Assembly (NCBI GenBank): GCA_017621225.1
Contig: JAGATN010000007.1
Span: forward strand, 1 to 45,429
Direction: 5' to 3'
Length of the DNA: 45,429 nucleotides
DNA from: Muribaculaceae bacterium
GTDB lineage: Bacteria; Bacteroidota; Bacteroidia; Bacteroidales; Muribaculaceae
The position numbers and the translations under genes are program-made. Below the pieces are notes generated by a model. It did not search any database and was not told where the DNA came from. It saw only the letters and a list, made by a program, of their open reading frames with translations. Of the stretch, positions 1-45,429 are shown one piece after another (position 1 is the stretch's first letter; each line of letters opens with the position of its first letter).

Positions 1-276
1 CAGTGTGGACGCAATTGGAAATTCAATATAAAATTGTCTTGCGCGTTCCAATTGGCGCTGTCCAAAACCACTTCCGTATTCGGGTTCTATCTCTTGGGCA
101 AGATTCTTTATAAGACCTTTACCATATTCAGCACGCGCACTCCCGCCCTGTTCTTCCTCAACAATGCGTCGTCCTATTTGCCAGTACATCTGTACGCGAC
201 AAAAGTCGACTGAGCGGACAGCATTAGACCGAGATGTTTCAATAATCGAGCGTATTTCAGATATTAAATCTTTCAT
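1..276 (-). CDS. DUF1016/YhcG-type PDDEXK nuclease family protein, N-terminal part
   Basis: Reading the complement from the ATG at 276 gives 92 uninterrupted codons up to the window edge, so the 3' end is missing. The start MKDLISEIRSIIETSR, then MYWQIGRRIVEEEQ and YGKGLIKNLAQEIE, is the typical N-terminal helical domain of the DUF1016/YhcG family, whose members carry a C-terminal PDDEXK nuclease-like domain (not visible here). The gene begins 6 bp after the stop of the zeta-toxin-like gene and is probably cotranscribed with it. Family members occur in accessory and defence-related regions, but the cellular role is not well defined. The family call is good; a function in this operon is inference. 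Confidence 0.8.
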   Translation of the reverse strand, partial: MKDLISEIRSIIETSRSNAVRSVDFCRVQMYWQIGRRIVEEEQGGSARAEYGKGLIKNLAQEIEPEYGSGFGQRQLERARQFYIEFPIASTL

Positions 277-282
277 TTTTTG

Positions 283-900
283 TTATTTTGTAGCTTTCCT
301 TTCCGGAAGTATGGTTGAAGCCCAGTTGGGAAGCTCATATACGTAGCGTTTGGCAAGCTCGCCGTCGCTCAGACGGAATAAAAGTCGAGCCTCCGCATTC
401 TCAATTGAGTTATCATAGACATAGAGCCTGTCAACTATTCCAGATATGATTTTGCAGTTGGCAATGGACTTGTCGTATCGGGATATTATTTTAGGGATAG
501 GCACATCATGACCGCCATCCAATACACGTTGAGCCACTCGCTTCGCATTGATAGTCGGAGATTCGGTGGAAACGAAGAACATACGGATGAAAAATCCGGC
601 TTGCTTCGCTCTAAGGATGTAATCGACCTTATCGGCGGCCGACATCACAGTCTCAAAGATATGGCTTTTGCGTTCTGAAATACATCTTTCCCTCCATTCA
701 TTACAATAGTTTGCGGCTTTCAGAACAGACTCCTGATTGTTCCAGTCGCCGAACACATCGCGGGCCACATTATCGGGATTGATATACTCCGAACCCTCCA
801 ACCACTCATGATGCAGTATCTTGGAGGTTATGGAAGTCTTGCCCGACCCATTAGGCCCGGCAATCACAATCAGAACAGGACGATGATTAGTTGCTACCAT
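283..900 (-). CDS. Zeta-toxin-like P-loop kinase
   Basis: A 205-residue protein with an N-terminal Walker A motif GPNGSGKT (residues 15-22) after a hydrophobic strand, followed by INPDNVARDVF, where the Asp corresponds to the acidic residue near the substrate site of zeta toxins and related AAA_33 ATPases. The downstream segment AQRVLDGGHDVPIPKIISRY resembles the arginine-bearing lid of the same group. Classical zeta toxins phosphorylate UDP-N-acetylglucosamine; whether this member does is unknown. Its start overlaps the end of the 71-aa gene by 14 bp and its stop is 6 bp from the DUF1016 gene, so the three form one operon. It could be the toxin of a toxin-antitoxin pair or a small-molecule kinase. 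Confidence 0.8.
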   Translation of the reverse strand: MVATNHRPVLIVIAGPNGSGKTSITSKILHHEWLEGSEYINPDNVARDVFGDWNNQESVLKAANYCNEWRERCISERKSHIFETVMSAADKVDYILRAKQAGFFIRMFFVSTESPTINAKRVAQRVLDGGHDVPIPKIISRYDKSIANCKIISGIVDRLYVYDNSIENAEARLLFRLSDGELAKRYVYELPNWASTILPERKATK

Positions 901-1102
901 TTTTTATCCTGTTTATAGCATCGCCCCATTTTTCTTGAGCTGCCAGTGTAGCGGCCTCAATTCCGGCAGCCACACGCTCGGCAGCCCGGCGAGTGCTTGC
1001 GCGTGCATCTTCGGCAACCTCACGCATAATCTGGGCCATGCGCTCGTCGCCCGGCTCCTCCATCGACGTGAGTCGATAACTATTCATCTGATCTTCCGAC
1101 AT
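887..1102 (-). CDS. Small protein upstream of zeta-like kinase, possible antitoxin
   Basis: A 71-residue protein, highly charged and predicted mostly helical; the middle (EVAEDARASTRRAAERVAAG) is Ala/Arg/Glu rich and could form an amphipathic helix. I recognise no domain. It is the first gene of the operon and overlaps the zeta-like gene by 14 bp in another frame, an arrangement typical of translational coupling in toxin-antitoxin pairs, where the antitoxin usually comes first. A good Bacteroidota -7 box lies about 80 bp upstream of the start. The antitoxin role is inference from position and size only; it does not visibly resemble the epsilon antitoxin. Confidence 0.6.
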   Translation of the reverse strand: MSEDQMNSYRLTSMEEPGDERMAQIMREVAEDARASTRRAAERVAAGIEAATLAAQEKWGDAINRIKNGSN

Positions 1103-1181
1103 AATCTATAATCTTTTCTTATCCGACGTCAACCGTTAGCCCGCGCATACGCCAATAGCGCAAAAGCGATCGACCCAATCG

Positions 1182-1189
1182 CAAAGATA
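1182..1189 (-). promoter_or_regulatory. Predicted -7 box of the zeta/DUF1016 operon
   Basis: The complement reads TATCTTTG, an exact match to the Bacteroidota -7 consensus TAnnTTTG, about 80 bp upstream of the first gene of the operon. No clear TTG is seen 19-21 bp further upstream, so the assignment rests on the -7 box alone. Confidence 0.4.
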
Positions 1190-1250
1190 CATAAAAAAGC
1201 GACTTTTCACGCCCGACGCATAAGAAATTTAGTGAAATTCCTAACAAAAG

Positions 1251-1285
1251 AATGGAGTGTAACCGGTTGGGGGCTACACTCCATT
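1251..1285 (-). terminator. Terminator hairpin downstream of dnaK
   Basis: A perfect 11-bp stem (1251-1261 with 1275-1285, arm AATGGAGTGTA) with a 13-nt loop lies 33 bp beyond the dnaK stop. On the minus strand the hairpin is followed by a short T-rich stretch (CTTTTGTT), consistent with intrinsic termination of dnaK, although the U-tract is weak. Confidence 0.7.
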
Positions 1286-1317
1286 TATATGGATTTAGAT
1301 ATTTCTAAATTGATGGT

Positions 1318-3228
1318 TTATTTGACTTCCTCGAAGTCGACATCGGTTACGCCATCGCCGTTTCCGGGCTTAGGCTGGCTGCCTGCTCCGGGGTTGGCGC
1401 CACCTTGAGCTTGCTGTTGCTGCTGTGCCTGAGCGTTGAGTATCTCCTGCTGTGCAGCACCGAATGCAGTTTCGATTTCCTTTATGGCTGCATCGATTCC
1501 AGCAACGTCCTGAGCTTTGTGGGCTTCCTTAAGGCGAGTAAGTGCATTTTCAATCGGGGCCTTCTTGTCGGCAGGTATCTTGTCGCCGAGTTCGCTAAGC
1601 TGCTTTTCGGTCTGGAATATAAGTGTATCGGCCTGATTGAGTTTGTCGATGCGCTCTTTTTCCTTTGCGTCGGCAGCAGCGTTGGCAGCAGCTTCGTCCT
1701 TCATTCTCTTGATTTCGGCATCGGTCAAACCGCTTGAAGCTTCGATACGGATACTCTGCTCTTTGCCGGTAGCCTTATCTTTTGCCGATACGTTGAGAAT
1801 GCCGTTGGCGTCGATTTCGAATGTAACTTCGATCTGAGGTATGCCACGCGGTGCGGGGGCAATGCCATCGAGGTGGAATTTGCCAAGAGTCTTGTCATCT
1901 TTTGCCATCGGGCGTTCGCCTTGAAGAACGTGGATTTCAACTGAAGGTTGATTGTCAGCCGCAGTTGAGAAGGTTTCGCTCTTACGGGTAGGTATGGTAG
2001 TGTTGGCTTCGATAAGCTTGGTCATCACACCGCCGAGAGTTTCGATGCCCACTGACAGAGGAACGACGTCGAGCAGCAACACATCTTTTACGTCGCCTGA
2101 AAGCACGCCGCCCTGTATGGCTGCACCTACGGCTACAACTTCATCGGGATTAACGCCCTTTGAAGGAGCTTTACCGAAGAATTTTTCAACTACCTGCTGT
2201 ATGGCGGGAATTCGGGTCGATCCACCTACAAGTATCACTTCGTCAATGTCGCGCGCAGTCATGCCGGCATCTCTAAGAGCCTGTTCGCAGGGCGGAATAG
2301 TAGCCTGGATCAGCTTGTCGGCCAACTGTTCGAATTTAGCACGGGTAAGGGTCTTTACCAAGTGTTTGGGAATTCCGTTAACCGGCATAATGTACGGAAG
2401 GTTTATTTCGGTGCTTGTGGTGCTTGAAAGCTCGATTTTTGCTTTTTCGGCAGCCTCTTTCAAACGTTGCAGCGCCATCGGGTCTTGACGAAGGTCAACG
2501 CCCTCGTCTTTCAAGAATTCATCGGCAAGCCAATCGATTATTACGTGGTCGAAGTCGTCGCCTCCGAGGTGCGTATCGCCGTTGGTCGATTTTACTTCAA
2601 ACACACCGTCGCCAAGTTCAAGAATCGAAATATCGAATGTACCGCCACCAAGGTCGAACACTGCAATTTTCTGATCCTTATTTGTCTTGTCGAGGCCATA
2701 GGCCAATGCTGCGGCGGTAGGTTCGTTGACGATACGTTTCACCGTCAGACCGGCAATTTCGCCGGCTTCCTTAGTGGCCTGACGCTGAGAGTCGTTAAAG
2801 TAAGCCGGTACGGTGATCACAGCTTCCGAAACCGACTGTCCGAGGTAATCTTCGGCCGTTTTCTTCATTTTCTGAAGAATCATTGCCGAAATTTCCTGTG
2901 GAGTGTATTCGCGGCCGTCGATGTCGACGCGCGGAGTGTTATTGTCGGCGCGAACCACCTTATACGGTACGCGTTCTATTTCTTTTTCAACCTTATCGTA
3001 AGTTTCGCCCATGAAGCGCTTGATAGAATATATGGTGCGTTTTGGATTGGTGATGGCCTGACGTTTTGCCGGATCGCCAACCTTACGCTCTCCACCGTCG
3101 ACGAATGCTACTATCGAAGGGGTGGTGTTACGGCCTTCGCTGTTAGGAATTACAACAGGGTCATTGCCCTCAAGTACTGCGACACAGGAGTTTGTGGTTC
3201 CCAAGTCAATACCTATAATCTTTCCCAT
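1318..3228 (-). CDS. dnaK: Chaperone protein DnaK (Hsp70)
   Basis: A full-length 636-residue Hsp70. The start [20 protein letters not shown] is the phosphate-1 motif of the nucleotide-binding domain; [18 protein letters not shown] and [13 protein letters not shown] are the other ATPase signatures. The substrate-binding domain ([15 protein letters not shown] and following) is followed by a helical lid, a Q/G-rich tail and the end DVDFEEVK, the bacterial counterpart of the EEVD end. It is the ATP-driven chaperone for nascent and stress-damaged proteins and works with DnaJ and GrpE, which lie about 10 kb away at 12807-14586. It is monocistronic, with a terminator downstream and a divergent propionate operon upstream. 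I could not find an exact -7 box in its upstream region. Confidence 0.99.
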
Positions 3229-3599
3229 AATTAATTAGTTTTAGTATTTTAAATTTAAATGTTCGAAATATCATATATCGGACGGTGTTGCATCCATATG
3301 CTTTCATCCGATTTCGTTCATCTACAAAACAAATTATATGCCAAAATAGTTGAATGGTTCATAACTTAATAAAATCCAAAGGATTAATAAAAATTTAAAT
3401 AACTGACATATTTGCTGACAAAAATGACACACCGTCAGGTTCATGCATATGAAAAAACATCAAAACACATGTCAATTAATTAATAATATTTACTAAATTT
3501 GCATCGTTATTGCATAATTCGGCCTTTGCATATCGCAAATCAGGCCGGATATGTGCGTATAGATACCAAATTAATGTTTAAATAAAATTTATAATCATT
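3229..3599. other. Divergent intergenic region between dnaK and the propionate operon
   Basis: This 371-bp AT-rich gap separates two divergently transcribed units. On the plus strand there is an exact -7 box (3494-3501) for the methylmalonyl operon. On the minus strand no exact TAnnTTTG was found for dnaK, which may use an alternative sigma factor or a weaker box. No CIRCE-type inverted repeat and no ORF of interest is visible. Confidence 0.6.
3494..3501 (+). promoter_or_regulatory. Predicted -7 box of the methylmalonyl-CoA decarboxylase operon
   Basis: TAAATTTG matches TAnnTTTG exactly and lies 98 bp before the epimerase start codon. The expected TTG about 20 bp upstream is not obvious, so the promoter may be weak or activator-dependent. 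Confidence 0.4.
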
Positions 3600-4019
3600 A
3601 TGGACATTTCCCACATTGAGCATGTCGGTATAGCAGTTCCCAGCTTGGACGAAGCCATACCTTTTTATGAAAAAATGCTTGGCCTTAAGTGCTTTGCCAT
3701 AGAAGAAGTAGCCGATCAGAAAGTGCGCACGGCATTCTTTAAAGTCGGTCAAACCAAAATTGAACTTCTCGAGCCGACTGCCGAGGACAGCGCAATTGCT
3801 AAATTCATTGCCAACAATGGCGGTCGTGGCGGCATCCAGCACATAGCATTCGCCATAGCCGACGGCGTTGCAAACGCACTTGCCGAAGTAGAGTCGAAAG
3901 GTGGCCGTCTGATCGACAAGGCTCCTCGCAAAGGTGCCGAAGGATTGAACATAGCATTCCTTCATCCGAAGTCGACTTGCGGCACTCTGGTAGAATTGTG
4001 CGAAGATCCTAATAAGTAA
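3600..4019 (+). CDS. mce: Methylmalonyl-CoA epimerase
   Basis: A 139-residue protein of the vicinal-oxygen-chelate (glyoxalase) fold that interconverts (R)- and (S)-methylmalonyl-CoA between methylmalonyl-CoA mutase and the decarboxylase in succinate-to-propionate fermentation. The start MDISHIEHVGIAVPSLDEAI is diagnostic. Probable metal ligands are His8, His81 (in GGIQHIAF) and Glu132 (in GTLVELCE), with a fourth from the KIELLEP strand (residues 53-59). The end of the protein, GTLVELCEDP, is the usual end of this family. It is the first gene of a five-gene operon; mmdA follows after 35 bp. Cytoplasmic enzyme, normal length, no anomalies seen. Confidence 0.96.
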   Translation: MDISHIEHVGIAVPSLDEAIPFYEKMLGLKCFAIEEVADQKVRTAFFKVGQTKIELLEPTAEDSAIAKFIANNGGRGGIQHIAFAIADGVANALAEVESKGGRLIDKAPRKGAEGLNIAFLHPKSTCGTLVELCEDPNK

Positions 4020-4054
4020 TAAATACTCACTGACAATATTTTCTATTTATAATA

Positions 4055-5608
4055 ATGAGTAACCAGCTTGCAAAAGTACAAGAGCTTATTGCGCTTCGCA
4101 ATGAAGCTCGTTTGGGTGGTGGCGAAAAAGCTATCCAGAAACAGCACGAAAGAGGTAAATACACGGCGCGTGAACGTATTGCACAGCTTCTCGACGAAGG
4201 TTCGTTCGAAGAAATCGATATGTTCGTACGCCACCGTTGCCATAATTTCGGTCAGGAAAAGAAAAGTTTTCTCGGCGATGGCGTCGTAACCGGCTACGGT
4301 ACGATAGATGGCCGTTTGGTATATGTGTTTGCTCAGGATTTCACCGTGTTTGGCGGCTCTTTGAGCGAAACCATGGCTTTGAAGATTTGCAAAATCATGG
4401 ATATGGCCATGAAGATGGGTGCCCCCGTCATCGGTCTAAACGACTCGGGTGGCGCTCGTATTCAGGAAGGCATCAACGCATTGGCCGGATATGCCGAAAT
4501 TTTCCAACGCAACATCCTGGCATCAGGCGTCATTCCGCAGATTTCAGGCATACTTGGTCCGTGCGCCGGCGGTGCCGTTTATTCGCCCGCACTTACCGAC
4601 TTCACCATCATGACCAAGGGCATATCTTATATGTTCCTTACCGGACCGAAGGTGGTAAAGACGGTTACAGGCGAAGATGTAACGCAGGACGCTCTCGGTG
4701 GTGCCGAAGTTCATTCGTCAAAGAGCGGCGTGGCTCATTTCGCAGCTGCCGATGGCGAGGAAACGCTTAAGATCATTCGCAAATTGTTCAGCTACATACC
4801 GCAGAACAACCTTGAAGAACCGCCGTTGGTAGAATGTACCGACCCGATTGACCGTCTTGAAGATTCGCTCAACGAAATCATACCTGATTCGGCCAACCGT
4901 CCTTATGACATGTACGAAGTTATCGGTGCGATAATCGATAATGGCGAGTTCCTTGAAATACAACGCGATTATGCCAAGAACATCATTATCGGCTTTGCCC
5001 GATTCAATGGTCAGGCCGTGGGCATAGTGGCCAATCAGCCCAAATATCTTGCAGGCGTACTCGACAGCAACGCATCGCGCAAGGGTGCCCGCTTCGTTCG
5101 TTTCTGCGATGCATTCAACATTCCTATCGTAACGCTCGTCGACGTACCCGGATTCTTGCCCGGAACCGGACAGGAATACAATGGCGTGATACTTCACGGT
5201 GCAAAACTTTTGTATGCATACGGCGAAGCTACCGTGCCCAAGGTTACGGTTACATTGCGTAAGAGCTATGGCGGAAGCCATATAGTGATGAGCTGCAAGC
5301 AGCTTCGCGGCGACATGAACTATGCATGGCCTACGGCTGAAATAGCCGTTATGGGTGGTGCAGGCGCCGTTGAAGTATTGTATGCCCGTGAAGCCAAAGA
5401 ATCGGCCGATCCGGCAGCCGTACTCAAAGAGAAAGAAAACGAATACAACAAGCTGTTCTGCAATCCTTACAATGCTGCACGCTACGGATACATCGACGAT
5501 GTAATCGAACCTCGAAACACCCGTTTCCGCGTAATTCGCGCGCTTCAGCAGTTGGCCACCAAGAAGGTTACCAACCCCGCCAAGAAGCATGGAAACATAC
5601 CTCTATAA
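4055..5608 (+). CDS. mmdA: Methylmalonyl-CoA decarboxylase carboxyltransferase (alpha) subunit
   Basis: A 517-residue acyl-CoA carboxyltransferase with the two crotonase-like halves of the propionyl-CoA carboxylase beta/MmdA family. In the N-half the CoA-site motifs SGGARIQEG (131-139) and [12 protein letters not shown] (168-179) are visible; in the C-half [15 protein letters not shown] and SYGGSHIVM mark the carboxybiotin side. It moves the carboxyl group of methylmalonyl-CoA to the biotin of the carrier encoded at 6603-7040, giving propionyl-CoA. Co-occurrence with OadG-like, biotin-carrier and OadB-like genes supports a sodium-pumping decarboxylase rather than an ATP-dependent carboxylase, since no biotin carboxylase gene is present here. 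Confidence 0.95.
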
Positions 5609-5638
5609 ACCATTATCAAACGAGTATTCAACACAAAT

Positions 5639-6562
5639 ATGAGAAAAAAAATATCAATTCTACTCGTGGTAATGGTGGCTTTCGGGACTCTCGTCTCGTC
5701 AGCGCAAGGACGCAAAGGGTTGCGCCTTAATGAAGTCATGGTGCAAAACGAATCGAACTTCGTTGACGATTATGGCAAGCATACCGCATGGGTTGAGTTG
5801 TTTAACTCAACTTTTGCTCCGCTTGAAATATCGAGCGTCTACATAACCAATGATTCCACGAACAAGAAAATGTACCCGGTTCCGCTGGGCGACGTAAACA
5901 CTGAAATACCGGCACGCCAACACATTTTGTTTTGGGCCGATGGAGAGCCGTCGAAAGGCACTTTCCATATGAATTTCACTCTCGTTCCGGGGCAAGACAA
6001 CTGGATAGGCATTTACGATGCCGACGGCAAGACGCTGATCGACGAAGTTGTGGTGCCCGCATCATTGCTCCCCAACCAGACGTATGCCCGCAAAAACGAT
6101 GGTAAAGGCGAAGGCCCCGATGCTTGGGAAATTCGTGATGGTTCTGACTCCAAGTATGTAACTCCGAGCAGCAACAACATCATCAAGGACACCAACAACA
6201 AGGTGGAAACCTTCTCCGAAATGGACGAAAATGGATTTGGCATGACCATCATGGCTATGTGCATTGTGTTCAGTGCATTGTTGCTGCTATGCGTATGTTT
6301 CTACATAATCAGCAAGATAGGCGAACGCATATCGAAATCCAACAAGGCAAAGGCAGCCGGCCATAAGCTTCGCGAAGTTGCCAAGGATGAACGTCCGGAA
6401 CATGATTCCGGTGAGGAAATAGCCGCTATTGTCATGGCGCTCCATGAGCATCTCGACACTCATGATCAGGAAAACACGATACTTACCATCAACAAGGTAA
6501 AACGTGCTTACTCGCCTTGGAGCTCCAAGATTTATGGCTTGCGCGAAACGCCTCGTCGTTAA
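5639..6562 (+). CDS. OadG-like decarboxylase membrane subunit with lamin-tail domain
   Basis: A 307-residue protein with three parts. Residues 1-24 look like a signal peptide (ending SSAQG). Residues about 27-155 resemble a lamin-tail (LTD) beta-sandwich: LRLNEVMVQN, WVELFNST, LEISSVYITND, HILFWADGEP and IGIYDADGKTLID. A transmembrane segment at about 203-225 is followed by a cytoplasmic tail with EEIAAIVMALHEHL and a C-terminal AYSPWSSKIYGLRETPRR, the typical end of OadG/MmdD gamma/delta subunits. This suggests a small membrane anchor for assembling the pump, carrying an extra periplasmic domain. It lies between mmdA and the biotin carrier. The OadG part is inferred from tail and context; the LTD assignment is by fold pattern. 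Confidence 0.82.
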   Translation: MRKKISILLVVMVAFGTLVSSAQGRKGLRLNEVMVQNESNFVDDYGKHTAWVELFNSTFAPLEISSVYITNDSTNKKMYPVPLGDVNTEIPARQHILFWADGEPSKGTFHMNFTLVPGQDNWIGIYDADGKTLIDEVVVPASLLPNQTYARKNDGKGEGPDAWEIRDGSDSKYVTPSSNNIIKDTNNKVETFSEMDENGFGMTIMAMCIVFSALLLLCVCFYIISKIGERISKSNKAKAAGHKLREVAKDERPEHDSGEEIAAIVMALHEHLDTHDQENTILTINKVKRAYSPWSSKIYGLRETPRR

Positions 6563-6602
6563 ATCATCACTTATATTATCGTTCACCATTAACTTATAAA
6601 TA

Positions 6603-7040
6603 ATGAAAGAGTATAAATATAAAATAAATGGCAACGCCTACAAAGTTGCCGTAGGCGACATTGACAACAATGTGGCTCAGGTAGAAGTAAACGGAATACC
6701 CTACAAGGTAGAGCTTGATTCGGTCAAGAAACCCGTTACCATCGTTAACGCCCCGCGTCCTTCGGCCGCTCCGCGCACCGAAACGGGCGCCAAGGTCATA
6801 TCCAAGCCCGCAGCAGCTCCCTCGAGCGGATATCAGGTGAAGTCTCCCCTCCCCGGCACCATACTTTCCATACCGGTGAAGGTAGGCGATACGGTAAGCG
6901 CATCTGACACCGTTGTCATTCTTGAGGCCATGAAGATGGAAAATGCCATCCATGCCGGACGTGATGGAAAAGTGTCATCAATATCTGTGAATCCTGGCGA
7001 CGCCGTGCTTGAAGGAGCCGTGATACTCACTATTGAATAA
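6603..7040 (+). CDS. Biotin carboxyl carrier subunit of methylmalonyl-CoA decarboxylase
   Basis: A 145-residue biotin carrier protein. Residues about 1-40 form a small beta domain (MKEYKYKINGNAYKVAVGDI), followed by a Pro/Ala-rich flexible linker (about 43-77) and a biotinyl domain (78-145) with VILEAMKMENAIHAG; Lys111 in the EAMKME motif is the biotinylation site. The carrier takes the carboxyl group from the MmdA active site and delivers it to the membrane beta subunit, where decarboxylation drives sodium export. Order and spacing (40 bp after the OadG-like gene, 34 bp before the beta subunit) indicate one transcript. The equivalent gene in Bacteroides genomes is often annotated as a pyruvate or oxaloacetate carboxylase subunit. 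Confidence 0.93.
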   Translation: MKEYKYKINGNAYKVAVGDIDNNVAQVEVNGIPYKVELDSVKKPVTIVNAPRPSAAPRTETGAKVISKPAAAPSSGYQVKSPLPGTILSIPVKVGDTVSASDTVVILEAMKMENAIHAGRDGKVSSISVNPGDAVLEGAVILTIE

Positions 7041-7074
7041 GCCATTGAATATAAAACGATAACATCGATACGTT

Positions 7075-8232
7075 ATGACATTCAGTGACTTTTTGATGCA
7101 AAACCTGGAACAGTTCTGGCATCTGACCGGGTTCTACAATGCTACATGGGAGCATTTTGTTATGTTGGGCGTTGGCCTGTTCTTCATTTGGCTTGCCATT
7201 AAGAAAGATTTCGAGCCAATGCTGCTCGTTCCCATCGGATTTGGTATGTTGATAGGTAATATTCCTTTCAACACTGAAGCCGGCCTTGAAATAGGCATAT
7301 ACGAGGAGGGTTCGGTTCTCAACATCTTGTACAACGGTGTAAGTGCCGGTTGGTATCCTCCGCTGATATTCCTTGGCATAGGCGCCATGACCGACTTCTC
7401 GGCCCTTATAGCCAATCCGAAACTAATGCTCATTGGTGCATCGGCTCAGTTTGGCATATTTGGAGCCTATATGGTGGCCCTTCTGCTCGGATTTGCTCCC
7501 GACCAGGCCGGTGCAATTGCCATTATCGGTGGGGCCGACGGTCCTACCGCCATATTCCTTTCATCGAAGCTTGCCCCCAACCTCATGGGTGCCATCGCAG
7601 TGTCGGCTTATTCATACATGGCCCTCGTTCCTGTGATACAGCCGCCAATCATGCGACTGCTCACCACAAAGAAAGAACGAGTAATAAAGATGAAGCCCGC
7701 ACGTGCGGTGTCGCAAAACGAAAAGATAATATTCCCCATCGTTGGCTTGCTGCTCACTTGCTTCGTCGTGCCTTCAGGCCTGCCGCTGCTCGGTATGCTG
7801 TTCTTTGGTAACTTGCTTCGCGAATGCGGCGTGACCACACGTCTTGCCAAGACTGCCAGCAATGCACTTACCGACATCGTTACCATACTGCTCGGTATGA
7901 CGGTTGGTGCTTCGACCCAGGCTTCAGAATTCCTCACGGCACAAACCATAGGCATATTTGCCCTCGGTTTCATGGCATTCATCATCGCTTCTACTTCAGG
8001 CGTTTTGTTTGTCAAATTGTTCAACCTCATACTTCCGGCCAATAAGAAAATCAATCCGCTTATCGGTAATGCCGGCGTATCAGCCGTGCCGATGTCGGCT
8101 CGAATTTCCAATAACCTTGGATTGGAGTATGACCCATCGAACTACTTGCTCATGCATGCAATGGGCCCGAATGTAGCCGGCGTAATCGGATCGGCCGTGG
8201 CTGCAGGCGTGCTTTTGGGATTCCTTGCCTAA
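7075..8232 (+). CDS. Sodium ion-translocating decarboxylase beta subunit
   Basis: A 385-residue polytopic membrane protein of the OadB/MmdB/GcdB family. It has the signature [10 protein letters not shown] (152-161), in which Asp155 corresponds to the essential sodium-binding Asp of Klebsiella OadB, and the second conserved block [13 protein letters not shown] (331-343). About nine or more hydrophobic segments are visible. It decarboxylates carboxybiotin on the carrier protein and couples this to Na+ export, conserving energy from propionate formation. It is the last gene of the operon, followed by a strong terminator at 8323. Since its partner is MmdA, the substrate is methylmalonyl-CoA rather than oxaloacetate. 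Confidence 0.95.
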
Positions 8233-8544
8233 CGGTATGTAGAGCGGATGGCGACGACATCAGAACCTATCGATTGAATTAAGCCGGTTCTGAACCGTCA
8301 ATATCCCGTTAGATTAATAAAAGTGACGGAGGCAGTTTCATTAAAATGAAGCGAATCCGTCACTATTTTTTCCTTAATGCGACATTGAGTCATCAATTGT
8401 CGAAATTTGTGGATGTGAACGAAAACTTTATCATTGTTGGTGTCGTTTTAAATATAGCGTCTATTAATCTTAATACCGATTATGGTCGATGATCATATAT
8501 AATAATCTGATTGTTGATTTCTAATCATTAAATTACGGAAGTGT
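8233..8544. other. Intergenic region with two hairpins downstream of the propionate operon
   Basis: The first 140 bp carry a hairpin at 8260-8293 (arms TCAGAACC and GGTTCTGA, 18-nt loop) and then the operon terminator at 8323-8371. The remaining 170 bp are AT-rich. No exact Bacteroidota -7 box was found for the following gene and no other structure was recognised. Confidence 0.6.
8323..8371 (+). terminator. Intrinsic terminator of the methylmalonyl-CoA decarboxylase operon
   Basis: An 8-bp perfect outer stem (GTGACGGA at 8323-8330 with TCCGTCAC at 8356-8363) encloses a second inner pairing (TTTCAT with ATGAA) and is followed by a T-tract, TATTTTTTCC. This is a textbook intrinsic terminator about 90 bp after the beta-subunit stop. 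Confidence 0.85.
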
Positions 8545-8907
8545 ATGGTAACTAAAAAGGTCATAGAATCAATCTATAAGAAATATTCAAAACGCCCAGA
8601 TAGTCCTGACGAATTAGACATACCATTGTTGTTCGAATATCTGATCGAGCCGCACAAAATGCGTATTGACGACGACTTCAATCTCATTATAGGCAGCATT
8701 GATCCGAACTCTCCTTTTCATATAATAGACCTCAACAAGGTGCATGGAATCGTGGAGTTTGACAACTCCGTGGCCATCGTACTGCATTCGTCGATAATAT
8801 TTCTCAACAAACACGACAAACAATCGCACATACATATAAAGCTTGATCAACCCTCGTTTCTTGAGCGGTTGCGAAGCCGTATGTCGCGAGATGGAGCCGA
8901 TGAATGA
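8545..8907 (+). CDS. Hypothetical protein, 120 aa, coupled to tcdA
   Basis: I do not recognise a family. The protein is soluble with mixed alpha/beta character: an N-terminal Lys-rich helix (MVTKKVIESIYKKYSKRP), a central segment MRIDDDFNLIIGSI with two or three beta strands, a strand pair IVEFDNSVAIVLHSSIIFLNK, and a charged C-terminal helix (SFLERLRSRMSRDGADE). There is no signal peptide or membrane segment. Its TGA overlaps the ATG of the TcdA gene (ATGA at 8904-8907), so the two are translationally coupled, which supports it being a real gene. No function can be proposed beyond possible cotranslation with the tRNA-modification enzyme. Confidence 0.75.
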   Translation: MVTKKVIESIYKKYSKRPDSPDELDIPLLFEYLIEPHKMRIDDDFNLIIGSIDPNSPFHIIDLNKVHGIVEFDNSVAIVLHSSIIFLNKHDKQSHIHIKLDQPSFLERLRSRMSRDGADE

Positions 8908-9668
8908 TTATGGATGCCATGTGCGAAAAATACGAATGCTTCAATCGCGTTATGCGCATTACAGGGCGCGAAACGTTCAACAAGATTTGCGAAACGCGTG
9001 TGATAATATTTGGCATTGGAGGAGTGGGAAGCTGGTGCGCCGAAAGCCTGATACGTTCGGGCATAATGCACTTGACGATAGTCGATGCCGATGTAGTGGC
9101 AGCTTCAAACATCAACCGCCAGTTGCCCGCCACCACTTCAACGGTCGGACTTCCGAAAGTCAATGTCATGAAGGCCCGATTGCTCGACATAAATCCCCAT
9201 GCACACATAACGGCGATAAACGACGTTTACAATGAACATACCGCCGAAAAATTCAATCTCGAGTCATACGATTACATAGTGGATGCCATCGATAGTCTTT
9301 CCGACAAGGCACACCTCATACTCAAAGCCACCTCCACGAATGCAAAGTTCGTATCATCAATGGGAGCTGCGCTTAAAGTCGATCCTACGGCCATCAAGAT
9401 GGCCGAATTCTGGAAAGTGAAAGGATGTCCGCTTGCAGCATCATTGAGGCGAAAATTCAAAAAATCGGGCATATATCCAAAACGCAAATTCAAATGCGTA
9501 TACTCCGACGAACAGCCCATGAAAAATGATGATACTTGCGTTGACCTTACCGGGGCAATGTCGTTTAATAAAGCATCCATAAATGGAGCCATATGCCACA
9601 CAACGGCCATATTCGGATTATACCTGGCAGCTTTTGTTTTAAACCACATCATTGGCCGCGAAAAATAG
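8904..9668 (+). CDS. tcdA: tRNA threonylcarbamoyladenosine dehydratase
   Basis: A 254-residue E1-like (ThiF/MoeB fold) protein. The nucleotide-binding glycine loop GIGGVGS is at 37-43, the acidic strand end IVDADVV at 59-65, and the ATP-contacting NINRQ at 69-73; YDYIVDAIDSL and the MGAALKVDP segment are typical of TcdA (CsdL/YgdL). The enzyme uses ATP to cyclise t6A at position 37 of ANN-decoding tRNAs to ct6A. The start used gives an ATGA overlap with the preceding gene; Met3 and Met6 are alternatives. A tRNA-Pro gene with its own promoter follows 82 bp downstream, but tRNA-Pro is not a t6A substrate, so the neighbourhood is probably coincidental. Confidence 0.93.
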   Translation: MIMDAMCEKYECFNRVMRITGRETFNKICETRVIIFGIGGVGSWCAESLIRSGIMHLTIVDADVVAASNINRQLPATTSTVGLPKVNVMKARLLDINPHAHITAINDVYNEHTAEKFNLESYDYIVDAIDSLSDKAHLILKATSTNAKFVSSMGAALKVDPTAIKMAEFWKVKGCPLAASLRRKFKKSGIYPKRKFKCVYSDEQPMKNDDTCVDLTGAMSFNKASINGAICHTTAIFGLYLAAFVLNHIIGREK

Positions 9669-9688
9669 CTGAAAAATAACTCGCGCGG

Positions 9689-9719
9689 TTGCACGTTTGC
9701 CAAAAACTATATATCTTTG
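9689..9719 (+). promoter_or_regulatory. Promoter of tRNA-Pro
   Basis: TTG at 9689-9691, a 20-bp spacer and TATCTTTG at 9712-9719 fit the Bacteroidota housekeeping promoter (TTG/TTTG, 19-21 bp, TAnnTTTG). The -7 box ends 31 bp before the mature tRNA, leaving a short 5' leader for RNase P. Confidence 0.8.
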
Positions 9720-9750
9720 CACTCGTAAAAACCGTAATCACGGCTAAGTT

Positions 9751-9825
9751 CGGGGCGTAGCGCAGTCCGGTTAGCGCACCTGCTTTGGGAGCAGGGGGTC
9801 GAAGGTTCGAATCCTTTCACCCCGA
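9751..9825 (+). tRNA. tRNA-Pro (anticodon UGG)
   Basis: A 75-nt cloverleaf can be drawn. The acceptor stem is CGGGGCG with CACCCCG (one C-A mismatch at position 6-67). The D arm is GCGC/GCGC, the anticodon stem CCTGC/GCAGG with loop TTTGGGA giving anticodon TGG (9786-9788), and the T arm is GAAGG/CCTTT around TTCGAAT. The discriminator base is A. The 3' CCA is not encoded, as is common in Bacteroidota. UGG-tRNA-Pro can read most or all proline codons by wobble. Confidence 0.96.
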
Positions 9826-9832
9826 CATTCGG

Positions 9833-9884
9833 ATAAGACGTTGAAACACAGCGATTAGCAATCAGTTTCAACGTCTTATTTTTA
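9833..9884 (+). terminator. Intrinsic terminator of tRNA-Pro
   Basis: A perfect 15-bp stem (9833-9847 with 9865-9879; arm starts ATAAGACGTTGAAAC) with a 17-nt loop begins 7 bp after the tRNA and is followed by TTTTTA. Strong intrinsic terminator. Confidence 0.9.
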
Positions 9885-10045
9885 TGCCTTTCCCAACTTT
9901 TTTCGCCGCTTTAGGTGGTAATTTATGGCAAAAAAATGCGTATCTTTGGCAAAAATGTTTCGCAAATGTTTCGCAATTAGTTCGCGAATTAAAATCGTAA
10001 CGTACAAATTTAATATTCAAAAACACCTCCTTTTTTCGACCACCT
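9885..10045. other. Non-coding gap with an 11-bp tandem repeat
   Basis: The gap between the tRNA terminator and the small minus-strand gene is AT-rich. It holds an exact TATCTTTG box on the plus strand (9941-9948) with no convincing gene behind it, then three imperfect 11-bp units around 9953-9985 (AATGTTTCGCA twice, then ATTAGTTCGCG). A TAAATTTG-like box on the minus strand (10005-10012) points at nothing recognisable. No RNA gene was identified. Confidence 0.4.
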
Positions 10046-10281
10046 TCATCGCTTTCTCAGCTTGTCAATTATCGCCAATGCAAAATGGGCCAATATTCCA
10101 TAAACGAGGGTCACGAGCAATGCCCCCCCTCATTTACAAGAATTAGATACGAAAGCGGAACAGGCCATTCGGGGCGCGCCTGATTGAAAGCCGCCACAAC
10201 CGCACATACGCTCAGCGCCACAAACACCACCACCATCGATGCCGGCGCAAAGCCAAACCTGAATCGTCCGATCTGTATCAT
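10046..10281 (-). pseudogene. Small two-helix membrane protein gene, frameshifted at a G7 tract
   Basis: From the ATG at 10281 the frame runs 56 codons to a TGA at 10111-10113. The first part (MIQIGRFRFGFAPASMVVVF and a hydrophobic helix) looks like a membrane protein. At the run of seven G on the minus strand (10123-10129) the frame turns into a short unlikely tail. One extra G would give VNEGGALLVTLVYGILAHFA, a second hydrophobic helix, then LAIIDKLRKR and a stop at 10046-10048: 78 residues in all. The reading-frame switch exactly at a homopolymer suggests an indel mutation, phase variation or a sequencing error. The gene starts 17 bp after the SIMPL gene and is probably in its operon. No family recognised. 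Confidence 0.65.
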
Positions 10282-10297
10282 AGATCCGCCTCCGAAG

Positions 10298-11005
10298 TCA
10301 TTTCTTGGTAAAAAGATAGCGGACTTTCACGCTATAACGTCGCACTATGCGACGCATATTTTCCATACCCGAACCATTATTTATCGAGACGTTGCTAAAT
10401 GACGGACTCTCATAATAGTTTGGCCCATTTTCAATTATTTCGTGCGGCACGGTAATTGTCAGGCCTTCATTATCTGCAATAAACTCCGCTTTTTCACGAG
10501 CCGCGTCAAGAGCTGCTTTAAGGCCCTGACGATTATATGATTCAATATTAGTATTGTCAATACTGGTTATGTTAAAACTCGATATGCCTTTACGCTCCAA
10601 TTTGTCTGAAATACGCTCTATCTGGCTAAAATCAGCAACGGTAGCCGACAGCCTTTTGGCCATAAGAAAATTGGCAGAAACCTCACGATTGCGATAGTTA
10701 CCCATATCGGAGACAACTATCAATGAGTCATGGACTCCGACTCGGTTCAAAGTCTTGCGCACCTTCTTCTCAATGTCCGAAATCTTTACTATCGTGCTGT
10801 CAGACGATGAATTAGGCGCATAATATTCCTCCATGCCTATCTCAATGGTGATGCGATCGGGCACTATGTTCATAGTAGCCGACCCAGTCACTTCTATAGT
10901 CGAAACGCTTGTCGTCTGTGCGTTAGACTGCTCCGATGCAAACATCAAAGCGATCGGCAACGCCATCATTAGTGCTAACTTTTTCATTTTCATTTCAATA
11001 TTCAA
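10298..11005 (-). CDS. SIMPL domain (DUF541) periplasmic protein
   Basis: A 235-residue exported protein. A signal peptide is seen in KKLALMMALPIALMFASEQS followed by NAQT; Met5 or Met7 may be the true start because MNIE precedes a normal MKMKK n-region. The mature part opens with STIEVTGSATMNIVPDRITI, the characteristic start of the SIMPL/DUF541 family, and contains the family-type segments KISDIEKKVRKTLNRVGV and AALDAAREKAEFIADNEG. Relatives include oxidative-stress protein YggE and BP26; their molecular role is unclear. It lies 32 bp after an acetyltransferase gene on the same strand (counted to that stop) and is followed by the frameshifted small gene. Confidence 0.88.
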   Translation of the reverse strand: MNIEMKMKKLALMMALPIALMFASEQSNAQTTSVSTIEVTGSATMNIVPDRITIEIGMEEYYAPNSSSDSTIVKISDIEKKVRKTLNRVGVHDSLIVVSDMGNYRNREVSANFLMAKRLSATVADFSQIERISDKLERKGISSFNITSIDNTNIESYNRQGLKAALDAAREKAEFIADNEGLTITVPHEIIENGPNYYESPSFSNVSINNGSGMENMRRIVRRYSVKVRYLFTKK

Positions 11006-11037
11006 AAGGTAAATGTATACTTACTAAAACATACGGT

Positions 11038-11607
11038 CTACAAAATATCACGTATTTTGCGGGCAGGATTACCGACCGCAAGAGTATACGGAGCCACGTC
11101 TTTGGTCACTACACTCCCCGCCCCTATCACCGCGCCATCGCCAATTGTCACTCCCGGCAATACCACGACGTTCGAAGCAATCCAAACGTCATTGCCTATC
11201 GTCACGGGAAGGCTACGCATGATGCCCGAATTACGTTCTGCTGGCGTCATCGCGTGAATCACCGTGCATATGCTGACGTTAGGCCCTATAAACACATTGT
11301 CGCCAATCACTACATCGGCTTCATCGAGAATTGTAAGGTTAAAATTTCCGGTAAAGTTATTGCCTACGCATATATTGAACCCGAAATCGCAATGAAATGG
11401 TGAGTTTATGGTAAAATTCGTTCCTATCGAGCCAAAAAGGCCCTTAATGATCATTCGGCGTTCCTCTATGCGCGACGGTGGCAACGCATTGAATTTGAAG
11501 CACGCTTCCGCACAATCAGCCAGACATTTTCCAAATTCTTCAGCGAAGCCATTGGTCCATTCGCCCGATTTAAGTTTGTCAAAACCATTTGAAAATTCCA
11601 TATTCAT
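11038..11607 (-). CDS. Sugar O-acetyltransferase, maltose/galactoside acetyltransferase family
   Basis: A left-handed beta-helix acetyltransferase with hexapeptide repeats: [45 protein letters not shown]. The His in [14 protein letters not shown] is the conserved catalytic His of the Maa/LacA group, and the end [20 protein letters not shown] is the CoA-binding signature. It would transfer acetyl from acetyl-CoA to a sugar hydroxyl. The frame stays open to 11694, but I chose the ATG at 11607 (189 residues): the family starts near this point, the upstream residues look non-coding, and a TATATTTG box at 11630-11637 places the transcript start just before it. The specific sugar is unknown. Confidence 0.87.
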
Positions 11608-11629
11608 ATCATTACGAAAATAATCCATA

Positions 11630-11637
11630 CAAATATA
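11630..11637 (-). promoter_or_regulatory. Predicted -7 box of the acetyltransferase gene
   Basis: The complement reads TATATTTG (TAnnTTTG), 22 bp before the preferred ATG. The upstream TTG is poorly placed (about 12 bp away). It helps decide the start codon of the gene. Confidence 0.4.
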
Positions 11638-11747
11638 ATACAAATATCGCAACCATAAGCCGACACGGCTAACATAATAAGGCATACAGTACATCTAAAA
11701 CCGAACACAATCAATCGGCCATTGACACATTCTCACGATTTTTTTAT

Positions 11748-11755
11748 TATTTTTG
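11748..11755 (+). promoter_or_regulatory. Predicted -7 box of ispE
   Basis: TATTTTTG matches TAnnTTTG, with TTG at 11722-11724 at a rather long 23-bp spacing. It lies 106 bp upstream of the ispE ATG and is the best candidate in the gap. Confidence 0.4.
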
Positions 11756-11861
11756 CGACACATAAGCCATTAGCACACCTAATCCGACATCCGAAACGCC
11801 ACGTTACAATGTCATAATAATGGCTTCAAAAATTTGTCAATGCAAATAAATACTGCTACGA

Positions 11862-12683
11862 ATGATTGTTTTTCCAAATGCAAAAATCAACATAGGGCTC
11901 GACATAATAGCACGCCGTAACGATGGCTATCACAACATCGAAACTCTATTCTATCCCATAGGTTGGAGCGACATACTCGAAATAGTGCCGGCCAAGGGGG
12001 CAACGTCCACCCTGACCATAACAGGCCGAGGCGTAAATTGCCCACCCGAGAAAAACCTCGTCATGAAAGCTTACAATGCCATCAACGAAGCCATACCCAT
12101 TCCGCCGGTCGACATATATCTGCACAAAACGATACCCGACGGAGCCGGATTGGGTGGCGGATCGTCAGATGCAGCCTTCACGCTGATAGTGCTCAACAAA
12201 CTTTTCTCACTGGCGCTAACCGACGACGATCTGGCCCGAATAGCTGCCGGCATCGGAGCCGACTGCCCTTTCTTCATCTACAACAAACCCATGTTTGCCT
12301 CAGGAATAGGCACTACGTTCGAACGCTCGAATGTCAGCCTCGCCGACACCGACATTTTAATAGTAAAACCGCCCGTAAGCATACCTACCGCCAAGGCATA
12401 TGCCGGAGTCACACCCCAACGACCTGAAACGCCATTAAAAGACGCCCTATCGCAGCCATGCGAATGTTGGAAAAACATGGTAAAAAATGATTTCGAGCCA
12501 TCGATATTTGCAGATAATCCGACACTGGCACGGATAAAGCAACAATTAATGGACATAGGAGCATACTATGCCGCAATGTCGGGATCGGGATCGTCGATCT
12601 ACGGACTTTTCAAGAGTGACATTTTGTCAGACCAAAACAAAAAATTGTTTGGCGAATGTGACACATTCATAGGACGGCTCTGA
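11862..12683 (+). CDS. ispE: 4-diphosphocytidyl-2-C-methyl-D-erythritol kinase
   Basis: A 273-residue GHMP kinase that phosphorylates CDP-methylerythritol at the 2-hydroxyl in the non-mevalonate isoprenoid pathway. The start MIVFPNAKINIGLDIIARR carries the conserved substrate Lys, HNIETLFYPI is family-typical, and the ATP loop PDGAGLGGGSSDAA is at 92-105. The C-half has the third GHMP motif, YYAAMSGSGSSIYGLF. Length fits the family. It is followed after 123 bp by grpE, with a possible inverted-repeat regulatory site between them, so the two are probably separate units. Confidence 0.96.
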   Translation: MIVFPNAKINIGLDIIARRNDGYHNIETLFYPIGWSDILEIVPAKGATSTLTITGRGVNCPPEKNLVMKAYNAINEAIPIPPVDIYLHKTIPDGAGLGGGSSDAAFTLIVLNKLFSLALTDDDLARIAAGIGADCPFFIYNKPMFASGIGTTFERSNVSLADTDILIVKPPVSIPTAKAYAGVTPQRPETPLKDALSQPCECWKNMVKNDFEPSIFADNPTLARIKQQLMDIGAYYAAMSGSGSSIYGLFKSDILSDQNKKLFGECDTFIGRL

Positions 12684-12728
12684 AAGTGAACGTAAATACC
12701 TCTCATTTGTTATGATTTTAAAGCGGCA

Positions 12729-12753
12729 TTGCCAACGACACGCAGTTTGGCAA
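12729..12753. promoter_or_regulatory. Inverted repeat upstream of grpE-dnaJ
   Basis: Arms TTGCCAA (12729-12735) and TTGGCAA (12747-12753) are perfect inverted repeats with an 11-bp spacer, 54 bp upstream of the grpE start. This is not a CIRCE element (TTAGCACTC arms). It could be a regulator-binding site for the heat-shock operon, but it is a short repeat and may be chance. Confidence 0.3.
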
Positions 12754-12806
12754 CATTTTTGATAGCCGTTATTAATTAAGAATTTTAAACAATCATCATA
12801 CCGACT

Positions 12807-13412
12807 ATGAGCCAAAAATCAAATAAACAAAAAGCAGCTTCCGACAATCGTCGGGTAGACGAAGAAATGCCCGAAATAATTGATGACGTTGAAGAAGCCG
12901 TAGAAGAAAATAACGCCGAAAACGAAACTGATGAATTGAGCCAAGTTGATGCATTGTCGAAAGAACTTGACGAAACAAAGGCCCAACTTGAAAAAGAAAA
13001 GAAAGAATATCTGTTTCTAATGGCCGAATTCGACAACTTCAGGAAACGTACCCTAAAAGAAAAAAGCGAAATAATACGCAACGCATCCGAAAACGCAATG
13101 AAAGGTCTGTTGCCCATTATCGACGATTTCGAACGCGGCATAGAGGCCAACGCCAATGCTACCGATCCGGATGCCATAAAAGAAGGTATGGAACTAATCT
13201 ACAATAAATTGGTGAAATACCTATCGCAAAACGGCGTAAAGCCGATAGAAAGCACGGGCGTAGAGTTCAACCCCGACGTACACGAAGCCATTGCAATGGT
13301 TCCCGTTGAAGACCCGGATGCAAAAGGCAAAGTCATAGATACGCTCACAAAAGGATATACGATAAACGACGACAAAGTTCTCCGTCACGCCAAAGTTGCC
13401 GTAGGACAATAA
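12807..13412 (+). CDS. grpE: Nucleotide exchange factor GrpE
   Basis: A 201-residue GrpE. The first 60 residues are acidic and disordered ([17 protein letters not shown]), then a long coiled-coil helix ([20 protein letters not shown]), the family segment [20 protein letters not shown], and a C-terminal beta domain with [20 protein letters not shown] and [18 protein letters not shown]. It releases ADP from DnaK. It is the first gene of a grpE-dnaJ pair with a 10-bp gap. Confidence 0.97.
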
Positions 13413-13422
13413 TTTACCCGAC

Positions 13423-14586
13423 ATGGAAAAAAGAGACTATTACGAAGTGCTTGGCGTGGCAAAAACGGCTACGCCCGAAGAACTGAAGAAAGCATACCGA
13501 AAACTTGCCATAAAATATCACCCCGACAAAAATCCCGGTGATAAGGAAGCCGAAGAAAAGTTCAAGGAAGCGGCTGAGGCTTACGATGTGCTCAGCGATC
13601 CCGAAAAGAAAGCCAAATACGATCAATTCGGACACAACATGGGTCCTCAAGGCTTTCCCGGTGGCGGAGGGTTCTATTCAAGCGGCGGAATGTCGATGGA
13701 GGATATATTCTCTCATTTCGGCGATATTTTTGGCGGTGGATTCGGCGACATGGGCGGATTTGCAAGTGCCGGCGGCGGACGTCCGAGAAAGCGTCAGCGC
13801 CGTGGCGACGATTTGAGAATCACGTTGAAGCTTTCGCTTGAAGACATTGCCAAGGGCGTGTCGAAAACGCTAAAGTTGAAATCGTTTGTAAAAGACGACC
13901 ATTGCAACGGCACCGGCGCAAAAGACGGAACATCGTTTACCACCTGCCCCACTTGTCATGGCACCGGAACCGTTATGCGCACGCAACAGAGCTTTTTCGG
14001 GCTGCGTGAATCGGCGGCCATATGCCCCGATTGCAACGGCGAAGGCAAGGTAATAAACGAAAAATGCCACTATTGCAACGGCACCGGAGTAGAGCATAAG
14101 GAACAAGTGGTATCGTTCAACATACCGGCCGGAGTAAGCGATGGTATGACTCTTACCATAAAAGGCAAGGGAAATGCTCCGATGCACGGCGGCATAAACG
14201 GCGACCTGCTCGTTGTAATCGAAGAAATAAAGCACCCCGAACTGATACGCGACGGAAACGACGTGATATACAATCTGATGCTCGACTTCCCCACAGCCGC
14301 CCTTGGCGGAAGCGTGGAAGTTCCCACAATCGGCGGGCGCGCGCGCCTGAACATTCCGGCAGGTACTCAACCGGGCAAAATTTTACGACTCAGAGGCAAA
14401 GGCCTGCCATCGACCGACGGTTACGGAACCGGCGACGAACTGATAAACGTAATGGTATATGTGCCCGAAAATCTTAGCGACGAAGAAAAGAAGGCCATCG
14501 AGTCGCTGCGCGAGTCACCGAACATAAAAGCATCGGAAAGCGTGAAAAATAGAATTTTCAGCAAGCTACGCCACATTTTCGACTGA
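13423..14586 (+). CDS. dnaJ: Chaperone protein DnaJ, with a non-canonical first zinc motif
   Basis: A full-length 387-residue type I J protein: J domain (1-70) with HPD at 33-35, G/F-rich region (about 71-120), zinc-finger domain (about 150-222) and C-terminal beta domains. It stimulates the DnaK ATPase and delivers substrates. The zinc domain should have four CxxCxGxG motifs; motifs 2-4 are intact (C175/C178, C201/C204, C215/C218). The first reads DDHCNGTG, with Asp158 where the first Cys is expected, encoded by GAC. In E. coli DnaJ motifs 1 and 4 form one zinc centre, so this centre would have three Cys and possibly one Asp ligand. A strong terminator follows. Confidence 0.97.
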
Positions 14587-14610
14587 TACACGCGCTATAC
14601 GCGAACCCAT

Positions 14611-14650
14611 AAGAACGCCCGGTCACATAATGCGACCGGGCGTTCTTTTT
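14611..14650 (+). terminator. Terminator after dnaJ, probably bidirectional
   Basis: A perfect 14-bp GC-rich stem (14611-14624 with 14634-14647; arm AAGAACGCCCGGTC) and 9-nt loop is followed by TTTTT. It lies between the convergent dnaJ and sialate-O-acetylesterase genes. On the minus strand the stem is followed by ATGGG rather than a U-run, so termination there would be weaker. Confidence 0.88.
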
Positions 14651-14673
14651 ACGTCGTTATGTTCCGGAGCTTA

Positions 14674-16110
14674 TCACTTCACGTCGTTCCAGTCATCGGT
14701 GCGGAATGGCGCGGCGGGAATGCCATAAGTATTTGTCAGGTTTGCCGGTATGAAATTACGAAAAGCGTAACGCACGGCAACCGGCTGTTTCACCTCGTCG
14801 CTCCACACTGTGATTACGTCGCAAGGCTTGTCGGAAGTCCACGCCTTGGCCGGATGAAACACCTTGTCGGCTCCGGCTATTTCGAAACCGATAAGAGGCA
14901 CAAGCGTCCACGGGTTCATGCCCCTGCCGGCGTTGCTCATCTTCAGAATCATCTTGCCATCCTTTACTTCATACGATTCAAGCCGAGGCATTTTGGGTTC
15001 AAAGCCCTCCATTCCGTAGGTTTGAGCCAACGCCAGAGCGGCCAGGCGTTGCCCTACCTCTCTTTTCTTTCCGGGATGTATGCTGTACTCCTCGCCTATG
15101 TCGGTCGTTCCGGCCATTCCCGAATTGGGAATGCGGTCAACGGCCCTCAACTGCGATTCGACAAACAACGGATAAGCTATCTCTCTCGACCCTCCATATA
15201 TGAACGGTGCAATCTGAACGAAATAGAAAGGCATTGAATTGTCCGTGTCGCCCCAATCCTTACGCCAGCTCTCCACCATCTTAGCGAGCATCACGTCATA
15301 GTGATCTATGTCGCCGAGATTCGATTCGCCCTGATACCATATGAAACCCTTTGCCTTAAAATTGCGTATGGGTGCTATCATCGAGCAATACAATTCGCTT
15401 GGTTTGCTCCAATGGTTGCCGTGCTTGGCTTTAAACTGCTCGGGAGTGACGCATTGCTTCAAAGCATCAAGGGGCATCCAGGTCTCCACTTTCGTGTCGC
15501 CCCAGTCAGTAGCAATCAGCCCTATGGGAATGTCGACGGCATCGGCAATCATACGACCGAAAAAATATCCTACGGCCGAAAAATCCGACACGCTTTTCGA
15601 CGAAGCGCATTCCCACTGACCCGAACAATTATCAAGCTCCTTATTATACGATCGTTCGCGCCCGACCGTGAAAAATCGAAGCTTCGAAGATTCGGTAGCA
15701 GCTTTCAGTATGCAATCGAGCGAACCCTCTATCGCCTGACTCGTGTTGCCATGCAACGGCATCTCCATATTGCTTTGACCAGAACATATCCACACGTCAC
15801 CGGCCAAAACATTATCGAGAGTCAACGGTTCGCCATCGCTTATCGTCAGGCTCAGAGGCGTAAACGAAGCCTTTGGAGTTGCCACTACTGTCGACCATTT
15901 TCCCTCCGAATCGCTACGGGTCACTATCTTATCTTTGCTCCATGACGTCTTAACCGTAACTTTGCTGTCGGGGTTAGCCTTACCCCATATATTCACGTCA
16001 GCTGAATGCTGAAGCACCATGCCGCTGCCAAGTATATTTGGCAGCTCTATTTTTGCCTCGGCGCATATCATGCAGCACAACGATGCAGCTGCAATAAAAA
16101 GTCGTTTCAT
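14674..16110 (-). CDS. Sialate O-acetylesterase-like SGNH hydrolase, copy 2
   Basis: A 478-residue exported esterase (signal peptide MKRLFIAAASLCCMICAEA). The SASA/DUF303 motif CSGQSNMEMP places the nucleophile at Ser113; IWYQGESNLGD (257-267) and the late block TDIGEEYSIHPGKK, with Asp337 and His345, complete the SGNH active site. The N-terminal 100 residues and C-terminal about 100 residues form beta-sandwich domains. Family members remove O-acetyl groups from sialic acid or from acetylated plant polysaccharides. It is the second gene of a tandem pair, 16 bp after a clear paralogue of identical length and collinear motifs. Substrate specificity cannot be read from sequence. Confidence 0.92.
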   Translation of the reverse strand: MKRLFIAAASLCCMICAEAKIELPNILGSGMVLQHSADVNIWGKANPDSKVTVKTSWSKDKIVTRSDSEGKWSTVVATPKASFTPLSLTISDGEPLTLDNVLAGDVWICSGQSNMEMPLHGNTSQAIEGSLDCILKAATESSKLRFFTVGRERSYNKELDNCSGQWECASSKSVSDFSAVGYFFGRMIADAVDIPIGLIATDWGDTKVETWMPLDALKQCVTPEQFKAKHGNHWSKPSELYCSMIAPIRNFKAKGFIWYQGESNLGDIDHYDVMLAKMVESWRKDWGDTDNSMPFYFVQIAPFIYGGSREIAYPLFVESQLRAVDRIPNSGMAGTTDIGEEYSIHPGKKREVGQRLAALALAQTYGMEGFEPKMPRLESYEVKDGKMILKMSNAGRGMNPWTLVPLIGFEIAGADKVFHPAKAWTSDKPCDVITVWSDEVKQPVAVRYAFRNFIPANLTNTYGIPAAPFRTDDWNDVK

Positions 16111-16126
16111 TTATTACTGTGTTATG

Positions 16127-17563
16127 TTACTTGACATCGTTCCAGTTGTCGGTGCGGAACGGAGCCACAGGCACACCGAACGTATTTTTAAGATTTGCCG
16201 GCACGAAATTGCGAAACGCATAGCGGGCTGCAACAGGTTCTTTTACCTCATCGCACTGTATGGTCACTATGCCACGGCTGCCATCTGAGATCCAAGCCTT
16301 TGCCGGATGGAACACCTTATCGGCTCCGGCTATCTCAAATCCGGTGATGGGCATACGGGTCCATGGGTCGAGACCTTCGGGGGTGTGCGACAATTTCACC
16401 ATCACCTTTCCATCCTTTATCTCCGACGATTCGATGCGCGGAACATTCGGATCGAAACCGCCGCATCCATACGTATTCGACAATGCAAGCGCGGCCAGAC
16501 GTTCGCCCACTTCCTCCTTTTTGGTAGGATGTATCAAGTAAGCTTCTCCTATGTCGGTGGTTCCGGCCATGCCCGAATTGGGAATACGGTCGAGCGCGCG
16601 CAATTGCGACTCGACAAACAGCGGATATGAAATGTCGTTGACTCCCGAGTAGGCATACGGAGCTATCTGCACATAATAGAATGGCATTGAATTATTCGTG
16701 TCGCCCCAAGCCTTGCGCCAGCTCTCCACCATCTTCGCCATCATGATGTCATAATGGTCTATGTCGCCGAGGTTCGATTCGCCCTGATACCACGTAAAGC
16801 CCTTTGCCTTAAACGGAGTCAAGGGTGCTATCATGGCACAATACAATTCGCTGGGTTTAAGCTCGTGATTGTGCTGCTTTTCTTCATATTGCTGCGGCGT
16901 TACGCAAGCTTTAAGATCGTCCAGAGGCATCCACGTTTCCACTCTCGTACCGCCCCAATTGGTAGTTATCAAACCAATGGGCACATCGATTGCTTCTGAA
17001 AGCGCATGGCCGAAAAAATATCCGGTAGCCGAAAATCCCGACACGCTTTCGGGCGAGGCACATTCCCACTGACCTTTGCAGTCATCGAGGTTTTTGTCGA
17101 ACGATCTGTTTCTTTCAACCGTAAACAATCGCAACTTATCAGCTTCCTTGTTTGCCCTCATTATGTATTTCGTGCTGTTTTCCACCGGCTGGGTTCCAAA
17201 GCCACGCATGGGCATCTCCATGTTGCTCTGTCCGGAGCAAACCCACACGTCACCGATAAGAACATTCTCGAGTGTAATCGGGTCGCCGTCGCTTATGGTA
17301 ATGGTTTGCGGATCAAACGAGCCGTCGGGAGTGCGAAGCGTAACGCTCCATTTGCCATCCGAATCGCTCTTGGTTTCAACTTTTTTCTTAGCCCATGAAG
17401 CCGATACACTAACTTTTGAATTAGGCTTTGCGCTACCCCACAAGTTGATGTCTGACTGTTGCTGAACCACCATATTGCTGCCGAGAATTTTGGGCAACAC
17501 AATTTCAGCCGATGCGGACGAATACAATCCGACAGCTGCTACAAGAAGCATTAAACGTTTCAT
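16127..17563 (-). CDS. Sialate O-acetylesterase-like SGNH hydrolase, copy 1
   Basis: A 478-residue paralogue of the gene just downstream; the two align end to end without obvious gaps. Signal peptide MKRLMLLVAAVGLYSSASA; nucleophile Ser113 in CSGQSNMEMP; TWYQGESNLGDIDHYD; catalytic Asp/His block TDIGEAYLIHPTKK. As a periplasmic or surface enzyme it would deacetylate O-acetylated glycans such as mucin sialic acids or xylans. A promoter-like TTG-N21-TAAATTTG lies about 115 bp upstream, so this is the first gene of the pair. No glycoside hydrolase or SusCD pair is adjacent, which is unusual for a utilisation locus. Confidence 0.92.
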   Translation of the reverse strand: MKRLMLLVAAVGLYSSASAEIVLPKILGSNMVVQQQSDINLWGSAKPNSKVSVSASWAKKKVETKSDSDGKWSVTLRTPDGSFDPQTITISDGDPITLENVLIGDVWVCSGQSNMEMPMRGFGTQPVENSTKYIMRANKEADKLRLFTVERNRSFDKNLDDCKGQWECASPESVSGFSATGYFFGHALSEAIDVPIGLITTNWGGTRVETWMPLDDLKACVTPQQYEEKQHNHELKPSELYCAMIAPLTPFKAKGFTWYQGESNLGDIDHYDIMMAKMVESWRKAWGDTNNSMPFYYVQIAPYAYSGVNDISYPLFVESQLRALDRIPNSGMAGTTDIGEAYLIHPTKKEEVGERLAALALSNTYGCGGFDPNVPRIESSEIKDGKVMVKLSHTPEGLDPWTRMPITGFEIAGADKVFHPAKAWISDGSRGIVTIQCDEVKEPVAARYAFRNFVPANLKNTFGVPVAPFRTDNWNDVK

Positions 17564-17678
17564 ACGTTACTTTTTTATTGGTTTATTAAAATTTAATATT
17601 GCATATTTTTATCATGGCATCGTTAGTGCATCCACTTCATACGAGTCATAGGCAAATTGTCATTGCAATTGCTCATTG

Positions 17679-17710
17679 CAAATTTAACCACAATTTTCAT
17701 TAATGACCAA
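17679..17710 (-). promoter_or_regulatory. Promoter of the esterase pair
   Basis: On the minus strand TTG (17710-17708), a 21-bp spacer and TAAATTTG (17686-17679) match the Bacteroidota promoter. The -7 box ends about 115 bp upstream of the first esterase ATG. Confidence 0.55.
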
Positions 17711-17741
17711 TTATATCAAACCAAAACTTCAATTTGCACAG

Positions 17742-17800
17742 AAAAAAAATCCCCGGTCGGACATGGCTGCATCGAATGTCGAAGCCATCTCCGGCCGGGG
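17742..17800 (-). terminator. Terminator of the rprX-rprY operon
   Basis: A long GC-rich hairpin (outer arms CCCCGGTCGG and CCGGCCGGGG, inner CATGGCT/AGCCAT) lies 34 bp downstream of the response-regulator stop, and on the minus strand it is followed by ATTTTTTTTC. Strong intrinsic terminator. Confidence 0.9.
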
Positions 17801-17833
17801 GATGTATGTCGGGAGGAGTTATGCCTCTATCCG

Positions 17834-18541
17834 TTATTTGCTTTTTTCAGCTTCGGGAGCTATGAGCTTGTAACCCTTGCCATGTATGTTGATTATTTCG
17901 ATCGACGGATCTTCGCGCAGATGCTTACGCAACTTCGTGATATAAACGTCCATGCTTCGTGCATTGAAGTAATTGTCGTCAATCCAAATGGTCTTCAGCG
18001 CAAAGTTACGTTCAAGTATCTCATTTACATGAGCGCACAGCAAACTGAGCAATTCAGACTCCTTAGTGGTCAGCTTGGTTACTTTATCGTCAATCATGAG
18101 CACCTGCTTCTGAGTGTCGAAAGTAAATTTGCCGATCTTATACATGGTTATTTCCTTGCCCTTCTTGCCCTTTACGCGGCGAAGAATGGCTTCAATACGA
18201 AACACGAGTTCTTCCATCGAGAACGGCTTGGTGATGTAATCATCGGCACCGATCTTGAATCCCTCGAGTATGTCCTCTTTTATCGACTTGGCTGTCAGGA
18301 AGATGATTGGAACTTCAGCGTTGACAGTACGTATTTCTGTAGCCAATGCGAATCCGTCTTTTTTAGGCATCATCACATCAAGGACGCATAAATCGTATTT
18401 CCCTTTGAGAAAGGCCTTGTAGCCGCTCTCTCCATCTGCGAACAGGTCGGCGTTAAAGCCCTTGGCCTGGAGATATTCCCGGAGCAACATGCCGAGATTC
18501 TCGTCGTCTTCGCATAATAGAATACGTAAACGTTCTTCCAT
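17834..18541 (-). CDS. rprY: OmpR-family response regulator, RprY type
   Basis: A 235-residue response regulator. The receiver domain has the acidic pocket E11-D12-D13, phosphoacceptor Asp55 (LCVLDVMMPKKDG), Thr83 and Lys105 (ITKPF). The C-terminal winged-helix domain (about 130-228) contains LTTKESELLSLLCAHVNEIL, NYFNARSMDVYITKLRKHL and IINIHGKGYKLIAP. Sequence and partner match the RprXY system described in Bacteroides fragilis and studied in Porphyromonas, implicated in stress and antibiotic-related regulation. It is 5 bp downstream of the kinase gene and ends the operon at a strong terminator. Family assignment is firm; the exact name is by recognition. Confidence 0.9.
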   Translation of the reverse strand: MEERLRILLCEDDENLGMLLREYLQAKGFNADLFADGESGYKAFLKGKYDLCVLDVMMPKKDGFALATEIRTVNAEVPIIFLTAKSIKEDILEGFKIGADDYITKPFSMEELVFRIEAILRRVKGKKGKEITMYKIGKFTFDTQKQVLMIDDKVTKLTTKESELLSLLCAHVNEILERNFALKTIWIDDNYFNARSMDVYITKLRKHLREDPSIEIINIHGKGYKLIAPEAEKSK

Positions 18542-18546
18542 AATAG

Positions 18547-20067
18547 TTAATTTTTAGTGAGTTTTAATATTATTGTAAATTTTGTTCCCGAATTAAGTTC
18601 GCTCTCAACGGTTATGTCGCCACCAAGCTCATGAACCATCTTGTTGACATAGGCCAATCCGAGCCCGAAACCTTTCACGTTATGCAGATTTCCCGTCGAC
18701 ACGCGATAAAACTTTTCGAATATCTTTTTCAGATCTTCCTTACGCATTCCTATGCCGTTATCCTGCACCGTTATGGCTATGCGGTCGTCGGATATGTCGC
18801 GCGTGGTCACTTTCAACAGCAACGGCACATCTTCACGACGATATTTAACGGCATTGTCGAGCAGATTGAATATCACGTTGGTAAAATGCATTTCATCAAC
18901 ATGGATTGTCGAATTTTCGGCATCAAGTTCCGACTCTATGCGACCGCCATATTTATCAACCTTTATCTTGAATGTATGCACCACGTTGGCTATTACCACG
19001 TTGGCATCAAGATCCTGAAGCTTTAGCGTGGCTTTCTGTCTGTCGAACATCGACATTTGAAGCACCTTCTCAACTTGAAACCTCAATCGCTTGGTTTCAT
19101 CGTTGATAACGGTTGATATGTGCTCGAGCATCTTTGGCGACTTCAGCACCGATGCATCGTTAAGCATCTGAGCGGCAAGCGATATGGTGGATATGGGCGT
19201 CTTGAATTCATGGGTCATATTGTTGATGAAATCATTTTTCATTTCCGTAAGCTTCTTTTGACGGAAAGCAAGGAATATGGTGTAGATGAACACTATCAGC
19301 AATATCAGCGTGAACACAAACGACGGTATGAGAAACTCGATCGACGAGATTATGTAATCGCGCTTTGTCGGGAAATATACCTTTACGTAATACATTCTGT
19401 TGCGCGAGTCATTGGGGAACAACGTCTGCACGAACATATTGTTGTCGCTTACATCCATCGGATTATATCCCGCCGACTTATACACCACGGCTCCTACCCT
19501 GTTGACAACGGCAAACTCAAACGGCAAATCGAGTCCATTGTTGTCAAACTCCATGCGCATGTACGATACCATTACGGCCGAATCGGCTCTCTGCTCTATC
19601 GGACGAGTGCTCGACTGGCTTATCAGCCTCATCACCACTTCGTCAAGCAATCCTTTTTTATATACGTATTGGTCGCGCAATATTTCACGACCGGAACGAT
19701 ACCGCTCTACCATCGATGCCGACGGAGTCTGTGGCATTATGTCGTTTAGATTTCCTTTGAGAGTCAAGTCGCCGGTAACTCCTTCGGGCGTCTTGAACGA
19801 ATATTTCAATCCCTCGTCCGATCCGTCGATGGCATATCTCGGCAATATCGACGTTTCAACGCCATCTATACCTTCTTCAAGGTAATATTTTGTTTCATCT
19901 TGTTCGAGCGACATTGTGACGGCATACAAACTGCGCTTCACTCCTTCGGCAAACTGATCGTCTCGCATCTTTATCATACTCCTCATGTACATTATCTGCA
20001 CATAAAGTAGCCCGGCAAGCGTCAATGCCATGATAATTGTGAGAAACCAAATTGTCGATTTTTTCAT
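18547..20067 (-). CDS. rprX: Membrane sensor histidine kinase, RprX type
   Basis: A 506-residue kinase with transmembrane helices at about 5-28 and 243-268 flanking a periplasmic sensor region of roughly 210 residues without recognised domain. The H-box FINNMTHEFKTPISTISL places the phosphorylated His at 286. The ATPase part has an N-box (NVIFNLLDNAVKYRRED), G1 (DNGIG, 436-440) and G2 (GFGLGLAY, 466-473). It would phosphorylate the RprY-type regulator encoded 5 bp downstream. An exact Bacteroidota promoter (TTTG-N19-TAATTTTG) lies about 130 bp upstream. The signal sensed cannot be deduced. Confidence 0.92.
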   Translation of the reverse strand: MKKSTIWFLTIIMALTLAGLLYVQIMYMRSMIKMRDDQFAEGVKRSLYAVTMSLEQDETKYYLEEGIDGVETSILPRYAIDGSDEGLKYSFKTPEGVTGDLTLKGNLNDIMPQTPSASMVERYRSGREILRDQYVYKKGLLDEVVMRLISQSSTRPIEQRADSAVMVSYMRMEFDNNGLDLPFEFAVVNRVGAVVYKSAGYNPMDVSDNNMFVQTLFPNDSRNRMYYVKVYFPTKRDYIISSIEFLIPSFVFTLILLIVFIYTIFLAFRQKKLTEMKNDFINNMTHEFKTPISTISLAAQMLNDASVLKSPKMLEHISTVINDETKRLRFQVEKVLQMSMFDRQKATLKLQDLDANVVIANVVHTFKIKVDKYGGRIESELDAENSTIHVDEMHFTNVIFNLLDNAVKYRREDVPLLLKVTTRDISDDRIAITVQDNGIGMRKEDLKKIFEKFYRVSTGNLHNVKGFGLGLAYVNKMVHELGGDITVESELNSGTKFTIILKLTKN

Positions 20068-20195
20068 TTTATTACTATTTTACTCTGAAAAACAAAGTTG
20101 ATTTTCAAAAGATTAAACTATATTATGTTAACACATGAACTTCATTATTGTTGAGAAAACGATTTAAAAAAGCCCATTTAATTAACATTTCGTGT

Positions 20196-20226
20196 CAAAA
20201 TTAACAATTAAATGTGAAACGGCAAA
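20196..20226 (-). promoter_or_regulatory. Promoter of rprX-rprY
   Basis: On the minus strand TTTG (20226-20223), a 19-bp spacer and TAATTTTG (20203-20196) match the Bacteroidota consensus in sequence and spacing. The predicted leader is about 125 nt. Confidence 0.7.
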
Positions 20227-20284
20227 ATATTTTTCGACTATATTTAAGCCTTTACGGCACATTTGTCCGAATTTGCCCGACAGC

Positions 20285-21715
20285 CTATCGAGCGGAATCG
20301 ATGACCGAGGAGTCAGAATCATCGTCGACCGAATGCTTAGGCAAGAATTTTTTGAGCAATATGAAGCCAAGCACGCCCGACAGCAACGATCCTACGACGA
20401 TGCCCAGTTTCGAATGATCGAGCAAATCCTGCCCATGTGCTCCCATTCCGGCAAACGACAGATTGGCAATGAACAACGACACCGTAAATCCAATGCCGCC
20501 GAGCATCGCTATGGCCGACATCATCTTCCAGTTGGCATGATCGGGCATAGGAGCCAGACGCAATTTCACCGTCAGCCACGATAAGCACAATATGCCGACA
20601 AATTTACCTATCACAAGTCCACATATTATGGCGAGGCTTATGCCCTCAACCACCGACAACGGATCTATGTCAAGTAAGAATATGCCCGCATTGGCGAATG
20701 CGAATAGAGGTACTATCAGATTATTTACAATGGGATGTATGGAGTCTTCAAGCTCCTGAAGCGGCGATATGACCTTATCTGATGCCGATTCAATCTGCTT
20801 GAGCCAATCCATCTGATTTTTATCCAATATGGTTCGCCTGTTAAGCGTCTCATCATCATCCTGATTGAAATTTGATATGGCCCGACGTATTATCTTCACA
20901 TATTTTTTCGGCGCGAACACCGGCGTCGCCGGAACGCAAAATGCCACCAACACTCCGGCTATGGTAGGATGCACGCCCGAGTTCAAGAACAGGAACCAGA
21001 CAACCCCTCCTATAACGAGATAGAATATCTTGCTCTTAATGCGCATCCACGAGCCGAGAAGCAACAATCCGAGCAGGAGCGCGGCATACAAAAGGAACAT
21101 GGCCTCGATGTGCGTGGAATAGAATGCCGCGATCACCACTATGCCGCCTATGTCGTCGACGACGGCAAGCGTAGTCAGAAATATTTTCAACGATAGCGGA
21201 ACACGGCTTCCAAGCATGGCAAGGACACCGAGCGAAAACGCAATGTCGGTAGCCATCGGTATGGCAGCACCGCCCACATAATCGGTTCCGCTGCTAAGTG
21301 CATAGTATATCAGCACCGGCACCACCATTCCACCGATTGCGCCCATGATGGGGAGCAATGCCTGCTTAAACGACGAGAGTTCTCCCACAAGAACCTCGCG
21401 CTTTATCTCAAGTCCGATGGAGAAGAAAAACACAGCCATCATGGCATCGTTGATAAACTGCAACATGGTCATGGGATGCCCGCCATGGCTCAATACGTTG
21501 AAATCGCCAACCTGAAGATAAACCTCCTGATTCCAAAAATCGGAATACAAATCATTAATTCCCGGAATGTTGGCTACCACCAACGCTGCCACGGTAGCCA
21601 ATATCAGAACGTTGCCACCGGTGGCATGGCGACGCAACGCCTGTCTGGCCGCATAAAACGGATGCAACTGATCCGTTTCCGACGACCTGTCATATCTATT
21701 TTCAGATGATGCCAT
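20285..21715 (-). CDS. nhaA: Na+/H+ antiporter NhaA
   Basis: A 476-residue polytopic protein of the NhaA family that expels Na+ in exchange for protons. Recognisable blocks are NVLSHGGHPMTMLQFINDAM, FFFSIGLEIKREVLVGELSS, PMATDIAFSLGVLAMLGSRV and LKIFLTTLAVVDDIGGIVVI; the adjacent Asp pair in VVDD corresponds to the ion-binding D163-D164 of E. coli NhaA. A hydrophilic loop near the middle (RAISNFNQDDDETLNRR) makes it longer than the E. coli protein (388 aa). The upstream gap carries a strong hairpin ending only a few bases before the start codon. It complements the sodium-exporting decarboxylase elsewhere in the window, which would need a sodium cycle. Confidence 0.95.
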   Translation of the reverse strand: MASSENRYDRSSETDQLHPFYAARQALRRHATGGNVLILATVAALVVANIPGINDLYSDFWNQEVYLQVGDFNVLSHGGHPMTMLQFINDAMMAVFFFSIGLEIKREVLVGELSSFKQALLPIMGAIGGMVVPVLIYYALSSGTDYVGGAAIPMATDIAFSLGVLAMLGSRVPLSLKIFLTTLAVVDDIGGIVVIAAFYSTHIEAMFLLYAALLLGLLLLGSWMRIKSKIFYLVIGGVVWFLFLNSGVHPTIAGVLVAFCVPATPVFAPKKYVKIIRRAISNFNQDDDETLNRRTILDKNQMDWLKQIESASDKVISPLQELEDSIHPIVNNLIVPLFAFANAGIFLLDIDPLSVVEGISLAIICGLVIGKFVGILCLSWLTVKLRLAPMPDHANWKMMSAIAMLGGIGFTVSLFIANLSFAGMGAHGQDLLDHSKLGIVVGSLLSGVLGFILLKKFLPKHSVDDDSDSSVIDSAR

Positions 21716-21721
21716 TTTAAT

Positions 21722-21766
21722 GAAGATGTTAGAATTAATATTTTTTTATAATTCTAACAAATCTTC
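21722..21766 (-). promoter_or_regulatory. Hairpin directly upstream of nhaA
   Basis: Inner arms GTTAGAATTA (21728-21737) and TAATTCTAAC (21749-21758) are perfect and outer arms GAAGAT/ATCTTC (21722-21727/21761-21766) continue the stem across a 2-nt bulge. On the minus strand the hairpin ends about 6 nt before the nhaA ATG and is followed by ATTAAAATGG, not a U-tract. It sits in the 83-bp lepA-nhaA gap and may be a translational control structure or a weak terminator of lepA. Confidence 0.5.
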
Positions 21767-21798
21767 ACGCCTCAATGTTCTGTTGCGAATCACAAGCA

Positions 21799-23586
21799 TC
21801 AATCGAGCTTAAGCACGGCAAGAAACGCCTTTTGAGGCACTTCGACCGAGCCGATTTGCTTCATTCGCTTTTTGCCCTTCTTCTGCTTTTCAAGCAGCTT
21901 GCGTTTTCGCGAAATGTCGCCACCATAACATTTTGCCGTAACGTCTTTTCGCACAGCCTTTATGGTTTCGCGCGCTATGATTTTAGCCCCGATGGCAGCC
22001 TGTATGGCTATGTCGAATTGCTGGCGAGGTATGAGCTCCTTCAGCTTCTCGCACATCCTGCGGCCAAAGCTAACCGAATTGTCAACATGGGTGAGAGTAC
22101 TCAATGCATCCACGCTCTCGCCGTTTAGAAGTATGTCGAGCTTCACGAGCTTCGATTCACGGAAATCATGGATGTGATAGTCGAACGAGGCATATCCCTT
22201 CGAAATGCTTTTCAGCTTGTCGTAAAAGTCTATCACTATTTCGCCGAGAGGCATGTCGAATATAAGCTCCAACCTGTTTCCGGAGATGTATTCCTGCTTC
22301 ACGAGTTCGCCTCTCTTTCCGAGACACAGCGTCATTATCGGGCCTATGTAATCGGCCACGGTTATTATCGAAGCCCTGATGTAAGGCTCCTCTATATGTT
22401 CTATCAAAGTAGCTTCGGGAAGGCCTGACGGATTGTGCACCTCGGTCATTTCACCACGTTTGTCGTAAACACGGTACGATACGTTGGGCACCGTCGTTAT
22501 GACATCCATGTCAAATTCGCGTCCAAGACGTTCCTGTATGATCTCCATATGGAGCAGTCCGAGGAATCCGCATCTGAAACCGAATCCCAATGCAGCCGAC
22601 GATTCAGGCTGAAAAGTCAGCGATGCGTCATTGAGCTGCAACTTTTCAAGCGACGTACGCAAATTCTCAAAATCCTCCGTTTCTATGGGATAAACGCCCG
22701 CAAACACCATCGGCTTCACTTCTTCAAAGCCGTCGATGGCTTCCTTGCAGGGATTTTCGACGTGCGTTATCGTATCTCCGACTCTTACCTCCTTCGAGGT
22801 TTTTATGCCCGATATTATGTAACCCACGTTTCCTGCCGACAATTCCTCGCGCGGCGACATATCAAGTTTGAGCACCCCTATCTCATCGGCGTGGTACTCT
22901 TTGCCGGTCGATACGAATTTCACGAAATCATTCTTGCGTATCCTACCGTTCTCTATCTTAAAATAAGCTATGATGCCTCTGAACGGATTGAACACCGAGT
23001 CGAAAATAAGTGCCTGCAACGGTGCATCGGGATTGCCCTTCGGAGCCGGAACGCGATTAACTATGGCTTCAAGCACCTCAGGAATGCCCTCGCCCGTCTT
23101 GCCGCTGGCCCTAAGTATTTCCGAACGGTCGCATCCGAGCAATTCTATTATCTGGTCTTCTACCTCCTCAGGCTTTGCGCTGTCAAGATCTATCTTGTTG
23201 AGCACCGGTATTATCTCCAGATCATTGTCGATTGCCATGTACAGATTCGATATGGTCTGCGCCTGAATGCCCTGCGATGCGTCGACTATGAGCAACGCGC
23301 CCTCGCATGCGGCGATCGATCGCGATACTTCATACGAAAAATCCACGTGTCCCGGAGTGTCGATCAGGTTTAACACATAATTTTCGCCTCCATGCATATA
23401 ATTCATCTGTATGGCATGGCTCTTTATTGTTATTCCGCGTTCGCGTTCCAAGTCCATATCGTCAAGCACCTGCGCCTGTAAATCCTTACCACCTACGGTA
23501 TTGGTGTATTCAAGCAATCTGTCGGCAAGAGTGCTTTTGCCGTGATCTATATGTGCTATTATGCAGAAATTTCGTATATTTTTCAT
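21799..23586 (-). CDS. lepA: Elongation factor 4
   Basis: A 595-residue translational GTPase of normal LepA length. G1 is in [19 protein letters not shown], the switch region is [11 protein letters not shown]3 is [18 protein letters not shown], and G4 is in [10 protein letters not shown]. The C-terminal LepA-specific domain has the expected ends, including [14 protein letters not shown]-like [20 protein letters not shown] and [20 protein letters not shown]. LepA acts on ribosomes under stress, with roles proposed in back-translocation and initiation. A minus-strand TAATTTTG box at 23630-23637 may be its promoter. Confidence 0.98.
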
Positions 23587-23629
23587 TTATGCAACCGGTT
23601 GTTTTGTCACGTAATATTTTTTCAAGTTA

Positions 23630-23637
23630 CAAAATTA
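23630..23637 (-). promoter_or_regulatory. Predicted -7 box of lepA
   Basis: The complement reads TAATTTTG (TAnnTTTG), 44 bp upstream of the lepA start. A well spaced TTG is not evident. Confidence 0.35.
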
Positions 23638-23670
23638 CTTATTTTTTTCCAGTTAACTAAATACTCGATG

Positions 23671-23717
23671 CAAAAACGGTCGCGATGTAACCTCGATTGG
23701 GTTATCGCGACCGTTTT
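23671..23717 (-). terminator. Terminator of the tricorn-like protease gene
   Basis: A 14-bp GC-rich stem (AAAACGGTCGCGAT at 23673-23686 with its complement at 23704-23717) continues with an inner TAACC/GGTTA pairing. On the minus strand it is followed by TTTTTG, 41 bp beyond the protease stop. Confidence 0.85.
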
Positions 23718-23758
23718 ACGGGCGTTTTCCACAATAGGGAAAACTATGAGTTATGCAA

Positions 23759-26700
23759 TTACTTCTTTATCTGTGAAAGCATCTCCTTCACGGCTACTTC
23801 AAGCTGATGATCTTCGCCTGCCATCTGCTGCTCGGGAGTGTTATACACTTCGATGTCGGGTTGCAATTCCTGATTTTCAAGATACTTGCCGTTCATGTCC
23901 TGGCAACCTACCTGAGGTATGCCGAATACTATCGACGGATCGATCTGCGATTCCCACCATACGGCCGTCATGGTGCCGGGAACGGGTGCACCGATGAGCT
24001 TGCCAAGTCCGAGCGTCTTGTACATCCAGGGGAATCCGTGTGCATTCGAGTAGTTGTCTTCGCACACAAGCACGCATGAGGGCTTGAACCATCTGTTGAA
24101 CGGATCGCTGCCGACATAATTGCCGCGCGGGGTAAATCTTGCAAATTCCTTGCCTGAGAGCAACACTGCCAAATCCTCGTGCAGCCAACCGCCACCATTA
24201 TGGCGAGTGTCGATTATTATGGCGTCATAGTTACGATAGCGACCGAGCAAATCGGAGAATGTTTCGCGGAAGCTCGGGCTATCCATTCCTTTTATATGAA
24301 TGTAACCGACCTTGCCGCCCGACATTTCTTCTACTTTTTCACGATTGCGTTTCACCCAACGTTTGTAGAGCAAGTTGTTTTGGGTTCCATAGCTAACGGG
24401 CTTTACTTCCTGTTCGAATTCTTTTCCGTCAAGACCCTTCACCGTAAGCACCACGCGCTTGCCGTCCTTGCCTGCAAGCAACGGATAGTAATCCTCGCCT
24501 GCCTTGATCGGGTTACCGTCAATTTTCTCGATGATGCATCCTGCCTCAATTTTCGAATTCGACTTGGTAAGCGGACCATTTTCTATTATTTCGGCTATCT
24601 TGAGGCCATCGCCTTTGTACGATTCGTCGTAGAATGCGCAAAGAGTTGCCGTATACGGATCGTTGGTGCCACTCGTGTAGCGCGCACCGGTGTGCGAACC
24701 ATTAAGTTCGCCCAACATTTCCGACAACATATCGCGGAAATCATGATTATTGTTGATGTGCGGAAGGAAGCGTGCATAATCCTTGCGGTAACCTTCCCAG
24801 TCAATACCATGTATTTTAGGATCGTAGAATTTATCCTTCACCTGTCGCCATGCATGGTTGAATATGTATTCGCGTTCCTCGGCCGGACGGTAAGAATATT
24901 CAGCCTCCAACGGGATGTTCTTGGCATTATCATCGCCAGTAAGAGTTATGACGTGCGGCACTCCCCTCTGTATGAAATACAGTTTGGTGAAGTATTTGTT
25001 GGGAATCATAGTACCGCCGCCAATGCCTTTGCGAATACAACGAACCGATCCGTCCTTCAAATCACGAACCCACAAGTCGTGACCGCCTTCGAAAGCCGCT
25101 GCATAATATATCTTATCGCCATTCTTATTGAGAACGGCATCGCCCATATTCGAAGAATTTCCGGTAAGGCGTAACACTCTGTCGCGACGATTTTCGAGAT
25201 CGAACTTCAGATCCTTCGATTCATCCTTCTTGGCATCTTTATCCGAATCTTTTTTCTTGTCGTCATTCTTCTTGTCATCTTTCTTTTTGTCGGCTTCCTT
25301 TTTCTCTTTTTCTTCCTTTTCCTTCTTCTCCTTTTCCTTCGCCTTCTTTATCTTCTCGCGCTCCTCGTTCAAAGTCAAATCTTCTTTCGAAAGAAGGAAT
25401 TTGTCGTAAGCATCGCCATCGAAAAACATTATGTACGAATCGACTTCCGCTCCCCAGCTGCCATGGCTGCGATATCCGGCACGATCCGACTGCCATATCA
25501 TGGCTTTGCCATCGAGAACCCATTTCGGATTTCCGTCGCTATAACCGCTTTCGGTCAAATTGATCACTTCGCTGCCATCGGCCTTTACCAAGGCTACGTC
25601 GCGGTTATTCCATCCGCCCACTCCGATGTAGTCGGTCAAGAACCATTTGCTGTCGGGCGACCACTGATAGTCAACGTCACCGTCGGTATACGAGTAGTTG
25701 TACTTTCCGTCAAGAACCTTGCGTACTTTCTTGTCTTTAAGATTTATGACGCACAACGTCGTGCGGTCTTCGAGGAAGGCCACTTCTTTGCCGTCGGGCG
25801 AATACTTGGGATTAAACGAGGTCTTGTCGCCCACCACGAGCGGAGTTTCCTTTATTTCCTGTGCATACGTAAACATCTTGTCATCGTCACGCACTATCTT
25901 GCTTTCATATATGCCCCAAGTTTCTCCGCGCTCGGATGAATAGATCAATGAGCGTCCGTCGGGACTGAACTGCACATTACGCTCCTGCTGGGGAGTGTTG
26001 GTTATCTGTTTCGTGGTGCTGTATTCCTCTGACGTAACGTAAACGTCGCCACGAAGCACGAATGCCAATTCTTTTCCATTTGGCGATACGGCAATCGACG
26101 ATACACCGCTTGACATCGTCGATACGCGTACCGGCTTCTCATAATCGTCGCTTACGATGGATACATTAAGTTTAACGGGCTGCTTGCCTTCGTCCAATGT
26201 ATATATCTCACCGTTGTATCCGTAGCACAACTTTCCGTTGTCAGACGACGTAAGGAAGCGCACCGGATGCTTGGTGTGCTTGGTCAGCTGCTTTCCGGGC
26301 ACGTTGTCGACAGTAGCCTTATAAACGTTGAACGTACCGTCGTTTTCGCTCAGATAGTAGAACGACTTGCCATCCTTGCACCATACCGGATTGCGATCCT
26401 CGCCACGGAACGTGGTGACCTTCTTAAAATCCTTGTCGGCATCGGCCGAGCAGATCCATATGTCGCGAGCTATTGACGACTGATGATGCTTGCGCCAAGT
26501 ATCTTCATAACCCTTTTTATCGGTATAAAGAAGCGTCTTGTCTTTTGGATTGAACGACAGGTTCTCCATTGCCAATGTCGAGAACAGCTCCGGACGACCT
26601 CCGTTAACGCTCACTTTATATACCTGAGGGAACGATCCCGAGGGGAATTGTATGTCATTACGGTCGGGCTGCACCGACGAAGTGTATAGCAACGTCTCGT

Positions 26701-27052
26701 TGTCGATGAACACTTCAGGCATTTCCGATCCCGTACGAGTGGTTACGCGAGTGGGAGCGCCGCCATCTTTGTCGACTATGTAAATGTCGAACGCGCCGCT
26801 TCGCGACGACGCGAAAGCTATGCGTTTACCGTCGGGCGACCACACCGGCTTTGTGTCATAAGCCGAATTCGAAGTGATCTGGGTGGCCTTTCCTCCCGTC
26901 GAAGGAACTGTGAAGATGTCACCTTTATAACAAAAAGCGATGGTTTGCCCATCGGGCGAAATGGCGGGATAACGCATCCATAACGGAGCGTCGGCCGCCG
27001 ATGCGGCCGATGCCATAGCAAGCAATGCCGCCACAATGATTGGTTTCTTCAT
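23759..27052 (-). CDS. Tricorn-like S41 peptidase with beta-propeller domains
   Basis: A 1097-residue exported protein (signal peptide MKKPIIVAALLAMASAASA). The N-half has WD40/PD40-like propeller repeats (YPAISPDGQTIAFCYKGDIF, PVWSPDGKRIAFASSR, FSPDGRSLIYSSERGE). A highly charged Lys/Glu/Asp linker of about 60 residues (around 565-625) separates it from the tricorn core domain, a PDZ-like domain (GCIIEKIDGNPIKAGEDYYP) and the S41 catalytic domain. The nucleophile is probably Ser1002 in DNYSNAHGFP, and NHAWRQVKDKFYDP carries the charge-relay His. Tricorn peptidases cut oligopeptides; with a signal peptide this one should act in the periplasm. It is monocistronic, with its own promoter box and terminator. 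Confidence 0.93.
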   Translation of the reverse strand: MKKPIIVAALLAMASAASAADAPLWMRYPAISPDGQTIAFCYKGDIFTVPSTGGKATQITSNSAYDTKPVWSPDGKRIAFASSRSGAFDIYIVDKDGGAPTRVTTRTGSEMPEVFIDNETLLYTSSVQPDRNDIQFPSGSFPQVYKVSVNGGRPELFSTLAMENLSFNPKDKTLLYTDKKGYEDTWRKHHQSSIARDIWICSADADKDFKKVTTFRGEDRNPVWCKDGKSFYYLSENDGTFNVYKATVDNVPGKQLTKHTKHPVRFLTSSDNGKLCYGYNGEIYTLDEGKQPVKLNVSIVSDDYEKPVRVSTMSSGVSSIAVSPNGKELAFVLRGDVYVTSEEYSTTKQITNTPQQERNVQFSPDGRSLIYSSERGETWGIYESKIVRDDDKMFTYAQEIKETPLVVGDKTSFNPKYSPDGKEVAFLEDRTTLCVINLKDKKVRKVLDGKYNYSYTDGDVDYQWSPDSKWFLTDYIGVGGWNNRDVALVKADGSEVINLTESGYSDGNPKWVLDGKAMIWQSDRAGYRSHGSWGAEVDSYIMFFDGDAYDKFLLSKEDLTLNEEREKIKKAKEKEKKEKEEKEKKEADKKKDDKKNDDKKKDSDKDAKKDESKDLKFDLENRRDRVLRLTGNSSNMGDAVLNKNGDKIYYAAAFEGGHDLWVRDLKDGSVRCIRKGIGGGTMIPNKYFTKLYFIQRGVPHVITLTGDDNAKNIPLEAEYSYRPAEEREYIFNHAWRQVKDKFYDPKIHGIDWEGYRKDYARFLPHINNNHDFRDMLSEMLGELNGSHTGARYTSGTNDPYTATLCAFYDESYKGDGLKIAEIIENGPLTKSNSKIEAGCIIEKIDGNPIKAGEDYYPLLAGKDGKRVVLTVKGLDGKEFEQEVKPVSYGTQNNLLYKRWVKRNREKVEEMSGGKVGYIHIKGMDSPSFRETFSDLLGRYRNYDAIIIDTRHNGGGWLHEDLAVLLSGKEFARFTPRGNYVGSDPFNRWFKPSCVLVCEDNYSNAHGFPWMYKTLGLGKLIGAPVPGTMTAVWWESQIDPSIVFGIPQVGCQDMNGKYLENQELQPDIEVYNTPEQQMAGEDHQLEVAVKEMLSQIKK

Positions 27053-27083
27053 ATAATTTAAATTATAAGATTTGTATTTTTTG

Positions 27084-27091
27084 CAAAGGTA
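27084..27091 (-). promoter_or_regulatory. Predicted -7 box of the tricorn-like protease gene
   Basis: The complement reads TACCTTTG, an exact TAnnTTTG, 32 bp upstream of the start codon. The upstream TTG is not well placed. Confidence 0.5.
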
Positions 27092-27233
27092 ACATTATCA
27101 AACCGAATATCATTAAATTAATAAGCATTATTAACGTTTATGCTCTGCCAACGTGCAGATATGCGCAATATTTCCACAAATGATGAAAAAACCTCCGTTT
27201 CAATTGAATTGAAAAAACTTTTATGCTTTTTAT

Positions 27234-27264
27234 TTTGTTGAAAACGAAAAAAGCCATAACTTTG
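27234..27264 (+). promoter_or_regulatory. Promoter of rho
   Basis: TTTG at 27234-27237, a 19-bp spacer and TAACTTTG at 27257-27264 match the Bacteroidota promoter consensus exactly. Transcription would begin near 27270, giving a leader of about 190 nt. Confidence 0.85.
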
Positions 27265-27459
27265 CAGCGTTAATCACAACTAAGCGCAGCTACGCGCCGG
27301 TATGAAAAAAATGCTAAACCAAAATAATTCATACCATTTGGAGCAGATCCCCTAAAGAATAGTTTAAACGCTGATTTCTAACGCAGTTGCACCTACGTTC
27401 CGTTGTGGCTGTATTTTAGAAACCATATGAAACCATAAGTAATTCGTTCGCATAGTTTT

Positions 27460-29547
27460 ATGTACATCATTTCCGATCTAAACGCAATGTCAGAGCAGGA
27501 GCTCGAATCGATTGCGCAATCAATGGGACTAAAAAAAATTGACACGTCCGACAAAGACGCTCTTGTTTACCGCATCCTTGACCAACAGGCCATAGATATG
27601 GCAGCAAATGCAACTGAAAAAAAGCGTAAAACGAAAAAAGAGCCGCGTCAGAAAAAAGAAAAGACTCAAAAAACGTCGACCGACGATTCTTCATCCCAAG
27701 AAAAAACCGAAGCTACTGCGGAAGTACAGGCTCAGGCACCGGAAACACCTTCGGAAGAAACTGCCCAGGCACCTAAAAAACGTGGCCGCAAGCCCAAAAC
27801 GCAGCAACAAGACAAACAATCGGAATCGGATCAACAACCCGTTGCTTCCGACAACGACAAATCGATGCCTGAATTACCGAATAACGACGCTACACAACTA
27901 CCGGCCGACAATAAGATCGACGAGAACAATCAGCCGTCACAACCAAAATCTGCTGAAACCGAGCAATTGATCGAACAGAATCAGCCGACACAACCCATAG
28001 CCGACGAATTTACCCCATCGAACGAACAGCCAAGCAATCCGAATCAGAACGAAAACAACGCAACCGATTCAGAGCAGCCGGCGGCTACCAACGACAATCG
28101 TCAGGAAAACAACATGCCGCAGCAAAACGACAAGCAGCAGATGCGTCAGCAGCAACAACGCGATTCGCGTCACAACTCGGCTTCGCTCGGCACATTCTTC
28201 CCGCGTTCGGAAGGTCGCAAATTCGTTCCGCGCAGCCAGCGCGAAAAAGAAGAAGCGGCGGCAGCGGCGGCAGTTGCAGCAGCTACGGCACCCATACTCA
28301 TCGCCGAGCCGTGGCAAGCCAAACAGCAGCAACAGCAACAGCAATCAAAGAAGCAAAAGCAAAAAAATCGCAACAACAATAACAATCAGCAACAGCAGCA
28401 ACAACAGCCTGCCGAGCCACAATATAATTTCGACGGCCTCATATCTACATCGGGCGTTCTTGAAGTAATACCCGAAGGATACGGATTTTTAAGGTCAAGC
28501 GATTATAACTATCTCACCTCGCCCGACGACGTTTACGTAACGCAACAACAAATAAAATTCTACGGGCTGAAAACAGGCGACGTGGTAGAAGCCACCATAC
28601 GTCCGCCCAAAGAAGGCGAGAAATATTTCCCGATGAGCAACGTGATCAGCGTGAACGGACGTTCGCCCGAATACATTCGCGACAGGGTTCCGTTTGAGCA
28701 CCTGACTCCGTTGTTCCCCGACGAAAAGTTCGATTTGACAGGAGGCCGAACCTGCAATCTGTCAACCCGCGTGGTCGACATGTTCTCGCCCATCGGCAAA
28801 GGACAGCGCGGCCTCATCGTTGCCCCTCCCAAAACGGGTAAAACCATACTACTTAAAGACATCGCCAACGCAATAGCCGAGAATCATCCCGAAACGTACA
28901 TTATGATTCTGCTGATCGACGAACGTCCCGAAGAAGTTACCGACATGAGCCGCAGCGTGAACGCCGAGGTCATAGCTTCGACATTCGACGAACCGGCCGA
29001 CCGTCATGTAAAGATAGCAAGCATAGTGCTCGAAAAGGCAAAACGCCTCGTTGAGTGCGGACATGACGTGGTGATTCTGCTCGACTCGATAACCCGTCTG
29101 GCGCGAGCTTACAACACCGTATCGCCCGCTTCCGGAAAAATATTGTCGGGCGGTGTCGATGCCAATGCCCTGCAAAAGCCGAAACGATTCTTCGGCGCGG
29201 CACGAAACATTGAAAACGGAGGTTCACTTACCATCATAGCTACGGCCCTCACCGAAACGAGCTCAAAGATGGACGAAGTGATATTCGAGGAATTCAAAGG
29301 AACAGGCAACATGGAATTGCAGCTCGACCGTAAATTGTCGAACAAGCGCATATTCCCCGCCGTCGACATCATGGCGTCGAGCACACGTCGTGACGACCTT
29401 CTGCTTCGCACCGAAACGCTCAACCGCATGTGGATATTACGTCGCTTCTTGTCTGACCGCAACTCCATCGAAGCAATGGAATTCATCAAAGACCGCATGG
29501 AGCGCACTTCCGATAACGATGAGCTGCTCCGCACAATGGGCGACTGA
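27460..29547 (+). CDS. rho: Transcription termination factor Rho with long Q/N-rich insert
   Basis: A 695-residue Rho, far longer than E. coli Rho (419). Residues 1-47 are the N-terminal helical domain, which fixes the start at MYIISDLN rather than the Met at 10. Residues about 48-320 are an intrinsically disordered, Lys-rich then Gln/Asn/Pro-rich segment, with poly-Ala (265-276) and poly-Gln stretches. The RNA-binding domain starts near 330 ([16 protein letters not shown]). The ATPase has Walker A APPKTGKT (455-462), Walker [12 protein letters not shown] and the family segments [19 protein letters not shown] and [15 protein letters not shown]. It is a hexameric helicase ending transcription. 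In Bacteroides thetaiotaomicron the disordered Rho region was reported to drive phase separation; similar behaviour here is inference. Confidence 0.98.
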
Positions 29548-29576
29548 TGTATGTAATTGAATAACAAACGTCATAC

Positions 29577-29613
29577 AATCGGGGTATCGAAAATTATCGG
29601 TGCCCCGATTTTT
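29577..29613 (+). terminator. Terminator after rho
   Basis: Arms AATCGGGG (29577-29584) and CCCCGATT (29603-29610) pair perfectly and are followed by TTTC. The gap to the next gene is only 17 bp beyond it, so partial read-through into the oxidoreductase gene is possible. Confidence 0.65.
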
Positions 29614-29630
29614 CAAAAGCATATTAACCG

Positions 29631-30674
29631 ATGGATAAAATACGTTTTGGTGTAGTCGGCACCAACTTCATAACCGACTGGGTGATAGAAGGCGCCAAAC
29701 AAGACAGCCGATTCGAACTTGCGGCAGTATGCTCACGACATCACGACACGGCAGCGGCATTTGCAAAAAAGCATGACATACCCCATGCATTCACGTCGCT
29801 CAACGAAATGGTGTCGGGCAACACGGTCGATGCCGTCTACATTGCCTCGCCAAACTTCATGCACGCCTCCCAGAGCATCACGTGCATGAGTCACGGAAAG
29901 CATGTGCTCTGCGAAAAGCCGATGGCATCAAACGCCTTCGAGGCCCGAAAGATGATAGAGGCGTCAAAAATGTATGACGTGACATTCATGGAAGCAATGA
30001 AGCCTACCCTACTGCCCAATTTCATCGCCATACGCAATAAATTGGGCTCGATAGGAACCATTCGCCGATATTTCTCATCATTTTGCCAATATTCATCACG
30101 ATACGATAAATTCAAAGAAGGAATAGTGCTGAACGCTTTCAATTCGGAGCTCTCAAACGGAGCCATAATGGACATCGGCATTTACACGATATATCCTATG
30201 GTGGTATTGTTCGGACGACCTGAGAAAATAATCGCGACCGGCACGGTGCTGTCGTCGGGAGCCGACGGACAAGGCTCTGCCATATTCAAATATCCCGGAA
30301 TGGAAGCGTCGGTCATATATTCAAAAATTTCCGATTCGCAATTACCCACCGAGATACAAGGCGAGGATGCGACTATGCACATAAACCACATAAGCAAAAT
30401 CACGAACATTACATACACTCCGCGCGCCGTAAACATTGCCGGGGGAAAGGGTGCAAAGACCGAGCCCATCGACATATCATGCCACACCGACAAAAACGAC
30501 TATTATTACGAAATAGCCGAATTCATCGACTTGATACAATCGGGAAGGCGCGAATCAGAAATCAACAGCCACAACAACTCCTTATTGACAATGGAAATAA
30601 TTGACGAGATAAGACGTCAGATCGGCGTAAAATTTCCGGCTGACGAAAATCCGCGCGTCACATCACATCCTTGA
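29631..30674 (+). CDS. Gfo/Idh/MocA family oxidoreductase
   Basis: A 347-residue NAD(P)-dependent oxidoreductase. The Rossmann glycine segment is FGVVGTNFITD (7-17), PNFMHASQSI follows the beta-sheet edge, and the family-wide EKP motif is in HVLCEKPMASN (Lys96 as part of the catalytic region). The C-terminal alpha/beta domain starts near 120 with EAMKPTLLPNF, DIGIYTIYPMVVLFG and SDSQLPTEIQGEDATMHI. Such enzymes oxidise or reduce sugars, inositols or dihydrodiols; the substrate cannot be read here. No own promoter is visible; it lies 17 bp after the rho terminator hairpin and may rely on read-through. Confidence 0.9.
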   Translation: MDKIRFGVVGTNFITDWVIEGAKQDSRFELAAVCSRHHDTAAAFAKKHDIPHAFTSLNEMVSGNTVDAVYIASPNFMHASQSITCMSHGKHVLCEKPMASNAFEARKMIEASKMYDVTFMEAMKPTLLPNFIAIRNKLGSIGTIRRYFSSFCQYSSRYDKFKEGIVLNAFNSELSNGAIMDIGIYTIYPMVVLFGRPEKIIATGTVLSSGADGQGSAIFKYPGMEASVIYSKISDSQLPTEIQGEDATMHINHISKITNITYTPRAVNIAGGKGAKTEPIDISCHTDKNDYYYEIAEFIDLIQSGRRESEINSHNNSLLTMEIIDEIRRQIGVKFPADENPRVTSHP

Positions 30675-30745
30675 ATAGCATCTCCGTCCACGTAAACAAG
30701 CGCTGAGTTCAATGAAGTGAGTGTATTTTCTTCATAATATTAATA

Positions 30746-31546
30746 TTATCGATAATCAGTTTCAAGAAAATCGAGTGTCTTATCAACCTTTATTCCTCCT
30801 TGAACCTTGATGCTTACACCCAATGAAGCACTTAATCCGGCTTCGGGATTATCTTCAAATTTCCGAAGTGTTTTCAGCATGGAAATACGGTCGGTCTGTT
30901 CATAATGGTCAGCTCCGAGGTTTGGTGTAATCGGTTTTGAAGTCGCATTAATTCCGGTCGCCATGAAATGATGTTGCCCGGATTCTTCCCGTGCTTCAAG
31001 AATCAAGCCCGGCAGGCCGGATAATTTCCACGGACCATCTTGTATAGGAATGTCAGTAGCGAACCATACTGTCCAATGTCTGCCGTGGTAGTCGGTACTT
31101 GCCACATGACATTCATATCCGAGAATATTTTTTGTCGAATCACCAATTTCCCATGTCTGAGCTTCGTAAGGCTCCGTATATCGAAACATTGAAACAATAT
31201 TCCCATCAAATACCTCCATATTGCCGACTTTGTTTTTGAATATATACATAGGAACAGTGCGTTTTAGGACATTTTTCATATTGCCGGAAGTGAATGCAGA
31301 CATTTTCATTTGATTATATGCGTTCTTCCCCTCCGGCGTTGATTCCAAGGAATCAAGATATTCAGTGATAGGATTGTAGAATTTAGAATATGAGGAATTT
31401 GCGAGCAAAATCATCTGGTGATTCTGTTCGCTTCCTCGACGGTGGAAATGCTTATAGTTATAGCTAACTTCAATGTCGGATGTCTGCTGTGCAATCGCAG
31501 CTACGACAACAAAGCATAATGAAATTATTATTGATACAAGTCTCAT
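30746..31546 (-). CDS. GLPGLI family protein A4, last gene of locus A
   Basis: A 266-residue exported protein (signal peptide MRLVSIIISLCFVVVAAIAQ). It carries the family-defining motif GPWKLSGLPGLILEA with GLPGLI at 177-182, preceded by ILGYECHVASTDYHGRHW and WFATDIPIQDGP, which are nearly identical in its paralogues here. These proteins (TIGR01200, Pfam Porph_ging) are Bacteroidota secreted proteins of unknown function. The end LDFLETDYR matches the C-terminal pattern of the paralogue at 32584. A MITE separates it from the GLPGLI gene upstream, only 22 bp before its ATG, and no promoter box is seen in between. Expression may depend on read-through across the MITE hairpin. Confidence 0.88.
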   Translation of the reverse strand: MRLVSIIISLCFVVVAAIAQQTSDIEVSYNYKHFHRRGSEQNHQMILLANSSYSKFYNPITEYLDSLESTPEGKNAYNQMKMSAFTSGNMKNVLKRTVPMYIFKNKVGNMEVFDGNIVSMFRYTEPYEAQTWEIGDSTKNILGYECHVASTDYHGRHWTVWFATDIPIQDGPWKLSGLPGLILEAREESGQHHFMATGINATSKPITPNLGADHYEQTDRISMLKTLRKFEDNPEAGLSASLGVSIKVQGGIKVDKTLDFLETDYR

Positions 31547-31568
31547 AACGTTACATTATTTCATCTCA

Positions 31569-31730
31569 GAAACTGTTTAAATTTATTTGTCGAAGGAATT
31601 GAGAGGATTTGTCAAGTAGATTTTTGATATTTATGAAGAAGTTATGGGGTGCCATAATGACCGAATAAATATCAACAAGATGCTGACAAAGACCTCAATG
31701 ACAAGACAAAATCAATTTTTAAACAGTTTC
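31569..31730. mobile_element. MITE copy 1, nearly palindromic, inside the locus A operon
   Basis: A 162-bp element without coding capacity. Terminal inverted repeats read GAAACTGTTTAAA inward from both ends, and imperfect inverted symmetry continues to a perfect centre (TTATGG/CCATAA at 31642-31647/31652-31657) exactly at the midpoint. A second copy at 39708-39868 is about 95% identical by eye. Flanks are TCA and TTA, close to a 3-bp duplication of TNA type. No transposase gene is in the window; it would need one in trans. It lies between two GLPGLI genes and overlaps the 3' end of the one at 31712. Confidence 0.88.
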
Positions 31731-32578
31731 TTATAGTCAGGCTCGATGCTATGTTTCAGCCCGTCATATTTCGGAGTCTCTATTTTGTTGCCGTTGTCGT
31801 CGGTGGAGTAGATTTTCACATTTTGACCTTGCGCATTTAGAATGCTTTCTTCGTTGTTGGCAAAATATTCGGCATTTCTCAGGGCTTCCTTGCGGTCGAC
31901 CTTCGAGTAGTCGCCTTGCATATACATTGGAGACATGATGCGGTCGGTACGTTCAAGGCCGGTTGCCACGAACGAGAATCCGCCGTTGGCTTCGGCTTTC
32001 ATAATCAGGCCGGGCAGACCATGAAGTTTCCACGGACCGAACGGCATCGGCAGTTCGGGAGCAAACCACGCTTTCCAGTGACGGCCATGATAATCGCCTT
32101 CTGCCATGACGCATTCATAACCGAGAACGGTTGCGGTGGAATCTTCCACAATTGTCCATTGCATTTCGGAAAGCGGCTCTGTATAATAGCCCAAATCCTC
32201 CCCAAATAGATTGTAATGCGTCAGGCACTCTTTTGCGAGATCTGTGAATACATAACTGTTGGTTGGTTTGGTCGGGCCTTTTCTCATGTCAAACGATACT
32301 GAGCCGTCAGGCTCGACAGTCATACACGCCTTTTTGATTATCTCCATGTATTTCGCCTTACCCTCAGGAGCCGATTTCATTGAATCGACCCAGAGGCTGA
32401 GGTCGTTGAAATACTTTGCCTCGGTTGGCGAAGCCAAAAGCGACATTTTGCCTGTGTCTATCTTACCTCGTTTAGTTGGAAATGATGAGTCGTAACTGAC
32501 AATGATGTCGGCCTTGTTCTGCGCCATTGCAGCCATCGCCACAAGGCACGTAAATAAGAATGTAAATGTCTGTTTCAT
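31712..32578 (-). CDS. GLPGLI family protein A3, C-terminus extended by a MITE
   Basis: A 288-residue exported protein (signal peptide MKQTFTFLFTCLVAMAAMAQ). The family motif is GPWKLHGLPGLIMKAE (GLPGLI at 187-192), preceded by LGYECVMAEGDYHGRHWKAW and APELPMPFGP. It has a longer C-terminal region than the neighbours (STDDNGNKIETPKYDG). Paralogues end in TDYK or TDYR, but this one ends EPDYKKLFKN. The last five codons and the stop (31712-31729) lie inside the terminal repeat of the MITE, so the insertion replaced the original stop. It follows the GLPGLI gene at 32584 after 5 bp, in the same operon. Secreted, function unknown. Confidence 0.9.
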   Translation of the reverse strand: MKQTFTFLFTCLVAMAAMAQNKADIIVSYDSSFPTKRGKIDTGKMSLLASPTEAKYFNDLSLWVDSMKSAPEGKAKYMEIIKKACMTVEPDGSVSFDMRKGPTKPTNSYVFTDLAKECLTHYNLFGEDLGYYTEPLSEMQWTIVEDSTATVLGYECVMAEGDYHGRHWKAWFAPELPMPFGPWKLHGLPGLIMKAEANGGFSFVATGLERTDRIMSPMYMQGDYSKVDRKEALRNAEYFANNEESILNAQGQNVKIYSTDDNGNKIETPKYDGLKHSIEPDYKKLFKN

Positions 32579-32583
32579 ATCGG

Positions 32584-33378
32584 TTATTTATAATCAGTTT
32601 CAATTAAATCAAAGCCCTCCGGGAGTTGGATTTCTTGCATTGAGGTGCCAAATTCCGCATTCATCTGCGCTCCGGAATTGTTATAGAATGTCCACTGCAA
32701 TTTCAGCATATCTTTACGTTTAACCCGATTTGAAAGTTCGTGTCCATACATTTTCTCCGGAAAAGGTTTATTGGATGTTTCTATTCCAGTTGCCTCAAAG
32801 CTGTATTTTCCATTATCGGCATCAGCTCTAAGAATTAAACCCGGCAATCCGCACAATTTCCACGGCCCATCATGAATCGGTATTTCGGGTGTAAACCACA
32901 CTTTCCAGTGCCGACCGTGATAGTCTGTCTCCGCCATAATGCATTCATAGCCGAGGATGTTTTGTGTTGAATCGATGGTTTCCCAGTTTTGTTCGTCCAT
33001 ATTTTCTTCGTAGTGTCCGAGTTCGCCTGCGGCCTCTCCATAATACGTTGTTTTTCTTTTGCCAAAATCCTTAACAACATATGTTCGTGAACCTGGAAGC
33101 AAAGACGGTCTTTCTCCAGCCGCATTTGCCGCTTCAACCATAGTGTTGAACCGGACAGTACCTTGTGGAGTAGAGAGCATTGAATCGACAACGAGAGTCA
33201 TCGGATTATAAAAATGTGAAAACTCGCCATTTGCCAACAATAGCATTTTCTCTTTCTTATTGGTACCTGTCCAGTTTTTATACCGTTCGGTGTACTCCAC
33301 CTTGATTTGCGCATTTTCTTGCGCGACACCTGTGCTTATTGTAAAACACAGAAGAATGAATGTAATTAGTCTGTTCAT
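32584..33378 (-). CDS. GLPGLI family protein A2
   Basis: A 264-residue exported protein (signal peptide MNRLITFILLCFTISTGVAQ). The core motif is GPWKLCGLPGLILRADADNG with GLPGLI at 177-182; upstream blocks ILGYECIMAETDYHGRHWKV and WFTPEIPIHD are shared with the other copies. The protein ends FDLIETDYK. Its ATG overlaps the stop of the outer-membrane protein gene (ATGA, 33375-33378), so translation is coupled to it. This suggests that barrel and GLPGLI protein are made together and may form an envelope complex. No enzymatic motif is recognised. Confidence 0.9.
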   Translation of the reverse strand: MNRLITFILLCFTISTGVAQENAQIKVEYTERYKNWTGTNKKEKMLLLANGEFSHFYNPMTLVVDSMLSTPQGTVRFNTMVEAANAAGERPSLLPGSRTYVVKDFGKRKTTYYGEAAGELGHYEENMDEQNWETIDSTQNILGYECIMAETDYHGRHWKVWFTPEIPIHDGPWKLCGLPGLILRADADNGKYSFEATGIETSNKPFPEKMYGHELSNRVKRKDMLKLQWTFYNNSGAQMNAEFGTSMQEIQLPEGFDLIETDYK

Positions 33379-36038
33379 TTTCTTAGGGTTATCGAGAATA
33401 GCAGCTGACGGCCACGGAGCTGCCGCAAGCTCTCGAAAGATGACAACTGCGAATAGGTTATGTAATTGTAGCTTCGCTTGTTGAGCATATTGGTGAGCGA
33501 CGCGGCAAACTCTATCTTCTTGTTGAGCTGATAAGTCAGTTTGGCATCGAGCATCACAATGCTCTTATAATTATGCTCAGTCAGTTCGTTGCGGTAATGC
33601 TCGCCGCTGACCGTACATTGCCACTTGTGATGGGGAATGAACGTGAGGCCCAGTTCGTTTTCCATCGTCGAAAGCCACGACTCGCTCAGTCCGTTCATTG
33701 TCAGGCGACTGTCGGAATAGTCCATACGATAATCGAAGCTTAGCCATCGGCACAGGCTACCATTCAGCTTACCGCCTACGCTCCAGCCGGTGCTGACAGA
33801 GTTGACGGCCCGCGACTGCGAGAGCAATTGCGATTCGTTTCGGCTAAACGAACCGTTCACGTTGCAGCTTCCGCGCATGAAGTCGAGGGTCTTGCCGATG
33901 TTGCCCATCGCCATGAGCATTTTGCTATCGTTTTTCGCATCGGCATAACTGAAAACCACGTAATCGCCATAGAGCTGCTGCGCCATCGTATAGGGCACGT
34001 GAGTCCATGACTGCATCATCATGCCGTTGGCAAACAAACCATAGCGTGTATGCTTGTAGCTGATTCTTGCCGATACATTCTGCGATGACGAGTTATAGAA
34101 ATTATCCACGCCCGATTTCAGCGTGCGGTAATTTGTCATTATCAGTCCGGGATGGATAAGGTTGAGATTCATCGGCGAGCGTCCGAGACCGCCACGCAAT
34201 GTGCCCGAAAAATGGTTGTTGGGCTTCCAGTTGAAACTCAGCGAAGGAGCGAAATACAGTTCGTCGTGATTGGCGATAGCCTTGTTGAAATTATAATGCG
34301 CATAGCTTACCGGCATATTCAGCACGATGTTCATCCGGCGCACCCAGTATTCAAACTTTGGCGTAGCGTAAACGGTAAGATAGTTCGTATTGACCACGTT
34401 TTCAGTAAGTCCGGGCAGCTCCACCGGAAAGTCGGGCAATTGCGAATCCATAGAGCGCAAATAGCCCTTAATTCCACCCTCAAGGCTCAGCGTCACCCCC
34501 TTTATGTTGAAAGCATACGCCGCGCTCTCATGAGTATAGAAAGCGTGATCGGAAATCCGTTGCCTGAACAATTCTCCATTCTCAACTCTAAATTCTCTAT
34601 TCTCAATTCTAAATTCTAAATTCTGAGGAAGTGATTCCCATTCGTTCGTGCTTTGAAACGTAACAAGATGCTGCCCCTTGAAGCGCTTTATCATCTTGAA
34701 CTTGTTGCTGACATAATAATCGGGCAACTTCGCCGACTGTTCGTTGGGCATCGATCCGGTTGTGGCGAGGCTCACATCATCCCAATCGATGTTGGTTTGG
34801 AGAGTATTGTTGATGAACGTCGTCCTTTGGTTCAGCTCATAGATGAACTTGCCGCTTAACGAGTGGTTATGCTCCGTGCCGCTTCTGTTTTCGGTAATTA
34901 TGCGGTTCCCCTCGTCGAGAAAATATGTCGTTATGTTTGAGGCATCGGCCGTGACACGGTTGAATGAATAGTCTATGTTTGCCTTGAACTCGCCGTTTTT
35001 AAGTTTCCACAAACTATTGGTCGACACGAGAAGCGAACGGTTGAACATCGTACGACTATCGCTAAGCGACGGCACTCCGGGCAGACTCACGCCCACATAT
35101 CGGCTCAGCCCCGTCTGCCTACGGTCGGCAAAGAAATCCGTGCTCGACGACGAAAGGTTCTCGCCTGTATTATTGGTGCGCAAAGTAGTTATATTCTGAA
35201 ACGAAGGCATTACGGCCATTGCAAACAACTCCCCATCCCAAACCATGGAGTTGCGGCTTCCAGCCGCAACCCTAACATTATCATTTCCTACTGATATGGG
35301 CGGCAGGATGCCGCCACCCCATAATAATCCTCCACCGGCATCGCCATGAAAAGTCCACGTGGCTTTCGCCTTGTTTTTCAGCTTAAGATTTATGGCAGCC
35401 TTATCGGAGAATGATATCCCCGACAACACCTGCATAGGCTGATGATTCTCCATCACCTCGACCGCACCCACATCGTCATGGCTTATGCCGTTGGTGGCTA
35501 TGCCGTATTTTCCGCCGAGAAGATCGGAGCCTTCGATGTAGAACTTATTGATGTCCTCACCCTGGTATTGTATCTTGCCGTTCTTTGCCACGTCGATACC
35601 GGGCATGCGTTTCAGCACGTCGCCAATCGATCGGTCTTGCTTCTGAGCGAAGCTGCCCACATTGTATGTTATGGTGTCGCCCTGCTCTCGTATGCGGTCG
35701 GCCTTGACTGTCACCTCTTTGAGCAATGTGGTTCCCGGCTCCATATAGACGGTTAGAGGAAACGTTACGCTGTCGAGCGGAATAGACTGCTTGGCGAAAC
35801 TCATCATAGTCACTTCCAGACGGCAACCGGTTACCGACGGCATCGTCATGGCGAATCCACCGTCGACCTTCGACGAAGCGAATTTCTTTATCCGACCGTC
35901 AGCTCCTTTGACAATGACCGACGCCCCGGCTAAAGGCTCATCATTCTCCTTGTCAATGATAGTTCCTGACACGTTGACCTGCGCCACGACACTCGCCGCA
36001 ACCGCCACGCAAAGCAGATATATGACAAATCGGTTCAT
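33375..36038 (-). CDS. TonB-receptor-like outer membrane beta-barrel protein, locus A
   Basis: An 887-residue outer-membrane protein with signal peptide MNRFVIYLLCVAVAASVVAQ, a carboxypeptidase-regulatory-like domain (about 21-105: VNVSGTIIDKENDEPLAGAS), a plug-like domain (about 110-230: TLLKEVTVKADRI, SIGDVLKRMPGIDV, FYIEGSDLLGGKYGIATNGI) and a long barrel ending in LFSITLRK. It resembles the TonB-dependent-receptor-like family usually found with GLPGLI proteins; no SusD gene is present. ATGA overlaps join it to GLPGLI genes on both sides. Compared with the locus B paralogue it has about 23 extra residues (two DNA palindromes at 35250-35315) and a low-complexity insert near residues 472-489. 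Ligand unknown. Confidence 0.9.
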   Translation of the reverse strand: MNRFVIYLLCVAVAASVVAQVNVSGTIIDKENDEPLAGASVIVKGADGRIKKFASSKVDGGFAMTMPSVTGCRLEVTMMSFAKQSIPLDSVTFPLTVYMEPGTTLLKEVTVKADRIREQGDTITYNVGSFAQKQDRSIGDVLKRMPGIDVAKNGKIQYQGEDINKFYIEGSDLLGGKYGIATNGISHDDVGAVEVMENHQPMQVLSGISFSDKAAINLKLKNKAKATWTFHGDAGGGLLWGGGILPPISVGNDNVRVAAGSRNSMVWDGELFAMAVMPSFQNITTLRTNNTGENLSSSSTDFFADRRQTGLSRYVGVSLPGVPSLSDSRTMFNRSLLVSTNSLWKLKNGEFKANIDYSFNRVTADASNITTYFLDEGNRIITENRSGTEHNHSLSGKFIYELNQRTTFINNTLQTNIDWDDVSLATTGSMPNEQSAKLPDYYVSNKFKMIKRFKGQHLVTFQSTNEWESLPQNLEFRIENREFRVENGELFRQRISDHAFYTHESAAYAFNIKGVTLSLEGGIKGYLRSMDSQLPDFPVELPGLTENVVNTNYLTVYATPKFEYWVRRMNIVLNMPVSYAHYNFNKAIANHDELYFAPSLSFNWKPNNHFSGTLRGGLGRSPMNLNLIHPGLIMTNYRTLKSGVDNFYNSSSQNVSARISYKHTRYGLFANGMMMQSWTHVPYTMAQQLYGDYVVFSYADAKNDSKMLMAMGNIGKTLDFMRGSCNVNGSFSRNESQLLSQSRAVNSVSTGWSVGGKLNGSLCRWLSFDYRMDYSDSRLTMNGLSESWLSTMENELGLTFIPHHKWQCTVSGEHYRNELTEHNYKSIVMLDAKLTYQLNKKIEFAASLTNMLNKRSYNYITYSQLSSFESLRQLRGRQLLFSITLRK
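34570..34624. repeat. Short degenerate tandem repeat inside the locus A barrel gene
   Basis: About 55 bp of repeated TTCTAAA/TTCTCAA-type units (minus strand GAATTTAGA, GAATTGAGA, GAATAGAGA) are in frame and encode LEFRIENREFRVENGEL, near residues 472-489. The low-complexity DNA and its peptide are unlike the surrounding barrel sequence, and the locus B paralogue has a shorter segment here. Confidence 0.7.
35250..35315. repeat. Pair of palindromes inserted in frame in the locus A barrel gene
   Basis: Two perfect hairpins lie 28 bp apart: arms GTTGCGGCT/AGCCGCAAC (35250-35258/35262-35270) and GGCGGCA/TGCCGCC (35299-35305/35309-35315), both with 3-nt loops. They encode WGGGILPPISVGN and NVRVAAGSRNS. 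Aligned with the locus B paralogue, the region from GGG to TGENLS is 23 residues longer and matches again right after it, consistent with a 69-bp REP-like insertion in frame. Confidence 0.7.
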
Positions 36039-36898
36039 AAGTCGTGTGGATAGTTGGTCTCCTCTTTGTCTCGATGTTGTTCTTTCTTCTCAGCGGCTGT
36101 GGGTTGAGAACCCCTGCCGAACATTGACGCCATTTTTGCACCGAAGTTTGAATTGGCATATTTCCACCAACTATTGAAAAATTTGTCGCGAGTGACATTG
36201 TTGACACCGCGCTTCTCACGGTAACAGAAGAACCCGACTTCAGCCAATCCGTTTTGTTTCAACCCATTGGCAACAAACCGATACTCGCGGTGATTGTCCT
36301 CAGCTTCGAGTATCAAACCAGGCAAACCGCATAGCTTCCACGGGCCGTCCTGAATCGGTATCTCCGGAGTAAACCACGCCGTCCACCGGCGACCACGATA
36401 ATCAGTAGTGGCTTTGAAGCATTGGTAGCCTATTATCTCTTTCGACTCATCTGAAATATCCCATTCAGGCTTTTCCCAGTCTTCATCATAGCGCCAGTCT
36501 TCCATCTCGAAATAGGCTGTCTCCGTAACCTTACCCTCGGGATAATTCTTGTAAATGAAACTGCCGTAGCGTCCGCTCCGCTCGAGCGAGGTCCGATCGT
36601 GCTCTCTTGGATCCTTCTCAAACGAAGCCGCCTCCATCTGGAAATATAATTTAGGATTATTGTGCATAAGAGAATCGCGGTAAAAACGCGGTACCGAACA
36701 GTAGAGCGACATACCATTGCCAATGCGGAGCATAGTTTCTTCCTTGTAGTAATTTGTCGCGCGTTTGGTGGTGTCGGTCACCTCAGTGCGTGTATAATGT
36801 ACTTCAAGTATGGCAGGCTCGGTATCTCTCACCCAGTTGTCGGCATTTGCAGCCATTACCACGGTAGCTAAAATTATATATGTCAGCAGTCTTTTCAT
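36035..36898 (-). CDS. GLPGLI family protein A1, first envelope gene of locus A
   Basis: An exported GLPGLI protein of 287 residues from the ATG at 36898 (signal peptide MKRLLTYIILATVVMAANA). The frame is open 7 codons further to 36919, but the predicted transcript start at about 36912 and the signal-peptide position favour 36898. The motif GPWKLCGLPGLILEAEDNH has GLPGLI at about 191-196; IGYQCFKATTDYRGRRWTAW and FTPEIPIQD precede it. The end is divergent and charged, with EKKEQHRDKEE. Its stop overlaps the barrel gene start (ATGA, 36035-36038). It lies directly after the predicted operator and Crp-type regulator gene. Function unknown, secreted. Confidence 0.88.
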   Translation of the reverse strand: MKRLLTYIILATVVMAANADNWVRDTEPAILEVHYTRTEVTDTTKRATNYYKEETMLRIGNGMSLYCSVPRFYRDSLMHNNPKLYFQMEAASFEKDPREHDRTSLERSGRYGSFIYKNYPEGKVTETAYFEMEDWRYDEDWEKPEWDISDESKEIIGYQCFKATTDYRGRRWTAWFTPEIPIQDGPWKLCGLPGLILEAEDNHREYRFVANGLKQNGLAEVGFFCYREKRGVNNVTRDKFFNSWWKYANSNFGAKMASMFGRGSQPTAAEKKEQHRDKEETNYPHDL

Positions 36899-36916
36899 AA
36901 TAACCGTTCTGATTTG

Positions 36917-36960
36917 CAAAATTCGTCATAATCACTCAATCGCAAGTGAACATATGTTCA
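36917..36960 (-). promoter_or_regulatory. Operator and promoter of locus A
   Basis: A perfect 14-bp palindrome TGAACATATGTTCA (36947-36960) overlaps the stop codon of the regulator gene. Downstream on the minus strand are TTG, an 18-bp gap and a near-consensus -7 box GAATTTTG (36924-36917, one mismatch to TAnnTTTG). The palindrome centre (36953.5) is 36.5 bp from the last base of the -7 box, which would place it at about -41.5 of the transcript start, the class II activator position. Locus B has the same core and the same spacing. Binding by the adjacent Crp/Fnr-type protein is inference. Confidence 0.65.
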
Positions 36961-37569
36961 TTTCATCTTCCCTTCAAGCGATTTTTTTATACGCAATAAG
37001 TGCTGTGGCGAAATTTGTAGATATGACGCCAGTTCCTTGACCTTAATGGCAAAAGCCATGTCGGGGTACAACTCTACGAATCGGCTGTAACGCTCGGCCG
37101 GCGAAAGCACGTATAGCTCAAGCAGACGGGTATAGCACATACGAAACAGTGCATCGGAAGCCTTGTAAAGAAAATCGGGCACCAACTCGGCCAGCTTCTC
37201 CAACGCATAACCGATCGGAAGTTGTAGCACCTCGGTGCGTACCGATGCTACAAGCGACACCATCGAGGGAAGTCGCCGTATTCCATTGTTGAAGTCAGTG
37301 ACAAATTCATCGACCATGGCAAAACCGACTATCGCTTCATCACCATCCGATTTCAGACACATATATCGGCAATATCCCGACTTTACAAGAGATATGTGCC
37401 TCTCCACATCGCCCTGACGAAGCAGATATTCATCCCTCTCATAAACTACGTGCTTCCCTTCTTTTTCGCACAATTCAGTCAATACCGAGAGATTGACTTG
37501 TTGCTTATATGAATTAAAAATTTCGGACAATTTATGATAAAGCGGCCATTGTCGGCTCCTAACGGCCAT
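36958..37569 (-). CDS. Crp/Fnr-family transcriptional regulator, locus A
   Basis: A 203-residue protein with an N-terminal cyclic-nucleotide-binding-like domain (about 25-130: YERDEYLLRQGDVERHISLV, MVDEFVTDFNNG) and a short C-terminal helix-turn-helix at about 177-197 (VKELASYLQISPQHLLRIKK). No Cys cluster of FNR type is seen. The conserved nucleotide-pocket Arg/Ser signature of true CRP is not evident, so the effector is unknown. Its stop codon lies within the palindromic operator of the downstream operon. A promoter (TTG-N19-TAAATTTG) lies about 230 bp upstream, leaving a long leader that contains a 121-bp inverted-repeat element. Confidence 0.88.
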   Translation of the reverse strand: MAVRSRQWPLYHKLSEIFNSYKQQVNLSVLTELCEKEGKHVVYERDEYLLRQGDVERHISLVKSGYCRYMCLKSDGDEAIVGFAMVDEFVTDFNNGIRRLPSMVSLVASVRTEVLQLPIGYALEKLAELVPDFLYKASDALFRMCYTRLLELYVLSPAERYSRFVELYPDMAFAIKVKELASYLQISPQHLLRIKKSLEGKMK

Positions 37570-37611
37570 ATTTCATTACAACAAAAAGCGCGAACCAACT
37601 ATGCCACGTCT

Positions 37612-37732
37612 TAGTTTGAAGGTCGTAGGAAAAACCATTTGTGCAGATGTAACAATAGCAGCCCACGCTATGCGTGAGAACCACTATGCTATCTCTCGCA
37701 CATATTTGTGAATTTCCTACGTTCTCAAACTA
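37612..37732. repeat. 121-bp imperfect inverted-repeat element in the regulator leader
   Basis: Ends read TAGTTTGA (37612-37619) and TCAAACTA (37725-37732); pairing resumes after a 3-4 nt interruption with CGTAGGAA/TTCCTACG, and further short palindromes (CACGCTATGCGTG) lie inside. It has no coding capacity and no second copy was seen in the window. It resembles a MITE remnant or a structured leader; it lies between the predicted promoter and start codon of the locus A regulator. Confidence 0.6.
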
Positions 37733-37797
37733 CAAGATAAGCATAACGCTTCGTATTTTTCAAAAATGTCGTGGAACGGTCGAAACCTTTCCAACGG

Positions 37798-37827
37798 CAA
37801 ATTTAATTATAATATCCAATTGTGCAA
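37798..37827 (-). promoter_or_regulatory. Promoter of the locus A regulator gene
   Basis: On the minus strand TTG (37827-37825), a 19-bp spacer and TAAATTTG (37805-37798) match the Bacteroidota promoter. The start codon is about 230 bp downstream, so the 5' leader would include the 121-bp inverted-repeat element. Confidence 0.6.
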
Positions 37828-37857
37828 TGAAAATCAGATGACAAAATGGAAGAATGT

Positions 37858-38793
37858 TTATCGAATGAACGATTTCCTCCGGCATTTGCCAATAAACATC
37901 GCGCCCCAACCCAATGCGAGATAAACTGCGGCATAAATCAGAAACCACGGTTCCTTTATGTCAAAGAAAAGCCACGTACCGGCAAGAAACGCAACCGACG
38001 ACACCAAAGGAAGATTCCACATCCGCCGCACATCCTTACCACAGGCTGCCCCCAATATTATTGAATATACCGGGTTGACGGCCAGAAACAAAATCATGCA
38101 CAACGCCATTCCGCTATCCTCCGACGCAAGTCGAGCCACAGCGAATGGCAATATGAACATGACGGCAATCGTGGCACACAACCAATAAACCACTGACCGC
38201 GTGCCGCCCGACTTTGCCACATTCAATGCTTTCCCGTCAAGATGGTCACGAATACAAGTTTCGTCGTTGTCGCCTATATGGTTTGACGTGGCGTTTAATT
38301 CCATCTCGATGCAATTCCACGTTTCGCCCATGCAAAAGTAGCTCTCCGTCATCGAAGCCGTTACACGCCTGAATCCCACCGATTCATAGCAACGTATGGC
38401 CGACGGATTATTTTCAAAAACGCCAAGCGATACTTTCGTGGCTCCAAGCGTTTCAAAAGCGTATTTTACGGCCATTCTTACAAGGGCTTTGCCAAGTCCG
38501 CTACCTCGCTTTGAATCATCGACAATGACAAACCCCAACCGCTTTTCCATCCAATCGTCGGCCGGGGTGCGCAACGTGACATATCCCAAAACCTCATTGC
38601 CATCCACCATTGTCAGGGCGTGTGAACGCAGTCCGTCAATATATTGCTCGTGGTATGAGTTCATGGCTTCGGGCGTTACGGGATAACGCTCATATCTGTC
38701 GGCACACCACTGGCGCATAAGGTATTCGCTTTTAAGCCACGATGTTATCACCGCAGCATCTGACGATCTGTATGGTCGGATTGAAATACTCAT
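37858..38793 (-). CDS. GNAT acetyltransferase fused to a four-helix membrane domain
   Basis: A 311-residue protein. Residues 1-165 form a GNAT domain with the acetyl-CoA loop RGSGLGKALV (96-105), YVTLRTPADDWM and LGVFENNPSAIRCYESVGF; members of this kind often acetylate ribosomal protein N-termini or small molecules. A linker (166-198) leads to four hydrophobic segments (about 202-220, 229-249, 260-277, 284-302) containing NPVYSIILGAACGKDVRRMW and a basic end GKCRRKSFIR. The membrane part resembles small hypothetical membrane proteins usually encoded alone. It is the second gene after a TetR-type regulator (16-bp gap). Substrate unknown; the fusion seems continuous, with no frameshift seen. 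Confidence 0.82.
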   Translation of the reverse strand: MSISIRPYRSSDAAVITSWLKSEYLMRQWCADRYERYPVTPEAMNSYHEQYIDGLRSHALTMVDGNEVLGYVTLRTPADDWMEKRLGFVIVDDSKRGSGLGKALVRMAVKYAFETLGATKVSLGVFENNPSAIRCYESVGFRRVTASMTESYFCMGETWNCIEMELNATSNHIGDNDETCIRDHLDGKALNVAKSGGTRSVVYWLCATIAVMFILPFAVARLASEDSGMALCMILFLAVNPVYSIILGAACGKDVRRMWNLPLVSSVAFLAGTWLFFDIKEPWFLIYAAVYLALGWGAMFIGKCRRKSFIR

Positions 38794-38809
38794 TCAATCT
38801 CCCTTTTTC

Positions 38810-39511
38810 TTACAGCAAACACTCACGGATTGTCTGTTCGTCTATCCCTTTTGCCCTCATGCGTTCCGCGATATCCTGTTTCGAGTCTCGCTGTTCGAGA
38901 TACGAGAACATGATTTCGTTAAAGGTTTTTATGGCTTTGTTGATGCGTTCTATTCCTTCATCCTTGGTCATGTCTATGGCGCAGAATGATGACCGCTCTT
39001 TGTGCAAGTTCAGATAATACAATCCTCCTATCATCAACGAAGCAAGTGCCACGAAGTCGACACACGTGTCCTTAAATAAAGCATTGTATTTCTCGGCAAG
39101 TGGCAATGTGAACATTTCACGCAGCGCCGCCGTACGTTTGGTCGTATCGGTTCCTTCCGCTATCTCCCAACGGAGCAGTTCCTGCATCACCGATTTTTCC
39201 TTTAAAGCCTCTTGCAAGCCCATCATCAGGTTGGCAAACTGATGTTTTGGATCGTCGCTACTCTTTATGGCTTTATCTGCAATGTCAGAGAACCAATAGT
39301 CATACTCTTTGACGAACTCGCTATAAAATTCGTCAAGGTCTTTGTAACGGTGATAAAAAACCGGAGGCTCAATTTTGGCTTTCTTGATTATCCCCGTCAC
39401 CAGCGATGCAGAGAAACCGCGCTTCAACACCTGGTCAATGGCGGCTTTTCTGATATCTTCCGTTATGTCGGCTTTAGTGCGTCTGTACCGTTTGGGCTTT
39501 TCCGTACTCAT
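38810..39511 (-). CDS. TetR-family transcriptional regulator
   Basis: A 233-residue protein with an N-terminal helix-turn-helix at about 18-62: RKAAIDQVLKRGFSASLVTG, then IIKKAKIEPPVFYHRYKDLD, a typical TetR DNA-binding domain including the YxxYxxxxE-type exit helix. The C-terminal all-helical ligand domain has no recognisable subfamily. It is the first gene of a TetR-GNAT operon, 16 bp upstream of the acetyltransferase gene, and could autoregulate it. A promoter lies about 100 bp upstream, with inverted arms TCGAATA/TATTCGA (39541-39547/39565-39571) between promoter and start as a possible operator. Confidence 0.85.
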   Translation of the reverse strand: MSTEKPKRYRRTKADITEDIRKAAIDQVLKRGFSASLVTGIIKKAKIEPPVFYHRYKDLDEFYSEFVKEYDYWFSDIADKAIKSSDDPKHQFANLMMGLQEALKEKSVMQELLRWEIAEGTDTTKRTAALREMFTLPLAEKYNALFKDTCVDFVALASLMIGGLYYLNLHKERSSFCAIDMTKDEGIERINKAIKTFNEIMFSYLEQRDSKQDIAERMRAKGIDEQTIRECLL

Positions 39512-39609
39512 ATTTTACAATTATATCGATAAGTTTAAGTTCGAATAAAATTACACCTCTTATGTATTCGAGTTATGCATTCGAGGGCAACGACAAGTCG
39601 TTCCGATTG

Positions 39610-39641
39610 CAAAGATACACTTTTCTGCAACATATTTGCAA
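39610..39641 (-). promoter_or_regulatory. Promoter of the TetR-GNAT operon
   Basis: On the minus strand TTG (39641-39639), a 21-bp spacer and TATCTTTG (39617-39610) match the Bacteroidota promoter; transcription would start about 90 bp before the TetR ATG. Confidence 0.65.
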
Positions 39642-39707
39642 TTTTATACACTTTCTCATTGTCTATAATCGTAATTGATGAAATTTGGAGGCCTTCGACC
39701 GACTTTA

Positions 39708-39868
39708 GAACTGTTTAAATTTATTTGTCGAAGGAATTGAGAGGATTTATCAAGTAGATTTTTGATATTTATGAAGGAGTTATGGGGTGCCATAATGACT
39801 GATTAAATATCAACAAGATGCTGACAAAGACCTCAATGACATGACTAAATAAATTTTTAAACAGTTTC
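39708..39868. mobile_element. MITE copy 2
   Basis: A 161-bp copy of the element at 31569-31730, same orientation, about 95% identical, with one base missing near the left end (GAACTGTTTAAA). The palindromic centre TTATGG/CCATAA is at 39780-39795. It is flanked by TTA on both sides (39705-39707 and 39869-39871), a convincing 3-bp target duplication. It lies in the gap after the locus B operon. Confidence 0.88.
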
Positions 39869-39919
39869 TTAGAGCATTGCGCGCTACTACCGGCACAAAT
39901 GTCGTATGATCTGCACCAA

Positions 39920-40933
39920 CTAATTTTCAAGTAAGATTTTAATGAAATCTTTTCCGTTCCACCCTATGAGTGCAGCGTCATCGATAGCTGCCACTTTGTA
40001 AAGCGGATACGGCACGTTGAAATAGCGGTCTACTATTTTGCCGTTCCAATCTATCTTGTAAATAGTCGGAGCCGTGGTTGCTGCATCGGCATACATACAA
40101 TTCCAATGCAGAGCATAGATATAATCGGGGGTATAGGTTATGTCGACCGTGTGCAAACGATTAAGGATATCGAAATCCGCCTCCTCAAGAGTTTTCGGAT
40201 CGAAGGTGTCCTCACCTATTCTTACTGTTGCTGTTGTGTTGCCGGCCAAGTCGAATATTTCGACGATCGGGTGCAACTTGTAGGCAAAAGCGAGGCGTTT
40301 GTATTTGTCGGAGTAAACCATTTCGCCGGCATTAGGCATCCATGACCGCAATTCCGGCGATATGTTGATTTGACGTATGGTGTCGATTTTCGCGGTTGTC
40401 AAGTCTGCTTTCATCGCATATTGGCGTCCACCCTTCGGTTCCCTGCCGATAAAAACATAATCATCCGATTCGGTCATAAAAACGTCCTGCACATATTGGG
40501 AGAGAGAAAATGGCACGGTGCTGTTCTCGTCCATCAGATATTGATTTGTCTTGACAAAAGCAGTATCGTTTTTAACGGTATAAATCTCACAATCATCTTG
40601 ACCAATCACTCTGACGGTGCCATTGTCTGCTATGAATGGATAAGGCATAAACGATACAAAGTAGCCATCATCACGCTTACCCATATCGTGTACCGCTTTT
40701 AGTGTGTGACTTTCACAATCAACGACTGCACGACGAAGTATCCTCTGCCCATATCCGTCCTCACCCTCAAAGACAAACAGCAATGTATCACCCGACACCT
40801 TCATATCGGTCATGTGTCTTATCGCCGGCAATGTATCTCCCACTATATCAAATTTTGCAGAAGGGATTGCAGTCTGAGCGTTGGCACATCCTGATATGAA
40901 TAGGATAAATGCCATTATTCGTAACGTATTCAT
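39920..40933 (-). CDS. Six-bladed beta-propeller lipoprotein (BF3164-like), locus B
   Basis: A 337-residue exported protein with a lipobox at the end of the signal peptide (FILFISGC, Cys16), so probably a lipoprotein. The body shows repeated four-stranded blades (MKVSGDTLLFVFEGEDGYG, RLAFAYKLHPIVEIFDLAGN, IYALHWNCMYADAATTAPTI) typical of the BF3164-like/TolB-like 6-bladed propeller family of Bacteroidota. Its ATG overlaps the GLPGLI gene stop (ATGA, 40930-40933), so it is coupled to locus B. It probably serves as a surface-binding partner; the ligand is unknown. Confidence 0.83.
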   Translation of the reverse strand: MNTLRIMAFILFISGCANAQTAIPSAKFDIVGDTLPAIRHMTDMKVSGDTLLFVFEGEDGYGQRILRRAVVDCESHTLKAVHDMGKRDDGYFVSFMPYPFIADNGTVRVIGQDDCEIYTVKNDTAFVKTNQYLMDENSTVPFSLSQYVQDVFMTESDDYVFIGREPKGGRQYAMKADLTTAKIDTIRQINISPELRSWMPNAGEMVYSDKYKRLAFAYKLHPIVEIFDLAGNTTATVRIGEDTFDPKTLEEADFDILNRLHTVDITYTPDYIYALHWNCMYADAATTAPTIYKIDWNGKIVDRYFNVPYPLYKVAAIDDAALIGWNGKDFIKILLEN

Positions 40934-41784
40934 CGTATTTCGAGTGGCTTGTATGGTATGGACATTTTTGATGCTTCGCTATTGTCCATTTCTTTACCGT
41001 TTTTACCAACTATATGCACCCTGCCGCTATCTCCACCCATCTCGGCTATCAGGAAAGCGACAGGCGATTTGAAATAGCGGACGAGTGTTTTCTCTACATC
41101 AGAGACGGAACATCGCTTATCGTTGCCGTCTTGATATGTATATTCCATGATTGGAGCGTTTGACTGCTGAAATCCAATGGCTTCCCAAACAAATTGACGT
41201 TCTCCATCTTCTATTTTAAGAATAAGGCCGGGCAAACCTCCGAATTTATATGGTCCGAATGGTAACGGCAACTCGGGCGCATACCATGCTGTATAATTGC
41301 GACCGGCAAATTCTGTGGTTGCTTTACGGCATTCATACCCCATAATTGTGTCGGTATCATTGCTGCTGAAATTCCACTCTAAAGTCGGAACGGAATCTGA
41401 ATATACCAGAAATGTATGTGTAGACAAGCGATATTTTGAATCCGCATTTGCGCCGCGTACAGGACGGACAATCTCCAAGGGCCACGGATTGCCCGAAACG
41501 TTTGAATAAGAGTCGGCTCCGCGCCGAATCTGCTCGGTTGCCAACGAATCAAAGTGGTTTATTATGTCGCTGTAGTCTTTGACACGATGTTTGCCTATCT
41601 GCACAATTCTTACATCGTCATAGTAATCCTTTATGCCGGGATGGAATTTATATTTTAACGAGTAAGCGACCGTGTATCGGGCCGTATCGACGGGAGTAGC
41701 CTTGTCGATGATGCGAGAGCATGTTTCTTGAGAGAATCCCGTTATCGAGATGAAAATACAAAGAAGTGAAAGTATCTGTTTCAT
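40930..41784 (-). CDS. GLPGLI family protein, locus B
   Basis: A 284-residue exported protein (signal peptide MKQILSLLCIFISITGFSQ). It has the motif GPYKFGGLPGLILKIEDGE with GLPGLI at 183-188, preceded by TIMGYECRKATTEFAGRNYT and WYAPELPLPFGP. It is more diverged than the four locus A copies (GPYKFG in place of GPWKLC, an N-terminal Cys at 22 after the signal). It lies 13 bp after the barrel gene and overlaps the propeller gene by 4 bp. Same inferred envelope role, function unknown. Confidence 0.88.
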   Translation of the reverse strand: MKQILSLLCIFISITGFSQETCSRIIDKATPVDTARYTVAYSLKYKFHPGIKDYYDDVRIVQIGKHRVKDYSDIINHFDSLATEQIRRGADSYSNVSGNPWPLEIVRPVRGANADSKYRLSTHTFLVYSDSVPTLEWNFSSNDTDTIMGYECRKATTEFAGRNYTAWYAPELPLPFGPYKFGGLPGLILKIEDGERQFVWEAIGFQQSNAPIMEYTYQDGNDKRCSVSDVEKTLVRYFKSPVAFLIAEMGGDSGRVHIVGKNGKEMDNSEASKMSIPYKPLEIR

Positions 41785-41797
41785 TTTATATCGGTTT

Positions 41798-44398
41798 TTA
41801 TAATATTCTGAATCTGATTTTTAGCAGCACGCTACGGGGGCGGATGTTGTATATGGCCTTCGACTCGGTAAGAGCCGAAAGGTTGGAGTAAACGTACGTT
41901 TTGCGGTTAAGCAGGTTGTCGCATAACAGCGTGAAACTGAAACGCTTGATGGAATATTTTGCCTCGGCGTTGAGAAGGAGGAACGAGCGGTCGCCGTCAT
42001 TGAAATTGTTGTAATAATGATAGAGCGATGTTGTCAGCGACACCCCACCCGGAATGGTGAAATCGAATGAAGCTTTATTGGTGACGGTGCGCAGCCACGG
42101 AAACCGGTCATATCCTTCTTGCTGTGTGGCCGACTGGGAGTAATTGCCCTGATATGACACAGCTAACCATTTGAAAGGCATCAGACTTATGTCGGCGTTG
42201 ACTCCGAGGCTGTTGCCTGTATACCGCAACACTTCGTCCTGAACGAGCAGCGGGCTGTCGTAATAAGAATATGTCACGGAGGCTCCAATTTTGAGTCGTC
42301 GCCAATCGAAGCCCTGACTTGCATGGACTTTGGCCGAAAGCATATCGCTGTTCTCCGACGTGCGACGGCTTATGGTATGCTGCACTATGCCGTCGTAATA
42401 AGAGCCGTAAAGCACATCGGGCAACTGCCTGTTCCACATCACTTCCGCGCCGGCAAAGCTCATTGAAAGGATATTCTTGAAATCGTAGCCTAACGAGTAA
42501 TTCTGATTCATTCCCTCATACAATCCTGCCACATCGTATGCCGATAGCTGACGATACGAGGTCAATATCCGGCCCGAATACAGAGTTTCGATCGAGGGTG
42601 TCATATAATTCAGCGATGCCGCCGCTTTCAGATTGTGGCTGCTGTTCACTTTATAGGTGAAGTTGAACGAGGGCTCCACACGACATCGATTTTTGTCCGT
42701 AACATTGCCGTCAAGTCTGTTTTTCAGCCGGAACAGCCTGTATTTCATAGGCACGTAGAGCGACGCGTGGATCCTTCGAACATTGAACATCATTTCGGCA
42801 CCCAACCCCGCATCGAAATGGTCGAGCGCAAGGTCGTTGCACATTGCATCGAGACGGCTTTCGAGCGAATTATGGTGATAGTTCACAATAGCCGACGGAT
42901 GGAGCGTGAAATTGCCGACTTTTAAGGCCGACAACAATCCCGCGCTGTTTTCGGTGGATATGTTGCGGTAATCCACATGCTGATGCAGCAGGTCGCCCGA
43001 TATCACGTCGGGGAAAAGATTGGGCGACACCGAAAGGCTGTGTGGACGCTTTTCGAAGTTGACAAGTGAAGAAATATCAAAACCACGATCGACAGAATTT
43101 CGGTGCGTCATGTGAAATTTATTCAGCAGGCGGTAGGTGTCAGTCGTTCCTCGCTGACCGATGTCATCGCTCCCGGCGAGAATGCGGCTGTCGGCATCCG
43201 TCGTGCTCCAGTCGAATTTCAACTGCTCCTTGAGGTAGTTTTCATCGCCGTTGTTCATATACGTAAGGTCGCCGTAAGCTTTCTGCATACGCGCCGTGCC
43301 TCCCATGTTCTCATCAACTATGTTCTGACCGCCGTCGGGCAAAAAGTTCGTTGTCGACGAACTGCTGCGGCGCGTGTCGCGGTCGCCGAGATAAGCGGCG
43401 TTTATGCCTAACTCGCCCGATTTGCCTACCCGATACACATTATTGAACGTGGCGTTGTGCGAGCGGTTGAAATAATAGAAGCGTTTGTCGATGCCAGGAG
43501 CCGACGGCATGGCGATTGTCGAGATATTGCTTGTGCGCGACCAGTCGTTGTCGAAAGAATAAAGTTCCTGCGACAGATCCTCGCCGGTATTGTTCCCCTT
43601 GTAGGTGGCGAGAAACTGGCTGTTGCGCCGAAAATACGTGGCAATCGCCGAATTGTTCCACAACCCTTTATCGCCATAGCCACCCCCGAGCGTGGCTATG
43701 AGATTGAACACACCTTTAACGCCCTCTTTGAGCCTAAGGTTTATGGAAGCCCGCTCCTCCGGGCGCAGACCTTTTAGCGCCTTTATGTCCTGATGGTTCT
43801 CCAACACCTGCACGGTAGCGATATTATTGGGGTCGATGTTGTTGGTTGCTATGCCGTAATGTCCTTTCATAAGGTCAAGCCCCTCAATATACAAGTTTTT
43901 AATCGGCTTGCCCTGATATGATACTTGCCCGGCATCCGATACCGTAATTCCCGGCATCTTTTTCAACACGTCCGCAATCGATTGGTCTGTATTGGAGAGA
44001 AATGATCCGACATTATAGTTGATTGTGTCGCCTTTTGAGTAGACTTTCTTCGACTTTACGACAACCTCTTTCAGCTCAACGGTACGCTTATTCACTATTA
44101 TGTCGTAATTGCCGCTACGATTCGGCACCGTAATCAGTGCCGGGGCTATTTCCATACTTGTGGCTTTCAATATGAGGCTGTCGGAGTCACTGTCCACCGA
44201 CATTTGAAACGACCCGTTTTCATCGGTAAATACTGATGCCAATATCGTTTTAGGCGCATTAGATGGCGATGCTATGACGCTTACAAAGTCCATTCGATTG
44301 CCATCTGCACTCTTTACTACACCCGAAACAGACGTTCGGGCTATTGCCGAAGCTACGAGCCAAACGGATATGAGGAATGTGATAAGTCGTTGTTGCAT
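41798..44398 (-). CDS. TonB-receptor-like outer membrane beta-barrel protein, locus B
   Basis: An 866-residue outer-membrane protein starting at the ATG 44398 (MQQRLITFLISVWLVASAIA signal peptide). The frame is open to a TTG at 44458, but that lies inside the operator, upstream of the predicted transcript start. Domains: carboxypeptidase-regulatory-like (TSVSGVVKSADGNRMDFVSV), plug-like (ELKEVVVKSKKVYSKGDTI, SIADVLKKMPGITVSDAG, NLYIEGLDLMKGHYGIATNN, ATVQVLENHQDIKALKGL) and a barrel ending LKIRFRIL. It is a collinear paralogue of the locus A barrel without the two inserted repeats. First gene of locus B behind the Crp-type regulator. Confidence 0.9.
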   Translation of the reverse strand: MQQRLITFLISVWLVASAIARTSVSGVVKSADGNRMDFVSVIASPSNAPKTILASVFTDENGSFQMSVDSDSDSLILKATSMEIAPALITVPNRSGNYDIIVNKRTVELKEVVVKSKKVYSKGDTINYNVGSFLSNTDQSIADVLKKMPGITVSDAGQVSYQGKPIKNLYIEGLDLMKGHYGIATNNIDPNNIATVQVLENHQDIKALKGLRPEERASINLRLKEGVKGVFNLIATLGGGYGDKGLWNNSAIATYFRRNSQFLATYKGNNTGEDLSQELYSFDNDWSRTSNISTIAMPSAPGIDKRFYYFNRSHNATFNNVYRVGKSGELGINAAYLGDRDTRRSSSSTTNFLPDGGQNIVDENMGGTARMQKAYGDLTYMNNGDENYLKEQLKFDWSTTDADSRILAGSDDIGQRGTTDTYRLLNKFHMTHRNSVDRGFDISSLVNFEKRPHSLSVSPNLFPDVISGDLLHQHVDYRNISTENSAGLLSALKVGNFTLHPSAIVNYHHNSLESRLDAMCNDLALDHFDAGLGAEMMFNVRRIHASLYVPMKYRLFRLKNRLDGNVTDKNRCRVEPSFNFTYKVNSSHNLKAAASLNYMTPSIETLYSGRILTSYRQLSAYDVAGLYEGMNQNYSLGYDFKNILSMSFAGAEVMWNRQLPDVLYGSYYDGIVQHTISRRTSENSDMLSAKVHASQGFDWRRLKIGASVTYSYYDSPLLVQDEVLRYTGNSLGVNADISLMPFKWLAVSYQGNYSQSATQQEGYDRFPWLRTVTNKASFDFTIPGGVSLTTSLYHYYNNFNDGDRSFLLLNAEAKYSIKRFSFTLLCDNLLNRKTYVYSNLSALTESKAIYNIRPRSVLLKIRFRIL

Positions 44399-44421
44399 AG
44401 CATTACCGATTGATATATCGG

Positions 44422-44470
44422 CAAATTTAGGCAGAAACAACGACTTAATTCTCAACAAATGTTGAGAATT
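44422..44470 (-). promoter_or_regulatory. Operator and promoter of locus B
   Basis: A perfect inverted repeat with 10-bp arms (AATTCTCAAC at 44447-44456, GTTGAGAATT at 44461-44470) and a 4-bp centre lies upstream of an exact -7 box TAAATTTG (44429-44422 on the minus strand). The core AACAAATGTT matches the locus A core AACATATGTT at 9 of 10 positions. Centre to last -7 base is 36.5 bp, identical to locus A. No good -33 TTG is present at the usual spacing, fitting activator dependence. Confidence 0.7.
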
Positions 44471-44483
44471 GAAATTATGTCAA

Positions 44484-45077
44484 TTATTTTTTACGCAACC
44501 GGCTTAGATGGGTCGGCGTGATGTTCAGCAACGAGGCGATATCTTTAAGAGAGAATAGCGTGAACAACGCCGGATCACGACTTATCAGCTCGTCATAGCG
44601 TTGTTGCGGAGGCTTTGAATATAAATCGACGAGCCTGTCATACACGGTGTTAAACAATTCGCGCGTAGTGTTTTCAACAACTTCCTTGACTCTCGCGTCC
44701 GACTGCATCAACTCAGATACTTCCGACGAAGTGACGCAATGTATCTCGCACGGCACGGTGGCTATTATCGAGCAACGAGACTTCTGACGATAAAGTGAGC
44801 CGGGAAAATCGCATACGAAATGTCCGGCAAATTCAAGCCCTGTTATATGGGGTGTACCGTCGGAAGAAAAACAAACATATTTCAATGCGCCCGATTTAAC
44901 GTAACCTATGTATCGGCCAACCGTTCCGACCGTAACAAATTCATCACCCCGGTCATAGCGGAGCAGCTCTCCCCGACTGATACATAAGTTTCGCCAAAAG
45001 TCGGTGTCAATGTTGTCGATATATGAATTGAATTGCGACATAACGTAATACAAATTAGCCATTTTTCTCATCATCAT
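44484..45077 (-). CDS. Crp/Fnr-family transcriptional regulator, locus B
   Basis: A 197-residue paralogue of the locus A regulator. N-terminal cNMP-binding-like domain (RYDRGDEFVTVG, GRYIGYVKSGALKYVCFSSD, FAGHFVCDFPGSLYRQK) and a short C-terminal helix-turn-helix (176-196, SLKDIASLLNITPTHLSRLR). Recognition helices of both regulators share the P-x-H-L-x-R pattern, consistent with similar DNA cores. The true start may be Met6 (45062), because MANLYYVMSQFNSY aligns with the locus A protein, or Met13 (45041). Its gene ends 14 bp before the operator of locus B. Effector unknown. Confidence 0.87.
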   Translation of the reverse strand: MMMRKMANLYYVMSQFNSYIDNIDTDFWRNLCISRGELLRYDRGDEFVTVGTVGRYIGYVKSGALKYVCFSSDGTPHITGLEFAGHFVCDFPGSLYRQKSRCSIIATVPCEIHCVTSSEVSELMQSDARVKEVVENTTRELFNTVYDRLVDLYSKPPQQRYDELISRDPALFTLFSLKDIASLLNITPTHLSRLRKK

Positions 45078-45143
45078 GCCATAGTCATAAGAAGTCTAAC
45101 TGTTTGTGACATATGAGTGGAATTGGCATTCAGATTTCAACGA

Positions 45144-45151
45144 CAAAAATA
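45144..45151 (-). promoter_or_regulatory. Predicted -7 box of the locus B regulator gene
   Basis: The complement reads TATTTTTG, an exact TAnnTTTG, about 65 bp before the first possible ATG. No well spaced TTG upstream. A CRP-like AAGTG/CACTT pair (45170-45189) lies just beyond. Confidence 0.35.
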
Positions 45152-45295
45152 CAGACTCCGCGCATAAATAAGTGTGACATTTGGCACTTTTTTCAAAATT
45201 TGACAAATAAATTGTTTATCCGAGCCAACGATGTGGATTGGCAATCGTCGCAAGAAGATAAGTCGGGGAATATGTCGGGGGTGTATATACGACAA

Positions 45296-45325
45296 AGGGC
45301 CGCAATCCGTTTGGATCGCGGCCCT
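45296..45325 (-). terminator. Terminator of the rRNA operon
   Basis: A hairpin with 13-nt arms (AGGGCCGCAATCC and GGATCGCGGCCCT, one mismatch) and a 4-nt loop lies directly after the 5S gene on the minus strand, followed by TTTGTC. Confidence 0.85.
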
Positions 45326-45334
45326 GTCTTCAGA

Positions 45335-45429
45335 GGGGGCGGTTACCTACTTTCCCACTTTCGCAGTATCATCGGCGTGGCAAGGTTTAACTTCTCTGTT
45401 CGGGATGGGTAGAGGTGGAACCCTTGCGC
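45335..45429 (-). rRNA. rrf: 5S ribosomal RNA, 3' part
   Basis: The minus strand shows the conserved 5S core: GGGTTCCACCTCTACCCATC, CCGAACAGAGAAGTTAA, CGCCGATGATACTGCG and GTGGGAAAGTAGGTAAC. The 5' end is cut by the window; roughly the first dozen or so bases are missing, so the exact 3' end (about 45335) is approximate. It marks the end of an rRNA operon continuing beyond the window. Confidence 0.95.

Follow-up and report, generated by a model that had tools for sequence, protein, structure and literature searches.

In E. coli, the class II operators of CRP and FNR are centred near -41.5, and the consensus half sites of the two proteins are TGTGA and TTGAT, respectively. Several members of the CRP/FNR family use class II activation, according to the available part of PMC12531629. 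The σABfr promoter carries TAnnTTTG at -7 and TTTG near -33, and the main promoter motif of Bacteroides thetaiotaomicron has elements centred at the same two positions (PMC7366714, in the text at hand). In this species, the regulator BT4338 (Crp/Cur) has been proposed to answer an unknown metabolite, with the predicted motif wwwTATGTTnTAnAACATAwww (accessible portion of PMC3878776), and for fusA2 a figure legend of PMC6989115 names both a putative site and a -7 box, as far as the excerpt of that source goes. Porphyromonas gingivalis has HcpR, PgRsp and CrpPg, which like the proteins reported here are CRP/FNR proteins in Bacteroidales, but which serve as regulators of stress, redox or global scope; CrpPg was not observed to bind cAMP, and the available sections of PMC12040651 describe no family-wide local operator set for the three. 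Our searches of openly licensed PMC papers showed no description of Muribaculaceae Crp/Fnr operators or regulons. Class II control and Crp/Fnr proteins are already known; what we put forward as new is a family-wide promoter plan and a putative recognition code.

The window (the whole stretch of 45,429 nucleotides analysed here, contig C22 of a Muribaculaceae genome of 2.53 Mb in 47 contigs) holds two loci of this kind, both read on the minus strand. Locus A runs from regulator A through operator A and -7 box A into a GLPGLI/barrel-like operon:

36958..37569, minus strand: regulator A, 203 aa, Crp/Fnr type (PF00027, 34.4 bits against a cut-off of 27.5), recognition helix ISPQHLLRIKK
36991..37008, minus strand: codons for P-Q-H-L-L-R, the equivalents of CRP 180-185 (MAFFT alignment; coordinates derived by hand from the 203-aa ORF)
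36947..36960, no strand: operator A, TGAACATATGTTCA, a palindrome seen in the sequence, centre 36953.5
36917..36924, minus strand: -7 box A, GAATTTTG, one mismatch to TAnnTTTG
36035..36898, minus strand: GLPGLI gene, first behind operator A (TIGR01200, 177.8 bits; PF09697)
33375..36038, minus strand: outer-membrane barrel-like protein, 887 aa, with a CarboxypepD_reg-like domain (PF13715 at its cut-off); called a barrel from its size and this domain
30746..33378, minus strand: three more GLPGLI genes of operon A (32584-33378, 31712-32578 and 30746-31546; TIGR01200)

Locus B has the order regulator B, operator B, -7 box B and then the barrel/plug-like, GLPGLI and 337-aa genes:

44484..45077, minus strand: regulator B, 197 aa, Crp/Fnr type (PF00027, 28.9 bits against a cut-off of 27.5), recognition helix ITPTHLSRLRK
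44499..44516, minus strand: codons for P-T-H-L-S-R, the equivalents of CRP 180-185 (MAFFT alignment; coordinates derived by hand from the 197-aa ORF)
44447..44470, no strand: operator B, AATTCTCAACAAATGTTGAGAATT, a 24-bp palindrome, centre 44458.5
44422..44429, minus strand: -7 box B, TAAATTTG, a full TAnnTTTG match with zero mismatches
41798..44398, minus strand: barrel/TonB-plug-like protein, 866 aa, first behind operator B (weak PF07715 match, 20.7 bits, under the cut-off of 23.9)
40930..41784, minus strand: GLPGLI gene of operon B (TIGR01200, 167 bits)
39920..40933, minus strand: 337-aa protein with no Pfam match, overlapping the end of the GLPGLI gene and probably part of operon B

A sequence-only reading of the window had already picked out the two palindromes, placing each behind a Crp/Fnr-type regulator, ahead of a GLPGLI/barrel operon and 36.5 bp from the last base of a -7 box. 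This description stands: the distance from the operator centre is 36.5 bp both to the last base of GAATTTTG (box read 36924-36917) and to that of TAAATTTG (box read 44429-44422), and Pfam and TIGR01200 matches place a cNMP-domain regulator before, and a GLPGLI/barrel-like operon after, each palindrome. Operator A overlaps the stop codon of regulator A and can be widened to 36944-36963 (10-nt arms, 90% complementary), and GAACAWWTGTTC recurs at identical spacing behind the A orthologues L028, L029, L030 and L031. The arms of operator B are 11 nt long and 100% complementary, with 2 nt between them. The first ATG of each operon follows closely, 18 nt after -7 box A (GLPGLI gene) and 23 nt after -7 box B (866-aa barrel/plug-like gene).

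No Pfam HTH model matched regulator A or B. Their C-terminal end aligns gap-free with the recognition helices of CRP and FNR (MAFFT), and a profile of B and its relatives (leaving out L379, which has an in-frame stop, and L318, L378 and L381) matches CRP-type chains in the PDB. The best PDB sequence match, 3dn7, a cyclic nucleotide binding regulatory protein, extends through the recognition helix (TPEYLSEIRK versus TPTHLSRLRK in regulator B). Judged by Pfam and PDB sequence match, the regulators are of the Crp/Fnr type. The cAMP pocket of CRP is formed by E72, R82, S83, R123, T127 and S128. In the 60 homologues aligned, out of 155 among the matches listed, E72 is replaced by D in 58, R82 by S or A in 59 and T127 by a gap in all 60, and the commonest states at S83, R123 and S128 are other residues; given this loss of the pocket, the inducing signal is probably not cAMP.

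The two loci resemble the class II systems of E. coli CRP and FNR in that the operator is a palindrome, keeps one fixed distance and overlaps the upstream promoter element, and in a dependence on the activator that we infer here from the poor promoter. They differ in that the promoter is of the Bacteroidota type (TAnnTTTG), in that the operators are neither TGTGA nor TTGAT, and, with respect to CRP, in residue 181, which is Glu in 0/96 loci with a site and in 1/155 homologues (among the matches listed). BT4338 is likewise a Crp-family regulator in Bacteroidota, but operators A and B differ from its 22-bp motif TATGTTnTAnAACATA in core and in half-site direction (compared by eye), and the available accounts of BT4338 give a global sugar regulon and possible autoregulation, of which there is no sign here.

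The reading also held that loci A and B share the core AACAWATGTT, and took frequent occurrence of this core at random positions as a point against it. The core does have 5 strand matches in the window versus 0.42 expected (two of them at a single place inside a GLPGLI gene), but genome-wide there are 26 strand matches, at 14 places, versus 15 for a reversed control; with enrichment in the genome unclear, the 10-mer alone is weak evidence and we dropped it. The composite of operator and box fares better. The pattern NNNACAWWTGTNNN-N22-KAnnTTTG, in which NNNACAWWTGTNNN stands for ACAWWTGT with any three outer bases, matches exactly loci A and B in the window and nothing in 200 mononucleotide shuffles, so that the composite is not due to chance. 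Across the whole genome, ACAWWTGT-N10..40-KAnnTTTG (31 spacings) has 16 matches versus 4 in the reversed control, and at N25 stand four of them: A, B, one on contig C25 and one on contig C8. The C25 site precedes a 699-aa protein that has no Pfam match of its own and belongs to the linked cluster of the 866-aa barrel-like protein of the window. The C8 site, TGTGACAAATGTCACA at the standard distance from TATATTTG (C8:86444-86484, L384), is followed by a 183-aa secreted-looking protein with repeats and lies ~370 bp behind another Crp/Fnr gene of the group, a distance across which its pairing with this presumed regulator is assumed.

A scan of relatives for such composites, as the reading had proposed, finds a single preferred spacing for each of three operator types. 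Homologues of A occur in 155/297 and those of B in 157/297 genomes of the family. The B-type pattern CAACAWWTGTTG-N8..38-TAnnTTTG has 103 matches in 61 of the 297 genomes; 84 of them, in 50 genomes, are at N23, 19 are spread over the 30 remaining spacings, and the reversed control gives 4. All 21 matches of the GGACAWWTGTCC type over 31 spacings are at N23 (control 1), and 12 of 27 A-type matches are at N24, which is the equivalent spacing (control 7), in the same 297 genomes; four of these 12 are near-identical copies (G167, G175), and one, in G042, was counted by its site without regard to a regulator. Of the 12 A-type sites with the correct spacing, 11 have the off-consensus box GAnnTTTG. 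All these spacing counts take in related sequences. For the analyses of B-type sites below, merging of repeats reduced the 84 N23 matches to 81 distinct sites, from 59 of 60 site regions, the window's own being replaced by C34.

The same distance emerges when no operator sequence is presupposed. Behind 154 regulator genes, the homologues among the matches listed (155 distinct, one dropped for short downstream DNA), we scored inverted-repeat pairs at every distance from any TAnnTTTG. Of the 118 boxes found behind these listed homologues, 65 have at least 6/8 pairs at 36.5 bp, as against at most 4 boxes at any of 54 other offsets, so that the only peak is at 36.5 bp. When one box mismatch is allowed, 112 of the 154 homologues (again among the matches listed) have a site at 29.5-43.5 bp, 89 of them at 36.5; within 35.5-37.5 bp behind the gene, 96 of these 154 have a site and 58 no clear one. 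Operator sequence varies by subfamily while the distance to the box is constant. Beyond the family, homologues of B were found in 63/198 genomes of the order, three of which belong to the family itself; most are distant, and among 27 such loci (L271-L297) 4 have a palindrome of at least 6/8 pairs behind the gene, 3 of them at 36.5-37.5 bp. With so few palindromes behind these homologues, the promoter plan looks largely confined to Muribaculaceae.

Both promoters had been said to depart from consensus, and they do: box A has one mismatch, and at none of the 81 B-type sites is there a TTG 17-21 nt before the box, versus 11 expected from shuffled spacers, a test that is partly trivial since the operator arm fills that place and fixes some bases. 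From the -7 and -33 element positions in B. thetaiotaomicron, the operator centre would sit near -40 to -41.5; the class II position predicted in the reading gains good comparative support from the one sharp spacing across relatives. The fixed distance to the box, the operator arm in the place of the -33 element and GAnnTTTG at 11/12 A-type sites together point to class II activation. We consider it likely (a probability of about 0.8) that the regulators activate, in class II fashion, the operon that follows them as well as some genes further away, with operator flanks read by residues 180-182. Each would be a dimeric Crp/Fnr-type activator that binds the palindrome directly behind its own gene. 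From a centre fixed 36.5 bp ahead of the last base of the -7 box (~-40 to -41.5), it would contact σABfr RNA polymerase in the class II manner, at a promoter devoid of a -33 element, and switch on a surface operon of GLPGLI and barrel-like proteins. The equivalents of CRP residues 180, 181 and 182 would choose the flanking bases, such that paralogues in one cell read different operators: A would read GAACAWWTGTTC, B (CT)CAACAWWTGTTGA(GA), and the C8 paralogue probably TGTGACAAATGTCACA. B may also act at a distance on the barrel-like gene on contig C25. The regulators appear not to control themselves; autoregulation was tried as a candidate and rejected, as the best operator match in the ~350 bp upstream of 96 regulators was no better than in shuffled DNA.

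The palindromes might instead be repressor sites, where the regulator, bound just at the upstream end of the promoter, keeps RNA polymerase out until a signal releases it. The operator does occupy the place of a -33 element, and BT4338 both activates and represses, according to the excerpt of PMC6989115. A repressor, however, does not need a spacing fixed to one bp, such as is kept in 84/103, 21/21 and 12/27 matches, and the missing -33 TTG at B-type sites, together with GAnnTTTG at A-type sites, would leave these promoters weak when unaided, which makes repression improbable in our view. It is far-fetched that the palindromes serve the regulator genes as transcription terminators or RNA hairpins, even though a run of at least 4 T follows 36/81 B-type sites and 26/81 lie within 130 bp behind a regulator gene: T runs are equally common at sites away from regulators (25/55) and adjacent to them (11/26), the spacing from palindrome to box is fixed, and locus A has no T run directly behind its palindrome.

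The motif P-x-H-L-x-R, noted earlier as shared by A and B, is present in both and aligns with CRP R180-R185 (MAFFT with E. coli CRP and FNR; CRP numbering without the first Met). In the 96 loci that have a site at 35.5-37.5 bp (among the matches listed), the recognition triple 180-182 tracks the operator. The core ACAWWTGT is common to most of the group, and operators A and B, alike in their core, differ in the sixth base from the centre (G versus C), a difference kept in their respective relatives; A (P-Q-H) pairs with GAAC and B (P-T-H) with CAAC. PTH (31 loci) goes with C6, PQH (6 loci) with G6 in 10/12 half sites, PVY (11 loci) with A6 and C2, RRQ (14 loci) with G5 and mostly with G6 and G7, QTH (6 loci) with T8, and PVH (3 loci) with A6 in 4/6 half sites. 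PTY (9 loci) has mixed C2/C3, PNH (9 loci) asymmetric sites, PIH (2 loci) is split, PTT (2 loci) has a different and doubtful palindrome, and HQH, RRH and YRQ are found at one locus each. L108 (P-I-H) misfits the code unless its site belongs to a neighbour. The combination of Q181 and G6 recurs within the B family, in both half sites at L268 and in one half site at L210 and L227. In G175, a site was picked only for GAAC (GAACAWWTGTTC); the regulator ~660 bp ahead of it belongs to the B family (37% to B, 29% to A) and has P-Q-H, their pairing being assumed across this distance.

How many of these associations are independent was assessed on a regulator tree built leaving out the recognition helix. 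At residue 181 the tree requires at least 2 changes for Q and at least 3 for V. Y182 and C2 agree in 8 of 9 independent pairs, with 0 against (p = 0.0078). Residue 181 provides only 3-5 independent pairs, for which no sign test reaches 0.05: T181 goes with C6 in 3.8/5 pairs on average when both halves are counted and in 3.2/5 for any half, Q or R with G6 in 3/4, and V or I with A6 in 2.4/3. R180 goes with G7 in 2/2 independent pairs and Q182 with G5 in 2/3. Among the independent pairs for all traits tested, none contradicts the rule, and all associations except Y182/C2 fall short of 0.05.

That the two loci have the same operator core was the point of the sequence-only reading; by an alternative explanation, A and B share one whole operator, and a single regulator, or each of the two, acts on both loci. 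The core AACAWATGTT and P-x-H-L-x-R are indeed common to A and B, but the sixth base differs, stays with each regulator type and tracks residue 181 (Q with G6, T with C6), also where Q181 recurs with G6 inside the B family after at least two changes to Q on the tree. Cross-binding between A and B is thus predicted to be poor and cross-regulation seems quite unlikely; with few independent changes at residue 181 to go by, mutual insulation of A and B is probable. Shared ancestry could by itself produce the covariation, operator and helix being inherited as one block with no causal reading, and it has in its favour that regulator and operator often lie side by side and are passed on together and that independent changes at residue 181 are few. 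The independent pairs that never go against the rule, significantly so for residue 182, and the 55/81 B-type sites that keep the B sequence away from any detected regulator (48 with at least 700 nt upstream) speak against it, and we doubt that ancestry is the whole explanation.

For the family as a whole, the odds lean slightly towards small Crp/Fnr activators having radiated in Muribaculaceae, with one rigid class II plan in common and insulated from each other by a recognition code. In such a code, residue 180 would specify positions 7-8 (P/T7, R/G7, Q/T8), residue 181 position 6 (T/C, Q/G, V/A) and residue 182 positions 2-3 and 5 (H/C3, Y/C2, Q/G5). If this is true, a single cell would be equipped with several orthogonal switches, each for its own set of surface barrel and GLPGLI genes, and the paralogues would form a natural series in which three residues and a few bases covary at constant promoter geometry, making both Crp/Fnr specificity and class II activation of the Bacteroidota polymerase directly testable. 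Such pairs would also be candidate orthogonal activator-promoter pairs for gut Bacteroidales. Regulons for GLPGLI and barrel-like surface proteins of unknown use would become readable from sequence alone, in a gut family with few regulatory data.

One cluster, which includes the barrel-like protein of the window, accounts for 40 of the 79 ORFs behind distinct B-type sites (single linkage, BLASTP E 1e-4; ORFs cut by locus ends are taken in). By a crude rule, 71/79 have a signal-like N-terminus, and most of these ORFs thus appear to start like secreted or outer-membrane proteins; an ATG lies 15-50 nt after the box at 60/81 sites. A Pfam scan of ten chosen target proteins gave GLPGLI, plug-like, DUF3943, DUF6624 and CotH matches, as well as aspartyl-protease-like, T9SS-tail and short-chain dehydrogenase matches, and no match at all for two barrel-cluster proteins among the ten. 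Besides the 26 sites close behind a regulator gene, 55 of the 81 are not within 130 bp behind a detected one (at least 700 nt of upstream DNA examined for 48 of these), which suggests that the regulon reaches past the neighbouring operon.

Sites and regulators of the B type also tend to occur in the same genomes (39 with both, 11 with a site only, 25 with a regulator only and 222 with neither; Fisher test, p = 5e-22 over 297 genomes, kinship ignored). The 64 genomes with a B-type regulator (~40% identity or more) come from a list copied by hand, from which G167 was left off as its 43-46% matches are partial, and for the 25 regulator-only genomes, exact-pattern sites were counted and looser ones excluded. 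Among the 11 site-only genomes, G012 has a TPTH regulator from another branch. G007, which is 99% complete, has no homologue of A or B at E 0.001; at C12:15336-15378 (L119) it has a B-type site in front of a 696-aa barrel-cluster gene.

Some further observations concern the arrangement of these loci. In G093 (C46:4830-4903), a single GGACAWWTGTCC (GGACA-type) palindrome has TAnnTTTG boxes on both sides at the same spacing, which suggests one operator for two divergent promoters; bidirectional B-type palindromes with exact boxes on both sides were sought in the loci examined and none was found. In locus B, a perfect 12-nt inverted repeat, TAAGTCGTTGTT / AACAACGACTTA (44383-44394 and 44436-44447, 41 nt apart), spans -7 box B and the start of the barrel-like gene, and could be relevant to folding or be due to chance. 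An Rfam search of 36800-37900 gave no match. Directly upstream of regulator A, at 37560-37760, lies a dispersed intergenic repeat of ~200 bp with 10 matches in the genome counting itself, the others 71-91% identical and some partial; they include C8:87703-87856, upstream of the C8 Crp/Fnr gene, and C25:6723-6886, upstream of the distant B-type site. The end of the window contig (45340-45429), judged by eye, resembles a 5S rRNA gene in the reverse direction. Five of the seven GLPGLI genes of the genome lie inside the window (30746-36898 and 40930-41784).
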